Source: Marivivens aquimaris (lineage in GTDB: Bacteria; Pseudomonadota; Alphaproteobacteria; Rhodobacterales; Rhodobacteraceae). From it: DNA of 64,000 bases. Both the position numbers and the translations under genes were made by a program. Location: contig NZ_JADBGB010000002.1 in NCBI RefSeq assembly GCF_015220045.1, positions 123,339-187,338 on the forward strand. The letters are read 5' to 3'. The notes under the pieces were generated by a model. That model saw nothing but the letters and a program-made list of their open reading frames with translations. It did not search any database and was not told the DNA's origin. Shown here in pieces: positions 1 through 64,000 of the stretch (the stretch's first letter is position 1; each line of letters starts with the position of its first letter).

Positions 1-312
1 CGCTACACGATGAACCGCGACCGTGCGCTCAATGATGCGGAGGTGTTCCACGCGTACAATCTGGCGAGCGACGCAAAACAGCCCGCCGTTGTCCATCACC
101 TCGCCGCGCTGCGCCAGCAGATGGCAGACTTGATGCATGAGCTTGGCTATGAGGGCGACACCGCGATGGAGCGGGCGCGGCTGATCCTCCGTGCGATGGT
201 GTTTTTCATCCACCCCGCCATGATTGCCGGCCATGCAGAGGAGGACCATTCGGCCCACCTCCGCGAAACGCTCGACTGTCTTCTGAACGGGATGAAGGTC
301 AGGGACTTCTGA
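1..312 (+). CDS. TetR-type regulator, C-terminal part only
   Basis: The frame is open from the first base, so the ATG at base 10 is probably internal and the N-terminal DNA-binding part lies outside the window. The roughly 100 visible residues are mainly helical. The stretch ARLILRAMVFFIHPAMIAG and the last helix (LLNGMKVRDF) resemble the ligand-binding/dimerisation domain of TetR-family repressors. That is a shape-based guess, because the diagnostic helix-turn-helix is not visible. The stop codon directly abuts the end of the convergent methyltransferase gene. Confidence 0.5.
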   Translation, partial: RYTMNRDRALNDAEVFHAYNLASDAKQPAVVHHLAALRQQMADLMHELGYEGDTAMERARLILRAMVFFIHPAMIAGHAEEDHSAHLRETLDCLLNGMKVRDF

Positions 313-942
313 TCACTTCCGGCGCAGGTGGATCACCGTATCCTCCAGCTGCGCATGCTCACCCTCGGGCGATTTCGCAGGGCGCGTGGCGATCCCGACC
401 TGCACGAATTCCCAATCGTCTTCAGTGGCTTGCAGATCGGTCAGTTCGCTTTCAATCGTGGGGAAGCTTTTGGCGCGTTCCTTCATCTCCTCGCTCGCCC
501 AAGGCGGGGCGGAGGCATGGGCGACGATCAGCAGCGTGCCGCCCTTGGCGACAAGCTTCGAAACCTTGTTCAAAATCTCACCACGTGGAAAGTCGAACGA
601 GGACTGGAAAAACAGCGCCGTCACCAGATCGAAGGGGCCTTCGGGCTGGCGCTCTGTCAGGTCCATCGCCTCGAACGTTGCGGTGCCCTTGAGTTCCAGC
701 GTTTCCGCCCTCCCCCTTGCCCGCTCGCACGCCGTTTCCGAGATATCGACACCCACCGCGTCCCAGCCCTGCTCTGCCAGCCAGATCACGTCGTCACCGT
801 TCGACGACCCGAGGTCCAGCGCCCGCCCCGGTGCCATATCGGTCGTCACCCGCACAAGGATGCCGCTTGGCGTGCCCGAGGATGTGGTGCGCTTGGTCTG
901 GTAGAACTCTTCCCAGTAAGCCTTCGGATCTTCCGTGGTCAT
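313..942 (-). CDS. Class I SAM-dependent methyltransferase
   Basis: This 209-aa protein has a Rossmann-type methyltransferase fold. Motif I is ALDLGSSNGDD (about residues 42-52), the acidic end of strand 2 is VGVDIS, a motif IV-like segment is FDLVTALF, and a post-motif is VAKGGTLLIV. The start was placed at 942 because AAGGAGAG lies just upstream; the longer frame to 966 lacks such a site. It is transcribed divergently from an Rrf2-type regulator 86 bp away, which may control it. Its substrate is unknown; the small single-domain layout resembles thiol or metalloid (TehB-like) methyltransferases, but nothing in the sequence decides this. Confidence 0.8.
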   Translation of the reverse strand: MTTEDPKAYWEEFYQTKRTTSSGTPSGILVRVTTDMAPGRALDLGSSNGDDVIWLAEQGWDAVGVDISETACERARGRAETLELKGTATFEAMDLTERQPEGPFDLVTALFFQSSFDFPRGEILNKVSKLVAKGGTLLIVAHASAPPWASEEMKERAKSFPTIESELTDLQATEDDWEFVQVGIATRPAKSPEGEHAQLEDTVIHLRRK

Positions 943-967
943 GCGACTCTCCTTCATTAGTATCATC

Positions 968-976
968 GTAAGTTAC
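968..976. promoter_or_regulatory. Palindrome GTAAGTTAC in divergent intergenic region
   Basis: GTAAGTTAC is a perfect inverted repeat (GTAA-G-TTAC) midway between the methyltransferase and the Rrf2-type regulator. A half-like copy, TGTAACGTA, follows about 30 bp downstream. It is a candidate operator for the Rrf2 protein, inferred from symmetry and position only. Confidence 0.35.
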
Positions 977-1028
977 TTGATTGCGCACCAGTGTCAACAT
1001 CATGTAACGTAGAAAGTATCTTAACCCG

Positions 1029-1475
1029 ATGGAGCCGCCCTTGCGTCAGGACACCCGCCTATCCCGCCTGCTGCACGTTCTACTGCACATGGCTCACAGC
1101 GATGCGCCGATGACGTCGCAGCAGATCGCGGACATGCTGGGCACGAACGCTGTTGTTGTCCGCCGCACGATGGCAGGGCTTCGCGATGGCGGATTGGTCG
1201 CGGCGGAGCGTGGTCACGGCGGCGGCTGGACGCTGATCAAAGACACGCAAGACATCACCCTGCGCGATATCTACGCCTGTATCGGAGAGCCGACGCTCTT
1301 CGCATTCAACCTGTCGAACCCCGCGCCGCAATGTCTGGTGGAGCAGTCGGTGAATACGACGATTTCCGAAACGCTGGACGAGGCGACCGCGGCGCTACTA
1401 GCAAAGTTCGAAAGCATCCGCCTGTCCGACATCCAGACCGACGTGGATGCGCGGCGCAAAGCGGCGGGCTGTTAG
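1029..1475 (+). CDS. Rrf2-family transcriptional regulator
   Basis: The 148-aa protein has an N-terminal winged helix-turn-helix (about residues 9-80): TSQQIADMLGTNAVVVRRTM is the helix-turn-helix and ERGHGGGWTL the wing, both typical of Rrf2 proteins. The three Cys residues are scattered and do not form the clustered ligands of the Fe-S members IscR or NsrR, so it is more like the YwnA-type subgroup. It faces the methyltransferase gene and probably controls it and itself. Its 3' end overlaps the convergent TetR gene by four bases. No strong ribosome binding site precedes the chosen ATG. Confidence 0.8.
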   Translation: MEPPLRQDTRLSRLLHVLLHMAHSDAPMTSQQIADMLGTNAVVVRRTMAGLRDGGLVAAERGHGGGWTLIKDTQDITLRDIYACIGEPTLFAFNLSNPAPQCLVEQSVNTTISETLDEATAALLAKFESIRLSDIQTDVDARRKAAGC

Positions 1476-2131
1476 GCCGCGACCGACGCCAGAATGCTCT
1501 GCACCACCTGTTCGCGCAGCGCGGCTTGGCCCGCCTCGTCGAACAGATCGTTGCCGAAGTTGTAGGAGAACGTCGACTGGTTCGCGACGTTGAAAAAGCT
1601 CATCGCCGAGATCTGCCAGTGGATCATCAGCGGTGACAATCCGGTCCGCATCACGCCCTCTTTGACGCCCGCATCGCAGATCCGTTCAATCTGCGTAATC
1701 GCCGCCGTGTTGGTTATCATCAGCGATTCCACGTCCATCATGTGCTTCCCGTGATGGATATTCTCGATCATCACGAGCCGGATGAAATCGCGGTTGTTGG
1801 CGTGGTGGTCAAATGTGAACTCCACCAGTTTGCGCAGGGCCTCCATGGGCGGAAAACCGTCGAGGTTCAGGTCGCGTTCGGCCTGACGGACGCTGCCGTA
1901 GACCTCTTCAAGGACAGCGCGGTAGAGCCCCTCTTTGTCCCCGAAATAATAGAAAATCATACGCTTGGACGTCTGGATCTGATCCGCGATGTCCTGAACT
2001 CTGGCACCAGAAAGCCCGTGTTTCGCGAATTCGACCTTGGCCGCCGCGAGGATGTCAGCCTTCACCGCTTCGGGGTCTTGCTTCCACGAACGAGGCTTCT
2101 TGGGTGCTGAAATCTTGGGCTCTTTGGTCAT
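1472..2131 (-). CDS. TetR/AcrR-family repressor of the adjacent catabolic operon
   Basis: This 219-aa protein has a basic N-terminal tail and then a TetR helix-turn-helix at about residues 25-70 (ILAAAKVEFAKHGLSGARVQ, then IQTSKRMIFYYFGDKEGLY). The C-terminal helical domain resembles the RutR/NemR-like class. It is divergent from the shikimate-dehydrogenase/TRAP operon, and two operator-like palindromes lie in the intergenic region, so it probably represses that operon and itself. The inducer is likely a hydroaromatic acid such as shikimate, quinate or dehydroshikimate; this is inferred from the operon content. Confidence 0.85.
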   Translation of the reverse strand: MTKEPKISAPKKPRSWKQDPEAVKADILAAAKVEFAKHGLSGARVQDIADQIQTSKRMIFYYFGDKEGLYRAVLEEVYGSVRQAERDLNLDGFPPMEALRKLVEFTFDHHANNRDFIRLVMIENIHHGKHMMDVESLMITNTAAITQIERICDAGVKEGVMRTGLSPLMIHWQISAMSFFNVANQSTFSYNFGNDLFDEAGQAALREQVVQSILASVAA

Positions 2132-2171
2132 AAAAAATACTTTCGTTCAAACGGCTTGCCTGGTCAAGTTT

Positions 2172-2220
2172 AACCGTCCGGTACATTTGCGTTGACGCAA
2201 TTAACCGTACGGTTCATTGT
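2172..2220 (+). promoter_or_regulatory. Two TetR-type operators and promoter of the hydroaromatic operon
   Basis: The perfect 12-bp palindrome AACCGTACGGTT (2203-2214) and a close copy AACCGTCCGGTA (2172-2183) lie 31 bp apart, about three helical turns. The perfect copy exactly fills the end of a 17-bp spacer between a -35-like TTGACG (2192-2197) and a weak -10-like CATTGT (2215-2220). A repressor bound there would cover the promoter. The divergent TetR gene is the obvious candidate. Confidence 0.65.
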
Positions 2221-2253
2221 GAGGTCAGAATCGCTTTGGGAGGAGCGCCCGCA

Positions 2254-3156
2254 ATGCCGTTGACCGATACAGATCAGGTGCAGACCACAGTCCGCATGGG
2301 ACTGATCGGCAAAGGTATCGGCCTGTCGCGCACCCCAGCGATGCACATCGCCGAGGCCGAGGCCCAAGGTCTGCGCTGCACCTACGATCTGATCGACACC
2401 GACACGTCGGACTATGCAGGCCACACGCTCCGCGACCTTCTGAACATCGCAGAGGACAGCGGTTACGCGGGCCTCAACATCACCTACCCCTACAAGGTCG
2501 AGGTCATCGACCACCTCGACGATCTGTCCGACGGTGCGCGTGCGGTTGGCGCGGTGAACACCGTGATTTTCCGTAACGGCAAGCGCACCGGCCACAACAC
2601 CGACGCGTCCGGCTTCAAAACCGCGTTCGAGATGTACCTCGGCGACAGCGCTCACGATCACGTCGTGCTGATCGGCGCAGGCGGTGCAGGCGTTGCCGTA
2701 GCTCACGCGCTGGCCCGCTCGGGCGTTAAACGTCTGTCGATCTTCGACACGGACGAAAAGCGCGCGAACGATCTGTCGGCGCAACTCCACGAGAGCCAGA
2801 CCGACTGCCTGTCCGAAACCGTGAGCGACCTCGTCGCGTTCCTACGGGATACCGCGCCGGACGGCATCGTGAACGCCACCCCGATGGGTATGGCCAAGCT
2901 GCCGGGAACCGCCGTTCCTGCCGAACTTCACAGAAATTCCACTTGGGTCGCGGATATCGTGTATTTTCCGCTTGAGACCCAATTGCTGAAAGACGCGCGC
3001 GCTGCGGGCTGTCAGACGATGCCCGGGTCCGGGATGGCCGTCTATCAGGCCGTCCGCGCCTTCGAACTGTTTACGGGTCGGCCTGCCGATCCTTCACGAA
3101 TGAAGGCGACTTTCGATGCCTTCGACACTCAACCCCGCAGCAATGCGGGATCCTGA
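2254..3156 (+). CDS. Shikimate/quinate dehydrogenase-like oxidoreductase
   Basis: The 300-aa protein follows the AroE fold. Its N-terminal substrate domain contains LNITYPYK (the catalytic Lys position) and AVNTVIF with GHNTDASGF, followed by a nucleotide-binding glycine motif GAGGAGVAVAHAL and NATPMGM. The N-terminal substrate loop reads LSRTPAMH rather than the usual S-x-S-P-x-x-H. Placement at the head of an operon with a TRAP importer and a dehydroshikimate dehydratase points to catabolic oxidation of shikimate or quinate rather than aromatic amino-acid synthesis. The start at 2254 has GGAGGAGC upstream; an in-frame TTG at 2236 is less likely. Confidence 0.85.
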   Translation: MPLTDTDQVQTTVRMGLIGKGIGLSRTPAMHIAEAEAQGLRCTYDLIDTDTSDYAGHTLRDLLNIAEDSGYAGLNITYPYKVEVIDHLDDLSDGARAVGAVNTVIFRNGKRTGHNTDASGFKTAFEMYLGDSAHDHVVLIGAGGAGVAVAHALARSGVKRLSIFDTDEKRANDLSAQLHESQTDCLSETVSDLVAFLRDTAPDGIVNATPMGMAKLPGTAVPAELHRNSTWVADIVYFPLETQLLKDARAAGCQTMPGSGMAVYQAVRAFELFTGRPADPSRMKATFDAFDTQPRSNAGS

Positions 3157-3178
3157 ACGCCTAAGGGAGGAGACCACA

Positions 3179-4186
3179 ATGGCTTTCAAATTCGCAGCAC
3201 TCGCAGCAACTACCGCGCTCGTCGCGGGCATGGCCGCTTCGGCCAACGCACAGACCATCCGTTTCGGTCACGTTGATCCGGACGACTGGATGGCATCGAA
3301 AAAAGGCGCTGCCGCTCACATCTTCAAGAACATCGTCGAAGGTGAAACCGACCTGACCGTGGAGCTTTTCCCGGCTGGCGCACTCGGCAACGAAGACGAA
3401 CTCGTCGGTCAGGCCGAAGAGGGCCTCACTCAGGTCGTCATGGTTTCGGGCGCAATGTCCAAGGTCTGCCCCGCGGCTGGCGTTCTCGACATCCCTTACA
3501 CCTTCTCGTCGGCCACTATCGCGTGGGACGTTCTGGACGGTGAATTCGGTGACGCACTGGCAGAGCACTGCCTTGAGCAGACCGGCCTGCGCACGCTGGC
3601 TTACGGTGAAACCGGCTTCCGCAACTTCACCAACAACACCCGCGAAATCCGCTCGCCTGCCGATATGGAAGGCCTGAAGTTCCGTGTTCAGCCGATCCCG
3701 CTCTACGTCGAGATGGTTTCGGGTCTGGGCGGTGAGCCGACCCCGATCGCATGGACCGAACTGCCGAACGCGCTGTCGACCGGCGTTGTCGACGGTCAGG
3801 AAAACCCCGTTGGCGTGATCTACAACAACGGCCTGCACGAGCTTCAGAAGTACATGACCCTCGACGGTCACGTTTACGCTGCCGACTTCATCCTGATCTC
3901 GGATGACTTCTATCAGGGTCTTTCGGACGCCGAACAGCAGGTCGTCGCCAAAGCGGCGCGCGTTGCTGGTAACATGGGCCGCGCGATCCAGCAGTGGGGC
4001 ACCGCTGAAGGCGTGAACAAGGTTCAGGAAGAAGGCATGCAGGTCTACTCGCCGACCGCAGACGAAATCGCTGCGTTCGCTGAAAAGGCCCAGCCGGCAG
4101 TGATCGAATACCTGCGCGGCGAGCTTGGTGACGACGCTGTCTGGATCGACAACCTGCAAGAAGCCGTTTCGTCGGCCTCGAACTAA
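3179..4186 (+). CDS. TRAP transporter substrate-binding protein (DctP type)
   Basis: This 335-aa protein has a Sec signal peptide (about residues 1-23, ending ASANAQ) and the DctP periplasmic-binding fold. FRVQPIPLYVEMVSGLGGEP contains the carboxylate-binding Arg region, and GVVDGQENP is the usual hinge motif. It would capture an organic acid and deliver it to the downstream DctQM pair. The operon context suggests shikimate, quinate or a related hydroaromatic acid. A strong site (GGGAGGAG) precedes the chosen ATG; the longer frame that overlaps the previous gene is not favoured. Confidence 0.9.
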   Translation: MAFKFAALAATTALVAGMAASANAQTIRFGHVDPDDWMASKKGAAAHIFKNIVEGETDLTVELFPAGALGNEDELVGQAEEGLTQVVMVSGAMSKVCPAAGVLDIPYTFSSATIAWDVLDGEFGDALAEHCLEQTGLRTLAYGETGFRNFTNNTREIRSPADMEGLKFRVQPIPLYVEMVSGLGGEPTPIAWTELPNALSTGVVDGQENPVGVIYNNGLHELQKYMTLDGHVYAADFILISDDFYQGLSDAEQQVVAKAARVAGNMGRAIQQWGTAEGVNKVQEEGMQVYSPTADEIAAFAEKAQPAVIEYLRGELGDDAVWIDNLQEAVSSASN

Positions 4187-4215
4187 TCGCCTAAATCTAT
4201 CTCTCCCATGCAAAG

Positions 4216-4242
4216 AACAGGGGCGCCCACCGCGCCCCTGTT
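4216..4242 (+). terminator. Intercistronic stem-loop after the binding-protein gene
   Basis: AACAGGGGCG and CGCCCCTGTT form a perfect 10-bp stem with a 7-nt loop. C and A residues follow, not a T run. Between dctP- and dctQ-type genes such hairpins usually stabilise the binding-protein mRNA or lower downstream expression rather than end transcription. That role is inferred from position. Confidence 0.6.
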
Positions 4243-4270
4243 CCCCCAAAGCCCGAAAAGAGCTGCTTTC

Positions 4271-4798
4271 ATGGACACAATTAACCGCATCGTCAGACGT
4301 ATCTTTGCCTTCGGAGCGGGAACGTCGATGGCCCTCGTGTTTCTCATCATCTTCGTGAACTCGGTCCGTCGCTACACCATCGGCAAGTCGCTGCCGTGGG
4401 GCGAGGAGCTTCCGATTTACCTGACGATCTATGGCGTCATGTTCGGTCTGGCCTATGCCTATATGACCGACCGCCACATCCGTTTCACCGTGCTGACGGA
4501 CATGCTGAGCGCCAAGACCCGCCAGCTTCTGTTCCTCATCACGGACGTCATCACTCTGATCTGCGGCCTTGCGCTGATCCAGTCGGGCTACCAGTTCATG
4601 ATGCGCCGCGGTGATCGCGACAGCTCTGGCCTGAAGAAAACCGCCGACTGGATCGCCGACAGCACCGGCATCGTCCAGCTCGAATGGATCGGCAAAGTCG
4701 GCCCGTGGCAGTTCGCCATTGCCCTTGGCGGCGCGATGCTTGCCGTTGCGGCCTTGCTGCGCCTGATCGAGCGCGCCGCTGAACTGAAGGAGGCCTGA
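4271..4798 (+). CDS. TRAP transporter small permease (DctQ type)
   Basis: The 175-aa membrane protein has four predicted helices, at roughly residues 15-35, 48-68, 88-108 and 140-162. PWGEELPIYLTIYG is the typical DctQ signature between helices 1 and 2. It would form the membrane complex with the DctM protein encoded 4 bp downstream. I started at the ATG at 4271, because the longer frame would run through the intercistronic hairpin. Confidence 0.9.
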   Translation: MDTINRIVRRIFAFGAGTSMALVFLIIFVNSVRRYTIGKSLPWGEELPIYLTIYGVMFGLAYAYMTDRHIRFTVLTDMLSAKTRQLLFLITDVITLICGLALIQSGYQFMMRRGDRDSSGLKKTADWIADSTGIVQLEWIGKVGPWQFAIALGGAMLAVAALLRLIERAAELKEA

Positions 4799-4802
4799 GA
4801 AC

Positions 4803-6077
4803 ATGGTCTACGTTGTCCTCATCGTCGCCCTGCTGATCGGCGCCCCGATCGCCATTTCCATCATCGCGGCCCTTCTGACGTTCATGTCGATGAACGATGC
4901 GCCCTACGCTATCCGCATCGTCGCGACCGAAATGTACAAGAGCCTCAACAGCTACCCGTTGCTCGCCATTCCGCTGTTCGTCCTCGCGGGCGAGTTGATG
5001 AACGAAAGCGGCATCACCCAGCGGATCATCGCATTCGCGAACGTCCTCGTCGGCCGTATGCGCGCGGGCCTCGCGATGGTGAATATCTGGGCCTCCGTGA
5101 TCTTTGCGGGCCTGTCGGGGTCTGCGGTTGCCGACACCTCCGCGCTTGGCCGCGTGTTCATTCCCGAAATGGAAAAGCACGGCTACACCCGCGAATTCGC
5201 CGCCGCGCTGACTGCCGCGTCCTCGGTCATCGGCCCGATCATTCCGCCGTCGATCCCCGTCATCATCTACGCGCTGACTGTGACCGGCGTCACCGTGCCC
5301 TCGCTGTTCCTTGCGGGCGTCATTCCCGGCATTCTGCTGGCGATTTTCCTGTCGGCCTACGTGATGCTGACGGTCAAAGTTGACAAGGGCGACCAATCCA
5401 GCGACCTCGTGAGCACCCCGCCCGCGCAGGCACTGCTCGGCGGTATCCTTCCCCTGCTGATGCCGTTCTTTGTGGTCGGCTCGATCCTGCTCGGCATCGT
5501 CACCCCAACCGAAGCGGCCACGTTCGCCGTGGCTTACGCGCTGATCCTCGGTGGCCTTGTCTACCGCAAGATCAGCTTCGCCGCCCTGCCCCGTATCTTC
5601 TCGGATGCGATGCGCGATAGCGCCGTGATCCTCGCGATCATTGCCGCTGTGGGCGCTGCGAACTGGCTGCTGACCTACAATCAGGTGCCGAACATGCTGA
5701 CCGACTGGGTTGTCGGCAATGTGGACAGCAAGACGACGTTCCTGCTGGCGACCATCGTGCTGTTCCTCTTCGTGGGTCTCTTCCTCGAAGGCATCGCGGC
5801 CATGCTGGTGCTCGTTCCGATCCTCCACCCCATCGCTGTGTCGATGGGTGTCGATCCGGTGCACTTCGGTATCCTCGTGATCTTCAACCTGATGATCGGT
5901 CTGATTACCCCGCCGCTCGGCCTCTGCCTTTTCGTGGCCGAAGGCATTGCTCAGGTCGGCATGGCGAAACTCACCCGCGCCATCCTGCCGTTCTTCTTTG
6001 TCGAAGTCCTTGTTCTGCTCATCCTGACCTTCGTGCCCCAGACCGTGATCTGGCTGCCGCAAGCGCTGGGATATTAA
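4803..6077 (+). CDS. TRAP transporter large permease (DctM type)
   Basis: The 424-aa protein is strongly hydrophobic, with about 12 helices and the length usual for DctM. AIPLFVLAGELMNESGI and GLSGSAVADTSALG, with IPPSIPVIIYAL, are family hallmarks. It is the sodium-coupled transport subunit working with the preceding DctP and DctQ proteins. It is followed 12 bp later by the dehydratase gene, so importer and enzyme share one transcript. Confidence 0.95.
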   Translation: MVYVVLIVALLIGAPIAISIIAALLTFMSMNDAPYAIRIVATEMYKSLNSYPLLAIPLFVLAGELMNESGITQRIIAFANVLVGRMRAGLAMVNIWASVIFAGLSGSAVADTSALGRVFIPEMEKHGYTREFAAALTAASSVIGPIIPPSIPVIIYALTVTGVTVPSLFLAGVIPGILLAIFLSAYVMLTVKVDKGDQSSDLVSTPPAQALLGGILPLLMPFFVVGSILLGIVTPTEAATFAVAYALILGGLVYRKISFAALPRIFSDAMRDSAVILAIIAAVGAANWLLTYNQVPNMLTDWVVGNVDSKTTFLLATIVLFLFVGLFLEGIAAMLVLVPILHPIAVSMGVDPVHFGILVIFNLMIGLITPPLGLCLFVAEGIAQVGMAKLTRAILPFFFVEVLVLLILTFVPQTVIWLPQALGY

Positions 6078-6089
6078 GGAGTTATTCCG

Positions 6090-7976
6090 ATGAAAACCTC
6101 GATTGCCACCGTCTCCATCTCCGGCACGCTTACCGAAAAGCTCGCAGCGATTTCGGCGGCGGGGTACGATGGCATCGAGATTTTCGAGCAGGATTTCATC
6201 GCGCATGACGGCTCCCCCGCCGAGGTGGGCCGCATGGTGCGCGATCACGGGCTGGAGATCACAATGCTCCAGCCGTTCCGCGATTTCGAATGCCTGCCCG
6301 AGCCGCTGCGCTACAAGGCGTTCGACCGTGCGGAGCGGAAATTCGACCTCATGCAGGAACTGGGCACCGACCTCATCCTGATCTGCTCGTCATGCCATCC
6401 CGCCTCGCTCGGCGGGATCGACCGTGCTGCCAATGACCTCAATGAGCTGGGCGAGCGCGCCAAGGCGCGAGGTCTGCGGGTCGGTTACGAGGCGCTTGCG
6501 TGGGGCCGCCATGTCAACGACCACCGCGACGCGTGGGAAATCGTGCGCCGCGCCGATCATGACAACATCGGTCTGATCCTCGACAGCTTCCACACGCTGG
6601 GTCGCGGACTGTCGCCCGAAAGCATCCGCTCGATCCCCGGTGACAAGATTTTCTTTGTCCAGCTGGCCGATGCGCCCGCGATCCCGATGGATCTGCTCTA
6701 CTGGTCCCGCCATTTCCGCAACATGCCGGGCGAAGGCGATCTGGACGTGCGCGGCTTTATGCAGGCGGTCATGGCGGCGGGCTACACCGGCCCGCTCAGC
6801 CTCGAGATTTTCAACGACCAGTTCCGCGGCGGCAATGCTCGCACCGTGGCCAAGGATGGCTACCGCTCGCTCATCACCCTGATGGACGACGTGCGCAAAG
6901 CCGAACCGGAGGTCAAAGTCGACCTGCCCGCGATCCCTTCTCGCATCGGCGTTCACGGTGTCGAGTTCATCGAATTCACCGCGCGCGGCGATGACGCGGG
7001 CAAGCTGGCTGGCCTTCTCGGTTCGCTCGGCTTCGTCCGCACCGCCCGCCACCGCAACAAAGACATCGACCTGTGGCAGCAGGGCGAGATCCGCATCGTC
7101 GTCAATTCCGACCCCGAGGGCCACGCCGCTCACGTCTGGAATGCGCGCGGGCTGAGCGTTTGTGACATCGGGCTGCGGGTCTCCTCCGCGCAGGACACCG
7201 TGGAGCGCGCACGCGCTCTGGGGATGTCACCCTTTGACCAACCGCTCGGCCCGGGAGAGCTGGACATCCCCGCCATTCGCGGTCTCGAAGGCTCGATCCT
7301 GCATTTCATCGACGAAGACAGCGGCCTGTCCCGCGTGTGGGACGTCGAATTCGTGCCGACCGGCGACAAGGCCAAGGGCGCGGGCCTCAAGCGGATCGAC
7401 CACCTCGCCCAGACCATGAGCTACGACGATATGCTCAGCTGGACGCTGTTCTATTCGTCGCTGTTCGACATGCAGAAATCGCCCATGGTCGACGTGATCG
7501 ACCCCGACGGCCTCGTCCGTAGCCAGATTGTGGAATCAAAGGGCGGCGAAATGCGCGTCACGCTCAACGGCGCCGAAACGCACCGCACGCTGGCGGGTAA
7601 CTTCCTTGCGTCGAATTTCGGTGCGTCGGTCCAGCACATCGCACTGGATACAGACGATATTTTCGCGACGGCGAAAGCTCTGGCCGACTGCAAGTTCGAG
7701 GTTCTGCCGATCCCCGCGAACTACTACGCCGACCTCGCCAGCCGTTTCGACATCTCGCCCGATCTGCTGGCCCGGCTGAAGGCCGCGAATGTCCTCTACG
7801 ACGAAGAAAACGGTCGCAGCTTCTTCCAGCTTTACTCTCGCAGTTTCGCGGGCGGCATGTTCTTCGAAATCGTCCAGCGCGGCGACGGATACACCGGCTT
7901 TGGCGGCCCGAACGCGCCGTTCCGGATCGCTGCCCAAAAGCGGCTCGGACGGGTCAAGGGCGTGCCTGCGGCCTAA
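6090..7976 (+). CDS. quiC: 3-dehydroshikimate dehydratase, two-domain (QuiC1 type)
   Basis: The 628-aa fusion has an N-terminal xylose-isomerase-like TIM barrel (residues 1-270) and a C-terminal 4-hydroxyphenylpyruvate-dioxygenase-like VOC region (about 295-620). It would convert 3-dehydroshikimate to protocatechuate. The four metal ligands expected for this family are visible at E134 (GYEALAWG), D165 (LILDSFH), Q191 (FVQLADAP) and E239 (LSLEIFND). The VOC part keeps His-containing segments (RIDHLAQT, VQHIALD) and a late Glu (FFEIVQRG); in studied homologues it modulates activity. A clear AAGGAG precedes the start. Together with the dehydrogenase it makes a short route from shikimate or quinate to protocatechuate. 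Confidence 0.92.
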   Translation: MKTSIATVSISGTLTEKLAAISAAGYDGIEIFEQDFIAHDGSPAEVGRMVRDHGLEITMLQPFRDFECLPEPLRYKAFDRAERKFDLMQELGTDLILICSSCHPASLGGIDRAANDLNELGERAKARGLRVGYEALAWGRHVNDHRDAWEIVRRADHDNIGLILDSFHTLGRGLSPESIRSIPGDKIFFVQLADAPAIPMDLLYWSRHFRNMPGEGDLDVRGFMQAVMAAGYTGPLSLEIFNDQFRGGNARTVAKDGYRSLITLMDDVRKAEPEVKVDLPAIPSRIGVHGVEFIEFTARGDDAGKLAGLLGSLGFVRTARHRNKDIDLWQQGEIRIVVNSDPEGHAAHVWNARGLSVCDIGLRVSSAQDTVERARALGMSPFDQPLGPGELDIPAIRGLEGSILHFIDEDSGLSRVWDVEFVPTGDKAKGAGLKRIDHLAQTMSYDDMLSWTLFYSSLFDMQKSPMVDVIDPDGLVRSQIVESKGGEMRVTLNGAETHRTLAGNFLASNFGASVQHIALDTDDIFATAKALADCKFEVLPIPANYYADLASRFDISPDLLARLKAANVLYDEENGRSFFQLYSRSFAGGMFFEIVQRGDGYTGFGGPNAPFRIAAQKRLGRVKGVPAA

Positions 7977-8881
7977 TCCTCGCAGGCGCCGAATTTCCTC
8001 AGCAATTCAGCCAGATGCGCGACAATGCCGTTGGCTTCAGCGGTCGGTTTTGTCGTCATCCCCAGCGCGCCCGACATGAACGCGCTCTTGACCGGAAACG
8101 TCATCAGCGAGCCCGACCGGACCTCTTGCCGGACCACCCCGCGCGAGATGAACCACATCATGTCCGAATTCAGCAGCAGCGCCCGCGCGAACGACAACGT
8201 CACGGATTCGAACGCGGGCTGCACATCGTCCAGCCCGATGACGTTGAGGTACGCGTCCACCGCCTCGCGGATGATCGCGCCCTTGTTCGGCAGGATTAGC
8301 GGGCTTTTCCGCACGGCGTCGGCGGGGTCGGCATTTGCCATCGGATGCCCCGCACGAGCGACCAGCCAGATCGGATCTTCATAGAGGAATTCGAATTTCA
8401 GCCCCGCAAGGTCCGCCGCCGTCGGCATCCGCCCGACCATCAGGTCGATCTCCCCCGCTCGTAGCCGCTCCAGCAGATATTTGTTTGGCCCGGTGAGGAC
8501 ACGGATCTGCGCTTCTGGCCGCTGACGGGAAAATTCCAGCGCGACGGAGGGGAAAAACTCCCCCGCCACCGTCGGCAGAATGCCCACCGAAACAGTGTGC
8601 CGCCGATCCTCACCGCCGAGCGATCTGACACCCGCCTCGATACTGTTCATCGCGCTCAGCGCATGGCGCTGGAACGTTTCGCCGGCCGCGGTCAGCACGG
8701 TTTTGCGCCCCACTCGATCAAACAGAACCGACCCCAACCTCAGCTCCAATTCGCCGATGGTTTTCGACAACGCGGGCTGCGTCATGTTCAGTTTTCGCGC
8801 CGCGCCAGAGATCGTGCCATCCTGCGCAACGGCGAGGAATCCTTCGATATGACGCAGCTTCAGTCCGTTAGGTATGCTCAT
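7973..8881 (-). CDS. pcaQ: LysR-type regulator, PcaQ-like
   Basis: The 302-aa protein has a LysR winged helix at residues 8-67 (FLAVAQDGTISGAARKLN, MTQPALSKTIGELE) and a two-lobed effector domain. The opening LKLRHIEGFLAV resembles PcaQ and related aromatic-pathway regulators. It is divergent from pcaC and pobA, the arrangement expected for PcaQ, which activates protocatechuate genes in response to carboxymuconate or muconolactone-type intermediates. Its 3' end overlaps the end of the dehydratase gene by four bases. Assignment within LysR rests on similarity and context. Confidence 0.75.
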   Translation of the reverse strand: MSIPNGLKLRHIEGFLAVAQDGTISGAARKLNMTQPALSKTIGELELRLGSVLFDRVGRKTVLTAAGETFQRHALSAMNSIEAGVRSLGGEDRRHTVSVGILPTVAGEFFPSVALEFSRQRPEAQIRVLTGPNKYLLERLRAGEIDLMVGRMPTAADLAGLKFEFLYEDPIWLVARAGHPMANADPADAVRKSPLILPNKGAIIREAVDAYLNVIGLDDVQPAFESVTLSFARALLLNSDMMWFISRGVVRQEVRSGSLMTFPVKSAFMSGALGMTTKPTAEANGIVAHLAELLRKFGACED

Positions 8882-9026
8882 TTGGTTATGGATAAGGCAC
8901 GAGAATGAATTTTAACAAGTCATTTTCTTATGTCACCAATACGAAAGGGGGAGAAAACGAGACGAAAGTCGCAGATATGCGCATTGTCGTCGGCCCTCCC
9001 CATACGTAAATTAAGAGGACCGACCC
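8882..9026 (+). promoter_or_regulatory. Divergent pcaQ/pcaC control region
   Basis: This 145-bp AT-rich stretch separates the LysR gene from pcaC. It contains GGTTAT (8884-8889), which matches one half of the PcaQ box ATAACC-N4-GGTTAT known from rhizobia, but no second half is present. An 8-bp palindrome ATGCGCAT lies at 8977-8984. No full PcaQ site was found, so the real operator is unproven. Confidence 0.35.
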
Positions 9027-9404
9027 GTGGCTGATCATTTCGAAACCGGACAACAAACGCGCCGCCGCATCCTTGGCGATGCGCATGTCGACCGGGCCGA
9101 AGCTTGCACGACCGAACTGGACAAACCGTTTCAGGATCTGATCACCGAAGGCGCGTGGGGCACCGTTTGGGCCTCCGATGGCATCACCGACCGCGAACGG
9201 TCCATGATCACGATCGCGCTGCTCGCCGCGACGGGCAATCACGAAGAAATCCCGATGCACATCCGCGCCACCGCCCGCACGGGTGCGACTAAGACAGACG
9301 TGGCCGAGGCGCTCCAGCACGTCGCGATCTACGCCGGTGTTCCGCGCGCCAATCACGCGCTGAAACTGGCCAAGCAGACCTATCAGGAAATGGAAGCGGA
9401 ATGA
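9027..9404 (+). CDS. pcaC: 4-carboxymuconolactone decarboxylase
   Basis: The 125-aa protein matches the full length of PcaC. It decarboxylates 4-carboxymuconolactone to 3-oxoadipate enol-lactone in the protocatechuate branch of the beta-ketoadipate pathway. Family landmarks are DRERSMITIALLAATGNHEE, the active-site-region HIRATARTGATKTDVAEALQ, and PRANHALKLAK near the end. The start is GTG with AGAGGA upstream. Its last four bases overlap the start of pobA. The other pca genes (pcaGH, B, D, I, J, F) are not in the window. Confidence 0.92.
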   Translation: MADHFETGQQTRRRILGDAHVDRAEACTTELDKPFQDLITEGAWGTVWASDGITDRERSMITIALLAATGNHEEIPMHIRATARTGATKTDVAEALQHVAIYAGVPRANHALKLAKQTYQEMEAE

Positions 9405-10582
9405 CGACAACCCGCACTCAGGTTGCCATCATCGGCGGCGGGCCTTCGGGCCTTCTGCTATCGCAACTGCTCGATCTGAATGGCATCGACAGCATTGTTA
9501 TTGAACGCAAAAGCCGCGAATACGTGCTGGGCCGCATCCGCGCTGGCGTGCTCGAAGCGGGGTCGGTGAAACTGCTTCAGGACGCAGGTGTCGGGGACCG
9601 CATGGCCCGCGAAGGCCAGACCCACGACGGCGTCGAACTGAGCTGGCACGACGAACGCCTACACATCGACCTTAAGGCGCTGACCGGAACGCCGGTGACG
9701 GTCTACGGTCAGACCGAAATCACCCACGACCTTTACGATGCCCGCGAAGCGCGCGGCGGTCAGGTGATCCATGAGGCCGAGGTCCAACGCATCGAAGGCG
9801 CGGAGACGGACAGCCCCGTTGTCGTCTACCATAAGGACGGTCAGGAACACCGCATCGAATGCCGCTTTGTCGCCGGATGCGATGGCTTCCACGGGCCCGC
9901 CCGCAAGGCGATCCCCGACACGCACCGCAAGGAATTCATCCGCGAATATCCCTTCGGCTGGCTGGGAATGCTGTCGCGCACCCCGCCCGCGACCGAAGAG
10001 CTGATCTACGCCACCCATGATCGCGGTTTCGCGCTGTGCTCCATGCGCTCGGACGAGATCAGCCGCTATTACGTGCAGGTACCGCTGACCGAAAAGGTCG
10101 AGGACTGGTCGCCGGACCGTTTCTGGGACGAACTCAAGCGCCGCATCCCCGCCGATGTTGCCGGAAACCTCGTGACAGAAGGCGAAGTGCTGGAGATGTC
10201 CATCGCTCCGCTCCGTTCGTTCGTGTCCGAGCCGATGCGCTACGGCTCCCTGTTCCTTGCGGGTGACGCGGCGCACATCGTGCCGCCGACGGGTGCGAAG
10301 GGCCTGAACCTCGCCATCGGCGACGTTTATTACCTGCATCGCGCGCTGGAGCAGGCTATCAAGGACAACAACACCGCAGGCATCGACGGGTATTCCGACA
10401 CCGCGCTGTCCCGCGTTTGGAAATGTGAGCGTTTCTCATGGTGGATGACGTCCATCCTCCACGATTTCCCCGATCAGGGAGACTTCGAGAAACGGATGCA
10501 AAGGGCCGAGTTCGAATACCTCGCCCGCTCGGAAACTGCCCGCAAGAGTCTGGCAGAAAACTACGTAGGGCTACCCTACTGA
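9401..10582 (+). CDS. pobA: 4-hydroxybenzoate 3-monooxygenase
   Basis: The 393-aa flavoprotein equals the usual PobA length. It hydroxylates 4-hydroxybenzoate to protocatechuate using FAD and NADPH. Visible motifs are the FAD-binding GGGPSG (residues 12-17), a DG-type motif (CDGFHGPARKA) and the second FAD motif GDAAHIVPPTGAKGLNLA. It is translationally coupled to pcaC by an ATGA overlap and followed closely by a TRAP importer, so 4-hydroxybenzoate or a related acid is the likely cargo. Confidence 0.95.
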   Translation: MTTTRTQVAIIGGGPSGLLLSQLLDLNGIDSIVIERKSREYVLGRIRAGVLEAGSVKLLQDAGVGDRMAREGQTHDGVELSWHDERLHIDLKALTGTPVTVYGQTEITHDLYDAREARGGQVIHEAEVQRIEGAETDSPVVVYHKDGQEHRIECRFVAGCDGFHGPARKAIPDTHRKEFIREYPFGWLGMLSRTPPATEELIYATHDRGFALCSMRSDEISRYYVQVPLTEKVEDWSPDRFWDELKRRIPADVAGNLVTEGEVLEMSIAPLRSFVSEPMRYGSLFLAGDAAHIVPPTGAKGLNLAIGDVYYLHRALEQAIKDNNTAGIDGYSDTALSRVWKCERFSWWMTSILHDFPDQGDFEKRMQRAEFEYLARSETARKSLAENYVGLPY

Positions 10583-10605
10583 TAAGAACCCCAAGGGAGG
10601 AAAAC

Positions 10606-11634
10606 ATGAAACTGAAAGCACTTCTCGGCGCCGCCACCGCGCTCACCGTTATCGCACTGCCCGCAGTTGCGCAGGACTACAGCCTCAAACTGCACCACTT
10701 CCTCAGCGAACGTTCGCCGGCTCACCAGCAGATGCTGGTTCCGTGGGCCGAGCGCGTCGAGGAACTGACCGAAGGCCGCGTCGATATCGAGGTTTACCCG
10801 TCGATGACCCTTGGTGGTCGTCCGCCGGAACTCGTTCAGCAGGCACGCGACGGCGTTGTCGATCTGATCTGGACCCTCAACGGCTACACGCCGGGCCTGT
10901 TCCCGCGCACCGAAGTCTTTGAACTTCCGACCGTTTTCGTGAACGACCCGACCGCAGCGAACCTCGCCATGCGCGAGATGTTCGACGAATATCTGGCCGA
11001 AGAATACAAGGGCCTCGAAGTGATGTTCCTGCAAGCCCACGCAGGTAACGCGCTCCACATGGTCGACGCCGACGTGCGCAGCCCCGCTGACCTCGAAGGT
11101 CTGAAACTCCGCACCCCGAGCCGCACCGGCGCATGGGTGATCGAAGCTCTCGGCGCGTCGCCGGTTGCGATGCCGGTTCCGGAACTGCCGCAGGCGCTCT
11201 CCAAAAAGGTCGTCGAAGGCGCGCTGATCCCTTGGGAAATCATCCCCGCGCTCCAGCTTCAGGAACAGACCGACTACCAGATCGAAGGTCCGGACATGAC
11301 CCGTTTCGGCACGTCGATCTTCCAGGTTTCGATGAACAAGGACGTCTGGGAGTCGCTCCCCGCCGATATTCAGGACGCGTTCCGTCAGGCTTCGAACGAA
11401 GAGTGGCTGACCGAAGTCGGCGGCATCTGGCGCGGCGCCGATGACTTCGGCATCAACATGGCGACCGAAGCAGGCAACACCCACGTGACCCTTTCGGCAG
11501 AAGAATACGCTGCCTTTGAGGAGCCGATGAACGGTGTCGTCGATCGCTGGATCGAAGAAGCCAACGGCGCCGGTCTTGACGGCAACGGTCTGGTCGAAGC
11601 GGCACGCGCGGCCATCGCCTCGCACGCCGAATAA
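10606..11634 (+). CDS. TRAP transporter substrate-binding protein (DctP type), second system
   Basis: The 342-aa protein has a signal peptide (about residues 1-22, ending AVAQD) and a DctP fold. LKLRTPSRTGAWVIEALGAS carries the conserved substrate-Arg region and is followed by VPELPQALSKKVVEGAL. It is only distantly similar to the first DctP in the window, so a different ligand is likely. The pobA linkage suggests 4-hydroxybenzoate, protocatechuate or another aromatic acid. GGGAGG precedes the start chosen here; the longer frame reaching into pobA is not favoured. Confidence 0.9.
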   Translation: MKLKALLGAATALTVIALPAVAQDYSLKLHHFLSERSPAHQQMLVPWAERVEELTEGRVDIEVYPSMTLGGRPPELVQQARDGVVDLIWTLNGYTPGLFPRTEVFELPTVFVNDPTAANLAMREMFDEYLAEEYKGLEVMFLQAHAGNALHMVDADVRSPADLEGLKLRTPSRTGAWVIEALGASPVAMPVPELPQALSKKVVEGALIPWEIIPALQLQEQTDYQIEGPDMTRFGTSIFQVSMNKDVWESLPADIQDAFRQASNEEWLTEVGGIWRGADDFGINMATEAGNTHVTLSAEEYAAFEEPMNGVVDRWIEEANGAGLDGNGLVEAARAAIASHAE

Positions 11635-11657
11635 CATCGAACCACGGGAACTTTCGC

Positions 11658-12134
11658 ATGAAAATTTTCGCACTTGGTCGCAAGGTGATCGACGGTTGGG
11701 CCCTGATGGGGGGGCTCGTCCTCGCGGTGATCGTGCTGGTCAACGTGTGGACCACAGTGGGCAGCCTGATCGGGCTGCCCTTTGCGGGAGACGTCGAACT
11801 CACTGAAATGATGGTTGCTGCGGCGGCCTTCATGTTCCTGCCGTTCTGTCAGCTCCACCGCCACAACGTGACCGCCGACATCTTTACCTCGAACATGAAC
11901 CCGCGGTTTGTGAACATCCTCAACGGGATCGCATCGCTGGTCGCGCTCGGCTTCGCCGCGCTTCTGCTCTGGCGGATGACGTACGGGATGCTCGACACGA
12001 AGGAATACAACTATTCCTCGACCATCTTGAGCGTTCCGCTCTGGTGGCCGTATGTGCCGATCCTCGTGTCGCTGGCGCTGCTGTTTATCGCAGCCGTCAT
12101 CACCACTGCCGAAGACCTTTTCGGAGCTTCCTGA
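11658..12134 (+). CDS. TRAP transporter small permease (DctQ type), second system
   Basis: The 158-aa protein has four hydrophobic helices and the DctQ-type segment GDVELTEMMVAAAAFMFLPF. The His-rich loop CQLHRHNVTADIF follows. Its stop overlaps the start of the large permease gene (TGATG), so the two subunits are translationally coupled. It would bridge the DctP protein to the transport subunit. Confidence 0.88.
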   Translation: MKIFALGRKVIDGWALMGGLVLAVIVLVNVWTTVGSLIGLPFAGDVELTEMMVAAAAFMFLPFCQLHRHNVTADIFTSNMNPRFVNILNGIASLVALGFAALLLWRMTYGMLDTKEYNYSSTILSVPLWWPYVPILVSLALLFIAAVITTAEDLFGAS

Positions 12135-13489
12135 TGGAACCAATTACTCTCGGCCTGATCGGACTTGCGGTCCTGATCGGCCTGATCGCCCTTCGTATGC
12201 CGATCGCATACTCCATGATTATCGTGGGCGCTGTCGGCACGGTTTCGATCAGCGGCTACAAGATCCTTTTCTCGCAGCTGAAAACGCTCGGCTACGGCCA
12301 GTTCTCGATCTACGACCTGACCGTGGTGCCGATGTTCGTCCTGATGGGCGCGCTCGCCACGAAAACCGGCCTGTCCCGAGACCTCTTCCGCGCAGCAAAC
12401 GCGTGGTTCGGCTGGATGCGCGGCGGCACTGCGATGGCTGCGATTGCGGCTTGTGCAGGCTTCGGCGCGGTCTGCGGCTCGTCGCTGGCGACTGCATCCA
12501 CGATGGGCAAAGTCGCCCTGCCCGAGCTGGAGCGCTACAACTACTCCCCTGCGCTTGCCACCGGTTCGGTCGCAGCAGGCGGCGTGCTCGGCATCCTCAT
12601 TCCGCCATCGGTGATCCTCGTGATCTATGCCGTGCTGGTCGAGGCCAATATCGTCACCATGTTCATGGCGGCGCTGATCCCCGGTCTGCTGGCCGTGGCC
12701 CTGTTCATCGCGACCATCGCGATCTATGTCCGCCTCGTTCCTGGCTCCGGCCCTGCCCACGGCGCGTCCGATAAGGCAGAGTTCTGGGCCGCGACCCGCG
12801 GCGTGATCCCTGTGCTTGTGGTGTTCGGCATCGTGATCGGCGGCATCTATGCCGGCCTCTACAACCCGACCCCTGCCGCAGCGATCGGTGTGTTCGCGGT
12901 GTTCATTTACGGCCTGATCCGCAAGCAGATGAACCTCTCCACGCTGGCCTCGTCGATCAAGGAAACGGCAGGCACCACGGGTATGATCTACCTGATCCTG
13001 CTGGGGGCCGAACTGCTGAAGATCTTCATGTCCCGCGCGGGCGTGCCCCAAGCCGCTGCCGATATCGCGGTGAACTCGGGCCTGTCGCCGATGATGATCA
13101 TGATGATCCTTCTTTTCGCGCTGGTTCTGCTGGGCTGCCTGATGGACTCCATGTCCATGATCCTGCTCGTCCTCCCGTTCTTCTGGCCGGTGCTCGTCGC
13201 GATGAACGGCGGCGATTACCAGATGGCGGAGGGCGCGGGCTACGGGATGTCTACGATGGATCTGAAGGTCTGGTTCGGCATCTTGGCCCTAGTGGTGGTG
13301 GAGCTCGGGCTCATCACACCGCCCGTCGGCATGAACGTCTTTGTGATCTCTGCCATGGCCAAGAACGTACCTATGTTGACGACCTTCAAAGGCGTCATGC
13401 CGTTCTTTGCGTCTGAACTCGTTCGCGTCGCTCTCCTGATCGCCTTTCCGGCGTTGACGCTCGGTCTCCCTGCCCTGTTGGGCAACTAA
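12134..13489 (+). CDS. TRAP transporter large permease (DctM type), second system
   Basis: The 451-aa protein has about 12 transmembrane helices. GFGAVCGSSLATASTMGKVA and GGVLGILIPPSVILVIYAVL match the DctM motifs around the transport core. The start codon lies inside the stop of the DctQ gene, so I cut the longer frame back to 12134. It ends the pcaC-pobA-TRAP transcription unit at a strong terminator. Confidence 0.93.
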   Translation: MEPITLGLIGLAVLIGLIALRMPIAYSMIIVGAVGTVSISGYKILFSQLKTLGYGQFSIYDLTVVPMFVLMGALATKTGLSRDLFRAANAWFGWMRGGTAMAAIAACAGFGAVCGSSLATASTMGKVALPELERYNYSPALATGSVAAGGVLGILIPPSVILVIYAVLVEANIVTMFMAALIPGLLAVALFIATIAIYVRLVPGSGPAHGASDKAEFWAATRGVIPVLVVFGIVIGGIYAGLYNPTPAAAIGVFAVFIYGLIRKQMNLSTLASSIKETAGTTGMIYLILLGAELLKIFMSRAGVPQAAADIAVNSGLSPMMIMMILLFALVLLGCLMDSMSMILLVLPFFWPVLVAMNGGDYQMAEGAGYGMSTMDLKVWFGILALVVVELGLITPPVGMNVFVISAMAKNVPMLTTFKGVMPFFASELVRVALLIAFPALTLGLPALLGN

Positions 13490-13494
13490 CTGAA

Positions 13495-13527
13495 AAGGCC
13501 CGCTATTCCAGCGGGCCTTCTTTTCTT
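13495..13527. terminator. Bidirectional terminator between convergent operons
   Basis: AAGGCCCGCT and AGCGGGCCTT form a perfect 10-bp stem with a 5-nt loop, followed on the plus strand by CTTTTCTT. On the minus strand the stem is followed by TTCAG, with AAAA just before the stem. It can end both the TRAP operon and the opposing GltB-like operon. Confidence 0.85.
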
Positions 13528-15130
13528 AGATACCATCGTCGAAGGGGCGGAAGTCGTTTGACGCAGCCCGCCGCCACCGTTGCAGATAACCGCCGCGGTC
13601 GTCATCCTCGCGCAGCAGGAACCCTTCGGGCATGTACGGATAAACGTCGTCGCCTGTGACCATATCGCGGTCTTTCTCGCGCATCATCAGGTGACGCGGC
13701 AGAAATTCACCCGGATGGCTGAGGCCCGCAGCGCCGGTGATATCGGCCAGCGCCTTCATGGTGTTGCGGTGGAAATTCGCCACGCGCTGCGCTTTGTCCG
13801 GCACGTTCAGCGCGCGCTGGCGCCATTCGTCCTGCGTTGCAACGCCCGTCGGACAGTGGTTCGTGTGGCAAGCCTGCGCCTGAATGCACCCGACCGAGAA
13901 CATGAACCCGCGAGCCGAGTTACACCAGTCCGCCCCCAGCGCCAGCGTGCGGGCGATGTCGAAGGACTGCACCAGCTTGCCGCTCGCACCGATGCGGATA
14001 CGGTCGCGCAGACCCACGCCGCGCAGGGTATTGTGGGCAAAGGTCAGACCCTCGACCAGCGGCATCCCCATGTGGTTCGTGAATTCCAGCGGAGCCGCCC
14101 CCGTGCCGCCTTCCTTACCGTCGATCACGATGAAGTCGGGCGTGATCCCCGTCTCCAGCATGGCGCGGACGATGCACATGAACTCACGGCGGTGCCCGAT
14201 GCACAGCTTGAAGCCCACGGGCTTGCCCTTCGACAGATCGCGAAGCTGCTGGATGAAGTCCATCATCTCCAGCGGCGTATCGAAGGCCGAATGGCTGGCG
14301 GGCGAATGGCAATCCTCGTTTGCGGGGATGTCACGCGCTTCAGCAATCTCTGGCGTGATCTTCGCGGCGGGCAGCATACCGCCCTGCCCCGGTTTCGCGC
14401 CTTGGGACAGCTTGAGTTCGATCATCTTCACCTGATCGTCCGCAGCCAGCGCCGCGAACTTTTCGGGATCGAAACGACCGTCGTGGGTGCGGCAGCCGAA
14501 GTAGCCCGTGCCGATCTCGAAAATCAGATCGCCGCCGCCTTCACGGTGATAACGGCTGATCCCGCCCTCGCCCGTGTCATGCGCGAACCCGCCGATCTTC
14601 GCGCCCTTGTTCAGCGCGGAGATGGCGTTGGCCGACAGCGCGCCAAAGCTCATGGCCGAGATGTTGTAGATCGACGCGGAGTAAGGCTTCGCACAATCAT
14701 TACCGCCAATCAGAACGCGGAAGTCGGAGTCCGCGATCTTCTTGGGTTTGATCGAGTGCGTCATCCACTGATAGCCGGAATCGTAGACGCGCTTCTTCGT
14801 GCCAAATGGCCGCTTGTCCTCGACGTCCTTGGCGCGCTGATACACGATCGCCCGCGCTTCGCGGCTAAACGGCACCTCTTCGTCATCGCCTTCGATCAGA
14901 TACTGGCGGATCTCGGGGCGGATGGTTTCGAACAGGTACCGGAAGTGACCAATGACGGGATAGTTGCGCAGCACCGCGTGCCGCGACTGGAGCATGTCGT
15001 AGATGCCCACCAGCATGAAGATCCCGCTGAGCGACCCGATCGCGTAGGACCAATCGTGCCAGACGGGGAACGCGAAACAGACGATGGTAATCACGACAGT
15101 GATCGCAAATACCAGATAACGGGCCAACAT
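13526..15130 (-). CDS. FMN-binding glutamate synthase-family protein, membrane-anchored
   Basis: The 534-aa protein starts with two hydrophobic helices (about residues 3-20 and 28-48). The glutamate-synthase-like alpha/beta barrel follows, with SAMSFGALSANAISALNKGA, IDGKEGGTGAAPLEF and GADWCNSARGFMFSVGCI. CIQAQACHTNHCPTGVA resembles the 3Fe-4S Cys motif of GltB. It lacks the glutaminase domain of full GltB, so it is a stand-alone synthase-domain protein. Relatives include N-methylglutamate/glutamate-type enzymes, but the reaction here is unknown. It is the last gene of the TAXI operon; AAGGAG precedes the start. Confidence 0.82.
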   Translation of the reverse strand: MLARYLVFAITVVITIVCFAFPVWHDWSYAIGSLSGIFMLVGIYDMLQSRHAVLRNYPVIGHFRYLFETIRPEIRQYLIEGDDEEVPFSREARAIVYQRAKDVEDKRPFGTKKRVYDSGYQWMTHSIKPKKIADSDFRVLIGGNDCAKPYSASIYNISAMSFGALSANAISALNKGAKIGGFAHDTGEGGISRYHREGGGDLIFEIGTGYFGCRTHDGRFDPEKFAALAADDQVKMIELKLSQGAKPGQGGMLPAAKITPEIAEARDIPANEDCHSPASHSAFDTPLEMMDFIQQLRDLSKGKPVGFKLCIGHRREFMCIVRAMLETGITPDFIVIDGKEGGTGAAPLEFTNHMGMPLVEGLTFAHNTLRGVGLRDRIRIGASGKLVQSFDIARTLALGADWCNSARGFMFSVGCIQAQACHTNHCPTGVATQDEWRQRALNVPDKAQRVANFHRNTMKALADITGAAGLSHPGEFLPRHLMMREKDRDMVTGDDVYPYMPEGFLLREDDDRGGYLQRWRRAASNDFRPFDDGI

Positions 15131-15141
15131 AGCGGGCTCCT

Positions 15142-15918
15142 TTATGCTTTTTCTTCCGGAAGCGAGGCGACCAGTTCCCTGACACGCTCGGCGTTGTCCT
15201 TGGCGCAGGTCAGATCGCGGTTGATCCGGTTATTTTCAAATCCGATGCGGGCTTTGCCGCCCATCTTGCGCGCTGCGAGAAGACAGTCGGTTTCCTCTGC
15301 GCCGAACGCGCAGACCGCCCAATCAACGTAGGGCAACATGGTCAGGAGTAAATTCGCAGGCTTGCCGAGGTCCGACGGCGTCGACCGTTGCCCCGGCGCA
15401 TAGCGGCCCAGAACGATCAGCGCTTGCAGATGGTCGGACGGCACGATCCCGTCGGCCACCATATCCGCCAGCTTATGCACGTCCCCCGCGTCATAGAGGA
15501 TATGCTGCACAGCCGTCCCTGCCGCATGGGTGTCGTGGTAGAAACGGCGCAGCACCTTGTCATCCTGCCCGACGATCATCTCGCGCACGGCAATACTGAC
15601 GGCTTCGGCGTCGACATCGGCAACCAGCTGGCGCTGCTCTTCGGGGGTGTAGCGCCCCACGGCCTCGGTCGTGATCTGCACGTAGAAATCGGGCAGCTTC
15701 TGCTTGGTCTCCGCGATCAGCTCGCGATACGCACCTGCGTCCAGAACGTGCTGCTGGCCCGCGTCGCGGACATGGGCGTGGATGCCGTCGGCGCCCGCTT
15801 CTTTGCAGGCAACCGCACAGGCCACCGTCTTGGCAATCGTCACCGGAACGGCGGAGTGGTCTTTGGTCGTCAGCCGCGCCCCATTGGGCGCGACCATGAT
15901 TTGCGGAAGGGGTCGCAT
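15142..15918 (-). CDS. Beta-keto acid cleavage enzyme (BKACE, DUF849)
   Basis: The 258-aa TIM-barrel protein has the metal-site motif IHAHVRD and a late Glu in RIGFENN, both expected for DUF849 enzymes. Such enzymes condense a beta-keto acid with acetyl-CoA to give acetoacetate and a shortened acyl-CoA. It is slightly shorter than many members. The gene overlaps the aminotransferase stop by one base and precedes the GltB-like gene by 11 bp. The pairing suggests that the aminotransferase makes the keto acid cleaved here; the substrate cannot be read from sequence. Confidence 0.85.
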   Translation of the reverse strand: MRPLPQIMVAPNGARLTTKDHSAVPVTIAKTVACAVACKEAGADGIHAHVRDAGQQHVLDAGAYRELIAETKQKLPDFYVQITTEAVGRYTPEEQRQLVADVDAEAVSIAVREMIVGQDDKVLRRFYHDTHAAGTAVQHILYDAGDVHKLADMVADGIVPSDHLQALIVLGRYAPGQRSTPSDLGKPANLLLTMLPYVDWAVCAFGAEETDCLLAARKMGGKARIGFENNRINRDLTCAKDNAERVRELVASLPEEKA

Positions 15919-17243
15919 TATTCGGCCAGTGCCTTTTCAACTGCGCCCGACAGCTTGGAGACAAGCTCGTCGATCTGCGCGTCTTCGATGATGAACGGCG
16001 GCGCAAGCAGAACGTGGTCTCCGCGCACCCCGTCGATGGTGCCGCCCATCGGGTAGCAGACGAGGCCCGCGTCAAAGGCGTTCTTCTTGATCTTGGCGTT
16101 CAGTTTGCGCGCCGGGTCGAACGGTTCCTTCGTGTCGCGGTCGGCCACGAACTCCACCCCGCGGAACAGGCCGCGACCACGGATGTCGCCCACATGCGGG
16201 TGCTGGCCGAATTCGGCCTCCAGCGCCGCTTGCAGCTTTTCGCCCTGCGTTCGGACGCGCGCCAGAAGGTCGTTTTCTTCAATTTCCGACAGCACGGCAT
16301 TCGCCGCAGCCGCCGCCATCGCGTGACCCATGTAAGTATGACCGTGCTGGAAAAAGCCCGACCCGCTCGCAATCGCGTCGTAGATTTTGCCCTGCACCAT
16401 CAGCGCACCAATCGGCTGGTATCCCGCGCCGAGGCCCTTTGCGATGGTGATCATATCGGGTGAAATGCCGTCTTCCTGACACGCGAACAGATAACCCGTC
16501 CGGCCCATGCCGCACATAACCTCGTCGAGGATCAGCAGGATACCGTGCTTGTCGCAAATCTCGCGGATACGCTTGAGGTAGCCTTTGACCGCAGGCACCG
16601 CGCCCGAGGTCGCGCCCACAACAGGCTCCGCGACGAATGCCATGACGCTCTCCGCGCCGAGGCGTTCGATCTCTGCCTCCAGCTCGTTCGCAACGCGCAG
16701 GCCGTAGGCTTCGACCGTCTCGCCGTCTTCGCGGCCACGGTATTCGTAGCAGGGCGAAATGTGCGAGGTCTCGACCAACAGCGGCGCGAACTGCGCGCGG
16801 CGCCATTCATTGCCGCCGGTAGCCAGCGCGCCAAGCGTATTGCCGTGGTAGCTCTGACGGCGGGCAATAACGCGGTGACGCTGGGGCTCGCCGATCTCCA
16901 TAAAGTACTGACGGGCCAGCTTGATCGCCGCCTCGACAGCTTCGGAGCCGCCTGACACCAGATAGACGCGGTCGATGCCTTCGGGCGCAGCGGCGGTCAG
17001 ACGGTCCGCCAGACGCTCCGCCGGATCGGAGGTGAAAAAGCCCGTGTGCGCGAACGCGACCTGATCGAGTTGCTCATGCAGGGCCGCGCGAACGCGGGCG
17101 TTGGAGTGACCGAGGCACGACACAGCCGCGCCGCCCGAACCGTCCAGATAACGCTTGCCCGAGGCATCGATCAGATAACAGCCATCCCCCGCGACGGCAG
17201 TGGGCAACTGGCCGCGCGTTGAACGTCCGAAAATGTGGGTCAT
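15918..17243 (-). CDS. Class III pyridoxal-phosphate aminotransferase
   Basis: The 441-aa protein has the full class III layout. VSGGSEAVEAAIKLARQY is the phosphate-binding region, SYHGNTLGALA follows, ILLILDEVMCGMGRTG contains the PLP-pyridine Asp, and TIAKGLGAGYQPIGAL carries the Schiff-base Lys. These enzymes usually transfer an amino group from omega- or beta-amino acids or amines. The operon partners (TAXI importer, DUF849 cleavage enzyme) suggest an imported amino acid or amine is deaminated to a beta-keto acid. A start with AAGGAAC upstream fits. Confidence 0.87.
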   Translation of the reverse strand: MTHIFGRSTRGQLPTAVAGDGCYLIDASGKRYLDGSGGAAVSCLGHSNARVRAALHEQLDQVAFAHTGFFTSDPAERLADRLTAAAPEGIDRVYLVSGGSEAVEAAIKLARQYFMEIGEPQRHRVIARRQSYHGNTLGALATGGNEWRRAQFAPLLVETSHISPCYEYRGREDGETVEAYGLRVANELEAEIERLGAESVMAFVAEPVVGATSGAVPAVKGYLKRIREICDKHGILLILDEVMCGMGRTGYLFACQEDGISPDMITIAKGLGAGYQPIGALMVQGKIYDAIASGSGFFQHGHTYMGHAMAAAAANAVLSEIEENDLLARVRTQGEKLQAALEAEFGQHPHVGDIRGRGLFRGVEFVADRDTKEPFDPARKLNAKIKKNAFDAGLVCYPMGGTIDGVRGDHVLLAPPFIIEDAQIDELVSKLSGAVEKALAE

Positions 17244-17246
17244 GTG

Positions 17247-17672
17247 TCAGTTCCTTACGACATAAACCGATTGTTTGGCGTGGCGGACAACGCGGGCCGC
17301 ATTCGGGCCGAGCAGATAGTCCGAGAACTCCGGTCGCAGCGCGCCCATGACAATCGTGTCCACCGCCAGCTTGTCGGCCGCGCGGAGGATTTCGTCATAG
17401 ACCGTGCCGTGGGTGACGTGCGGACGCACGTCGATCCCGTCCGGAATGTTGGTGTTCACCCAGGACTTCAGCTTGTTGCCGAACGCCTTGAGCGCATCTT
17501 TTTCGAAGTCCTGTTTGAAGAACCCCGACACCTGCGCCATGCCGAAATCGGGCAGCACGGCAATGATGTGCATCGTGCCGTTGTCGTCCAGCAGGCGGAG
17601 CGCTTCTTTGAGAGGCGACAGCGATGCCGCCTCTTCGCTCAGGTCCACGGTGAGTAGGATTGAGTTAGCCAT
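17247..17672 (-). CDS. Universal stress protein (UspA family)
   Basis: The 141-aa single Usp domain starts MANSILLTVDLSEEA. It ends with the nucleotide-loop-like segment MGALRPEFSDYLLGPNAARV and VVRHAKQSVYVVRN; the usual G-x2-G-x9-G(S/T) motif is only partly kept. Usp genes often accompany TRAP transporters, where the TeaD-type protein tunes transport. GAGGAGG precedes the start. It sits between the fused permease and the aminotransferase in the same operon. Confidence 0.88.
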   Translation of the reverse strand: MANSILLTVDLSEEAASLSPLKEALRLLDDNGTMHIIAVLPDFGMAQVSGFFKQDFEKDALKAFGNKLKSWVNTNIPDGIDVRPHVTHGTVYDEILRAADKLAVDTIVMGALRPEFSDYLLGPNAARVVRHAKQSVYVVRN

Positions 17673-17685
17673 GTCCGCGCCCTCC

Positions 17686-20319
17686 TCAGAATGCGGGTTT
17701 CGTCTGGCGACGACGCTGCATCACCACGACAAGCGCCAGAAGCAGAACTGCAGGGATCCAGAAGATCTGCTTGGGCAGACGGTCCGCCGGATGCAGCAGG
17801 CTGGTCACTTCGACCCGCTCGTCCATGTAGAAGTCGAAGCCCTGAAGCTGCTGCTGGTACGGCGTGCCGAACATCGGCTCTTCCATATAAAGGTTGTCAC
17901 CTTCCGGCATCAGGAACAGACCCGCCGCATCGGCGCGGCCCGTCGCGGGCTCGTCTTCGGTGACGGTGTGCACCAGCGTCAGCTCGCTCGGGCTACCGTC
18001 GATGAACGCAGGGCCAGAGACGACAAAGCGGATGGTGTCGCCCACGCTCGCCTCGTCAAAAGCCTGCGCCAGTTGGGTCGGCGGCAGTTCTTCGAAACGC
18101 GGCTGGATGCGGTCGAGCCAGAACCCCGGCACGAACAGCGTGAACGCGACGAGCAGCAGCGCGGCGCTTTCCCACTTGCGCGACGCGGCGAGGAAATAGC
18201 CCTGCGTCGCCGCTGCGAACAGCAACATCGCAACCGTTGCCACACAGAACACCATGATCGCTTGCAGGATGCCCGCGGTCGTTCCCAGATCGACGCCATA
18301 CAGAATAAGCGTCGGGTTGTAGATGAACAGGAACGGCAGCGCGACGGTCCGCATCGAATAGAAGAACGCGGTAAAGCCCGTCTTGATCGGATCGCCGCCC
18401 GACACAGCCGCCGCCGCAAAGCTGGCGAGGCCGACGGGGGGCGTCACATCCGCCATGATGCCGAAGTAGAACACAAAGAGGTGCGCCGCGATCAGCGGAA
18501 CGATCAGACCTTCCTGCGCGCCAAGCTGCACGACGACCGACGCCATCAGCGACGACACGACGATATAGTTGGCCGTGGTCGGCAGACCCATACCGAGGAT
18601 CAGCGAGAACACACCCACCAGCAGCAGCATGATCATCAGGTGGCCGCCCGAAAGCATCTCCACCAGACCCGCAAGCTCGGTGCCGATCGGGGTTTTGGTC
18701 ACGGTCGCCACGATGATACCCGCCGCAGCCGTCGCCACACCGATACCGATCATGTTGCGCGCGCCGGTGATCATGCCATCCACGAGGTCGATCAGACCCG
18801 CACGGAACGCGAGGCCAACGGACTCGCCGCGGAACATCGCCTTGAGCGGACGCTGGGTGATGATGATCGCGAGCATCACGGCCACAGCGTAGAATGCCGA
18901 CTTCGCCGGAGACTGCATCTCCACCATCAGGAACCAGACCAGAACGAGGATCGGCAGCAGGTAGTGCAGACCGGTCGGGAAGACTTCCTTGACGGTCGGC
19001 AGGGTGAACTTGCCCGAATTCGGATCGTCCAGCGTCAAGTCCGGATGATGCGCAGCGGTGCGGACCATCAGAATGTAGGTCACGATGATCGCCGCCATGA
19101 TGATCCAGCCCGAAATCGCCGGAGCCGCGCTTTGCAGCGTGCCGACCGCCCAGATCAGCGCGTAGAAGGCAGCGCCCGCCACGACGAAACCGATCGCGAT
19201 TTTCAGGAACATCTTACCGAGGTTCGCCGCAGCACCCAGCGCAGGCATATCGCGCTTCAGCGCTTCGAGGTGCACGATGTAGACCAGCGCGATGTAGGAA
19301 ATCACCGCCGGAATAAAGGCGTGCTTGATGACCTCGACGTAGGAAATGCCGACGAATTCCACCATCAGGAACGCCGCCGCGCCCATGACGGGGGGCATGA
19401 TCTGGCCGTTGACCGAAGACGCAACCTCGACCGCGCCGGCCTTTTCGGACGAGAAGCCGACCTTCTTCATCAGCGGAATGGTGAAGGTACCAGTGGTCAC
19501 AACGTTCGCAATCGACGAGCCCGAAATCAGGCCGGTCATCGCAGAGCCGACGACCGCCGCCTTCGCAGGACCGCCGCGCAGCGCGCCAAGGCCCGCAAAC
19601 GCCAGCTGGATAAAGTAGTTACCCGCACCCGCCTTATCGAGGATCGCGCCGAACAGCACGAAGAGGAACACGAACGCCGTCGACACACCCAGCGGAATGC
19701 CGAACACACCCGTGGTATCAAGCCATTGCGCGTTCACGATAGCGGTGAAGGACAGACCCGCGTGCTCAATGATATCGGGGATCAGCCAGCCTTGGCCCAT
19801 GTAGGCATAAAGCAGGAAGATCGACCCGACGATGGTCAGCGCAGGCCCCAAGGCGCGGCGCGACGCTTCGAGCAGAAGCAGGATACCCACCGAACCGATG
19901 ACGATCTGCGGCGTGGTCGGCAGACCCGACCGCGCGGTCATCGCCAGTTCGCGGGAGAAAAGGAACACGTAGAACGCACAGCCCGCGCCGACGATGGCAA
20001 ACACCCAGTCGAGCAGCGGAACGCGATCACGCGGGGAGGACTTCATCGCCGGATAGGCGAGGAAAGCCAGAAGAATGGCAAAACCGAGGTGAACGGGACG
20101 CGTCTGCGACGAGTTCAGAACGGGAACCCAAGCGCCGAACCACAGCTGCGGCTGCGCGATCCAGAGCTGGAAGAGCGACCAGGCAAACGCCGCGCCCGAG
20201 ATAAAGAGCGCAACCGCCCTGTTGGTCGGATTACGACCGCCCGAGTCCGTGCTCGCAACGAGGTCCTGTAGCTCGTCGTCCGAGAAGGTCCGGTTCTGTT
20301 TAGTCTCTGCGTCACTCAT
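17686..20319 (-). CDS. TRAP transporter fused 4TM/12TM permease (TAXI system)
   Basis: The 877-aa membrane protein joins DctQ-like and DctM-like parts. The core includes GSAMTGLISGSSIANVVTTG, GFSSEKAGAVEVASSVNGQ and ILGMGLPTTANYIVVSSL. The C-terminal 150 residues form a probable periplasmic domain between two helices (about residues 720-860), like the DUF3394 extension of some TAXI permeases. It partners with the TAXI binding protein just upstream. A very long plus-strand frame across it is a shadow caused by codon bias. Confidence 0.93.
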   Translation of the reverse strand: MSDAETKQNRTFSDDELQDLVASTDSGGRNPTNRAVALFISGAAFAWSLFQLWIAQPQLWFGAWVPVLNSSQTRPVHLGFAILLAFLAYPAMKSSPRDRVPLLDWVFAIVGAGCAFYVFLFSRELAMTARSGLPTTPQIVIGSVGILLLLEASRRALGPALTIVGSIFLLYAYMGQGWLIPDIIEHAGLSFTAIVNAQWLDTTGVFGIPLGVSTAFVFLFVLFGAILDKAGAGNYFIQLAFAGLGALRGGPAKAAVVGSAMTGLISGSSIANVVTTGTFTIPLMKKVGFSSEKAGAVEVASSVNGQIMPPVMGAAAFLMVEFVGISYVEVIKHAFIPAVISYIALVYIVHLEALKRDMPALGAAANLGKMFLKIAIGFVVAGAAFYALIWAVGTLQSAAPAISGWIIMAAIIVTYILMVRTAAHHPDLTLDDPNSGKFTLPTVKEVFPTGLHYLLPILVLVWFLMVEMQSPAKSAFYAVAVMLAIIITQRPLKAMFRGESVGLAFRAGLIDLVDGMITGARNMIGIGVATAAAGIIVATVTKTPIGTELAGLVEMLSGGHLMIMLLLVGVFSLILGMGLPTTANYIVVSSLMASVVVQLGAQEGLIVPLIAAHLFVFYFGIMADVTPPVGLASFAAAAVSGGDPIKTGFTAFFYSMRTVALPFLFIYNPTLILYGVDLGTTAGILQAIMVFCVATVAMLLFAAATQGYFLAASRKWESAALLLVAFTLFVPGFWLDRIQPRFEELPPTQLAQAFDEASVGDTIRFVVSGPAFIDGSPSELTLVHTVTEDEPATGRADAAGLFLMPEGDNLYMEEPMFGTPYQQQLQGFDFYMDERVEVTSLLHPADRLPKQIFWIPAVLLLALVVVMQRRRQTKPAF

Positions 20320-20346
20320 TCAAAATGCCCCCGTCACGCTAGCAAA

Positions 20347-20375
20347 ACAGGCCGCCGCCAGAAGCAGCGGCCTGT
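20347..20375 (-). terminator. Intercistronic stem-loop between TAXI binding protein and permease
   Basis: ACAGGCCGC and GCGGCCTGT pair over 9 bp around an 11-nt loop. On the transcribed strand TTTTG follows, so partial termination is possible. It lies in the 76-bp gap after the binding-protein gene, the same position as the hairpin of the first TRAP operon. Confidence 0.6.
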
Positions 20376-20395
20376 CAAATTCGATCAGCCGTGAA

Positions 20396-21355
20396 TTAGT
20401 CGATCAGACCGGCTTCGCGGTAGTAGCGCTCTGCACCCGGGTGCAGCGGAGCCGACAGACCGTCGTTTGCCATCTGCTCGGGGTCGAGGTTCGCGAACGC
20501 CGGGTGCAGCGAACGGAAGCCGTCGATGTCTTCGAAGACAGCCTTGACCAGCTGGTAGACAACTTCTTCGTCAACAGCAGCCGAGGTCACGAGGGTCGCG
20601 CCAACGCCGAAGGTTTCGGTGTCTGCGTCGTTACCACGGTACATGCCGCCCGGAATGGTGGCGGTACGGTAGTAGGGGAACTCTTCCACGAGGCCGTCGA
20701 TGACATCGCCGGTGACGTTCACGAGGGTTGCGTCACATGCGGTGGTGGCTTCCTGAATCGAACCCGACGGGTGACCGACGGTGTAGACCATGGCGTCGAT
20801 GTTGTTGTCGCACAGTGCCTGCGACTGCTCGGCAGCCTGAAGCTCCGAAGTCAGCGCGAAGTCGTCCATGGTCCAGCCCATAGCGTTCATCACGACTTCC
20901 ATCGTGTCGCGCTGGCCCGAACCCGGGTTGCCGACGTTGACGCGCTTGCCCTTGAGGTCTTCGAAGTTGACGATACCAGCGTCGGCACGGGCAACAACGG
21001 TGAACGGCTCGGGGTGGATCGAGAAGACCGAACGCAGATCCGGGTTTGCACCGGCTTCAGCGAGCGAGCCTTCGCCGTTGTAGGCTTTGAACTGGACGTC
21101 CGACTGTGCAACGCCGAATTCCAGCTCGCCCGAGCGGACAGCGTTCACGTTGTAAACCGAACCACCGGTCGACTCGACGGCGCAGCGGATGCCGTGCTCG
21201 GAACGGGTCTTGGCCATCATGCGGCAGATCGCGCCGCCGGTCGGGTAGTAAACGCCGGTGACGCCGCCGGTACCGATCGAGATGAAGTCTTGTGCAAACG
21301 CCGGTGCGCCTGCCACTGCCAGAGCGCCTGCGAGCGCAATGTTCGTGATTTTCAT
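20396..21355 (-). CDS. TAXI-family TRAP substrate-binding protein
   Basis: The 319-aa protein has a signal peptide (residues 1-21, ending PAFAQD). It then has the TAXI hallmark [20 protein letters not shown] and [13 protein letters not shown], with [20 protein letters not shown]. It would bind the cargo for the fused permease; known TAXI ligands are glutamate-like or other carboxylates, and this one is not identifiable. It is the first gene of the operon. GGAGAG precedes the ATG. Confidence 0.92.
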
Positions 21356-21373
21356 GTTTCTCTCCTCTGAAGG

Positions 21374-21392
21374 CTCATCATTTCGTGATGAG
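21374..21392. promoter_or_regulatory. Inverted repeat in TAXI operon leader
   Basis: CTCATCA and TGATGAG form perfect 7-bp arms around TTTCG, 18 bp upstream of the TAXI start codon. The region up to the divergent RpiR gene is AT-rich and holds further small inverted repeats (ATAAT/ATTAT at 21421-21438 and GCGC/GCGC at 21454-21466). It is a candidate RpiR operator or a leader hairpin. Confidence 0.4.
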
Positions 21393-21497
21393 TATGCGTT
21401 TGTGATAACAAGCCATTCAGATAATGCAAATGTATTATTTTTTGTTTATATAAGCGCAAAATGCGCAACAAAACGAACGCATCAGGGGGTCTGGGAT

Positions 21498-22355
21498 ATG
21501 GAAAAGTACAAGGAAATCCGTCAGCTGCTTATAGGAGTTGTGGAGGACGGCACCCCTACACTCTCTTCTTTCGCGGCATGGATCCTCGATCACCTGAACG
21601 ATGTCGCTTTCCAATCGATTCGCGGGCTTGCCACCATGGCGGAGGTGAACCCCAACACCGTCACACGCCTCGCGAGAGAATTGGGCTATGACGGATACGA
21701 AGCCTTTCGGCAAGACGTCCGCTCGCTTTTGAACCGCCCCCGCTCGCAATACAGCGACCGCGCGCAGGCGCTCAGCCAGAAGACCGGTTCGGACATCTGG
21801 CAGGAGGCTCTGTTCTCAAGCTGGACCAACGTCGAGACGCTTTTCACCCGCGAGGCGCTGGCGACCTTGGACGAATGCGTCGATCCGCTGCTGGAGGCGA
21901 AAAAAGTCTATTCGCTCGGCGTGCGCAGCTGCTTTTCCATTGCGCACTACTTTAGTTACGCGGGCGCGATGGCATTCGACAATTTCGTCCACGTCCCCGC
22001 GATGCCCGGCGCGATCCTCGACCAGATCAGCCGCGCCACGCCCGACGATATCGTTGTTGCGATCACCTATGAACACTATTCATCCGAGGTCGTCCGCGCC
22101 TGCCAGGTCGCGCGCGACGCAGGCGCGCGGGTTCTGGCACTGACCGACAGCTACCAGTCCCCCATCGCCATCGGCGCGTGGAAAGTCATTCGCCTCCCCA
22201 TGAGCGGCCCGCAACTGATGCCCTCGCTGACCACGGCGTTCATCACCTGCGAACTCCTTTTGTCCGCCATGACCGCCCGCAGCCCGAACGCGGCAGAAAA
22301 CGTCGCGAAGTTCGAAAGCGCGATCAGCCACTACGGTGGATACTTCAAGGACTGA
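21498..22355 (+). CDS. MurR/RpiR-family transcriptional regulator
   Basis: The 285-aa protein has an N-terminal RpiR helix-turn-helix (FQSIRGLATMAEVNPNTVTR, residues about 36-60) and a SIS sugar-isomerase-like domain (about 110-260) with VYSLGVRSCFSIAHYFSYAG and DIVVAITYEHYSSEVV. It is divergent from the TAXI-aminotransferase-DUF849 operon and is the probable regulator. Its ligand would be a phosphorylated or acidic metabolite of that pathway; this is inferred. I used the ATG at 21498; the much longer frame begins inside the binding-protein gene. Confidence 0.85.
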   Translation: MEKYKEIRQLLIGVVEDGTPTLSSFAAWILDHLNDVAFQSIRGLATMAEVNPNTVTRLARELGYDGYEAFRQDVRSLLNRPRSQYSDRAQALSQKTGSDIWQEALFSSWTNVETLFTREALATLDECVDPLLEAKKVYSLGVRSCFSIAHYFSYAGAMAFDNFVHVPAMPGAILDQISRATPDDIVVAITYEHYSSEVVRACQVARDAGARVLALTDSYQSPIAIGAWKVIRLPMSGPQLMPSLTTAFITCELLLSAMTARSPNAAENVAKFESAISHYGGYFKD

Positions 22356-22526
22356 GCTTGGGGGCTGCTCCAGCCTTTCGGGACGCGCGAGGCAGGGTAG
22401 ACTTGCAGTATGGCCTAGCGGCCATAGCCTCCGGCGGAGGTATTTTTATCAGAATGAAGCGGTAACGCTGCGCCCGGTTTTTCAAAGCGGGTTGCTTTCA
22501 TGCAGGGACAGGCATATGTGCGCCGC
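22356..22526 (+). promoter_or_regulatory. Noncoding region upstream of the queC riboswitch
   Basis: These 171 bp contain no convincing gene. TGGCCTAGCGGCCA and CCTCCGGCGGAGG are strong short hairpins at about 22413-22440, the second followed by TATTTTTATC, so a terminator for the RpiR gene is likely. The remainder should carry the queC promoter, which I could not place. Confidence 0.5.
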
Positions 22527-22562
22527 ACCGGTCGCAGCCTACCCGGTCAACAAAACAAGGGG
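22527..22562 (+). promoter_or_regulatory. PreQ1-I riboswitch upstream of queC
   Basis: P1 pairs ACCGG (22527-22531) with CCGGT (22543-22547). The loop begins TCGCAG, the A-rich tail is CAACAAAACAAGG, and the loop C at about 22542 would pair with preQ1. The loop opening and the 12-nt tail AACAAAACAAGG match the minimal Thermoanaerobacter tengcongensis aptamer I know from the literature. The 3' part contains the Shine-Dalgarno run AAGGGG of queC, so ligand binding should block translation of the queuosine-precursor genes. Confidence 0.92.
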
Positions 22563-22568
22563 AAAATG

Positions 22569-23270
22569 ATGAAAGTAGCTGTTGTCTGCTCCGGCGGACT
22601 GGATTCCGTATCGCTGGCCCATGTTGTTGCCGCCAGTGGAGATTTGAGCCGTTTGATCTCGTTCGACTATGGCCAGCGCCATAGCAAGGAGATTGACTCG
22701 GCTGCGGCCTGCGCCAAGCGTTTGGGCGTGCCGCATCATGTGATCGACTTGCGCTCTGTCGGGGCGAGCCTCACGGGCTCGGCGCTGACCGACGATGTCG
22801 ATGTGCCCGACGGGCATTATGCCGAAGAAACCATGCGTATCACCGTGGTGCCGAACCGGAACGCCATCATGCTGACGATTGCCTATGGCATCGCGGCGGC
22901 GAACGGGGACGACCATGTGGCGACCGCTGTGCATGGCGGCGACCACTTTATCTATCCGGACTGCCGTCCCGCCTTTACCGAGGCGTTCGATGCCATGCAG
23001 AAGGCGGCGCTGGACGGGTATGCGGACGTGAGCCTTTACACGCCGTTCGTGCGTCGCTCAAAGGCGGATATCGTGACCGAAGGCGCCAAGGTGAACACGC
23101 CGTTCGCGGAGACGTGGTCCTGTTACAAAGGCGGTGAGATCCATTGCGGGCGTTGCGGCACCTGTGTCGAGCGGCGCGAAGCGTTCCATCTGGCGGGCGT
23201 CGAAGATCCGACGCCCTATGAAGATCCGGACTTCTGGATCAAGGCCGTCGAAGAGCGGGGACAGGGCTGA
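22569..23270 (+). CDS. queC: 7-cyano-7-deazaguanine synthase
   Basis: The 233-aa protein is the ATP-dependent ligase that makes preQ0 from 7-carboxy-7-deazaguanine. The PP-loop SGGLDSVSLAH is at residues 8-18, and the C-terminal zinc site has Cys residues in WSCYKG and HCGRCGTCVERREAF. The start at 22569 leaves six bases after the GGGG of the ribosome binding site; an in-frame ATG at 22566 is the alternative. Longer upstream frames run through the riboswitch and are rejected. The stop overlaps the queD start. Confidence 0.95.
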   Translation: MKVAVVCSGGLDSVSLAHVVAASGDLSRLISFDYGQRHSKEIDSAAACAKRLGVPHHVIDLRSVGASLTGSALTDDVDVPDGHYAEETMRITVVPNRNAIMLTIAYGIAAANGDDHVATAVHGGDHFIYPDCRPAFTEAFDAMQKAALDGYADVSLYTPFVRRSKADIVTEGAKVNTPFAETWSCYKGGEIHCGRCGTCVERREAFHLAGVEDPTPYEDPDFWIKAVEERGQG

Positions 23271-23623
23271 TGTTCCGTATCTCCAAGGAATTCCATTTCT
23301 CTGCCTCGCACCAGCTGACGCACCTGCCGGACGATCACCAGTGCGCGCGTCTGCACGGGCACAACTATATCGTCGTCGTGGAGTTGGCCTCGGCCACGCT
23401 CAACAGTGACGGGTTCGTGCGGGACTATCATGAGCTGAAGCCGCTCAAGACCTATATCGACGACACCTTCGATCACCGTCACCTCAACGACGTGATGGAA
23501 GGACACTCGACCGCCGAAAACATGGCCAAGCATTTCTTTGACTGGTGCAAAGCGCGCTGGCCCGAGACCTCGGCTGTGAAGGTGTCCGAGACGCCGAAGA
23601 CTTGGGCAGAGTTCCGGCCATGA
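23270..23623 (+). CDS. queD: 6-carboxy-5,6,7,8-tetrahydropterin synthase
   Basis: The 117-aa protein converts dihydroneopterin triphosphate to 6-carboxytetrahydropterin, the second step to queuosine. The zinc-binding His residues are in FSASHQLTH and RLHGHNY, the catalytic Cys is in HQCARLHGH, and TFDHRHLND is the usual late motif. It overlaps queC by one base and queE by four. Confidence 0.95.
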
Positions 23624-24327
23624 GCAATCTGCGCATCGCCGAAATCTTTGGTCCCACCGTTCAGGGCGAAGGCGCGCTGATCGGCGAGCCGACGGTGTTC
23701 ATCCGCACAGGCGGCTGTGATTACCGCTGTTCGTGGTGCGACTCCATGCACGCGGTGGATAGCGAGTATCGCCACACGTGGCTGCCGATGACCGACGAGG
23801 CCGTCTGGTCCGAGGTGCGTGACCTGTCGGGCGGCGTGCCGCTGACGGTGTCGATCTCGGGCGGCAATCCGGCCATTCAGGATTTCACCGGCGTCATCGC
23901 TTTGGGGAAGGCCGAGGGCTATCGTTTTGCCTGCGAGACCCAAGGCTCTGTCGCACGTCCGTGGTTTGCCGATCTGTCGATGCTGGTCCTGTCGCCCAAG
24001 CCGCCGTCGAGCGGTGAGACCGTCGATTGGGACATGTTCGCCGAGTGTGTCGCCGCCGCCAAGGACGCGCCGCGCTGCATGAAGATCGTCATTTTCGACG
24101 ACACCGATTACGCGTGGGCCAAGGACGCCGCCGCGCGGTATCCGGATATGCAGCTTTATCTGCAACCGGGCAATCCGATGGTCGATCCCGATAGGCCGGT
24201 CGATCTGGAACAGACCACCGAGCGGCTGGAATGGCTGATCGACAAGGTCACTGCCGACCGTTTCTTCCGCGCGCGGGTTCTGCCGCAGCTTCACGTGATG
24301 GTGTGGGGCAACAAGCGGGGCGTCTGA
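23620..24327 (+). CDS. queE: 7-carboxy-7-deazaguanine synthase (radical SAM)
   Basis: The 235-aa protein starts with [20 protein letters not shown], the QueE N-terminal signature. It has the radical SAM cluster CDYRCSWC (C-x3-C-x2-C) and the SAM-binding ISGGNPA. It rearranges carboxytetrahydropterin to CDG. The start overlaps the queD stop (ATGA). The order queC-queD-queE puts all three CDG-to-preQ0 steps under one riboswitch. Confidence 0.94.
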
Positions 24328-24342
24328 CGGGCGCCCCTGCAT

Positions 24343-24383
24343 TCCCTGTTGTACTCTGCCGATAAGAGGCAGAGAAACAGGGA
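24343..24383 (+). terminator. Long stem-loop after queE
   Basis: TCCCTGTT pairs with AACAGGGA (outer, 8 bp) and CTCTGCC with GGCAGAG (inner, 7 bp), around a 7-nt loop. Only CAAGTTT follows, so it may be an imperfect terminator or an mRNA-stabilising 3' end. It separates the que operon from trkH. Confidence 0.55.
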
Positions 24384-24408
24384 CAAGTTTCGCTTGTGAG
24401 AGCTCGCC

Positions 24409-25842
24409 TTGCACTTTGTGGTCTACGTCAATGGCATCGTGATGGTGTTTCTGGCTGCCTTGATGGGGCTGGATGCGCTCTTCTTCCGCGAAACCGCCGT
24501 ACACTTCCTGACGTCGGCGGTGATCGTGGGCTGCGTTGGCGGGCTGATGGCGGTTGCCACCGCGCACCGCCGCGACCGCGTCCACAGGCTGCACCTTTTC
24601 CTGATGACATCCTCGGTCTGGCTGATCGCCGCGCTGGTCGGTGCGATCCCGCTGGAGTTCTGGGGCATGCACGCCATCGACGCCATTTTCGAGGCGATGT
24701 CAGGCATCACCACCACAGGTTCGACCGTGATGAGCGGATTGGACCAGACGCCCAAGGGCATCATTTTCTGGCGGGCGTTGTTGCAGGCGCTCGGCGGGGT
24801 CGGGTTCATCGTGACGGGCATCGCGATGCTGCCGTTCCTCAAGGTCGGCGGGATGCAGCTTTTCCGCACCGAAAGTTCGGACAAGGGCGATAAGGAGGTG
24901 CGCAATGCCGCGACCTTTGCTTCCTCTACCCTGAAAATCTACGTCTGCCTGATCGCCATTTGCGCGCTGCTGTACCTCGCGGGCGGGATGAGCGGGTTCG
25001 ACGCGATCACCCACGCGATGACGACGCTTTCGACGGGTGGGTATTCGGGCTACGACGCCTCCTTCGGCCATTTCGAGAGCGCCTATCTGCAATGGGTCTG
25101 CACGCTGTTCATGCTGCTCGGGGCGCTTCCTTTCGCGTGGTACATCCGCTTTATCCTGCGCCGCACCGTGCGGTCCGAGCAGGTGAACGCGATGCTGATT
25201 TCGTTGACAGCTGTCATCCTGCCGATGTCCGCGTGGCTGGCGCTCCACCAGCAGATCGACCTACTGACCGCGCTGCGGATGGTGGCGTTCAACGTGATTT
25301 CTGTCGTGACGACCACGGGCTACGCGACCACCGATTACACCCTTTGGGGACCGTTCGCGGTGATGGGGTTCTTTATCCTGACGGCAACGGGCGGCTGCAC
25401 TGGCTCGACCGCAGGCGGGGGCAAAGCAATGCGTTGGCTGATCGCTGCGCGGGCCATCTGGGCATCGCTAAAGAAGGTGCGCAGCCCGAACCGCATCTCA
25501 GAGGTCTACTTCGAAGGCCGCCGCGTCGAGCCAGACGTCATGAGCGGTGTGGTCTCGTTCCTCGTGTTCTACGCCATCACCTTTGGCCTGATGTCTGCCG
25601 CGCTCACCATGCTGGGGCTGGACCTGTCGACGGCGACCTCGGGCGCGCTCACCGCACTGGCCAACGTCGGCCCTGGCGTGGGTGACATCATCGGGCCGGC
25701 GGGCAACTTCGCCACGCTGTCCGCGCCGGTCAAAGCGGTCCTAACCTTCGGCATGTACCTCGGCCGGTTGGAGATGCTCACCGTCTTTGTCCTCTTCACC
25801 CCCCTTTTCTGGCGGGAAGTTTTGGTCGACACGCGCAACTAG
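24409..25842 (+). CDS. trkH: TrkH-type potassium uptake channel subunit
   Basis: The 477-aa integral membrane protein has the four-fold TrkH/KtrB layout. The selectivity-filter-like segments are ITTTGSTVM, TLSTGGYSG, VTTTGYATT and ALANVGPGVG, each with the key Gly. It forms the K+ pore, normally gated by TrkA, which is not in the window. The start is uncertain: TTG at 24409 or GTG at 24418 or 24421. One parS-like near-palindrome lies inside the coding region. Confidence 0.9.
   Translation: MHFVVYVNGIVMVFLAALMGLDALFFRETAVHFLTSAVIVGCVGGLMAVATAHRRDRVHRLHLFLMTSSVWLIAALVGAIPLEFWGMHAIDAIFEAMSGITTTGSTVMSGLDQTPKGIIFWRALLQALGGVGFIVTGIAMLPFLKVGGMQLFRTESSDKGDKEVRNAATFASSTLKIYVCLIAICALLYLAGGMSGFDAITHAMTTLSTGGYSGYDASFGHFESAYLQWVCTLFMLLGALPFAWYIRFILRRTVRSEQVNAMLISLTAVILPMSAWLALHQQIDLLTALRMVAFNVISVVTTTGYATTDYTLWGPFAVMGFFILTATGGCTGSTAGGGKAMRWLIAARAIWASLKKVRSPNRISEVYFEGRRVEPDVMSGVVSFLVFYAITFGLMSAALTMLGLDLSTATSGALTALANVGPGVGDIIGPAGNFATLSAPVKAVLTFGMYLGRLEMLTVFVLFTPLFWREVLVDTRN
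25203..25218. repeat. parS-like site with one mismatch inside trkH
   Basis: GTTGACAGCTGTCATC differs at one base from the 16-bp palindrome found three times near repABC. It encodes LTAVI of TrkH with the codons TTG-ACA-GCT-GTC, uncommon choices among the GC-rich codons around it. Confidence 0.4.
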
Positions 25843-25887
25843 AACGTTAATCATAGAAAAGTATTTCAGTGATTGAGGTTTATTGCG

Positions 25888-27102
25888 ATGGACGCCTCGG
25901 ATTTTTCCGCGCTCGACTCCCATTTGATTGACGAACCTTCCTTTTGCGAAAAACTCCGAACCGAGGCCGAGGCGCAACTGGCGTTCTTCCGCAGATCGCT
26001 GAGGGCCGATGGCGGGTTTGACCTGCTGGCGTTTGACGGCACCCCGATCACCGGGCAGGACCAAGGGCTGACAGGCACCGCGCGGCACGTCTATTCCTAC
26101 GCGCTCGCCAAATCGACGGGCCACGCAGATTGCGATGACATGATCGACGCGGGCCTGACGTGGCTCGACAGCCATTTCCGCGACAAGGCCCACGGCGGTT
26201 TTTACTGGACGCTGAATGGCACCGAACCGACCGTCGATCACAAAATGGCCTATGGGCACGTCCATGTGCTGCTCGCCGCATCCGCCGCAACGCAAGTCGG
26301 TCATCCGCTTGGCCCCAAACTGCTGGAGGATCTGTCGGACCTCCTTCTGAACCGTTTCATGGACAGCTCCGCCGGTCTGCTGGCCGACGAGTTTTCCCGC
26401 GATTGGAGCTATTGCTCCGCCTACCGCGGCTATAACGCCAACATGCACGGGCTGGAGGCATACCTCGCCGCCTATGAAACCACGGGCGACACGGGTTTTC
26501 TGGCCCGCGCCGAACAGGTGATCGACTTTTTCGCGAACCGCATCGCGCGGGCAAACCACTGGCGGGTGATCGAACATTACGATGCCAACTGGTCGCCCGA
26601 CATGGACTACGACGGTCATTTCGCGCTGACCCCGCGCGGCACGACACCGGGGCATTCGTTCGAACTGGCGCGGCTGATGATCCAGTATTGGGACCTCGCC
26701 GGACAGCCGCGGGGCGACCTCGTTTATGACGCGCGCAACATCATCGACACCGCGCTGGCCGATGCTTGGGATGATGACGGCGGCATTTCATATACGCTCG
26801 ACTACGATGGCCGCATCCTGAACCCCGCCCGTTACTGGTGGCCCGTGACCGAAGCGATCCTCGCGTTGCAGGCGCTCATCAAGGTCGCACCGATGCCCAA
26901 CGACGAAGGCCGTTTCCGCAGGCTCTGGGACGAGGCCGAGGCGCTGTTTATCGACCACGACTATGGCGGCTGGTTCCACGAGGTCGCGCCCGACGGCACC
27001 CCGACCGAGGCGACGGTCCGCGGCAAGCCCGATCTTTATCATTCGATCCAGGCCGCGATCCTGCCCGCGCAAAAGGGCGTGACGCGCATCATGAGCGCGT
27101 AA
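25888..27102 (+). CDS. N-acylglucosamine 2-epimerase / mannose isomerase-family protein
   Basis: The 404-aa protein is an alpha/alpha-barrel enzyme of the AGE superfamily. The His-containing segments GLTGTARHVYSYALA, TTPGHSFELARLMIQYWDL and DLYHSIQAAILP match the catalytic region of aldose-ketose isomerases such as YihS or ManI. It would interconvert an aldohexose and its ketose or 2-epimer in the cytoplasm; the sugar is not determined. TGAGG lies 9 bp before the ATG. It appears to be a single-gene unit. Confidence 0.85.
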   Translation: MDASDFSALDSHLIDEPSFCEKLRTEAEAQLAFFRRSLRADGGFDLLAFDGTPITGQDQGLTGTARHVYSYALAKSTGHADCDDMIDAGLTWLDSHFRDKAHGGFYWTLNGTEPTVDHKMAYGHVHVLLAASAATQVGHPLGPKLLEDLSDLLLNRFMDSSAGLLADEFSRDWSYCSAYRGYNANMHGLEAYLAAYETTGDTGFLARAEQVIDFFANRIARANHWRVIEHYDANWSPDMDYDGHFALTPRGTTPGHSFELARLMIQYWDLAGQPRGDLVYDARNIIDTALADAWDDDGGISYTLDYDGRILNPARYWWPVTEAILALQALIKVAPMPNDEGRFRRLWDEAEALFIDHDYGGWFHEVAPDGTPTEATVRGKPDLYHSIQAAILPAQKGVTRIMSA

Positions 27103-27397
27103 ATCGGATATTGCTCCGCCTGCTTCGAGGATTATGTTGGCCCTCGGAGGTACATCCAACCGATGCCCAAAACCCGCGCCCATCAACACGTCGCTCGCGC
27201 TGTCTGGTTCAGCATCGGCGTCATCATGATCGTGCTTGCGGTCATCGGCGCGGTCCTCCCGATCATGCCGACGACGGTGTTCGTGATCATGGCGGCATTC
27301 GCGTTCGGCAAATCGTCACCGGCGATCGAGGCGTATCTGCTCAACCACCGCTATTTCGGCCCGATCATTCAGGACTGGCGCAAGTACGGGGCCATCG

Positions 27398-27422
27398 TGA
27401 CCTGCCCCTTTTCTCAGGGCCA
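27398..27422. repeat. IS left terminal inverted repeat
   Basis: The first 11 bases, TGACCTGCCCC, are identical to the other end, and GGGCCA closes the repeat after an imperfect middle. It follows target-site copy ATCG directly. Confidence 0.9.
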
Positions 27423-27457
27423 CTTGTGAGAAGAGCCTGTTCCCCTTTTGTGTGCCA

Positions 27458-28327
27458 TCATTCGGCTGCGTGAGCAATGGGCGCAGGCGCGGAGCCATCA
27501 GGTAGCTCAAGCGTCGGTGCCCATTGCGTTTTGTCGAAGGGCCGCGCTGCGGCGAACTCCTCCGGCGTCTGATACTTCAAGCTGCTGTGCGGGCGTTCCG
27601 TATTGTAATCGGCCCTCCATTCTTCGATAATCTCTCGGGCTTCACCGATGCTCGTGAACCAGTGCTGGTTCAGGCATTCCTCGCGGAACCGCCCGTTGAA
27701 GCTCTCGATGTAAGCATTCTGCGTAGGTTTCCCCGGGTCGATGAAATACAGCTGCACGCCGTGATCATCGGCCCATCTGTCCATGGCCCGACCACGAAGT
27801 TCCGGGCCGTTATCAACGACCAGGATATCGGGGTATCCTCGCTCCCGGGCAACCCGCTCCAGCATTTCCACAACCCGCTCACCAGGCAGAGAAAAGTCCA
27901 CCTCGATCACCGGGCATTCGCGGGTGCAATCGTCCTTGAGATTGGCGGTGCGGAACTTCCGGCCATTGGCCAACGCATCGCTGGTGAAGTCGAGCGACCA
28001 ACGCTGGTTGGCAGCGATCGGGCACCAACTGCCCTCACGCGCCTCGCGCGGGATCTTCTTGCGCTTCGTCCGGCGCAGCCATAGGCGCTCCTCCCGATAG
28101 AGGCGCTCGACGACCTTCACGTTCACCTTGAAGTCCTCGCGGACAAGCTTGGCATGCAGCATGCGATAACCATACCTCCTGTGTTTGCCTGAAAGAGTGA
28201 TCAGGCGTTCTCGAAGTCGCACATGGCGGTCTGGCCGTGCCCGATAGGCCAGGCTCGACCGCGAAATCCCGACCAGCCTGCACGCCCGCCGCTCCGTGAA
28301 CTGATGATCCGCCATCAGCGTCTTCAC
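27458..28327 (-). CDS. IS3-family transposase OrfB (DDE integrase)
   Basis: The protein has an HTH_21-like start (QFTERRACRLVGISRSSLAY) and an rve integrase core. The DDE residues are in RWSLDFTSD, VVDNGPELRG and the NAYIESFNGRFREECL segment. OrfB is made as an OrfAB fusion by -1 frameshifting; its frame continues upstream of the first ATG as LLTPAHRRDAVKTLM. It catalyses excision and integration of the element. Confidence 0.95.
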   Translation of the reverse strand: MKTLMADHQFTERRACRLVGISRSSLAYRARPDRHVRLRERLITLSGKHRRYGYRMLHAKLVREDFKVNVKVVERLYREERLWLRRTKRKKIPREAREGSWCPIAANQRWSLDFTSDALANGRKFRTANLKDDCTRECPVIEVDFSLPGERVVEMLERVARERGYPDILVVDNGPELRGRAMDRWADDHGVQLYFIDPGKPTQNAYIESFNGRFREECLNQHWFTSIGEAREIIEEWRADYNTERPHSSLKYQTPEEFAAARPFDKTQWAPTLELPDGSAPAPIAHAAE

Positions 28328-28350
28328 GGCATCCCGGCGGTGTGCAGGCG

Positions 28351-28617
28351 TCAGGAGTTTTTTGCCAGCAGCCCTTTCAGACCCGAATTGTCGAGCATGG
28401 CATCCGCCAGAAGCCGCTTGAGTTCAGCGTTCTCGGCTTCCAGATCTTTCAGGCGGCGCAGTTCGGAAACCTGCATGCCCCCATACCGGCTCTTCCACTT
28501 GTAGAGCGTCGCATCCGACATGCCATGCTTGCGACACAGCTCCGCGACCTTCGCCCCGGCCGTATATTCCTGCAAAATCCGGACAATCTGTTCTTCCGTG
28601 AAACGTGATTTACGCAT
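28351..28617 (-). CDS. IS3-family transposase OrfA
   Basis: The 88-aa protein carries a helix-turn-helix (FTEEQIVRILQEYTAGAKVA, then CRKHGMSDATLYKWKSRYGG) and a Leu-rich coil (LRRLKDLEAENAELKRLLAD) for dimerisation. It matches the IS407-type OrfA pattern closely. It binds the element ends and lacks the catalytic domain unless fused to OrfB. Confidence 0.95.
   Translation of the reverse strand: MRKSRFTEEQIVRILQEYTAGAKVAELCRKHGMSDATLYKWKSRYGGMQVSELRRLKDLEAENAELKRLLADAMLDNSGLKGLLAKNS
28358..28363 (-). other. Programmed -1 frameshift site in transposase
   Basis: On the coding strand GCAAAAAACTC has a run of six A just before the OrfA stop. Slipping back one base joins ...LLAKK to LLTPAHRRDA of OrfB. 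A-rich slippery runs are the standard signal in IS3 elements. Confidence 0.8.
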
Positions 28618-28670
28618 TCTTTGTTCTCCTCGTTGCTTCGAACGTTACGAGAACAAACTCTCCTTTTGAA

Positions 28671-28696
28671 TGGCCCAGTTTCTTGGGGGCAGGTCA
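28671..28696. repeat. IS right terminal inverted repeat
   Basis: Read on the minus strand it starts TGACCTGCCCCC and ends GGGCCA, mirroring the left end with one extra base. Target copy ATCG follows. Confidence 0.9.
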
Positions 28697-28860
28697 ATCG
28701 CGCCCAAGTACAAAGTCATCGCTATCGGCGCGATGCTGGTGACCGTCGTGTCCGCCCTCGTGCTCGGCGCGCCGCAGAAGGTCATCATCATCCAGCTTGT
28801 CTGCATCTCGCTCGTTGCGATCTACATCGTGACCCGCCCATCGGGACGGGTCGACGCGGA

Positions 28861-30951
28861 CTAGATCTGCATCAGGTCGGTGTTGAGATCCTTTTGCAGG
28901 CGCTCGTGCTTGCGGAACTCCGCGATGAGCTGACCGAAGGTTTCAATGCCCCGCGCCTCGACCATTTTCAGCATTTTCTGGAACGCCTCGGCGGTGGCAA
29001 TCGTGTCGCCCATAGCCGTGTGGCGCGCGCCTTCGGGAATGCGGACACCCAGCCGTTCACAGATTGAATCCAGCGAGTGCTTTTCGCCGCGTCCAAACAG
29101 GAATGCGGACAGCAAAACAGTGTCTATCACTGGCTGATCGAAGCTTTTTCCGATCCCCGCCTCGTGCCGCCGCAGGAACTCCATATCAAAGGGCGCGTTG
29201 TGCGCCACCAGCACGGACTCCTTGGCAAAGGCGTGGAATTGCCGCCCCACCACGTCGAAGGTCGGGCGCTGCGCCACCATGTCGTCGGTGATGCCGTGCA
29301 GGTTGGTCGTCTGAATCGGAATGGGCCGTCCGGGATTGACCAGTTGCTCCATCACCTCGTTCGGCACGATCCGCCCGTTGACGATACGCAGGGCGGCGAT
29401 CTGGCAAATCTCGTCACCTTGGGACGGCATCAGGCCGGTCGTTTCGGTGTCGAAGACGGTGTAGGTCATCTCCGACAGCTTGGCCTTGATCAGCTCGGTC
29501 GGCGGCGGGCGGCGCAGGAGTTCGAAGTCGTAATTCACGCCGGTCGCCAGCTTGGTCGAGTGCTGACCAATGGTCTTGGGCAGCGGGATTTTCAGGATAT
29601 ACCGCCCTGCCCCGTCCTCTTCGGGCCAACATTCGGTCCCGTGCAGGCGCAGGACCGAGCGGCCCGTCAGCACCGTGCGGCGATCCGGCAGAGGCGCTGC
29701 GATGCATTCCGCCAGACGGTCGTAATAGAGTTGCTGACCGCTCCACCCCAGACCGATCACCGTCATGCCGGCCTCTTCGCGGATGATGAGCGACAGCGCC
29801 CGCGCGTTGTGCTGTTTCGCGATGAGTCTTGCCAGCTGCGCAACCAGCGACGCCATCGGCGACAGCGCGATATTGAGGCGGTACTGCTCGTGACCTTCGG
29901 CGATCAGTGTCACACCATCTAGACGGCTGCGGATCGCGCGGATGAACTTGGTCGGAGAAATTTCTTCCAGCGGCCAGTACGCCTCGCGCGTTTTGCGATA
30001 TGCCGCGTCCATGTTGTTGACCTGTGCGATCAGCTTGTGGGTTCTCGTCAGCAGCGCCTCGGAGACGGTGATATCGGCGGCAAGGCTCGGGGATTGTTCG
30101 CGCAGCGCAAGGTTGGCTTCGAGCGCGGCAAGTTCGGGGCGGAGCGTGACGAAGAGGTCCGCCATGAGCGTTCCCGCCGCAATCGCGTTGCGCGTCTCGA
30201 AACTCGCGTCCCGCAGGACCAGCACATAGGGCGGCTGCGCATCGACGGTGCTGGGCGCGTAGAGCAGACGCACCTCGCCCATGATGAACTGACCCGTGCG
30301 CGCGTTCTCCATCAAGAAAGTGACCGAACGGTCGGGCGAATGGCTAGCGACCGCGAGGTTATACGCCTCCAGCAGCGGGCCGTATTCGGTGAATTCGAAC
30401 ACCGACCGCCCCAAGGCCATCGCGGTTTCGCCCTCGTTCAGCAGCACGGTGGCCGCGCCATTGTAGAACGTCACCGTGTGGCGACCCGAGCAGACGACGA
30501 CCCCCAAAGGCAGGACCGCAAGTGTCTGGATCAGCTTTTCCAGCTCGCTGCTCATCCGAGTGGTTTCATGCGCCACGGACTCCGCCATCGAATTGCGCGC
30601 GTTGCTGAGGCTGCGTCCGATTTGCTCCACCGCCGGAACGAGATCGCCCAGATAGCGAGTCATTTCCGGACTGGGCGGCACCGCGCTGTCGTGCTGGGCG
30701 CGGGCTTGAAGGTGATTTGCGACGGCTTGGATCGGCGTCGCGAGGTTCTGGTCGAACAGCGTCCAGACCCACGTCAGGAATGCCGCGAGGAAGATGATCG
30801 ACAGGACCATGGGCAGCGCCGGACCCGCGTCGGGATAAAGGCGGCCAAACGCTGCGGAGAGCAGAATGATCGCCACGCTGCCCACGAACATGAGGACAAA
30901 GAACAGCCCCATCCGCGTCCGGAGCTTTTTCCTGCGGAGAATTGCCATCAT
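28861..30951 (-). CDS. Membrane sensor-like protein fused to a DEDDh 3'-5' exonuclease
   Basis: The 696-aa protein has two helices (about residues 13-33 and 45-65), a HAMP-like linker, a PAS-like region (about 140-250) and a segment resembling a decayed histidine kinase, with no phospho-acceptor His motif (about 260-460). The last 200 residues are a DnaQ-type exonuclease: VFDTETTGL (D, E), AHNAPFDMEFL (D) and RHTAMGDTIAT (H, D) keep all DEDDh residues. It overlaps the receiver gene by four bases and sits in an acetate-use block. The exonuclease should be active, but the target and the sensor signal are unknown. Confidence 0.85.
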   Translation of the reverse strand: MMAILRRKKLRTRMGLFFVLMFVGSVAIILLSAAFGRLYPDAGPALPMVLSIIFLAAFLTWVWTLFDQNLATPIQAVANHLQARAQHDSAVPPSPEMTRYLGDLVPAVEQIGRSLSNARNSMAESVAHETTRMSSELEKLIQTLAVLPLGVVVCSGRHTVTFYNGAATVLLNEGETAMALGRSVFEFTEYGPLLEAYNLAVASHSPDRSVTFLMENARTGQFIMGEVRLLYAPSTVDAQPPYVLVLRDASFETRNAIAAGTLMADLFVTLRPELAALEANLALREQSPSLAADITVSEALLTRTHKLIAQVNNMDAAYRKTREAYWPLEEISPTKFIRAIRSRLDGVTLIAEGHEQYRLNIALSPMASLVAQLARLIAKQHNARALSLIIREEAGMTVIGLGWSGQQLYYDRLAECIAAPLPDRRTVLTGRSVLRLHGTECWPEEDGAGRYILKIPLPKTIGQHSTKLATGVNYDFELLRRPPPTELIKAKLSEMTYTVFDTETTGLMPSQGDEICQIAALRIVNGRIVPNEVMEQLVNPGRPIPIQTTNLHGITDDMVAQRPTFDVVGRQFHAFAKESVLVAHNAPFDMEFLRRHEAGIGKSFDQPVIDTVLLSAFLFGRGEKHSLDSICERLGVRIPEGARHTAMGDTIATAEAFQKMLKMVEARGIETFGQLIAEFRKHERLQKDLNTDLMQI

Positions 30952-31328
30952 AGCCGCACTCCCTTCCCTAATTCCGAAATCGCGTAATTCAATTCGGGCA
31001 GATCGAACGGCAACGGCAGCACCACCGTCGCGCCCACGCCACTGGCTTTGAGCCGCACGATGTCATTGTCGGCGGGGATCATCAGCGCGATCGGGATGTC
31101 ACGAAAATCGGCTTCGAGGCGGACCCATTGCGTAAACGCAAAGCCCGACATGGTAGGCAATTGGGCATTGATCAGAAGAGCGTCGGGTTTGTGGAGCTGC
31201 AAGCTTTCCATGGCCGCGTTGGCCGAGCGAACGTACGAGGTGGTGTAGCCTTCCTCCTCGATCAACGTCGACAGCGACTGCCCGAAGGTCAGATCGTGTT
31301 CAACAATCAGAATGTAATTCGCGTTCAT
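30948..31328 (-). CDS. Degenerate response-regulator receiver domain protein
   Basis: The 126-aa protein is a stand-alone CheY-like domain (ILIVEHDLTFGQSLSTLIEE at the N-terminus). The phospho-acceptor position reads LLINAQLPTMSG, with Asn in place of Asp. The switch Thr/Ser region reads ALMIPAD and the conserved Lys of the KPF motif is replaced (VLPLPFDLPEL). It therefore probably cannot be phosphorylated in the usual way and may act as a binding module. Its stop overlaps the start of the exonuclease fusion, so the two may form a complex. I prefer ATG 31328 over a TTG at 31340. Confidence 0.82.
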   Translation of the reverse strand: MNANYILIVEHDLTFGQSLSTLIEEEGYTTSYVRSANAAMESLQLHKPDALLINAQLPTMSGFAFTQWVRLEADFRDIPIALMIPADNDIVRLKASGVGATVVLPLPFDLPELNYAISELGKGVRL

Positions 31329-31360
31329 AAGGAACCCCAATCAGTGTTCCCTGCCAGACT

Positions 31361-31837
31361 TTACGCCTGACAGAATGCTTGCAGTATGGTTTCTCCTTTG
31401 GCGAGCATTTCCTCTGGTTCATAGCTACCGTCGGTAAGCGCTCGTGCAATAGTACTTTGGTTGCAGTTCACTCGGACCAATACGCCAGACGACTCCTTCC
31501 ACCGAGACGCGGCAATGATGTATCCAGAATACACGTTATTGGTGTCAGTAATAGAAATATCTTTCGCATATAACACGCCGGAAACCACGGGCCACGCGTA
31601 TGACCAGGGTTTGAAAGGACTTTGTGAATATGCGCGTTCTACGACAACCGCGTCTGCGGGCACCGTATTTTCGGCCCACACGTATTCCGCGTAAATCGTT
31701 GTGCACAGGATTCCAATTCCGCCCGCTGCTGGCACGATCCATTTCGGCAGGCGTTCTCGCGACATCTTGACCGCCCCGAGCGCGATGCCCGCTAAGGCAA
31801 CGCCTGCGATGAGCGTTGCTGCAAATTCGAAAAGCAT
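31361..31837 (-). CDS. Small membrane protein of unknown function
   Basis: I do not recognise this 158-aa protein. It has two N-terminal hydrophobic helices (FAATLIAGVALAGIALGAV and PAAGGIGILCTTIYAEYVW) and then about 100 soluble residues, probably periplasmic, with Cys in VNCNQST and QAFCQA that could form a disulphide. It lies between the CBS/DUF294 gene and the receiver gene on the same strand and may be co-transcribed. Codon use is less GC-biased than its neighbours. Confidence 0.65.
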   Translation of the reverse strand: MLFEFAATLIAGVALAGIALGAVKMSRERLPKWIVPAAGGIGILCTTIYAEYVWAENTVPADAVVVERAYSQSPFKPWSYAWPVVSGVLYAKDISITDTNNVYSGYIIAASRWKESSGVLVRVNCNQSTIARALTDGSYEPEEMLAKGETILQAFCQA

Positions 31838-31849
31838 GGCCTCTCCCCC

Positions 31850-33655
31850 CTACTTTACCGCGCCCGACCCCAGCGACGATTGCATGGTGCGGACGATGAC
31901 AAAGGCATCGCGAAGATGGCTCCGTTCGAACGCGGGCAATGTCGATGGGGTGAGATAGTTGTCGGGCTTCTCTCCAGCCCTCACCAACGCGGCCTGATGT
32001 TCCAGACGCACGGTGGCAATCGTATCGTAAGCCGACAGCAGGTCCCTCCCCCCGCTATCCGATATGATGCCTGCCTCGATCGCTGCGTCAACACGCGAAC
32101 GCGTATTCACCACGGACAATTGGCCGCGGAGCGCATAGACGCGACCCAGATCGACGATGGGCACAACGCCGTTGTGCTTCATATCGACCTGATGGCGGTG
32201 CTCGCCCGATTTGATCGTAGCAAAGCCGCGAAATAGCGACAGCGGCGGTGTGTGCTTGAGCGAATTGCCGATCATGTGGGCGACGAAGATGGAATTCTTG
32301 CCCGCAGCTTTGAGTGTGCCCTCTTGCAGTTCATCGAACAGCCGCTCGTCGCCCGCGATGGGGCGCAGGTCGAACATGACGGAGGCGAGCATCTGCGCCT
32401 CCTCGTCCGGCTGGGTGATCCAGCGGTGGAAGTAGCCCTTCCACGTTTTCAGCCGCTGCCGCCAACGGTCGGCGGTCGCCATCATATCACCAGGACAATA
32501 GACATAGCCGCAGGCATTCAGACCATCGCAGACAAAGCGCGCAGTCTGTTCGAACCAGCGCATATCGTCGTCCGTGGCGCTGTCGTGGATGATCAGGCAG
32601 TTGTCCTGATCGCTGACGCCCGTCTGCTCGCGTCGCCCCTGACTGCCGCAAGCCGCCCAGCAATAGGGTACGGGCGCGGGGCCGAACTGCGCCTCCGCCA
32701 TTTTCAGTAGGCGGCGGGTGACGATATCCGCGATGTCGGTGACTTTGCGGGTGACGACATCATGCGCGAGGTGGCTACCGACAAGCTGCATTAGCATTTC
32801 AGGCAAGCGGCGCGTGACATCCGCCATTTCCGCCACAGATCCCGCACGGGTGACATCGGCCACCATATTCGCCTGATTGCTGGCGAGGAAACGGGTCAGG
32901 TCCGTCTGGGTAATCATCCCGACGAAATGTCCCTGCTCCACCACCGGAATATGCCCGATGCGGCGATCGATCATGGTGTGCATCACATCGGACCCCAGCG
33001 CCTCGGGGCGGAGGGAAACCGGATCAGCAGTCATCACCTCGGACACGGGCGCGGACGGATCGCGGCCCTCTGCGATGACCTTGTTGTTCATGTCGCGCAC
33101 GGTAATCAGCCCGACGAGCAGATCGCCCTTCACCACGCCGAGCGAGGAAATCCGGTGCTCCCGCATCAGCTTCGCCGCATCGCGGATTGTCGTATCGGGG
33201 GTGCAGGTCACCGGCGCGTGGGTGAGCATATCGCCCAGCTTCAGAGTCATGATCCCGCCTTGGGTCATGCCGCGCGTGCCGCCGCGATTGAAATACCGGT
33301 TGAACGCAGGCGCGTCGGTCATCGCCTGCCGGAAAACGGCGGCGGGAAGAAGGTAGAGTTCCGCGTCTTTGGTAACGACTGCGGTCGTCGCAGCCTTTCC
33401 GTCGCGCAGCAGACCACGTTCGCCAAAGTGGTTGCGGGCGCGCAGAACAGAAACCAGCGCCCCGTTGCCGTCAGTCACTTCGACCGCGCCGCTGGCGATG
33501 AGCCACACGCCGTCGAGGTCGTCACCATGCGTGTAAACGGTCTGCCCTGCGTCGACGTTCTGACGGATCAACTGGACAGCCAGTGCCTCAAGCGCGGCAG
33601 GGTCCATTCCGTCGTAAGGATGGGTCTGTTTCAGAAAGGGGAGTAGCGACTTCAA
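31850..33655 (-). CDS. cNMP-binding/CBS/DUF294 putative nucleotidyltransferase
   Basis: The 601-aa protein has a cyclic-nucleotide-binding-like domain (residues about 10-120, GVWLIASGAVEVTDGNGALV, with RARNHFGERGLL), two CBS domains (about 145-265) and a DUF294 nucleotidyltransferase core. The core has GSQGRREQTGVSDQDNCLI, matching the GlnD-like G-S-x-x-R and D-x-D motifs. A helical DUF294_C region follows. In GlnD-type proteins this fold transfers a nucleotide to a regulator; here the partner is unknown. It sits next to the acetate symporter, a common association, and probably regulates uptake or acetate metabolism. Confidence 0.88.
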   Translation of the reverse strand: MKSLLPFLKQTHPYDGMDPAALEALAVQLIRQNVDAGQTVYTHGDDLDGVWLIASGAVEVTDGNGALVSVLRARNHFGERGLLRDGKAATTAVVTKDAELYLLPAAVFRQAMTDAPAFNRYFNRGGTRGMTQGGIMTLKLGDMLTHAPVTCTPDTTIRDAAKLMREHRISSLGVVKGDLLVGLITVRDMNNKVIAEGRDPSAPVSEVMTADPVSLRPEALGSDVMHTMIDRRIGHIPVVEQGHFVGMITQTDLTRFLASNQANMVADVTRAGSVAEMADVTRRLPEMLMQLVGSHLAHDVVTRKVTDIADIVTRRLLKMAEAQFGPAPVPYCWAACGSQGRREQTGVSDQDNCLIIHDSATDDDMRWFEQTARFVCDGLNACGYVYCPGDMMATADRWRQRLKTWKGYFHRWITQPDEEAQMLASVMFDLRPIAGDERLFDELQEGTLKAAGKNSIFVAHMIGNSLKHTPPLSLFRGFATIKSGEHRHQVDMKHNGVVPIVDLGRVYALRGQLSVVNTRSRVDAAIEAGIISDSGGRDLLSAYDTIATVRLEHQAALVRAGEKPDNYLTPSTLPAFERSHLRDAFVIVRTMQSSLGSGAVK

Positions 33656-33754
33656 GTAATGGCCTTTCGGGCAGAAAGCGCGAGGTTTCCCCCGCGCCTT
33701 CAGTGAAACATGAGACTTCTTCCAACAAATTGACCTGTATCAAACGAGGTCGAT

Positions 33755-35512
33755 TTAGTGGTCGACAGCCGCTCCTGCACCGCTCGGGATGCGGATGTTT
33801 TCAACGAGCTCCTGAATTTCGACCGGCGGCTCGTCGGTGGCGTTGGACACCAGGTAGGCCACGGCGAAGTTCACCAGCGCACCGACCGCACCGAACGAGG
33901 TCGACTTGATCGAGAACAGCAGCGGATCGGCATCGGTGAAGCTGTTGGTGCCTTGGATGAAGAACCAGCCCTTATGCAGGAAGATGTAGACCAGCGTCAC
34001 GACGAGACCTGCAATCATACCGGCGACCGCGCCCTTGTTGTTGATGCGCTTCGAGAAGATGCCCATCATCAGTGCAGGGAAGATCGACGCAGCGGCCAGA
34101 CCGAAGGCCAGAGCCACGGTTTGCGCAGCAAAGCCCGGCGGGTTCGCACCCAGAATGGTCGCCACGACAATCGCAACACCCATCGAGATACGGGCAGCCA
34201 GCAGTTCGTTCTTTTCCGAGATGTTCGGATTGATCTGCGACTTGATCAGGTCGTGCGAAACCGCCGACGCAATCGCCATCAGAAGACCTGCCGCAGTCGA
34301 CAGAGCCGCAGCTAGACCGCCAGCAGCTACCAGCGCGATCACCCAGCCCGGAAGGTTGGCGATCTCGGGGTTGGCCAGAACCATGATGTCGCGGTTCACG
34401 TCCAGCTCGTTGCCTTCGCCCGAACGGTACTCGATCGTGCCGTTGCCATTGGTGTCTTCAAAAGTCAGAAGGCCGGTCTTTTCCCAGTTACGCACCCATG
34501 AAAGCTCGTCGCTGGTCTCGATTTCCTCGACCGAAACGGCCTCGGCGTTCAGGCCGTTCGGCCAGAAGGTATCGATCACGTTGAGGCGGGCCATCGCACC
34601 GACTGCCGGAGCGGTCAGGTAGAGGAGAGCGATGAACACCAGCGCCCAACCAGCCGAGAAACGTGCGTCCTTCACGGTGGGAACGGTGAAGAAGCGAACG
34701 ATCACGTGCGGCAGACCTGCGGTACCGATCATCAGGGTCATGGTGAACAGGAACAGGTTCAGCGTGGTATCGGTCTGCGCCAGATACGAACCGAAGCCGA
34801 GGTCGGTCACGAGTTGTTCGAGCGTTGCCAGCATCGGCTGACCTGCGGGAACACCTGCGATCTGGGTGGTGGTGTCGCTAAACAGACCAAGCGCCGGAAT
34901 CGGCGTGCCGGTCAGTTGCAGCGCGATAAAGATCGCCGGAATGGTGTAGGCGATGATCAGAACGACGTACTGCGCCACCTGTGTGTAGGTGATGCCCTTC
35001 ATGCCGCCGATAACCGCGTAGAAGAACACGATCGCGGCGCCGATCAGCAGACCGGTGAGGTTGTCGACTTCGAGGAAGCGCGAGAACGCAACACCAACGC
35101 CGGTCATCTGGCCGATCACGTAGGTGAGCGAGGCAACGACAAGGCAGATCACGGCCACGGTGCGGGCGGTCTGGCTGTAGAAGCGGTCGCCGACGAACTC
35201 GGGCACGGTGAATTTGCCGAACTTGCGCAGGTAGGGCGCAAGCAGCATGGCGAGTAGCACGTAACCGCCGGTCCAGCCCATGAGGTAGGCCGAGGTGTTA
35301 TAGCCGCCGAATGCGATGATGCCGGCCATCGAGATGAACGATGCCGCCGACATCCAGTCAGCGCCGGTGGCCATGCCGTTGACGACAGGGTGAACGCCGC
35401 GGCCCGCTGCGTAGAACTCCGACGTGGAGCCCGCACGCGCCCAGATGGCGATGCCGATATAAAGCGCGAAGGTCGCGCCGACGACGATGATATTCAGAGT
35501 AAACTGGTCCAT
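33755..35512 (-). CDS. actP: Sodium:solute symporter, acetate permease type
   Basis: The 585-aa protein has about 13 helices of the SSS family. AAGRGVHPVVNGMATGADWM SAASFISMAG-type sequence near residues 35-65 and VIGQMTGVGVAFSRFLEV match ActP/YjcG-like permeases. It would import acetate or another short acid with Na+, feeding acs nearby. It follows the DUF4212 gene by 12 bp. A loop of about 60 residues with many acidic residues (FEDTNGNGTIEYRSGEGNEL, EF-hand-like) is unusual in the middle. Confidence 0.88.
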   Translation of the reverse strand: MDQFTLNIIVVGATFALYIGIAIWARAGSTSEFYAAGRGVHPVVNGMATGADWMSAASFISMAGIIAFGGYNTSAYLMGWTGGYVLLAMLLAPYLRKFGKFTVPEFVGDRFYSQTARTVAVICLVVASLTYVIGQMTGVGVAFSRFLEVDNLTGLLIGAAIVFFYAVIGGMKGITYTQVAQYVVLIIAYTIPAIFIALQLTGTPIPALGLFSDTTTQIAGVPAGQPMLATLEQLVTDLGFGSYLAQTDTTLNLFLFTMTLMIGTAGLPHVIVRFFTVPTVKDARFSAGWALVFIALLYLTAPAVGAMARLNVIDTFWPNGLNAEAVSVEEIETSDELSWVRNWEKTGLLTFEDTNGNGTIEYRSGEGNELDVNRDIMVLANPEIANLPGWVIALVAAGGLAAALSTAAGLLMAIASAVSHDLIKSQINPNISEKNELLAARISMGVAIVVATILGANPPGFAAQTVALAFGLAAASIFPALMMGIFSKRINNKGAVAGMIAGLVVTLVYIFLHKGWFFIQGTNSFTDADPLLFSIKSTSFGAVGALVNFAVAYLVSNATDEPPVEIQELVENIRIPSGAGAAVDH

Positions 35513-35524
35513 GTCCCGCGCCCC

Positions 35525-35782
35525 TTACTCGTCAACGCCGTATTCGCGGTCCAGCTTGTTCATGCGGAACGCGTAGGCGAAAATCAGGATGAGAAACACG
35601 AGGATCGACCCTTGCTGGGCGAACCAGAAACCAAGATCGGTCCCGCCGATGATGATGCCCGACAACATCGGACGCAGCAGAATGCCGAAGCCGAACGAAC
35701 ACAGGAACCAGATCACGAGGCTGATGCCGATGATCCTCTTGTTCGCCGACCAGTAAGCGTTTTTGTCGCTTTGGATAGCCAT
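35525..35782 (-). CDS. DUF4212 small subunit of a sodium/solute symporter
   Basis: The 85-aa protein has two helices (IIGISLVIWFLCSFGFGIL and GSILVFLILIFAYAFRMNKL) with AYWSANKRI before the first, the DUF4212 pattern. Such proteins are encoded directly before ActP-like SSS permeases and act as a small partner subunit. The start was chosen at 35782 because GGAGGAAGTT precedes it. Confidence 0.9.
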   Translation of the reverse strand: MAIQSDKNAYWSANKRIIGISLVIWFLCSFGFGILLRPMLSGIIIGGTDLGFWFAQQGSILVFLILIFAYAFRMNKLDREYGVDE

Positions 35783-35844
35783 AACTTCCTCCATGAGGCC
35801 CTCTCCCAAGGGCCGACTAGACCGGCGATAGCGCCTGTCCCCCT

Positions 35845-35896
35845 GCCCTGCCGTTATGCAGGGCGATGACCGGAGCGCCGTGTGTCCGGCGCTCCG
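35845..35896 (-). terminator. Two hairpins after acs
   Basis: CGGAGCGCCG/CGGCGCTCCG (35871-35896) forms a perfect 10-bp stem, and GCCCTGC/GCAGGGC (35845-35864) a 7-bp stem. Neither is followed by a T run on the minus strand. They separate acs from the DUF4212/actP genes and could be a terminator or an mRNA processing point. Confidence 0.5.
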
Positions 35897-35903
35897 TTAT
35901 TCA

Positions 35904-37877
35904 TCAGGCCGGTTCGGCCTGCTTCTTGTGAATTGAATTGGCGACCAGATCATCCACGACCGACGGGTCAGCGAGCGTTGACGTATCGCCCAGTGCGCCT
36001 GTGTCGTTTTCGGCGATTTTGCGCAGGATGCGGCGCATGATCTTGCCGGAGCGGGTTTTGGGCAGGCCGGGGGCCCACTGGATGACGTCGGGCTTGGCGA
36101 TGGGGCCGATCTCGGTGCGGACCCACTTTTCAAGCTCCTTGCGCAGCTCGTCCGAAGGCTCCTCGCCGTTCATCAGGGTAACGTAGGCGTAGATGCCCTG
36201 ACCCTTGATGTCGTGCGGGTAGCCCACGACCGCAGCCTCGGCGACCTTGGCGTGGGCGACGAGGGCGCTTTCGACCTCGGCGGTGCCCATGCGGTGGCCC
36301 GAGACGTTGATCACGTCGTCCACGCGGCCGGTGATCCAGTAGTCGCCATCCGCATCGCGGCGGCAGCCGTCACCGGTGAAGTAGTAGCCTTTGTAGTCGC
36401 TGAAGTAGGTCTGCATGAAGCGCTCGTGGTCGCCGTAGACCGTGCGCATCTGACCCGGCCAGCTGTCCTTGATCGCCAGAACGCCTTCGCAGGCGGTCTC
36501 ATCGATCTCGGCGCCCGAGGTGCCATCCAGAACCACCGGCTGCACGCCGAAGAACGGCTTGGTCGCAGAGCCCGGCTTGAGCGGCGTCGCGCCCGGCAGC
36601 GGGGTCAGCATGTGACCGCCGGTTTCGGTCTGCCACCACGTATCGACGATCGGGCGGGTGCCCTTGCCGACGACGTCGTTGTACCAGTTCCACGCTTCGG
36701 GGTTGATCGGCTCGCCCACGGTGCCGAGCACCTTGATGTCCGACAGGTCGTACTTTTCGACCCACTCCTTGCCCTGACCCATCAGCGAGCGGATCGCGGT
36801 GGGGGCGGTGTAGAACTGGTTCACCTTGTGCTTTTCGCAGACGGCCCAGAAGCGGCCCGCGTCGGGGTAGGTCGGCACGCCTTCGAACATCAGCGTGGTA
36901 CCGCCGTTGGCCAGCGGGCCGTAGACGATGTAGCTGTGGCCGGTGACCCAGCCCACGTCGGCGGTGCACCAGTAGATATCGCCCTCGTGGTAATCGAAGG
37001 TGTACTGGTGGGTCATCGCCGCATACAGGAGATAGCCACCCGACGAATGGACGACGCCCTTGGGCTTGCCGGTCGAGCCGGAGGTGTAGAGCACGAACAG
37101 CGGATCTTCGGCGTTCATCGGGCGCGGCGGACAGTCGGGAGCGACGGTTTCCATCATCGCTTTGACGTCGACATCGCGGCCGTCGATCCATGTGGTCTGA
37201 TCGCCGGTGTGCTTGACCACGAGGCAGCGCACCTTGTCCGAGCAGTGCAGCAGCGCGGCATCGGCATTGGCCTTGAGCGGGGTGCGGCGACCACCGCGCG
37301 GCGCGGTGTCGGCGGTGATGACGACCTTGGCGCCGGAATCGTTGACGCGGTTGGCCAGTGCGTCGGGCGAGAAGCCTGCGAAGACGACCGAGTGGATCGC
37401 GCCGATGCGCGCACAGGCCAGCATGGCGTAGGCCGCTTCGGGGATCATCGGCAGATAGATCACCACGCGGTCACCGCGCATGACGCCCTGGCTCAGCAGA
37501 ACGTTGGCGAAACGGTTCACCTTGTCCGAGAGCTGGTTGTAGGTGATGTACTGCGCCTCGTCCTCGGGGCTGTCGGGCTCGAAGATGATCGCGGTCTGCT
37601 CGCCGCGGGTCGCAAGATGGCGGTCGATGCAGTTGGCGGCGACGTTCAGCACGCCGTCCTCGAACCACTTGATGCTGACATTGCCGTAGTCGAACGAGGT
37701 GTTCTTGACCTTGGTATACGGCTCGATCCAGTCCAGCCGCTTGCCATGCTCGCCCCAGAACCCCTCGGGATCCGAAACAGACGCCTCGTACATCGAGGCA
37801 TAGGTGTCGGCGTCAATGTGTGCGGCAGAGCTAAAGGATTCGGCGGGCGGGTATGTTTTGACGGATTCGTCGGTCAT
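35904..37877 (-). CDS. acs: Acetyl-CoA synthetase
   Basis: The 657-aa protein has the full Acs length. It makes acetyl-CoA from acetate, CoA and ATP through acetyl-AMP. Motifs are [20 protein letters not shown] (P-loop), [50 protein letters not shown] and the acetylation-site Lys region [15 protein letters not shown] near residue 630. The start at 37877 has GGAGGACC upstream; the longer frame is rejected. It is encoded next to an ActP-like importer. Confidence 0.97.
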
Positions 37878-38216
37878 GTGGTCCTCCGGTTGCATCAAGC
37901 TGCGGCCCGACTCCTCAATCGGATCGCATTTGATGCGAAGGTAGACGAACGAAATGTCAAAAAAGAAGTAACTTGCTACGCTAACAGCATTTTTTTGTAA
38001 ACGTTTTGACTATGCGTTCTGAAAACATGTAAATCGCTTTTCAGAACGCCGCGAAAATCCCAAGATTTAAACAGCTTCGCCGCAACGCCGCATACGGGCG
38101 GGAGCGGGTGCCTGTGGAAAAACACTTGCGAGAATCCGGAAGTGGAGGCAGTAATATACGGAAAAACGGTAACTAACGCCGAAAACCGTAACAAACGGTC
38201 CGCAGTCGAGAGGCAC
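37878..38216 (+). promoter_or_regulatory. acs-repA intergenic region with repA promoter and inverted repeats
   Basis: This 339-bp stretch is AT-rich. A sigma-70-like TTGACT (38006-38011) is followed after 18 bp by TAAATC (38030-38035). The arms GCGTTCTGAAAA (38014-38025) and TTTTCAGAACGC (38038-38049) are a perfect 12-bp inverted repeat separated by 12 bp that overlaps this promoter. Closer to repA, three ACGGT/ACCGT boxes (38166-38199) form a second symmetric cluster. RepA normally represses its own promoter, so either element may be its operator. No gene is seen. Confidence 0.55.
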
Positions 38217-39416
38217 ATGAGCAAGGATACAGGCATAAACCTTCGTATCGATGAAGTCGTCGGACAACATGCAGCAATGCTGTCCGAGCGGTTGCAGATG
38301 CACCGCGCCCAACTGTTTCCGCCCAACGCACGCAAGGAACTTCGCAAGTTCACCAGCGGCGAGGTGGCGGATCTTCTGGGCGTGAAAGACGCCTATCTGC
38401 GCAAGATCAGCCTCGAAGGCAAAGGCCCCGAGCCCGAGATCCGCTCCAATGGACGCCGATTCTACAGCCCCGATGATATCGTGGCGCTGCGCGAATATCT
38501 CGAAAAAGGCGCGAAGGTCCCCGGCACCTACCTGCCTGGCCGTCAGGGTGACGACCATTTGCAGGTAATCTGCGTGATCAACTTCAAAGGCGGCTCCGGC
38601 AAAACGACCACTTCGGCGCACCTCGCGCAGAAGATGGCGCTCGACGGCTACCGCGTTCTGGCCGTGGATATCGACCCGCAGGCGTCCTTCAGTGCGCTGC
38701 ACGGGTTCCAGCCCGAGTTCGACCTTCTGGACGGCGGGACGCTCTATGATGCGATCCGTTACGATGATCCCAAGCCCCTGCGCGAGGTGATCCAGAAGAC
38801 CTATTTCCGCAATCTCGACATCATTCCGGGCAACCTCGACCTCATGGAGTTCGAGCACGACACCCCCCGTGCGCTGGCACAACGGGACGGTAACCTTTTC
38901 TTCACTAGAGTGGGCGACGCGCTTTCCGAAGTGGAAGAGGATTACGACGTGGTGATTGTAGACTGCCCGCCCCAACTGGGCTTCCTGACGATGAGCGCCT
39001 TGTCCGCCGCAACCGCGGTTCTGGTGACGGTGCACCCGCAGATGCTCGACGTGATGTCGATGTGTCAGTTCCTGTTGATGACCTCCAACCTTTTGGGCGT
39101 TGTGGCCGAAGCGGGCGGGGACATGTCCTACGACTGGCTGCGCTATGTCGTGACCCGCTACGAGCCGGGTGACGGGCCGCAGAACCAGATGGTCAGCTTC
39201 ATGCGTTCCATGTTCGGGGAGCACGTACTGAACCACCCGATGCTTAAATCCACCGCGATTTCGGACGCGGGCCTGACGAAACAGACCCTTTGGGAGATCG
39301 AGAAAACCCAGTTCACCCGTTCGACCTACGAGCGGGCGATCGAGTCCATCACCAACGTGTGCGACGAGATCGAAGCACTGGTGCAGCAAGGATGGGGACG
39401 GACCAATGGCGCGTAA
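38217..39416 (+). CDS. repA: RepABC plasmid partitioning ATPase RepA
   Basis: The 399-aa ParA-type protein has an N-terminal MerR-like helix-turn-helix region (FTSGEVADLLGVKDAYLRKI). The Walker A is INFKGGSGKTTTSAHLAQK, and the Walker A' and B motifs are VLAVDIDPQASFSAL and DYDVVIVDCPPQLG. It moves plasmid copies with RepB and represses the operon. I started at ATG 38217 with GAGAGG upstream; the longer frame to 38142 is less likely. It overlaps repB by 11 bases. Confidence 0.95.
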   Translation: MSKDTGINLRIDEVVGQHAAMLSERLQMHRAQLFPPNARKELRKFTSGEVADLLGVKDAYLRKISLEGKGPEPEIRSNGRRFYSPDDIVALREYLEKGAKVPGTYLPGRQGDDHLQVICVINFKGGSGKTTTSAHLAQKMALDGYRVLAVDIDPQASFSALHGFQPEFDLLDGGTLYDAIRYDDPKPLREVIQKTYFRNLDIIPGNLDLMEFEHDTPRALAQRDGNLFFTRVGDALSEVEEDYDVVIVDCPPQLGFLTMSALSAATAVLVTVHPQMLDVMSMCQFLLMTSNLLGVVAEAGGDMSYDWLRYVVTRYEPGDGPQNQMVSFMRSMFGEHVLNHPMLKSTAISDAGLTKQTLWEIEKTQFTRSTYERAIESITNVCDEIEALVQQGWGRTNGA

Positions 39417-40308
39417 GGGCATTCTGAACGGACTGATGGATCAGGCCCCTGCCCCGTCGCAGGAAGGATCGCGCGTCGATCCGGCGAAGCCCCGTTACAC
39501 CAAGGGCGCCATCGGTGCCGTGAGCCAGTCGATTGCCGATCTGAAGGCGCGTTCCATCGTGCAGGTCGATCCGCGCATGATCGACGACGCGGGCATGAAG
39601 GACCGTCTGGAGCGTAACGACCTCGAAGACCTGATCCGAAGCCTCCAGACCTATGGTCAGCAGGTTCCGGTTCTTCTGCGTCCGAACCCCAACGATCCCG
39701 AGCGGTATCAAGTGGTCTACGGTCGTCGCCGTGTGGCGGCGATGAAGCTGCTCCAGATGCCGGTCAGCGCGATGGTACGCGTTCTCAACGACCGCGAGCT
39801 GGTGATTGCGCAGGGTCAGGAGAACTCCACCCGCAAAGAGCTGTCGTTCATCGAACGCGCGAACTTCGCCCGCCAGATGCGGGACGCAGGATACGAGCGC
39901 AAGGTGATCTGCGACGCGCTCAACATGGATAAATCGCTGATCTCGCGGATGCTGACCGTGGCGGACACCATTCCGCTCGATCTGATCGAAGCGATCGGCG
40001 CGGCGCCCTCCATCGGGCGTGATCGCTGGCTATCGCTGGCCGATAAACTCAAAGGCCGCGATATGACGCTGGCCGCCGTCGGTGACACCTCGGACGCTCG
40101 TTTCGAGGCTGTTTTCACCGCGCTGAACCCGCCAAAGGCCCCTGCCCCGCTTCCTGAAACGGTGAAGTCGGACGGCGCGGAGATCGCGCGGATCGCACGG
40201 AAGCGCAACGCGACTGTCATCACGTTGCCAAAGGACGGTTTTGACGAATGGTTGGCCAGCCATCTGGCCATCATGCACCGTGACTGGAAAGCCCAGAACG
40301 GTAATTAA
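39406..40308 (+). CDS. repB: RepABC plasmid partitioning protein RepB (ParB type)
   Basis: The 300-aa protein has the ParB N-terminal nucleotide-binding part (EDLIRSLQTYGQQVPVLLRP, YQVVYGRRRVAAM, ENSTRKELSFIERANFA) and a helix-turn-helix (VICDALNMDKSLISRMLTVA). It binds parS sites, for which the GTTGACAGCTGTCAAC copies in the window are the candidates. It is translationally coupled to repA. Length and layout fit RepB of Rhodobacterales RepABC replicons. Confidence 0.95.
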   Translation: MARKGILNGLMDQAPAPSQEGSRVDPAKPRYTKGAIGAVSQSIADLKARSIVQVDPRMIDDAGMKDRLERNDLEDLIRSLQTYGQQVPVLLRPNPNDPERYQVVYGRRRVAAMKLLQMPVSAMVRVLNDRELVIAQGQENSTRKELSFIERANFARQMRDAGYERKVICDALNMDKSLISRMLTVADTIPLDLIEAIGAAPSIGRDRWLSLADKLKGRDMTLAAVGDTSDARFEAVFTALNPPKAPAPLPETVKSDGAEIARIARKRNATVITLPKDGFDEWLASHLAIMHRDWKAQNGN

Positions 40309-40350
40309 TCGAGCAGTATCAATAACTTAGGAGGCACGACAACAGCAGGA

Positions 40351-40391
40351 CAAAAACAAAAAGGCCCCCCGAGGCGACACCCCAGAAGGCC
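40351..40391 (-). terminator. Terminator of the counter-transcribed RNA
   Basis: On the minus strand a 12-bp hairpin (40363-40391, loop TGTCG) is closed by many G-U wobbles and followed by TTTTTGTTTTTG. The same DNA read on the plus strand would have C-A mismatches instead of wobbles, so the structure is specific to minus-strand RNA. Confidence 0.75.
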
Positions 40392-40405
40392 AATTTGGTT
40401 CTAGC
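40352..40405 (-). ncRNA. Counter-transcribed RNA (incA-like) between repB and repC
   Basis: An antisense RNA of about 50-55 nt is predicted from a minus-strand promoter (TTGACA at 40435-40440, 17-bp spacer, TAGTTT at 40412-40417) and the strong terminator at 40351-40391. Size, location and strand match the ctRNAs of RepABC plasmids, which pair with the repC leader and reduce RepC synthesis. The exact 5' end is estimated. Confidence 0.8.
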
Positions 40406-40411
40406 ACCTCC

Positions 40412-40440
40412 AAACTAGGCATTGAGTTGACAGCTGTCAA
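40412..40440 (-). promoter_or_regulatory. Promoter of the counter-transcribed RNA
   Basis: TTGACA is a perfect -35 hexamer and TAGTTT a moderate -10, spaced 17 bp. The -35 hexamer is one arm of the parS-like palindrome (40426-40441), so RepB binding there would compete with RNA polymerase. Confidence 0.65.
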
Positions 40441-40441
40441 C
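40426..40441. repeat. parS-like palindrome, repB-repC intergenic copy
   Basis: GTTGACAGCTGTCAAC is a perfect 16-bp palindrome fitting the RepABC parS consensus GTT-N4-GC-N4-AAC. It is one of three exact copies within 4 kb. Confidence 0.85.
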
Positions 40442-40488
40442 AGGCGTCGATTTCGGGCGGACGAAAAAGTTTTGCTTCGTGAAACGCG

Positions 40489-41634
40489 ATGACAGTACAT
40501 GCCACGACGCCTTTCGGGCGGCGACCGGTGACGGCTGGGCTGATTGAACGGGCTGCGCTCCGTCAACAGAATCCTAGCCTGCCGACCGTCCACAAATGGG
40601 AAGTGTTCAATGCCCTCTGCGAGGCGCGCGCCCGCTTCGGGGTGACAGACCGTGATCTTTCGGTCCTGAACGCTCTTCTGACCTTCCATAGACCGACCCA
40701 GATCACCGACGGCGAACGCACCGTCGTGTTCCCGTCAAACGCCACCTTGTCACAGCGCGCCCACGGGATGCCCGAAAGCACGCTGCGCCGTCATGTGGCC
40801 GCGCTGGTGAATGCCGGCCTGATCCTGCGCAACGACAGTCCGAACGGCAAACGATACGCGACCCGCACCCGCGGCGGTGACATGGTCCGGGCGTTCGGTT
40901 TTGACCTGCGTCCCCTCCTCGTCCGTGCCCGCGAAATTCTCGAAGCCGCCGAGGAAGTCCGCGAGGAACGCGAAACGCTCCGCATCGCTCGTGATGACGT
41001 CGCGATCCTGCGCCGTGATGCGTCCAAGCTCATCGCCTACGGTGCCGAAGCCCATCCTGACGACCGTTGGGACACGCCGCGCCTTGCGCTCGCCGAACTG
41101 GGCAAGATGCTCCGCCGTAAGCTCGACCTCTCCGCCCTCACCGATCTGCGTCAGCGGATGGAAAAGCTGGTGGAAAAACTCCACGGTTTGCTGGGAATGT
41201 CTGTGGATTGTGCGTCCGAAACGAGCGCCTCTGACAGCCAAAATGAGCGGCACCATACAGAGTCAGATAAAACCTCTTATGAATCTGAACAGCCCGCGAA
41301 ATCCGAAACCACCGTACCGCTCGGCCTCGTGCTCAAAGCCTGCCCAGAAGTGCTGACCTACAGCGACAGGCAGGTGAATACGTGGCGGGATCTTGTGGCA
41401 GCGATGGCCTATGTGAGAGCCATGATGGGGATCACCAAGGAAACGTGGGATCATGCGATCACCTGTATGGGGGCTGAGAAAGCGGCGATTACATGCGCTG
41501 CGATCCTTCAACGCATGAGTGAGGTCCAATCACCTGGCGGCTACATGCGGTCCCTTGCGCTCAAGGCGATGGACGGGAGCTATTCCCCTGCCCCGATGGT
41601 CATGTCGCTCTTGCGGCGGCAGGCAGCGGCTTAA
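40489..41634 (+). CDS. repC: RepABC replication initiator RepC
   Basis: The 381-aa protein has the RepC N-terminal part (HKWEVFNALCEARARFGVTD, then VLNALLTFHRPTQI, VFPSNATLSQRAHGMPESTL and a winged-helix-like segment) and the C-terminal domain ending KAMDGSYSPAPMVMSLLRRQ. RepC binds an origin inside its own gene and starts replication in cis. Its leader is covered by the counter-transcribed RNA. No strong ribosome binding site is visible, as expected if translation is controlled by RNA structure. Confidence 0.95.
   Translation: MTVHATTPFGRRPVTAGLIERAALRQQNPSLPTVHKWEVFNALCEARARFGVTDRDLSVLNALLTFHRPTQITDGERTVVFPSNATLSQRAHGMPESTLRRHVAALVNAGLILRNDSPNGKRYATRTRGGDMVRAFGFDLRPLLVRAREILEAAEEVREERETLRIARDDVAILRRDASKLIAYGAEAHPDDRWDTPRLALAELGKMLRRKLDLSALTDLRQRMEKLVEKLHGLLGMSVDCASETSASDSQNERHHTESDKTSYESEQPAKSETTVPLGLVLKACPEVLTYSDRQVNTWRDLVAAMAYVRAMMGITKETWDHAITCMGAEKAAITCAAILQRMSEVQSPGGYMRSLALKAMDGSYSPAPMVMSLLRRQAAA
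41210..41310. other. Probable replication origin (oriV) inside repC
   Basis: This stretch encodes the poorly conserved linker of RepC (TSASDSQNERHHTESDK region) and is clearly more AT-rich than the rest of the gene, with runs such as GATAAAACCTCTTATGAATC. Origins of RepABC replicons map to such an AT-rich segment within repC. The limits are approximate. Confidence 0.5.
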
Positions 41635-41659
41635 CCGGACTTTACTTTGAGCCAGTGAT

Positions 41660-42385
41660 ATGGCCCTTGGCCCTATGGAAAACCCGTTGATCAATATCGA
41701 CCACGTCACCTGCCGTTTCGGCGAGCGCACCGCGCTGAACAATCTGACTTTCACGGCAAGTGAAAAGCGGATCGGCGTCGTGGGTCGCAATGGCTCGGGC
41801 AAGTCGACGCTGGCCCGCGTGTTGAGCGGTCTGATTGCGCCGAATGAGGGCAAAGCTGTGATCGCGGGCGTCGATGTTCTGAACGATCGCAAGGACGCGA
41901 TCGCTTCGGTGGGTATTCTGTTTCAGAACCCCGACCACCAGATCATCTTTCCAACGGTGATCGAGGAGCTGTCGTTCGGCCTGCGCCAGATGGGACACGA
42001 TGCGAAAACCGCGAACCGGATGGCCGAAGAGATGCTGGCGAAGTTCGACCGTTCGCAGTGGGCGCCCCGCTCCGTTTCGACCCTAAGCCAAGGACAAAGG
42101 CATCTCGTTTGTCTCATGGCCGTGCTGGCGATGGAGCCGAAGGTGATTATCCTCGACGAGCCGTTCAGCGGGCTGGATATTCCGACCGTCCGGGCGCTGG
42201 AGAAGTATCTAAACCAAGTCGATCAGACTCTGATCCACATTACCCATGAACCGCGCCACATCGCCGACTATGACCGCGTTCTATGGATCGAGCGCGGCGA
42301 GCTGCGCGGTGATGGGACGCCTGCAAGCCTCATGCCGGAATACATCGCTGCGATGGAGGCTGACGATGCTGACGCTCTGCGTTGA
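41660..42385 (+). CDS. bioM: Biotin ECF transporter ATPase
   Basis: The 241-aa ABC ATPase has Walker A GRNGSGKST, a Q-loop LFQNPDHQII, signature LSQGQRHLV, Walker B VIILDEPFSGLD and the switch His in HITHEPRH. QNPDHQI is typical of ECF-type ATPases. It powers biotin import with BioN and BioY. An internal ATG at 41675 is an alternative start; neither has a clear ribosome binding site. It overlaps bioN by 20 bases. Confidence 0.9.
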   Translation: MALGPMENPLINIDHVTCRFGERTALNNLTFTASEKRIGVVGRNGSGKSTLARVLSGLIAPNEGKAVIAGVDVLNDRKDAIASVGILFQNPDHQIIFPTVIEELSFGLRQMGHDAKTANRMAEEMLAKFDRSQWAPRSVSTLSQGQRHLVCLMAVLAMEPKVIILDEPFSGLDIPTVRALEKYLNQVDQTLIHITHEPRHIADYDRVLWIERGELRGDGTPASLMPEYIAAMEADDADALR

Positions 42386-42971
42386 GACCCCTACTCCGCT
42401 GCATCGCGTTCCGGCGGGTTTCAAGCTCGGCTTCATGCTGGTTTCGGCTTGGCTGATCTATGCGCTGGACTCCGTCTGGCTGGTGCTCGCCGCGTTTCTG
42501 ATTGTGTTGACAGCTGTCAACTTTCTCGGCCCAGTCATTCGCCGCGAGATGTATCGGGCCATCAAACCGCTCTGGATCATGTTCGTCATCTTCGGCGGCT
42601 GGATCGCGATTACGGTCTCGCCGCTGCCCGCGCTGATCCTCGTGCTGCGTCTGGTCACGCTGCTGATGATCGCAAACCTCGTGACGCTGACCACTCCGCT
42701 CGACAAGATGATCGACGTTCTGATGACGGTGCTGAAGCCATTCGAGAAGCTCGGCCTGAAGACCGCCCCCATCGCGCTGGCGATTGCCTTGGTGATCCGG
42801 TTTGTGCCGGTGCTGGGTGAGCGCACGACGACGATCCTCCACGCATGGAAGGCCCGTTCGACCAAGCGACCTTTCTGGCGCATCGTGGCGCCCCTGACCA
42901 TTTCTGCCATGGATGACGCGGAACACGTGTCAGAAGCTCTCAGAGCGCGCGGAGGACTAGCGGGAAAATAA
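42366..42971 (+). CDS. bioN: Biotin ECF transporter transmembrane coupling protein
   Basis: The 201-aa EcfT-type membrane protein has five or so helices. The family coupling segment near the C-terminus (HAWKARSTKR, SEALRARGGL) includes the ARG motif that contacts the ATPase. It starts inside bioM. Codons 48-52 (LTAVN) are formed by a complete parS-like palindrome. Confidence 0.9.
   Translation: MLTLCVETPTPLHRVPAGFKLGFMLVSAWLIYALDSVWLVLAAFLIVLTAVNFLGPVIRREMYRAIKPLWIMFVIFGGWIAITVSPLPALILVLRLVTLLMIANLVTLTTPLDKMIDVLMTVLKPFEKLGLKTAPIALAIALVIRFVPVLGERTTTILHAWKARSTKRPFWRIVAPLTISAMDDAEHVSEALRARGGLAGK
42506..42521. repeat. parS-like palindrome inside bioN
   Basis: An exact copy of GTTGACAGCTGTCAAC is read in frame as LTAVN in a BioN membrane helix, with the uncommon codons TTG-ACA-GCT. 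Confidence 0.8.
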
Positions 42972-43012
42972 ACTTCCTGTTAAATCGCTGCCCAACAGTT
43001 GAGGGGCAAAAA

Positions 43013-43582
43013 ATGACCAGAGAAAAGAATATCGCGTTCATTGCACTGTTTGCGGCACTTATCGCGGCATTGGGGCTGATCCCTGCGATCAACATGCCTT
43101 GGGGCGTTCCGGTCACGGCGCAGAGCCTTGGCGTCATGCTCGCTGGTGCGGTTCTTGGCGCGAAGCGCGGCTTCCTCTCGGTCCTTCTGTTTGTCGGCCT
43201 TGTCGCGCTTGGTCTGCCACTACTGGCTGGCGGTCGCGGCGGTCTGGGCGTCTTTGCTTCGCCGACCGCTGGCTTCGTGATCGGCTTCCCGATTGCGGCA
43301 TTCTTCACCGGCCTCGTGATGGAGAAACTCAGCGACATGGATGTGCGTCTGTCCGCCGGTATCGGCGCGTTCGCTGGCGGTGTCGTCGCGCTCTATATCT
43401 GCGGGATCTTCGGGTTCTGGGCGATCATGAATTTCTCCATGGGTAACGAGCGCAGCATCGCTGACGCGACCTTCGTCATGTCGGTTTACATTCCGGGCGA
43501 CCTGATCAAAGTCATCGCGACCGCGCTGGTCACTCACGCGATCTACCGCGCGCGTCCGCAATACGTTCTGACGCGTGCATGA
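43013..43582 (+). CDS. bioY: Biotin substrate-specific transporter component
   Basis: The 189-aa protein has about six helices and BioY signatures: VPVTAQSLGVMLAGAVLGAK near residue 33, GGRGGLGVFASPTAGFVIGF and FMSVYIPGDLIKV-like sequence near the end. BioY binds biotin with high affinity in the membrane. The gene follows bioN by 41 bp and overlaps the nitroreductase start by four bases. Confidence 0.95.
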   Translation: MTREKNIAFIALFAALIAALGLIPAINMPWGVPVTAQSLGVMLAGAVLGAKRGFLSVLLFVGLVALGLPLLAGGRGGLGVFASPTAGFVIGFPIAAFFTGLVMEKLSDMDVRLSAGIGAFAGGVVALYICGIFGFWAIMNFSMGNERSIADATFVMSVYIPGDLIKVIATALVTHAIYRARPQYVLTRA

Positions 43583-44241
43583 GTATCTTTGCTGAACGTC
43601 GGTCGGTTCGGGCCTTTCTGGATCGACCCGTTGAGCAAGCGCAGGTCGCTGATCTGCTGACCAAGGCACGGATGGCTCCCAGCGGAGCCAACCTGCAACC
43701 CGGACGGCTCATCGCTCTGACGGGCGCGCCGTTCGCGGCGCTACAAAGCGCACTGGCCGACGCGATTTCAGCGGGCCGCCCGATGGTTTCCGAATACAGC
43801 TATTTCCCGCAGCCGATGCCCGCCGATCTCAAAGCGCGGCAGCGTGCGGCAGGCTATGCGCTGTATCAGGCGCTCGGCATCGACAAGCGCGATCTGGACG
43901 GACGCAAGGCGCAGTTCGACAAGAACTACCGCTTCTTCGATGCGCCCGTCGGGATCGTCGTCACCATGCGCCGCGACTTCGGCAAGGGCTGCTGGATGGA
44001 TCTGGGCATGGCGCTCCAGACGTTTCTGCTGGCGGCGCACGATGCGGGGCTCGGTGCTTGCGGGATCGGAGCACTGGCAAACTACGGTGATGTGGTGAGC
44101 GAGGCGCTGGCGCTGCCGGAGCACGAAGTCGTGGTTTGCGGGATCGCTCTGGGGCATCCCGATATGGACGCGCCGGTGAACCAGTTCCGGACCGAGCGTG
44201 ACGCGCTGGATGTGTTTGCGGAGTTCCGCGGGTTTAGTTGA
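43579..44241 (+). CDS. Nitroreductase-family flavoprotein
   Basis: The 220-aa protein starts FAERRSVRAFLDRPV, with KARMAPSGANLQPGRLIALT and a C-terminal GACGIGALANY region, all typical of FMN-dependent nitroreductases. Its physiological substrate is unknown. It is translationally coupled to bioY. The stop codon lies inside a parS-like palindrome, and the last eight bases overlap the convergent thiolase-like gene. Confidence 0.85.
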   Translation: MSIFAERRSVRAFLDRPVEQAQVADLLTKARMAPSGANLQPGRLIALTGAPFAALQSALADAISAGRPMVSEYSYFPQPMPADLKARQRAAGYALYQALGIDKRDLDGRKAQFDKNYRFFDAPVGIVVTMRRDFGKGCWMDLGMALQTFLLAAHDAGLGACGIGALANYGDVVSEALALPEHEVVVCGIALGHPDMDAPVNQFRTERDALDVFAEFRGFS

Positions 44242-45286
44242 CAGCTGTCAACTTTATCGCCGAGCCGATCCCGCCAGCCGCAGCAATCGCGGCGATGCCC
44301 GTTTCCTGATCCTGCAAATCGTGGAACAGCCGCACGGCGAGGATCGTGCCGGACGCGCCGATGGGATGACCTCGGGCCAGTGCGCCGCCATTCAGGTTCA
44401 CAGCCTCGGGCGGGAGCAGCGCACCTTCGACGCACGCGATGGCTTGGGCGGCGTAGGCTTCCATGATCTCGTAGCGGTCCGCGTGGCCGAGCGCGTTGAT
44501 CGCGGCAATGGGTGCAAGGCCAGGCTGCATCGGATCACCGCCGACTGATTTGTAGTCGTCGATGCGCAGGGCGCGGGCGGTGGCGTGGTCGGTGACAATG
44601 ACAAAGGCCGCAGCGTCGGCGGCGACGGCGGTGGTCGCAGTGGTAACCGATCCCGCGATGACAGGCGCACGGGCAACGACGCGCGGGGCGAGTTTGCGGG
44701 TGAACGGATCGTCGAGGTCGGGGCCGAGCGGGACGATTTCAGCGCGGAGGTGTTCGCGTGCCGCCATGGCCTTGGCGTGGCTGTCGATGGCCCAGACGTC
44801 CTGACGTTCGCGGCTGATGCCGAGGCTGTCGGCTGCCACGGTCAGGTCGGGATCACGGTCGGCCCACGGGGTGAACGGCGGGCGGTCATAGGGGATCGGT
44901 GAGCCGTCTCCGTTTTGTGCGAAACGCAGCGGACGGCGGGAATGGCTCTCGACACCGCCGGCGATAACAACGCGGGCTTGGCCAGAGTTCACCAGTGCGG
45001 CGGCGAGGCCGATGGCGTCCAGACCGCCGGCGCACTGACGGTCGATGGAGAGGCCAGCGATCCGTTCCGGCAGACCAGCGGCGAGCGCGCAGAGGCGGGC
45101 AGGGTTGCCGCCGCCGCCGATGGCGTTGGAGACGATCACTTCGTCGACGTCATGGGCGCTCAGACCCGCGTCCTCCAGCACCGCGCGGATCACAGGTGCG
45201 GCGAGGTCATGGAGCGAGAAGGCCGAAAGAGCGCCGCCCTTGGGCGCGACGATCGTGCGGCGGGCAGCTGTGATGAATGCGGTCAT
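44234..45286 (-). CDS. Thiolase-family protein lacking the second catalytic Cys
   Basis: The 350-aa protein has the thiolase acyl-enzyme Cys (IDRQCAGGLDAI) and the His motif NGGALARGHPIGASG. The C-terminal segment that normally reads C-x-G-G-G-x-G is IAAAGGIGSAIKL, with Ala at the Cys position. It is also shorter than usual (about 390 aa). Classical condensation or thiolysis is therefore doubtful; a decarboxylating or structural role is possible. It is translationally coupled to the ligase-like gene (ATGA). Its last residues LTAVN are encoded by a parS-like palindrome. Confidence 0.8.
   Translation of the reverse strand: MTAFITAARRTIVAPKGGALSAFSLHDLAAPVIRAVLEDAGLSAHDVDEVIVSNAIGGGGNPARLCALAAGLPERIAGLSIDRQCAGGLDAIGLAAALVNSGQARVVIAGGVESHSRRPLRFAQNGDGSPIPYDRPPFTPWADRDPDLTVAADSLGISRERQDVWAIDSHAKAMAAREHLRAEIVPLGPDLDDPFTRKLAPRVVARAPVIAGSVTTATTAVAADAAAFVIVTDHATARALRIDDYKSVGGDPMQPGLAPIAAINALGHADRYEIMEAYAAQAIACVEGALLPPEAVNLNGGALARGHPIGASGTILAVRLFHDLQDQETGIAAIAAAGGIGSAIKLTAVN
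44237..44252. repeat. parS-like palindrome at the nitroreductase/thiolase junction
   Basis: An exact copy of GTTGACAGCTGTCAAC supplies the nitroreductase stop codon on one strand and the last codons LTAVN of the thiolase-like gene on the other. Confidence 0.8.
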
Positions 45287-46407
45287 ACGAGCGACTGTAG
45301 CAGCGTGCGCAGCCGGACGTAATCCGGTTTGCCGGAGGGCAGGGTGGGGAACGCCTCCAACCTGAACGCGCGGCGGATGTCGAGGTCATCGGGCGAGGCC
45401 GTACCAGAGTAGAGCGCGACGGAGATATTCCCGCGCACCGGATCGGGAAGGGGCAGCACCGCAACGCTTTCGACGCCTTTGGTTGACAGGAGCATTTCTT
45501 CGATCAGCTCGGGATAGACGTTCTGGTCCGCGACCTGAAACATCCGGTCGACGCGCCCGACGATGTGGATGCTGCTGTCGATGATGGTGCCCAGTTCGCC
45601 CACCGTCATCCAGTCGCCATCGCGGATAGTGGTGCTTGATGCACCTTCGGCGTAATCGAGGAACAGGTAAGGACTTTTGACCCAAACCTCTCCGATCCCG
45701 TCCACCACATTGCGCAGTGCGATCTCGGCTTTGGGGTAGGGACGGCCGACGCTGTGAACGGCGGTTTCGTCATTGCCGATGGTCATGAAGGACGTTTCCG
45801 CCGCGCCGTAGAAAGGGACGAGGCGGGCGGTGGGGGTGCGTTTCCAGAACGCGACCTGCGTGCGTTCATCCAGCTTTCCGCCGCCAACGACCACGTGCTG
45901 CAAAGAGGGCAGGGGGCGCGTGGAGATCAGCCGCAGCTGGGTCGGCGTGGCGTAGAGGTGCGTTGCCTCCATTTTCGCGATGGCGTCCGCCTGACGATCA
46001 GGCCTGACGCCTGTCAACACGTCGACCTCCATCCCGAGGACCAGCGCCTCGAATAGCGCGTAAAGCGCAAGGGAGTGCTCGAGCCCGCCGAGGATCACGG
46101 TTTTGTCCGTGGGAGTGAGCCCGAAAAGCTCTGCATTGACCTTCGCGGACGCAATCCAGCTATCATATGTGCGCCGAATGCGCTTGGGAGCGCCTGAGGA
46201 GCCGCTTGTAAGCGTGTGAAGCCGTTGCGGGGCCTCCGCCTCGTCAATTTTCGACTCGGCCACGCAGAAAGGCGCTCCGTCGGCCATCGCTTGCATGACT
46301 TCGGCGGGCGTTTTGATGACGCGCAGGCGCGATCCCGGCTCTGACGCGACGGGGAAGGGCACCGGAATGCCGTTTATCGAAAGGCGGGCGTCGGGATGCA
46401 GGGTCAT
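45283..46407 (-). CDS. Short AMP-forming acyl-CoA ligase-like protein
   Basis: The 374-aa protein belongs to the adenylate-forming superfamily. TLTSGSSGAPKRIRRT is the P-loop, VPFYGAAETSFMT the A5 motif, GELGTIIDSSIHIVGRVDRM the A7 motif, and PSGKPDYVRLRTL carries the C-terminal Lys. It is over 100 residues shorter than usual, mostly at the N-terminus. It should activate an organic acid; the bioMNY neighbourhood hints at a biotin-precursor acid such as pimelate, but this is speculation. I started at ATG 46407; the longer frame begins next to the riboswitch. Confidence 0.75.
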   Translation of the reverse strand: MTLHPDARLSINGIPVPFPVASEPGSRLRVIKTPAEVMQAMADGAPFCVAESKIDEAEAPQRLHTLTSGSSGAPKRIRRTYDSWIASAKVNAELFGLTPTDKTVILGGLEHSLALYALFEALVLGMEVDVLTGVRPDRQADAIAKMEATHLYATPTQLRLISTRPLPSLQHVVVGGGKLDERTQVAFWKRTPTARLVPFYGAAETSFMTIGNDETAVHSVGRPYPKAEIALRNVVDGIGEVWVKSPYLFLDYAEGASSTTIRDGDWMTVGELGTIIDSSIHIVGRVDRMFQVADQNVYPELIEEMLLSTKGVESVAVLPLPDPVRGNISVALYSGTASPDDLDIRRAFRLEAFPTLPSGKPDYVRLRTLLQSLV

Positions 46408-46470
46408 GGTGCGCTCATAGCGAATGTGATCTGCCTTGCGAAGCAGAACCGCGTTTGCTAGCTGAAACAC

Positions 46471-46592
<122 letters not shown>

Positions 46593-46624
46593 GGACAGGA
46601 CGGAGGAGACTCCGGCCCCTGTTC
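46593..46624 (+). terminator. Hairpin after the FMN aptamer (expression platform)
   Basis: GGACAGG pairs with CCTGTTC, and inside it CGGAG with CTCCG. No T run follows, so control may act on translation or through an alternative fold rather than by intrinsic termination. Confidence 0.5.
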
Positions 46625-46665
46625 AATATCGCCTTGGGGACCATTGGTAATTAAAGGTGGACCCT

Positions 46666-47103
46666 ATGACCAAAACTCTGAACATCGCCTTCATCAAGGC
46701 ACGCTGGCACGCCGATATCGTCGATCAGACGCTCGTCGGTTTTAACCAGAGCATGGCCGATGCAGGCCGCGACTGCGACGTCAAAACCTTCGACGTTCCG
46801 GGCGCTTTCGAAATGCCGCTGCTGGCCAAGAAACTGGGCGAAAGCGGCAAGTTCGATGCGATCGTTTGTGCGGCGCTCGTCGTTGACGGCGGCATCTACC
46901 GCCACGATTTCGTTGCGTCGACCGTCGTTGAGAATCTGATGCGCGCGCAGATGGACACCGGCGTTCCGGTGTACTCGGTTTCGCTGACGCCGCACCACTT
47001 CCACGGCAACGACGAGCACGTGAAGTTCTACACCGAACACTTTGTGAAAAAAGGCGCCGAGGCTGCGAACGCGGTCCGTATGGTCGCCGATATCGAGATC
47101 TGA
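46666..47103 (+). CDS. ribH: 6,7-dimethyl-8-ribityllumazine synthase, type II
   Basis: The 145-aa protein is the penultimate riboflavin enzyme. FIKARWHADIVDQTL at the N-terminus is the type II (RibH2-like) form, FDVPGAFEMPLLAKKL binds the pyrimidine, and GGIYRHDFVASTVVENLM contains the catalytic His. AAAGGTGG lies upstream of the chosen ATG; a GTG nine bases earlier is less likely. It stands alone after the FMN riboswitch and ends at a terminator. Confidence 0.95.
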   Translation: MTKTLNIAFIKARWHADIVDQTLVGFNQSMADAGRDCDVKTFDVPGAFEMPLLAKKLGESGKFDAIVCAALVVDGGIYRHDFVASTVVENLMRAQMDTGVPVYSVSLTPHHFHGNDEHVKFYTEHFVKKGAEAANAVRMVADIEI

Positions 47104-47116
47104 TTTCTCGGAATGT

Positions 47117-47142
47117 CGCCCTCCCCGCAGTAGGGGAGGGCG
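47117..47142. terminator. Terminator between ribH and the RTX gene
   Basis: CGCCCTCCCC and GGGGAGGGCG form a perfect 10-bp stem with a 6-nt loop, followed by GTTTGC on the plus strand. It can serve both convergent genes. Confidence 0.75.
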
Positions 47143-47148
47143 GTTTGC

Positions 47149-47988
47149 TCAGTAGTCGATGTCGCCTTGCTGGACGAAATCGCTGAGTTGCAGATCTTCT
47201 AGCAAGATCGTGCCGCCTTCGTAGATGAGCAGCAGACCCGCATCGGTATCCGCGTAGCCCGTGTGGGTGTGATACATATTGCCGCCTTCGATGATCAGGC
47301 GGTCCGCGCCGACCTCGAAATCGGTGATGACGTCGTTGCCGAACTCACCCTTGAAAACAAAGCGATCGTTTCCGCCGCCGCCCGTCAGCATGTCGTCGCC
47401 CGCGCCGCCGTTGATCTTGTCACGTCCGCCGCCGCCAATGATGGTGTCGTCACCCGCATTGCCGCGCAGTTTATCGCGGCCCGCGTTCCCGCGCAGCACG
47501 TCGTTCCCGCCGCCGCCCCAGATGTCGTCGTTGTCTTTGCCGCCGAAAATGCGGTCCGTGCCCGTGTGACCGCGCAGCCTGTCGTCACCGCCATTGCCGC
47601 GCAGGATGTCGTTGCCCGCAAAGCCGTAGAGGCGGTCGTCGGCATCCATGCTGACGATGCGGTCGTTGCCGGTGTAGAGCATCTCTACCCCTGAATTATC
47701 CATGGCGAGGTTGGGGTAGGCACCGCCGTCGCCATCCCCGTATTCGCTGCCGTTCAGGGGGGTAATCTGGATATCGCCGGTCTTGGTGTAAACGACGCTG
47801 TAGGACACCGTGTCGCCGTCATCGAGGTTGATGCTCAGGATGCCGTCGGTGGAGCCGTCGTTGTAAAACGCGTAGTTATAGGCCCAGACGTAGGCGTCGC
47901 TTTCGGCGTTGTTGTCGATGTCATACTCGTCGACTTCAGCCAACAGGATTGGATTCTTCCCGCTGAATTGGAGGGAAATTTCGATCAT
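47149..47988 (-). CDS. Small RTX (calcium-binding nonapeptide repeat) protein
   Basis: The 279-aa acidic protein has an N-terminal beta-rich part and then about ten GGxGxDxLx-type repeats (residues about 105-225), for example GGGGNDVLRGNAGRDKLRGN and GGAGDDMLTGGGGNDRFVF. It ends with a DFxxGxDxL-like segment (ITDFEVGADRLII) and a short hydrophobic tail. Such proteins fold on binding Ca2+ outside the cell after type I secretion through a C-terminal signal. No secretion genes are nearby and the N-terminal function is unknown. Confidence 0.88.
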   Translation of the reverse strand: MIEISLQFSGKNPILLAEVDEYDIDNNAESDAYVWAYNYAFYNDGSTDGILSINLDDGDTVSYSVVYTKTGDIQITPLNGSEYGDGDGGAYPNLAMDNSGVEMLYTGNDRIVSMDADDRLYGFAGNDILRGNGGDDRLRGHTGTDRIFGGKDNDDIWGGGGNDVLRGNAGRDKLRGNAGDDTIIGGGGRDKINGGAGDDMLTGGGGNDRFVFKGEFGNDVITDFEVGADRLIIEGGNMYHTHTGYADTDAGLLLIYEGGTILLEDLQLSDFVQQGDIDY

Positions 47989-48221
47989 GATAAAAACTCA
48001 CTGGTTACGCGGCTGCCAACACACGGCAACCCGAAGGATCGTACCTTAAGCAACCATATGGCGATCAGATTTCCCGCCCAAGGGGAAAACGGGCGAGAAC
48101 AGCGATACCACCGAAATAGAGCGAAAATTCCAGATTATGTGAGGCAAATTCTCATGGCGGAATTGCGGAACAATCTGGCAGACTGGTCGTTGGTTTGGCG
48201 ACAAAGCTGGAGAATCCCCTC
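47989..48221 (+). promoter_or_regulatory. Divergent control region of the RTX and glutaredoxin-like genes
   Basis: This 233-bp region has no gene. It is more AT-rich than its surroundings and must hold both promoters, but no element stands out. Confidence 0.4.
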
Positions 48222-48968
48222 ATGTCCGAAACCCGCGAAACCGCCGTCCTCTACCGTATGGTCATGCCTGAACATGTCTGCCCCTACGGTCTGAAATCCA
48301 AGGCTCTCCTGGAAATGAAGGGTTTTGACGTCGAGGATCACTGGCTGGAAACGCGCGAGGAAACGGATGCTTTCCTTGAGGAGCACAACGTCAAAACCTC
48401 GCCACAGACGTGGATCAACGGGGAGCGTGTCGGGGGATACGACGACCTGCGCGATTACTTCGACATTCCGCTCGATGATCCGGACGAGACGTCCTACCAG
48501 CCTGTCATCGCCATTTTCTCGGTCGCGTTCCTGATGTCGCTGGCGGTGACGCTGATTGCCAACGGGACGGTGCTGACGCTGGATATTTTCACGCGGTTTA
48601 TCGCGATTTCGATGGTTCTGCTGGGTATCCAAAAATTGCAGGATGTGGAGCAGTTCAGCACGATGTTCCTCGGCTACGATCTGCTTGCTCGCAAGTGGGT
48701 GCCCTACGCCTACATCTACCCGTTTGCCGAAACGCTCGCGGGTCTGCTCATGCTCGCGGCGATCCTGCCGTGGCTGTCGGGTCCGATTGCGCTGTTCGTC
48801 GGCGGGGTAGGGGCCGCGTCGGTGTTCAAGGCGGTCTACATCGACAAGCGCGAACTGAAATGCGCTTGCGTGGGCGGCGGGAGCAACGTGCCGCTCGGCT
48901 TTGTGTCGCTGACGGAAAACGTGATGATGCTGTTGATGGGCATCATCACCATTGCCAGCCTGTTCTAA
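48222..48968 (+). CDS. Glutaredoxin domain fused to a MauE/DoxX-like membrane domain
   Basis: The 248-aa protein begins with a glutaredoxin-like domain (residues 5-80). Its active site reads HVCPYGLKSK, with one Cys and a Gly at the second Cys position. The cis-Pro region is KTSPQTWINGERVGGYDDL. Four helices follow (about 95-245), with CACVGGGS before the last, as in MauE-type quinone or thiol redox proteins. It probably passes electrons between a cytoplasmic thiol and the membrane. GGAGAA precedes the chosen start. Its 3' end overlaps the large-protein operon by four bases. Confidence 0.82.
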   Translation: MSETRETAVLYRMVMPEHVCPYGLKSKALLEMKGFDVEDHWLETREETDAFLEEHNVKTSPQTWINGERVGGYDDLRDYFDIPLDDPDETSYQPVIAIFSVAFLMSLAVTLIANGTVLTLDIFTRFIAISMVLLGIQKLQDVEQFSTMFLGYDLLARKWVPYAYIYPFAETLAGLLMLAAILPWLSGPIALFVGGVGAASVFKAVYIDKRELKCACVGGGSNVPLGFVSLTENVMMLLMGIITIASLF

Positions 48969-50461
48969 TTCGCCTCCTCGGGTTTGAGCAGAACGTCATG
49001 CGCAAGGCCGGAACTGCCTGACAGTTTCACCTGCGCATCGGTATTCACCCGCCAGACATGACGTGAGCCGTCCGGCGCGCGCCCCAGCACCCAGCGCTGT
49101 TGCAGGCCCCAGCCATCGCGGCTGATCTGCATGGGCTGGAGGTCGAGCCGCGTCGGCACGATCGACAGCACGGGTTGCGGCAGGTCATCGTCGAACGTCC
49201 GCCGCTCCATCTGTTCGTCCATCTGAATATATGGGTGCCAGTTGTCGGGGGGCGGGATGCGCACGGCGTATTCGGGCTGCGTGACGGTGCGGTCCTTACG
49301 GACGGCTTGCACGAGATGCCCGCGCCCGTTGTCGTCTTTCTCCGTGCGCACCTCGGCCCAGAGGAGGTTGTCCATCTCGTCAGTCCCGAACGCCACGACA
49401 TCCGTCGGATCACCGAGCAGCAGCGGCGCGCTTGCCAGCACGGGCATGGCGCGGTTTTCGGTGCCGTCGGTCCACGCGCGGGCGACGCTGCTTTTGGCCT
49501 CTTGCACCTCGATTGTGTTGCCGAAGCCGTCGGTCACGGTAATTTTCTGAGGGTAGAGGACGCTGTTCGAAGGCACGTCGAACGGCGCGATCCACGCCAC
49601 GCGGTGCGCTTTGGTAAAGGCCGAGGCGATGACGAGTTGGCCAAGGTCGCTCGGTCCCGCAGGCGCAGCACTCCAGTCGCGGCCCGCGTCCTCGAGCCCC
49701 CACCACCTGTTCGGCGCGTCTCCCGCATAGACCAGCCGCGTGGGCACGGCATGGGCGGTGAAATCGGCCATTTCCTCGGGTGTTTCTGACGGCTGGATGT
49801 CGTCCCAATGCAGCGCAGGGCCGCTGGCACCCTTCACCCGTACAATGTCGATCCCGCCGTCGATCTCGGCAGACGTAGACCCTGTTTCGGCATGAAACGT
49901 CGATGCGGCCCTCACGTCGGGGAGTGCGGCGAACCACTCAAAAACCTCGGGCATGACGATGCCTTCGAAGCGGCCATCGTTCGCCCTGATCGACGCGGCG
50001 ATGGCGTATCCGTCGATAAGTTTCTTCTCATCCACGCGGCGCAGCGAGGGGGGCATGACCGCTGGTGTCAGCGCGAAATTCTCGTGCAGTTTGCGCTGCA
50101 TCGCCTCCAAGGCTTCGACCACATTGCCGTTCGCGCCACTGGCCTTGTAGCGGCCGATGAGGGCGGTCATTCGGTTATAGAGCTTGATCCCCAAAGCCAG
50201 CGACCCGCGCCAGTCATCGGACGTCGTGGCCAAAACGGAGGAGGGGATGAACGCGTCCATCCCGCTGGTCCCGCCGGTGAGGCTATCGCGGCGGGCTTGG
50301 AGTTGCACCGAAACAGGCGCGCCACCGTTGAAGCCTTTGAACTCGCCCACCCACCATTGCCGCGACAGCATCCACGCGGGATCGGCAAGGCGGACGAGAG
50401 CGCCGTCGGGAATGGCGCGGGCGTTGCGGGTATCGGGTTCGATCCGGTTACGGCTTGACAT
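48965..50461 (-). CDS. Large-protein operon, protein 5 (498 aa), function unknown
   Basis: No enzyme motif is recognisable. The N-terminal region has DPAWMLSRQWWVGEFKGFNG (residues about 27-46), and the middle has APNRWWGLEDAGRDW followed by DLGQLVIASAFTKAHRVAWI and a TDGFGNTIEV strand. I recall the same RQWxxGEF and RWWxFED patterns in uncharacterised proteins of actinobacteria and cyanobacteria that co-occur with relatives of the other cluster proteins. There is no signal peptide or membrane helix. The start overlaps the preceding gene by 14 bases, and it is the last gene of the operon. Confidence 0.75.
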   Translation of the reverse strand: MSSRNRIEPDTRNARAIPDGALVRLADPAWMLSRQWWVGEFKGFNGGAPVSVQLQARRDSLTGGTSGMDAFIPSSVLATTSDDWRGSLALGIKLYNRMTALIGRYKASGANGNVVEALEAMQRKLHENFALTPAVMPPSLRRVDEKKLIDGYAIAASIRANDGRFEGIVMPEVFEWFAALPDVRAASTFHAETGSTSAEIDGGIDIVRVKGASGPALHWDDIQPSETPEEMADFTAHAVPTRLVYAGDAPNRWWGLEDAGRDWSAAPAGPSDLGQLVIASAFTKAHRVAWIAPFDVPSNSVLYPQKITVTDGFGNTIEVQEAKSSVARAWTDGTENRAMPVLASAPLLLGDPTDVVAFGTDEMDNLLWAEVRTEKDDNGRGHLVQAVRKDRTVTQPEYAVRIPPPDNWHPYIQMDEQMERRTFDDDLPQPVLSIVPTRLDLQPMQISRDGWGLQQRWVLGRAPDGSRHVWRVNTDAQVKLSGSSGLAHDVLLKPEEAN

Positions 50462-53400
50462 GGCGAGGCTCCGGTCCGGGATTGCAGTGGGTGCGGTGAA
50501 TGCCTGTGTCGGCAGCGCGAAGGCTCAGGAACGGCAGCAGATTGCCGAGGTTGTTGTAGCTCTGCGCTCCGTCCGACGGCAGATCGGTGAGGGTCAGCGA
50601 CCGCAGCTTGGCGAGGTTCACGGCGGTGCTAACCACCTCGAACACGGTGTCCAGCGTCCATTCGGCATCAGGATCAGGCGGCGCGAGCAATGCGACCTGC
50701 GGCGCGCGGGCCGTAGGGGTGGGGGTGTCGATCACCGCGCCGATGGTGGCAGTGTCGTCGGGGACGACCTCTTGCCACTGGTCGATCATCAGACCGCAGA
50801 TCAGGCTGTTTGCGGGCCGTGGGCCGTTGAAAACAATGCCGTTTGTCGCGTGATACACGCCGTCGTTCACCCGCTTGCCGCCGATCCAGTCGTTCTGGCC
50901 GTCAACGATCCCGCCAGGCCATTGGACGGCCCAACTGTCATCGCTCCCGCCCAGCACGAGGTCGGAGAGCGGGGCGAGGCGACTGCGGACAACTTGCGAT
51001 TCCTCCAGCCATTCTTCCAGCGCGTCGTGGTCCTCGAATAGCCGCGCCCACGCATCGTTGCCGGGGGGCAGGGTGAAGGCGCGGACGACGGGCATGTCGG
51101 GGTCGAGCGCTTTGGCAGCGGCCTCTCCTGTCAGGCTGCGGGCGTCCTGAATGCGGGCTTCGATCTTGCGCAAGGCGCGTTCGGCCAGCACCTCGCGGGG
51201 GATGCCTCTGGTAGTTTTAATGATGCCGAGGCAAATCAGTTCGACGGCCAGCGCCTGCCAGTCGGTGTCTGATGGGGGCTCGGGCGTCGGAAACGGCCTC
51301 GGTCCGGGCTGAGGCCGTGGGTCGAGGTCGACGTCGGGCAGTGTCAGCTGGTGAGTGAACGGCTTGAGGCGGTCCATCAGGTTTTCCAGCGCCGCGATCC
51401 GTGCGTCGATGTGTTTGGTCAGGTAGGAGGGCGATTCAACGACCGACAGCGTGGTGTTCTGCGGGTCGGCGAAGTCATCCGGCTTGAAGGGCCGCGCTTC
51501 GGACAGCAGGCGGTTCACGCGGGCGGCGGCCCAGATTGTTAGTTGCGCTTTGTCGTCGAGCGTCCCGATGTAATTCGCCGGATCGCGGCCCGTTGACAGG
51601 CAGGCCAGTTCCGCCAGCGCGGCGGCGGTATCGCGGTCGGGAGCGGAGAGGCGGACGAGCGCCAGAACGCTGGGTATATTGGCGATGTCGTAGCTGCGTA
51701 GCGGGGTGAGCGGCTCTTTTTCGGTGAGCCTGATCTCGCCGCCCAAGTCGCCGATCAGACGCTTTGCAATGTCATTCAACGGGTCGTCTTCGCGCCCCGT
51801 CACGCCCACGCCGAACGCGATGGCAGCGCCGGAGACGCGGGGCTCCAGCACTTCGGGATCGGCGGGTGGAACCGCCCCTGCGCCCCGCGCGGCGAGAATG
51901 CCCGATGCGCGGTCGGGGCGGCCCTCGGTCAGCGCCAGCCCGCCTTCGGCCAGCATCACGGCGCCGAGAATATCGATCCCGTCGCGGACCTCTGCCAGCA
52001 CGGCGTCCAGCTTGTCGCGGTGATCGCCCACGGTGCGCAGATCGGCGGGCAGGTCGTTGTCGATCAGCGCGAGCGCGTCGAACCGCAGGGGCGACTGGCC
52101 CTCTTCTTCGATGTCGGGGAAGGTCGCGGCGAGCGTTTCGATCACTCCGCCCGCGCCGCGCGATTGCAGCTCTTCGCAGATCACGCGGGTAAGGCCAGCG
52201 TCATAGCGGCCGGCACGGGTGAGTTCGGTCATCAGGCGGCGAGCCATTTTCACGCGGGGCGCGGTGAGCGCGGCGTCGAAAATGCCGTCCATCCCTTCGA
52301 GCACGAAGCCTTCCTCGGCCCGCGCCAGAAACCCTGCCAGCCGCGCGAGGCGTTGGGACGGCGCGATCAGATAGGTCGCATCGGGGTCGGGGTGCGTGGT
52401 GAGCGGGACGTCCTCGACATAGCCCCACGCGCCGACGGAGGTGCTTTCCGCGTCCTGTTCGAGGCGGATGCGCGCCTCGCCCTCGATCCAGATATCGGGG
52501 CGGAGAGAGAACCAGTCGATAATATTGGCAACGGTATGATGCAGCAGATCCTGCGGCTGTTTGAGCAGGTATTCGAGATGTTTGATGAGGCGTTTCAGAT
52601 CGTCGGAGCGGGTCGTTTGCGGGGCATTATCCCGCACGCCGATTGCGTTGCCGCCCGCGTTTTGCAGGAGCGTCTCCATCAGGCGGTGGGCCGTGGTCTC
52701 TCCGATCCGGCGGGGATTGTGGAGGATTTGGGCGCGATTGTTGGCGGCACTGATCGCGTTGGGCTCGTCGATGATCGCCTGCATATCGGCGAGGATATTG
52801 CGCATCGCGTCTTCGCACAGAATGCGGAACAGCGGCTCGGGACCTTCGTCGTCACGGCGTGCGGCTTGGTTATCGAGCAGGTCATCGACGTACCGTCCGT
52901 GCAGCATCTCGTCGATCACGGGATCGGCCCAAGTGTCGGCGCTGGTCTCGCCGCCCTCTGAAATCAGCGGGCCGCAGTTGCGGGTGGGGAAGGGGCTGCC
53001 AGTGAGCTTGCTGAAGGGGAGTTCGCGGTTGCCGCGAAAGCCTATGTCGGTCAGCAATTTATCTGCTGATTTTGCATTAGAGGCCATTTGACTGACCATT
53101 TGGCGCTGTGCGTTGCTGTAGGTGTTCGATCCTGCTGCGATCAGCTTGGCGACCGTCAGCACTTCCCACCGCGCGCGGTCGCGCCAGAGCTGGCCGAAGG
53201 GCATACGGGCCAGCGTTTGGGCAAGGTCGTCTGCGGGAGCGGCGGGAGAACGCAAAGTCTCGGCAAGGCGGGCGAGTGGGACGGCCTCGCGGATACCGTT
53301 GGTGATTTTGCCGAGCCACGGGTGATCGCGGCTTGGCTTGGTCGAGACGCCCATGATGCCGACGGGGGTGCGCCCGACGGCGAGGACGGGGATATCCGCG

Positions 53401-54641
53401 AAATCGGGCAGGGCGCGGGACAACTGGCGACGCAACTGGTCGAGCAGAGCGGCATCCGAACCCAACCCGCCTTCCTGCCCGAAGATCTTGTCGAACACGA
53501 AGGTCGGGCGGATCGCGGCCTCCCACAGAACGCAGAGCACCGCATTGGTCAGCGCTTTGCTATCCTTCGTCGTGAGCGTATCGGGGATGTCTTTGATGCG
53601 GAGCAGTTCGTGCAGCGCCTCTTGCTTGCCATCAGGGAGGGACGCCAGCGGCCCGCCGGTGCCCGCGTCCTCGCCCTTGGTCGTCTGGCCCGAAAACAGC
53701 GATGTCAGGCCCGGCCCTTTGGCGAGGATGTCGAGCGTGCGTTCAACAGGCATATCGCCCGCGCCAATCACCGCGACCTTGGCAGTTTTGGCATCTGGCG
53801 GCACGCTGAAGCTGTGAGCCATGCCCACCTCGACCGCCGTGTCGAAATCGGCAATCCAGTAGAGCGGATCGCCCTTAAGGCTGAGGAGCGCGGTATCGCC
53901 GTCCCCCGGACCGGTGGGGAGGTCTTTGGGGATGTCTTTGCCTTCCTGCTCGAACCGCTCGCCGGGGTGGGTGTCGAAGGACACGCAATAGATCAGGCGC
54001 GGGGGCAGGGAGCGGGCGAGGGGCCGGTCGCCGCTTTCGCCCGCTACAAGGCGGCCCTTTTTCACGGCCTGACGGATGGCGTAGCTGCGGGCGGTGCCAG
54101 CGGCGGCGTCGAGGTCGGCGGTCGTCATCTCTCCGCGTTCCCAACGGTTACCGTCCGCGACTTCGTTATCTGAAAACCCTGCGGTCGCATCGGCGTGCAT
54201 CGCGTCGGGGAAGGCGCGGATTTTGAGGGTGGTGCCGTCGCAGAACGTCTCGATCCTGAGCGGCAGCAGCATCAGAGCGGATTTGAGCGGCACTTTGAAT
54301 TTGTAATCGCCGCTCACCTGCGGCTGGTCGGACAGGTTCCAACCTTGCTGGGGGGCGGGATCTTCGCGGTCCTGAAAGTCGGCACCACGGATATGGCCCG
54401 AGGGGTCGATTTTTTCGCGCAGGTTCCGAAACAGTAGCGCTGCCTTGTCCTGCGGCCCGATGACCGAAACCTGACGGCGGCCAATCATCAGACCCTCGAC
54501 CACGATCAGTGCACGGGTGCCGTCTGTGAGCGGGACGCTGACCTTGTCACCCTTGTTGATCCTGCCGCGCACCAGAGCGCCAGTAACGGCGGTCCCGCGG
54601 CCTGTGATTGAGAAAATGTCTTCGATTTTGAATAGGATCAT
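50448..54641 (-). CDS. Large-protein operon, protein 4 (1397 aa), with EF-Tu domain-2-like N-terminus
   Basis: Residues 1-92 resemble the second beta-barrel domain of EF-Tu/SelB-type GTPases (FKIEDIFSITGRGTAVTGAL, GRINKGDKVSVP) but without any GTPase domain. A long helical middle of about 1000 residues is not recognised. The C-terminal 170 residues include CGLMIDQWQEVVPDDTATIG and a LAKLRSLTLTDLP segment; I recall the pattern LVVDEWVEVxP in uncharacterised large proteins elsewhere. A Pro-rich linker (DPRPQPGPRPFPTPEPP) lies near residue 1100. No signal peptide or membrane segment is seen. It starts 27 bp after the upstream gene. Confidence 0.75.
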   Translation of the reverse strand: MILFKIEDIFSITGRGTAVTGALVRGRINKGDKVSVPLTDGTRALIVVEGLMIGRRQVSVIGPQDKAALLFRNLREKIDPSGHIRGADFQDREDPAPQQGWNLSDQPQVSGDYKFKVPLKSALMLLPLRIETFCDGTTLKIRAFPDAMHADATAGFSDNEVADGNRWERGEMTTADLDAAAGTARSYAIRQAVKKGRLVAGESGDRPLARSLPPRLIYCVSFDTHPGERFEQEGKDIPKDLPTGPGDGDTALLSLKGDPLYWIADFDTAVEVGMAHSFSVPPDAKTAKVAVIGAGDMPVERTLDILAKGPGLTSLFSGQTTKGEDAGTGGPLASLPDGKQEALHELLRIKDIPDTLTTKDSKALTNAVLCVLWEAAIRPTFVFDKIFGQEGGLGSDAALLDQLRRQLSRALPDFADIPVLAVGRTPVGIMGVSTKPSRDHPWLGKITNGIREAVPLARLAETLRSPAAPADDLAQTLARMPFGQLWRDRARWEVLTVAKLIAAGSNTYSNAQRQMVSQMASNAKSADKLLTDIGFRGNRELPFSKLTGSPFPTRNCGPLISEGGETSADTWADPVIDEMLHGRYVDDLLDNQAARRDDEGPEPLFRILCEDAMRNILADMQAIIDEPNAISAANNRAQILHNPRRIGETTAHRLMETLLQNAGGNAIGVRDNAPQTTRSDDLKRLIKHLEYLLKQPQDLLHHTVANIIDWFSLRPDIWIEGEARIRLEQDAESTSVGAWGYVEDVPLTTHPDPDATYLIAPSQRLARLAGFLARAEEGFVLEGMDGIFDAALTAPRVKMARRLMTELTRAGRYDAGLTRVICEELQSRGAGGVIETLAATFPDIEEEGQSPLRFDALALIDNDLPADLRTVGDHRDKLDAVLAEVRDGIDILGAVMLAEGGLALTEGRPDRASGILAARGAGAVPPADPEVLEPRVSGAAIAFGVGVTGREDDPLNDIAKRLIGDLGGEIRLTEKEPLTPLRSYDIANIPSVLALVRLSAPDRDTAAALAELACLSTGRDPANYIGTLDDKAQLTIWAAARVNRLLSEARPFKPDDFADPQNTTLSVVESPSYLTKHIDARIAALENLMDRLKPFTHQLTLPDVDLDPRPQPGPRPFPTPEPPSDTDWQALAVELICLGIIKTTRGIPREVLAERALRKIEARIQDARSLTGEAAAKALDPDMPVVRAFTLPPGNDAWARLFEDHDALEEWLEESQVVRSRLAPLSDLVLGGSDDSWAVQWPGGIVDGQNDWIGGKRVNDGVYHATNGIVFNGPRPANSLICGLMIDQWQEVVPDDTATIGAVIDTPTPTARAPQVALLAPPDPDAEWTLDTVFEVVSTAVNLAKLRSLTLTDLPSDGAQSYNNLGNLLPFLSLRAADTGIHRTHCNPGPEPRHVKP

Positions 54642-54668
54642 GGTGCGAAAGTCGCTTGGAAAAACAGG

Positions 54669-57290
54669 TTACAAAATATCGCTGAGGTGGATCGCCACGA
54701 CGACGGGCCGCTCGAGCAGGATGCCCGCCATCCGCGCGCCGTCCTTGCCCCACGCGAGGCCCGCCGGCCCTTGGCTGCGGTCAAACGCGTTCGGCGCGAT
54801 GTCGTCGCCGCTGAGGTCCGACCATGAAAGTGCGTTCCAGCTGGAAAGGTCCGCAGGCGTTTGCGGGGCGTCTCCGGTGGGGGCATTGAGCCCGAAGGTC
54901 AGGCCCTTTTTCGGCTGCACGAAGGTGAGGAAATAGCCCGGATTGCCGTCCAACGAGACGCCGCCCAGATCGGGGAAGCCGACGTAGGACAGACCGCGCG
55001 AGAGCTTGCCGTACATGATCGGCAGGACCGGAGCGCTGTTTTGCAGGTCGATGGTGCGCTGGCCGTTTTCCATGACCGCCTTGCAGAGCATCACCTGAAT
55101 ATCGGGAAACTTCTCCAGCAGCGGGGTGCGGAGGATGGTGACAAAGCCCACTTGCGGCGCTTCGCCATGCTCGCCCAGATCGGTGTCGCCCCAATCGCCG
55201 ATGGGCTCGATATCGGGGTTCAGGGGGCTGCCGTCCGTCGGCGCGGGAAAAGCGCGGCGGATGGGGGAGGCGTTGTTCGGCACGGGCATCCCGCGCCAGC
55301 GCAGCTCGCGCAGCAGCTCGTGGTTCGCGCCGACCATCACGGCCTCCATCGCGCGGGGATCGTAGAACACGCCGGTGAGCGAGTCCTCGGGCATGTCGCG
55401 CAGGTTGGGGGCGACCAGTTCGGGCGAGTCCTCGAGCAGCATCTCGAACAGTGGATGGGGCCAGACCGGATCGTGGATCAGGCGGACGGGCAGGCTGTCA
55501 CCGTCCAGTTCATCCGCGCCGCCGATCCGCTGCGCGATACGGGGCGGAACGCTATGGGCAGGGTCGAGCGCGCGTTTGATGCCATCCGGAATGCGGCCCA
55601 CGCGGTCGTCGATGTCTTTAAGCTTGGGGGCGTCTTTGGGCAGGAAGGAACGGTCGTAGGTGTCCTGCGCCCACGCCTTCATTTCCTCGTCGGCGGGATT
55701 GATCTTGGGCCGGTCATTCGGATTGCGGTCGAGGAGCTGACCGAGCAATGCGGCGACTGTTTGCTCCACGTCGATCGAAGAAGAGCCGACATTTGTCTGG
55801 TTGATCAGCGTGTCGACGAGATCGTCAGGCATCGCGGCCCCCGCGACGCGGTCGGCATCGGCAAAGGCATCGGCAACGTTCTGCGCGCCGGTCTGCATAT
55901 CCTCAGGCGTCAGGCCGCGCTTGCCCGCCTGCCGCGCCACGGCGGAGGACAGCGCCACGTCCAGAACGGTGCCTTCGACCCGCTTTTTCAGCGAGGTCTT
56001 TCTGCCGTCGTGGTCCAAGATACGGGTCCGAGCGGCGGCGGGACCGGCAAAGCCGACGAGGGAGGCGGTCGACGCACTGCCAAGCGTGCGGGTCGTCTTC
56101 GCGTTAAGCTGGCGCGCCGCGTGGGCGCGGGAAATGATGGCGTTCGCGTCTTTGATGGCGCCTGCGTCCTCACCGATAAAGGCGACCAATTCTTCCTGTC
56201 GTTTGCGCACGATATTGGTGCCCGCCCCTGCGAGCCTGCGCAGACCGAAATCGCGATTGACGCTCTGGAACCACTCTGCCGAAGCCGACGAATGTGCGTC
56301 CTCTTCGTCCGCGTAGGCACGGCCATAGGATGGGATCGGCATCTCTGATGAAAAGAGCGGCGAGAGGGCGCCTTCAAGCGCTTCGTTAAAGATGTCCACG
56401 GGCATTTCGTCGGCGTTACGCTGTGCGAACGGATCGTGGGTGGGGATGAACAGCGTGCGGTCGACGACCATCTGCTGGTCGAGTTCTTCGATCGGTGACA
56501 GGAACTTGGCGGACATCGGGAACTCTGCCGGATCGTCATTCAGATCGAACGCGGTCAGATCGCGCAGCATGTCCTCCGCGCCGCGGCCCGCGCCAGTGGT
56601 GAAGGTCCAATGATGATAGACGGGCATGGTGAGCGCATCATCGCCGCGCTGCCATGCGTAAAGCGTCTGGCCCGTCGGTTCCTGCCCCAGTCCGGCAAGG
56701 CGCCCGTCTTCGAACAGTGGCACGACGCAGGCGGTGTATTTGGTGCGCGGTTTCAGTTGTTGCAGACTGACGAGGCGGGCGATGGCGCGCGGACCCGGTT
56801 CGGTGTCGAGCGACTTGCCGTCGGGATCGTGGATGTGCGCGCCCATCTGAACGTGGTTGGGTTCGGGCAGCAGCGGACCGCCGGACACAGAAGCCGTCGC
56901 CAGCCCTGCCGCGCTGACGGTCACGCGGGTGTCACCGATACTGACGCTGCACAGATCGGACGGAAAACACAGCAGCGCCATCCACGGGTCGATGCCCATA
57001 TCGTTGTTCCAGCCGTGCGGGGTCAGCACCCATGGCAGCATCGGATCGCTAAATTCAACGTACGGCAGGGCGCCCGCGCGCATATCGACGCTGCCCGCGA
57101 CGGGGTAGACCTTGCCAATCGCAGTGGGTTGGAGGGCAGAGACGTTGCCCGGACCGGCCAGCGACAGGTCGATGTCCACTGTTTCGGTGGAGCCGCCCTT
57201 TTTCACATCGAGCTTAAAGGACACCGCATCGCGGTCGCCGCCGAGAGTGCGAATGCCGCGGCGGGCGTAGGCGTAGAAACGGCCGCTCAT
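54669..57290 (-). CDS. Large-protein operon, protein 3 (873 aa), function unknown
   Basis: The N-terminal 270 residues look beta-rich and contain ALPYVEFSDPMLPWVLTP. The middle (about 300-560) is helical and charged. The last 300 residues carry GANHELLRELRWRGMPVPNN, an RTPLLEKFPDIQVMLCKAV strand and WNALSWSDL. The patterns ELSxPxLPWxxTP, NHExxRELxWR and WNxLSW are ones I remember from large uncharacterised bacterial proteins. No signal peptide, membrane helix or catalytic signature is seen. It overlaps the upstream gene by four bases. Confidence 0.75.
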   Translation of the reverse strand: MSGRFYAYARRGIRTLGGDRDAVSFKLDVKKGGSTETVDIDLSLAGPGNVSALQPTAIGKVYPVAGSVDMRAGALPYVEFSDPMLPWVLTPHGWNNDMGIDPWMALLCFPSDLCSVSIGDTRVTVSAAGLATASVSGGPLLPEPNHVQMGAHIHDPDGKSLDTEPGPRAIARLVSLQQLKPRTKYTACVVPLFEDGRLAGLGQEPTGQTLYAWQRGDDALTMPVYHHWTFTTGAGRGAEDMLRDLTAFDLNDDPAEFPMSAKFLSPIEELDQQMVVDRTLFIPTHDPFAQRNADEMPVDIFNEALEGALSPLFSSEMPIPSYGRAYADEEDAHSSASAEWFQSVNRDFGLRRLAGAGTNIVRKRQEELVAFIGEDAGAIKDANAIISRAHAARQLNAKTTRTLGSASTASLVGFAGPAAARTRILDHDGRKTSLKKRVEGTVLDVALSSAVARQAGKRGLTPEDMQTGAQNVADAFADADRVAGAAMPDDLVDTLINQTNVGSSSIDVEQTVAALLGQLLDRNPNDRPKINPADEEMKAWAQDTYDRSFLPKDAPKLKDIDDRVGRIPDGIKRALDPAHSVPPRIAQRIGGADELDGDSLPVRLIHDPVWPHPLFEMLLEDSPELVAPNLRDMPEDSLTGVFYDPRAMEAVMVGANHELLRELRWRGMPVPNNASPIRRAFPAPTDGSPLNPDIEPIGDWGDTDLGEHGEAPQVGFVTILRTPLLEKFPDIQVMLCKAVMENGQRTIDLQNSAPVLPIMYGKLSRGLSYVGFPDLGGVSLDGNPGYFLTFVQPKKGLTFGLNAPTGDAPQTPADLSSWNALSWSDLSGDDIAPNAFDRSQGPAGLAWGKDGARMAGILLERPVVVAIHLSDIL

Positions 57291-60200
57291 GCGCTGACCT
57301 CCGTCGTGCGGACCGCACCTTTGCCGAGGACGGCTCGCGGCGCGGGCTGGGTTGTCGAAATCGTTAGCGTGCTGTCGGTCATCACGTAGGCTTCGTCGCT
57401 GATGGTGATCTTGCGCTTTGGTTTGACCTTGGGCGCGGGGCCGATGTTGCCTGCCAGCTTCGAGGTGCCGACGGGGCGGATGCGGCGGGCGGGGGCGAAG
57501 GCGTCGTCGGACGCCTCGGGCGCGTCGATGATGATGAGGTCTTCGCTGTCATCGACAACCACCGAGTCCGCCATCGGGAAATCGACGGTGGTGGTAAATA
57601 CCGCGCCGGACTCCATTTCCTCGAACGATGGAGAGGACAGTTTTTCGTTGTCCGTCAATGTCTTGAAGTTTCCAGGCGCAAAGCGGGCGATATTCTTTGT
57701 CGCTGTATTATGGACAGCGTTGTCCTCGTCCTTGATCCGCAGCACCTCGAATTTATCGTCGCCCGTGACTGCGGCGCCGCCGTAGTGGTCGAGCTTCAGA
57801 CCGAACGGCACGCAGTCCTGCGACAGCGACACGGGCGCGTCGGGCATCACGCGGTCGGTGCAGTTCCTGAGCACAAGGTGGGTCGTCTCGGTTTTGCCCG
57901 CGCCCCACGATTGCGGCATCCGTAACCGTTCGAGCAGATGGTCCGCCCAGACGTTTTCGGGCGGCAGGGTGCTTTTCTGGGCATCGCCGAAGGACTTGTC
58001 GAAATGCACCTCGACATCCCAGAACAGCACCTTGATCCCCGCATTGCCCTTGGCCCGCCACGGTCCAGGACCACTCAGTTGGCCGTTGAGCCAGACCGAG
58101 CAGAGCGTATCGCGGCCCCGCTTGATCGTGGCGCTCGCGTGGACATCGGCCTGAAGGTAGAGCGGGCTGAAGATGATCAGCACGTCGAAGCCGAGGTCCG
58201 CCAGAACGGTGAAGCCCTTGAGTTTCGCGTTCAGATCCAGCCCCGCGCCGAACTGGAGGCTGTTGCTGGTCAGCGCGAAATAGCCCGTCGCGATCAGTTT
58301 GAAATTGCTGGAGTTGGCGACGACGAGCGTCAGGCGGTCGACGCTCGGGAAACCTTCGGGCGGTTCGAAATCGGGGTGGAACCCGCCGATGGAGGCCGCG
58401 AACTCCGCCTTGGCCCCCCAGCACGACCGGATCGCGAAACCGCCCGAGAGGGACATGCCCGCGATGACGGAGTCGTGGATAGAGCCCTCCATATCGAACC
58501 GCTGCGCGGTCAGGTCGAGCACGCCCGCCACGTCGATATTGATGCTGGCGATCGGCTCTTCGGGCTTGGGCAGGTTCATCCCGATGCTGCCGATGAGGAT
58601 GATCCGCAGCGGCTCTGGCAGGGTGACGGCCAGCGCGATATCGGCGGTGATAATGGTCGGCGCGCCCCAGCTGAGCTTGACCGTCGGGCCAAGCACATAC
58701 TGGTCGCGGGTGACGGGGAAGATCGCGGAGGCGTCTTGGAGCAGTTGCGGCCCGTCTTCGGCGGGGTGTTCGGGCGACAGCAGATCACCCGCACGCCCCG
58801 CTCGGACCACGTCGAACAGCGCGTCGGTGTCCACATCGCGGTTGATGCCCACGAGGCCGCCGACGCCGAGCAGATTGAACCCGAAGCCGAGCGGAATGGG
58901 CGGGAATTGCCCCGACATGAACAGGATCAGCGACCAGCCGTCCTCGCCATCCGGCATTTGCGTGTCGAGGATGCCGAACGCGGTGATGCCGATCGCTTCG
59001 ACCTGCAAACTAAGAACACCCTGATAGCGGCCGATGTCGGGCAGGCATTCGATGAAACCGCCCCCCGATACGGGGCCCGCATCGACCGAAACGCCCATGC
59101 CTGTGGGCGGTACGAATGTCACGCCGGCAAAACTGGGGCCCTCGGACATCACGAGGTCGAAACCGGTTTCAACCCCGATCCCCGTGATCGCGCCGGAAAC
59201 AGGGCCGATGCTCATGGAGGCGTCGAGCGTGGCGCGGATACGCAAGCCAAAGCCGCCATCGGGCGCGGGGTCGGCGGGGAGGACCGAGATCGTGATCACC
59301 TCGAACCGCAGCGCGTCCCCGAAGCCGAGGTCCGTGGGGTAGCGCGCGGTAAAGCCCGTCGCGCCCATCGACAGATAGAACCCGTCCTTCGTCGACCAGC
59401 CGGCCATCGGTTTGAAGCCGGTCGTAATGCCTTCGGGCGGCAGAAGGCTGGCAATGAACCCGTCCACGTCACCCGCCGAGAGGGTGAAATCGAGCGTGTC
59501 CAGCTTCGCCTCGGTCCGCAGGTCGAAATTACCCGGATCGAGTTTGAGCTTCACCCCCGTGCGGTAATTCGCGGCGTGCATCGATAGAGGCCCGAACTGG
59601 TAGGTCTCGTCAAAGCCGTCGCCTTGCAGCTCTACCCCGAGATCGACGGGCGGAGCCGCCGCGCCGGTGGTGACGCCGTTCGGAGTGATCGTCATCTGCA
59701 TCATCTCGACGGCATCGGTCGCGGCCGAGAATACAAGGTCGGTGTTGTTGCCCAGATCGACCGAGGTCTGCCCCTCGCCGTTGATGCTCAGCAGCGCCTT
59801 GAGCGATGGTGTTTGGAGGTCGCCCTGAAGCGTCAGCTTGGCCGCCGCAGCGGGATCGACAGACTGGAAAATCGTCCAGATGAGCAGCAGGTCTTCGGGG
59901 TTCGCCTCGACATTGGCCGGCAGATTGGCGTTCGCCGCCTCCATAATCTGCGCCCGCAGCCCCATCGCGCCGAGCAGGAAGGCAACGGCAGCAACCAGCT
60001 GGGCGGCGTCGAAGTCGGGTTCGCCGAAGCCGAAGGTCTCCTGCACCGCCTCCAGCGGATCACCGATCACATCTGCAATCCGCGCAAAATCGAACTGGCC
60101 AGCGGTTCCGGCATTCAGCGCCGCGTCGTTCCCGACACCAATGAAGCACAGCACCTGCCAGACGGCGGGATAGTAGCGCGACAGATAAACCGCGATGAGG

Positions 60201-60640
60201 TGCTCGGTCACCAGCTTCGCGACTTTTTCTGGAGAGGGGAGGGAGCCGATTGCGTGCGGCAGTTCGCCCCGCAGATCTTGGACAGCGGCGACGAACCTTC
60301 TCACCGCTTCGATGGCGTCAATCAACTGCTCCACATCTGCCATGTCGAAGTTCGGATCGTCGAACTGGCTCTTGGCTGTCGCAATCGTCGTGCGCAGACC
60401 TGCCACGGCGGTTGCGAAGGTTTCTGCAACGGCTTCGGTCGGAAGCTCGGGCAGTTCGATGCCGCAATCAGTGACGAATTTGCGAAGCTCTTCGGCGCGT
60501 TCGTTCAGGGAAACGGTCGTCGTGCTGTCGATGGTGAAGTCATAGACGATGCGATTCTGCGACGGCAGCGACAAGAACGAAAGCGGCTCCAGCAGGCGCT
60601 CGATTTCACGGATGAGAATGGCGGGTACAGCTTGGGTCAT
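57287..60640 (-). CDS. Large-protein operon, protein 2 (1117 aa), beta-rich, DUF6603-like
   Basis: The first 300 residues are helical. Residues about 300-900 are Gly-rich alternating beta strands without a signal peptide. The segment GFGFNLLGVGGLVGINRDVD (near 587), then DASAIFPVTRDQYVLGPTVK and KLSWGAPTIITADIAL, recalls a family I know as DUF6603; this is from memory. The last 150 residues are low-complexity and Pro/Lys-rich and may be a linker or docking tail. Length and repetitiveness suggest a structural role, not an enzyme. It overlaps both neighbours by four bases. Confidence 0.75.
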   Translation of the reverse strand: MTQAVPAILIREIERLLEPLSFLSLPSQNRIVYDFTIDSTTTVSLNERAEELRKFVTDCGIELPELPTEAVAETFATAVAGLRTTIATAKSQFDDPNFDMADVEQLIDAIEAVRRFVAAVQDLRGELPHAIGSLPSPEKVAKLVTEHLIAVYLSRYYPAVWQVLCFIGVGNDAALNAGTAGQFDFARIADVIGDPLEAVQETFGFGEPDFDAAQLVAAVAFLLGAMGLRAQIMEAANANLPANVEANPEDLLLIWTIFQSVDPAAAAKLTLQGDLQTPSLKALLSINGEGQTSVDLGNNTDLVFSAATDAVEMMQMTITPNGVTTGAAAPPVDLGVELQGDGFDETYQFGPLSMHAANYRTGVKLKLDPGNFDLRTEAKLDTLDFTLSAGDVDGFIASLLPPEGITTGFKPMAGWSTKDGFYLSMGATGFTARYPTDLGFGDALRFEVITISVLPADPAPDGGFGLRIRATLDASMSIGPVSGAITGIGVETGFDLVMSEGPSFAGVTFVPPTGMGVSVDAGPVSGGGFIECLPDIGRYQGVLSLQVEAIGITAFGILDTQMPDGEDGWSLILFMSGQFPPIPLGFGFNLLGVGGLVGINRDVDTDALFDVVRAGRAGDLLSPEHPAEDGPQLLQDASAIFPVTRDQYVLGPTVKLSWGAPTIITADIALAVTLPEPLRIILIGSIGMNLPKPEEPIASINIDVAGVLDLTAQRFDMEGSIHDSVIAGMSLSGGFAIRSCWGAKAEFAASIGGFHPDFEPPEGFPSVDRLTLVVANSSNFKLIATGYFALTSNSLQFGAGLDLNAKLKGFTVLADLGFDVLIIFSPLYLQADVHASATIKRGRDTLCSVWLNGQLSGPGPWRAKGNAGIKVLFWDVEVHFDKSFGDAQKSTLPPENVWADHLLERLRMPQSWGAGKTETTHLVLRNCTDRVMPDAPVSLSQDCVPFGLKLDHYGGAAVTGDDKFEVLRIKDEDNAVHNTATKNIARFAPGNFKTLTDNEKLSSPSFEEMESGAVFTTTVDFPMADSVVVDDSEDLIIIDAPEASDDAFAPARRIRPVGTSKLAGNIGPAPKVKPKRKITISDEAYVMTDSTLTISTTQPAPRAVLGKGAVRTTEVSA

Positions 60641-62685
60641 CGGTAGGCCACCACTTTGCGGTTTGCGACGAGGCGGCGCCCGAGGTGGTCAGGCGGCGAT
60701 TTGAACTTGAACTCGCAGTATCGGTAGTCGTTGGGAAATCCGACATCGGAGCCCGCCTGAAGCGTCGCAAGCGATTGGCTGGGCGGGAGATATGCGTCGC
60801 CGCCAGTGGTTCTGAAATGATCGCTATTATCTGCGAAATTCGGCAACGAAGCCGTCGCGCCAGTGTCATTGATGACCGAAATCGTGATCGTCCAATTCGG
60901 ATAGTAATCCATCGCGGGTTTGCCGTTGGTCCCGCCACCATGCGCTCGGTCAGGCATCGTGTGTTGGATCATGACGGAAACTTGGTTCGTCGTCAGATTG
61001 AACGCGATTGGCGAAATCGAGGTTTTGAGCGCGACCATCTGATTGCCGAGATCGCTGTTGGAATATTCAGCTGCGCTCGTCGAGGGGCCGAACTGATAGT
61101 GCGCGTCGGTCACCGTGGCGGAGGTCGACGGTTGTTTGCCGAAGAAACTGATGTTCACAAGGCCAGCAAACGGGTGATTGGCGGTGAAGCCGACCAGATA
61201 GGCGCCAACCAGTCCAATCGCGATCAACGCGATGGCGATCAGACCGATCGGGCCGGCTGCTGTGCCGATGCCGAGCGCAGGCCCCATCAATTGAAGCAGC
61301 GGCAAAACCGCGAGGCCGGCGGCGCTCGCTCCCGACAGAAGGTGCCCCATAGCGACCGAGGTGTCGTTCATCATATCGGCTTGGGCGTAGCCTGTAGCCG
61401 CGCCGTAGATTTCAAAGATGGCGACCACCGTCCCCAGCACGAGGACGCCGGTCTTCGCGACCTTGAGCGCTGTGGCTCCGGCGAATTCTTCGATAACACC
61501 TGCCGATTTATATGCGGCTTGGGTGGTTTCGAGAGACCATGTTGCGACCTCTGCGACCTTTCCTGACAGCGAGAATAGCGACTTGAGCGTGTCCGCCTTG
61601 TTGGTCGATGTCGCCAGTGACTTGAGCTCTGCAAACAGGCCGATCACATGGGGAAGGTTGTCGAAGATATAGTTGGCATTCCGTGTCAGCGCCTTGAGTG
61701 CCTTGGTCATTGGATGGGCGTCGTCCGCCATCGTCGCATTGAACGCATTGGTCAGCGCGCGGACATCGTCGAACATCTGCACGAAGTCCGCACCTGCGTT
61801 ATAGACCTTCAGCAGTTTGTTGAGATGCTGCTCGGGGACACTCGATTTGACGATAATCATCTGACCCGCAACCTGCGTGTAGGACAGATAGACCTTCATC
61901 ACGAAGTCACCGATCTGCGCGTTGGTCGGCGGCGCGGCAGAAGCGGATACGTTGCAAAGAATGTCGGCGCGCTGGGTGCTGTCCGCTATGGCGCTGTAGG
62001 CGTTGCCGGAAATTTCGATCGGTAGATCCTCGGCAACTTTGGTCAGGCGCTCGACGGTGAACAGGCCCGTCCCGCTCGTGCTGGAGAGATCATCGAGCAA
62101 AGAGCCGGCTGAGAGGTTGCGTACGTCCTCCTTGCTATGCAGTTCCGGCGCATGGGCGCGAATGGCAGAGAGGCCCGCGAACAGTTCGGTGAGGAATAGC
62201 ATCCGCTCAACGGCAGGCGCGGCGTCAAAGACATCCAGCAGGTTGTCGGTCGACAGCAGCAACCGCTGAAACGAAACAGGTAGCCAACCACCAGCTTCCC
62301 AGACTTTGTCTTTCAGTCCGGATGTATTGCCGCGGTAGAATTCAGTAAGAGCGCCACTGAAGCAGCACATGAATTTTTCATCGAGCTCGTAATGGGTTCG
62401 AATGACCTCGAAGCTTTCGTGCAGATTGCCTTGGATTTGTGCGCCAAGTGTCTTGGAATCCTGCACCTCACTTTGTTTGAGGTGCTCCATCGTCGAATTG
62501 ATGAGGCGCCAAAGTTCGATAGCTTTCTGGGCATCGTCGGTCTTGCGCCCGACCTCTTTGAGTTTGCCTTGGAGCTTTGCGTGCCACGCAGGGTCGGCTC
62601 GCTTTTTCGCGACTGCATCGACCTCGTACATGTAGCTGCGAAGCGGCGCGAGCCAGGGCATCAATTTGCCAGCAGGGTTCACCAT
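60637..62685 (-). CDS. Large-protein operon, protein 1 (682 aa), with central hydrophobic region
   Basis: The N-terminal 390 residues are mainly helical and soluble. Residues about 405-500 contain two long hydrophobic stretches (TGVLVLGTVVAIFEIYGAAT and AAGPIGLIAIALIAIGLVGA) that could insert into a membrane or form a buried hairpin. The last 180 residues look beta-rich (QVSVMIQHTMPDRA, WTITISVINDTGA). There is no signal peptide. The layout of a soluble helical part plus a hydrophobic hairpin recalls pore-forming toxins, but no family is recognised. It is the first gene of the operon; only a weak GAG ribosome site is seen. Confidence 0.75.
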   Translation of the reverse strand: MVNPAGKLMPWLAPLRSYMYEVDAVAKKRADPAWHAKLQGKLKEVGRKTDDAQKAIELWRLINSTMEHLKQSEVQDSKTLGAQIQGNLHESFEVIRTHYELDEKFMCCFSGALTEFYRGNTSGLKDKVWEAGGWLPVSFQRLLLSTDNLLDVFDAAPAVERMLFLTELFAGLSAIRAHAPELHSKEDVRNLSAGSLLDDLSSTSGTGLFTVERLTKVAEDLPIEISGNAYSAIADSTQRADILCNVSASAAPPTNAQIGDFVMKVYLSYTQVAGQMIIVKSSVPEQHLNKLLKVYNAGADFVQMFDDVRALTNAFNATMADDAHPMTKALKALTRNANYIFDNLPHVIGLFAELKSLATSTNKADTLKSLFSLSGKVAEVATWSLETTQAAYKSAGVIEEFAGATALKVAKTGVLVLGTVVAIFEIYGAATGYAQADMMNDTSVAMGHLLSGASAAGLAVLPLLQLMGPALGIGTAAGPIGLIAIALIAIGLVGAYLVGFTANHPFAGLVNISFFGKQPSTSATVTDAHYQFGPSTSAAEYSNSDLGNQMVALKTSISPIAFNLTTNQVSVMIQHTMPDRAHGGGTNGKPAMDYYPNWTITISVINDTGATASLPNFADNSDHFRTTGGDAYLPPSQSLATLQAGSDVGFPNDYRYCEFKFKSPPDHLGRRLVANRKVVAYR

Positions 62686-62705
62686 AACAAACTCGTAAAA
62701 ATCGG

Positions 62706-62718
62706 ACCTGAAACAGGT
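62706..62718. promoter_or_regulatory. Palindrome ACCTGAAACAGGT upstream of the large-protein operon
   Basis: ACCTG-AAA-CAGGT is a perfect inverted repeat that ends 20 bp before the first start codon. Its place suggests an operator or leader hairpin. No regulator gene is adjacent, so the controlling protein is unknown. Confidence 0.45.
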
Positions 62719-62951
62719 TCAGCGTCCAAATGGGGGCGAGTTCGGTCAAGAAAATTATTCCAGCAGGCGAGCGCGCCGGTCGCGGTGATTTCGCGTAACG
62801 GGCGATCTGCAAACGAAAAAACGCTGGTTCCTTGGTGGGCGGAGCGTTGCCGTGTCACCTAGGGTAGTGGGGTATTCCCCCAAAATGCGGGGGAGGGCGT
62901 TTTGTGAGAACGTTTATCTTCATCAGACGAATCAACGTTCCAGAAATGCAA

Positions 62952-62973
62952 ACGGCGGCCCAAGAGCCGCCGT
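62952..62973 (-). terminator. Terminator of fsa
   Basis: ACGGCGGC and GCCGCCGT pair over 8 bp with a 6-nt loop. On the minus strand TTGCATTTC follows, giving a moderate T-rich tail. It isolates fsa from the large-protein operon. Confidence 0.65.
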
Positions 62974-63037
62974 CTTAGCCCCGCGCGTACGGAGAGAGAA
63001 AGAGTGCACGCGCGAGGGATATCGTGGACCGATCCTC

Positions 63038-63691
63038 TTAGAGGATGGTCTGGCCGGTTGCTGCCCAGTCCTTCGAGAACTGCTCCAGACCTTTGTCGGT
63101 CAGGACGTGCTTGGCGAGGCCCTTGATGACGCTCGGCGGGATGGTGGCAACGTCGGCGCCAGCCAGAGCCGACTCTTTGACGTGGTTCGGGGTACGGATC
63201 GACGCTGCGAGGATCTCGGTCTCGAAGCCGTAGTTGTCGTAGATCTCGCGGATTTCGCGGATCAGTTCCATACCGTCGATGTTGATGTCGTCCAGACGAC
63301 CGATGAACGGCGAGATGTAGGTCGCGCCTGCTTTGGCAGCCAGCAGAGCCTGGTTAGCCGAGAAGCAGAGGGTGACGTTGGTCTTGATGCCGTTGTTGGT
63401 GAAGTGGCGGCACGCCTTCAGACCGTCGAGGGTCAGCGGCAGCTTGATGACGACGTTGTCGGCGATCTTGGCGAGGTGCTCGCCTTCGGCGACCATGCCG
63501 TCGTAATCCATCGCAGCGACTTCGGCCGAAACCGGACCGTCAACGAACGAGCAGATTTCAGCGATGACTTCTTTGAAGTCACGGCCCGACTTTGCGATCA
63601 GCGACGGGTTGGTGGTCACACCATCCAGCAGGCCGTAATCGTTCAGTTCCTTGATGTCTTCGACAACTGCGGTATCGACAAAAAATTTCAT
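63038..63691 (-). CDS. fsa: Transaldolase/fructose-6-phosphate aldolase-type enzyme
   Basis: The 217-aa protein has the short TalC/FSA length. It starts [20 protein letters not shown], has [14 protein letters not shown], the Schiff-base Lys in VVIKLPLT and the SPFIGRLDD loop. It acts in the non-oxidative pentose-phosphate branch or as an aldolase; sequence alone does not decide between the two. It is 11 bp downstream of tkt, which favours the transaldolase role. Confidence 0.92.
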
Positions 63692-63702
63692 GTCTTCTCT
63701 CC

Positions 63703-64000
63703 TTATTTCCCCGTGAGCGCCTTGGCGCGGGCGATAATGGCGTCTTTCGTGATGCCGAACTCTTCGTAAAGGCGTTCAGCCGGAGCCGAAGCCCCGAAGC
63801 CGGGCATTCCGATGACGTCATTCTCGGATGCGACGTAGCGTGTCCAGCCAAATTTGCCCGCAGCTTCGATTGCAATGCGCGGCGCGTTGCCCAGAACGTC
63901 GGCTTTATAGGCTTCCGACTGGTCTTCGAAAAGCTCCCAGCTCGGCATGGAAACCACGGCAACACCGAAACCTTCGGCGGCGAGCGCTTCGGCAGCCTCG
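63703..64000 (-). CDS. tkt: Transketolase, C-terminal part (cut by window edge)
   Basis: About 98 residues of the transketolase C-terminal domain are visible: [40 protein letters not shown] and the tail [18 protein letters not shown]. The frame is open to the window end, so the thiamine-diphosphate and middle domains lie beyond it. It forms an operon with fsa. Confidence 0.93.

Follow-up and report, generated by a model that had tools for sequence, protein, structure and literature searches.

The operon analysed here, which lies in a 64,000-nucleotide stretch of Marivivens aquimaris DNA (the window), is not a fixed five-gene unit. Designating its genes A to E in order of transcription, we find that B, C, D and E make up a collinear core, inherited together and spread between phyla, and that A occupies a variable slot, filled at other loci by members of unrelated effector-type families. 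A possible and still tentative reading is that of an undescribed mobile, modular conflict operon, in which the large core would control an exchangeable effector, here the pore-former-like protein A.

Organization of the operon

An earlier reading made from the sequence only had described five consecutive minus-strand genes with three overlaps and a longest gap of 27 bp, and the open reading frames bear out both this layout and the gene sizes (Table 1). A and B overlap by 4 bp, as do B and C, D and E overlap by 14 bp, and the gap lies between C and D. The six signatures claimed in that reading are likewise all present in the core proteins: GVGGLVGINRDVD in B, NHELLRELRW and WNALSW in C, DQWQEVVP in D, and RQWWVGEF together with RWWGLED in E. 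Each of the five genes is also open in Marivivens donghaensis (L001), where identity to the window is 92.6-97.2% and dN/dS 0.08-0.13, and A to E are therefore real genes rather than chance ORFs. Scans for promoters and terminators gave a signal no higher than in shuffled sequence.

Table 1. Coordinates (window numbering) of the five genes and of the matches within them
Feature	Position	Strand	Description
Gene A	60637..62685	-	682 aa; ATG start; occupies the variable first slot; putative membrane-active effector
Gene B	57287..60640	-	1117 aa; ATG start; DUF6603 protein
Gene C	54669..57290	-	873 aa; ATG start; core protein without a database family
Gene D	50448..54641	-	1397 aa; ATG start; core protein of type I loci
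Gene E	48965..50461	-	498 aa; ATG start; last core protein
A residues 353-497	61195..61629	-	Weak match to the C-terminal membrane region of NF041559 (BTH_I2691/VasX), E 0.011
DUF6603 domain, B residues 461-997	57650..59260	-	Pfam match
EF-Tu domain-2-like segment, D residues 3-79	54405..54635	-	E 1.9e-7 (NCBIfam); best E in a second search 2.5e-6

No signal peptide is evident in A to E by eye and hydropathy, the only means of inspection used, and by hydropathy C, D and E are devoid of hydrophobic membrane-type segments. To that extent the sequence-only reading was right about secretion signals; its account of the proteins has to be amended in that B belongs to DUF6603, D begins with an EF-Tu domain-2-like segment, and A has hydrophobic segments and weakly matches an effector family. 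DUF6603 in B was the only family above cut-off in a Pfam scan of the five proteins, PHROGs and PADLOC searches of A to E gave no match at E 0.1, and neither an NTPase nor a known sensor was recognised in B to E. The core thus has no counterpart among the known systems covered by these libraries. A phage origin was considered and dropped, as tblastn of B against 50,697 phage records gave zero matches and an IMG/VR pattern scan, which detects close relatives only, found no relative of B. Within the open subset of PubMed Central, no paper was found for the DUF6603 name or the motif words, and a broader search found none on this operon by title.

Properties of the core proteins

B is a full-strength member of DUF6603 (PF20248; E 4.2e-116, 388.9 bits against a curated cut-off of 27), which Pfam itself lists as a family of unknown function. 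A structural model, made from an alignment of 71 of the 75 B homologues (P0056, P0057, P0071 and P0072 were left out), predicts an N-terminal helical domain followed by a long amphipathic antiparallel beta-meander (pLDDT 81.3, pTM 0.54). Against a viral fold library the model gave four matches at E <= 0.001, the best (7.5e-6) to an entry without a name and another to a putative tail fibre of phage phiPMW (E 2.1e-4, TM 0.10), with TM-scores all <= 0.14 by query length. These matches, like those in the PDB, are taken as probably reflecting long beta-structure only, which does not amount to disproof. The amphipathic strands of B alone are no evidence for a membrane location, because the strands of soluble sheets alternate too. 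Set against outer-membrane beta-barrels, B shows no evident signal peptide by hydropathy and has relatives in Streptomyces and haloarchaea, organisms that are not known to have an outer membrane of the kind that bears beta-barrels.

C adjoins B, an arrangement conserved across loci, and matches no family in Pfam, NCBIfam, PHROGs or PADLOC. D has six homologues in one homologue search; its EF-Tu domain-2-like start recurs in P0001-P0004 and, of the ORFs searched, in no other D protein. The model of E has a confidence of 67.7, its conserved tryptophan motifs fall in low-confidence regions, and comparison with the PDB gave no match at E 0.001, hence no fold is claimed. Sequence searches against solved structures returned nothing useful for A, B, C, E or the slot protein of locus L020, the weak matches of B being mostly to designed helical proteins. 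Relatives carry LTD, FG-GAP, decapeptide and peptidoglycan-binding domains, and C, D and E too differ between loci in their accessory domains.

Distribution and locus layouts

DUF6603 is patchily distributed, being present in 3 of 101 relatives, 3 of 289 genomes of the class, 9 of 299 genomes of the phylum and 6 of 350 genomes in the class of G517 (the four sets overlap). E occurs in 7 of 394 genomes of the host family; the E match in G665 is partial, without C or D nearby. Using B as query, tblastn matched 15 plasmid records, of which 13 were examined; the remaining two are additional plasmids of S. longwoodensis. With a type II query 14 records were matched, and newly examined among them were those of Paenibacillus and Streptomyces NBC_01276 and one of the three from S. 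clavuligerus. The B-C-D-E core is found in Pseudomonadota, Actinomycetota, Gemmatimonadota and haloarchaea; the link to Actinomycetota drawn in the earlier reading has proved correct.

Two layouts can be distinguished. In type I, B-C-D-E follow one another in one order and direction at 18 loci (the window, L001, L015-L023, L060, L061, L076, G688, G913, G886 and G1199), and the tabulated neighbourhoods of homologues thereby confirm the linkage of these four genes. C and D are each split over more than one gene in L017 and L018, the C matches of L060 sit in two frames, and E of L020 extends past the end of the stretch examined. Three further loci do not show the whole core: G883 has C-D-E without B over the 7 kb of upstream sequence read, G834 has the same three genes on a contig that ends 1 kb upstream, and the locus of G1130 is cut by a contig end. 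In type II, B and C stand beside a different large partner, F (about 1050-2015 aa as called), again at 18 loci (G009, G561, G602, G372, G407, G572, G425, G586, G517, G322, L062, L063, L068-L071, G1019 and G955), with a protein G further along at six of them. B is about 3100-3350 aa long at eight type II loci and is known from a short tblastn match only in L071. No support was found for F as a divergent form of D or for G as one of E, the hhalign probabilities being below 1%. Beside B, 16 of the 17 DUF6603-positive Pseudomonadota genomes carry C followed by D or F, a contig end cutting the locus in one of them; the exception, G297, has B alone.

Pairwise distance matrices of B, C, D and E correlate with r 0.86-0.95, and for each pair 0 of 2000 permutations reached as high a value (16 type I loci, L076 and G1199 being left out; 18 for pairs without B, with G834 and G883 added), a correlation that shared phylogeny alone could produce. 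The conserved co-occurrence proposed in the sequence-only reading accordingly stands for B to E and fails for A, whose full-length homologues are confined to Marivivens. In a concatenated tree the haloarchaea group together (support 1.0), Nocardia groups with Paraburkholderia (1.0), and Rhizobium groups with the plasmid-borne locus of Streptomyces NBC_01724 (0.994). The last two groupings indicate that the block has moved between phyla. Pairs of gene trees have 5-9 of 13 splits in common, and some supported conflicts exist, mainly around L018, around L015/L016/L022 and within the haloarchaea, which may stem from recombination or from alignment error.

The gene preceding B

What precedes B varies among the 18 type I loci. 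An A-type protein is encoded at five (the window, L001, L017, L020 and L076), a PhoD-like protein at three (L019, G1199 and L022), a trypsin-like protein with a GDSG motif at two (L060, and L061 with one gene between) and a subtilase, which matches a PADLOC subtilase model, at one (G688). The L022 protein, which also has a peptidoglycan-binding domain, was assigned by its similarity to that of L019, and the L060 protein, with sub-threshold Pfam matches only, by its GDSG motif and a BLASTP match to the L061 trypsin-like protein (E 1.6e-26). At the other seven loci no effector was recognised before B: L015 and L018 have no ORF in the slot, L021 has a gene without a recognised family, and L016, L023, G886 and G913 have ORFs of that kind, some of these five co-directional frames being possibly spurious. 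In L023, from Nocardia, a subtilase lies directly 3' of E. At 10 of the 18 loci the slot gene either overlaps B or stops <=12 bp short of it. Before B at type II loci, MBL-fold proteins were found in L062, L028 and L068; the two checked for a THxxxDH motif both have it, and two of the three fall just under the Pfam MBL cut-off. Their best matches to LmuA, RTasMBL or Avs1a models have E 6.9e-20 (L028), 1.2e-11 (L068) and 1.3e-8 (L062), and those to a ComEC/Rec2 model 2e-12, 2e-9 and 5e-14, respectively, so that for L062 the ComEC/Rec2 match is better than that to any defence model. PADLOC searches of the A-type and trypsin-like slot proteins gave no match. Exchange of the slot gene between loci is well supported.

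In A itself, hydropathy shows hydrophobic segments at residues 406-498 of 682, ahead of a C-terminal part. Its match to NF041559 scores 14.2 bits and that of the best slot-mate 39.5, neither of which reaches the NCBIfam cut-off of 150 bits. The haloarchaeal A-type proteins match the C-terminal region of the profile, overlapping the region that A touches, with E 2.7e-10 (L020), 4.8e-7 (L076) and 2.5e-5 (L017), and it is on these slot-mates' matches that the putative link of A to the VasX/BTH_I2691 family rests. A is the top match, after the profile's own members, to a profile of the three haloarchaeal slot-mates (E 0.0035; 5976 ORFs, duplicates included), it matches the L076 slot protein across 122 residues (BLASTP E 6.9e-4), and Pfam gives a sub-threshold match to CatAgl_D1 (E 0.0021). 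The pattern R-x-G-x-x-[YF], a loose stand-in for the N-terminal MIX domain that serves T6SS loading, is absent from A and from the three slot-mates. The guess of a membrane-active complex made in the sequence-only reading gains support through these A-type proteins, and less through the amphipathic beta-protein B.

Full-length homologues of A occur in 1 of 100 family genomes (its own) and in L001. A has a GC content of 0.575 against 0.633-0.650 in B to E, and its dS between the two Marivivens species is 0.18 against 0.29-0.32, both of which fit a history separate from that of the core. A diversifying effector had been expected; A is instead the most conserved of the five genes between the two species (dN/dS 0.084). 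The overlap of A and B leaves no separate immunity gene between them; a small or distant one may exist.

Discussion

Several described systems resemble parts of this operon. As in the BTH_I2691/VasX effectors (Tke5, Ptx2), the A-type slot proteins have the hydrophobic near-C-terminal region of the family profile, and A follows the order given for Tke5 in PMC12909789, in which a long N-terminal part precedes a hydrophobic stretch and a C-terminal part comes last. According to the same paper, Tke5 is a pore-former whose helical region is enough to kill. A differs in its weak match to the family and in that no MIX-like pattern was seen in it. These are effectors of type VI secretion systems, and searches for VipA/TssB and for a contractile sheath found neither in G000 and G003, with an E. 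coli control positive in both; with neither gene found in the host genome, it is improbable that a T6SS takes up A as cargo in this organism.

Known defence systems use proteases and MBL nucleases as effectors (PMC12799240, PMC7159879), and the former paper describes repeated acquisition of these enzymes by unrelated systems. Among the systems treated there, Avs1, Lamassu, DRT and Hachiman have nuclease-protease pairs or MBL effectors: the three type II MBL slot proteins match models from this group, and the trypsin-like proteins of two type I loci are the counterpart of the proteases, whereas A to E have no PADLOC match. Conflict systems that combine constant components with varied effectors are the subject of PMC7159879, and the NTP-dependent ones resemble the present loci in having a constant part and exchanged peptidase-type effectors; B to E differ from them in that no MoxR, vWA, STAND or GTPase was recognised, D having just the EF-Tu domain-2-like segment.

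Extracellular contractile injection systems are encoded by multi-gene blocks without signal peptides and carry variable cargo. The present block is alike in its multi-gene make-up, in lacking evident signal peptides and in its variable cargo, and differs in that no sheath gene was found in the host genome and A to E have no PHROG match. A match to such an apparatus, which the earlier reading had set against its own proposal, was thus not found, and a contractile injection apparatus is unsupported in the host genome. A contractile sheath gene is present in three of nine genomes tested (G688, G883 and G913), where it may belong to a phage tail.

The overlap of the slot content with the effector lists of PMC12799240 and PMC7159879 and the improbability of A being T6SS cargo lead us to favour a conflict operon. 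B, C, D and E would then form a constant core, probably one large complex, and the gene before B would encode an exchangeable effector, A being a putative membrane-inserting relative of the VasX/BTH_I2691 proteins in which no part for T6SS loading is recognised. The core may keep the effector inactive in the cytoplasm and, when the cell comes under attack, for example by phage, could release or activate it; freed A would depolarise the producer's own membrane, and DNA, protein or phosphoesters would be the substrates of the hydrolase effectors at other loci. An intracellular site of action is ranked first because the MBL proteins resemble effectors of intracellular defence, there is no evident secretion signal, and A and B have no separate gene between them.

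Export is ranked second because the A-type proteins resemble secreted effectors and because relatives carry outside-type domains. It could be that B to E are a non-contractile delivery particle or carrier that brings the slot protein to other cells, a reading we hold to be rather unlikely. The A-type proteins do match a secreted T6SS effector family, and since the genome was found to contain neither VipA nor a sheath another route would be required; the LTD, FG-GAP and peptidoglycan-binding domains of relatives suggest an outside location, decapeptide domains also occur among them, and B is predicted to be a large amphipathic beta-protein. In addition, baseplate-V-like, DUF4280 and GH-E nuclease genes are found about 8-13 kb away from the type II block of Paenibacillus. 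However, these neighbours are outside the block, no signal peptide is evident, no lysis or immunity gene was recognised in the operon, and the MBL proteins resemble intracellular defence effectors. A more far-reaching, doubtful reading is a domain-crossing, non-contractile machine, without a recognised ATPase and free of phage-tail parts, in which the four giants, including a lipoprotein-like amphipathic beta-scaffold, would carry or gate exchangeable pore-formers, proteases and nucleases; such a weapon or immunity apparatus, if real, would resemble none described so far.

Two other explanations are improbable. B might be a lipid-binding beta-belt or open barrel in the manner of apolipoprotein B, with C to E as cap or tether and slot enzymes that modify the cargo; the fold comparison of B gave a high rmsd and TM-scores of 0.12-0.14 by query length, the alternation is expected in any beta-sheet, the pTM of the model is low, and swapped proteases and MBL proteins fit no lipid role. 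The operon might equally encode an ordinary, unnamed cell-surface or storage complex with the genes before B as passengers, as the seven type I loci with no recognised effector there and the varying accessory domains of C, D and E would allow. Against this, the slot gene is in close contact with B at more than half of the type I loci, the recognised slot genes belong to few effector-type families, and the distribution is patchy.

Four giant core proteins without a described function stay together from Alphaproteobacteria to haloarchaea while the gene in front of them is traded. Effector exchange is a known principle; the apparatus itself is undescribed. If the operon does serve in conflict, it would be an effector-control apparatus whose constant parts are unmatched by the immune and secretion systems in the libraries tried, and the DUF6603 family would become testable at once.

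Gene A and the genes flanking the operon

For gene A, which occupies the slot preceding the DUF6603 gene B, the divergence between the Marivivens counterparts (dS 0.18, vs 0.29-0.32 for B-E) and the GC3 (0.70, vs 0.79-0.81 for B-E) are both lower than those of the rest of the operon. It appears as if A had been acquired or exchanged later.

Just past the end of the A-E operon lies a gene for a protein with RTX repeats, a counterpart of which was not evident in the gene map of the Marivivens donghaensis locus. The ORF behind the nearby FMN riboswitch presumably resembles lumazine synthase.

Coordinates of features in the window and in compared loci
Feature	Location	Strand	Support
Gene A	window 60637-62685	-	
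EF-Tu domain-2-like segment, start of D	window 54405-54635	-	
FMN riboswitch	window 46467-46596	+	Rfam RF00050, 112 bits
148-aa ORF downstream of riboswitch	window 46657-47103		
279-aa protein, RTX calcium-binding repeats	window 47149-47988	-	Pfam scan
Large protein after E, G883	L055 17218-19901		
Large protein two genes before B, G297	L025 17560-19899		
CATRA caspase/TPR conflict gene and CHAT-domain gene, Streptomyces plasmid	L070 2648-7704		
Baseplate-V-like to GH-E nuclease genes, Paenibacillus plasmid	L069 1-6002		

Composition of related loci

Two type I (B-C-D-E) blocks, L021 and L076, are carried by a single Natrinema megaplasmid and differ in their slot genes. In eight type II blocks (L030, L026, L033 and similar), DUF6603 proteins of about 3100-3350 aa are found with the large partner F; partner G is also encoded in six type II blocks, and the small 5′ genes of two type II genomes, G561 (253 aa) and G602 (296 aa), are related. 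Upstream of the type II block, the Streptomyces plasmid carries a CATRA caspase/TPR conflict gene and a CHAT-domain gene (~5-10 kb away), and the Paenibacillus plasmid encodes baseplate-V-like, DUF4280, pentapeptide and GH-E nuclease genes (~8-13 kb away). The large proteins of G883, which has C-D-E with no B in the 7 kb read upstream, and G297, which has B alone, are related (28% over 424 aa); the G297 protein also weakly matches a pre-toxin (PT-TG) model at E 0.012.

N-terminal segment of D

The EF-Tu domain-2-like start of D is common to four close homologues (P0001-P0004) and, among the ORFs searched, was found in none of the remaining D proteins. From this start, D may be read as a giant protein onto which a translation factor-like domain has been grafted.
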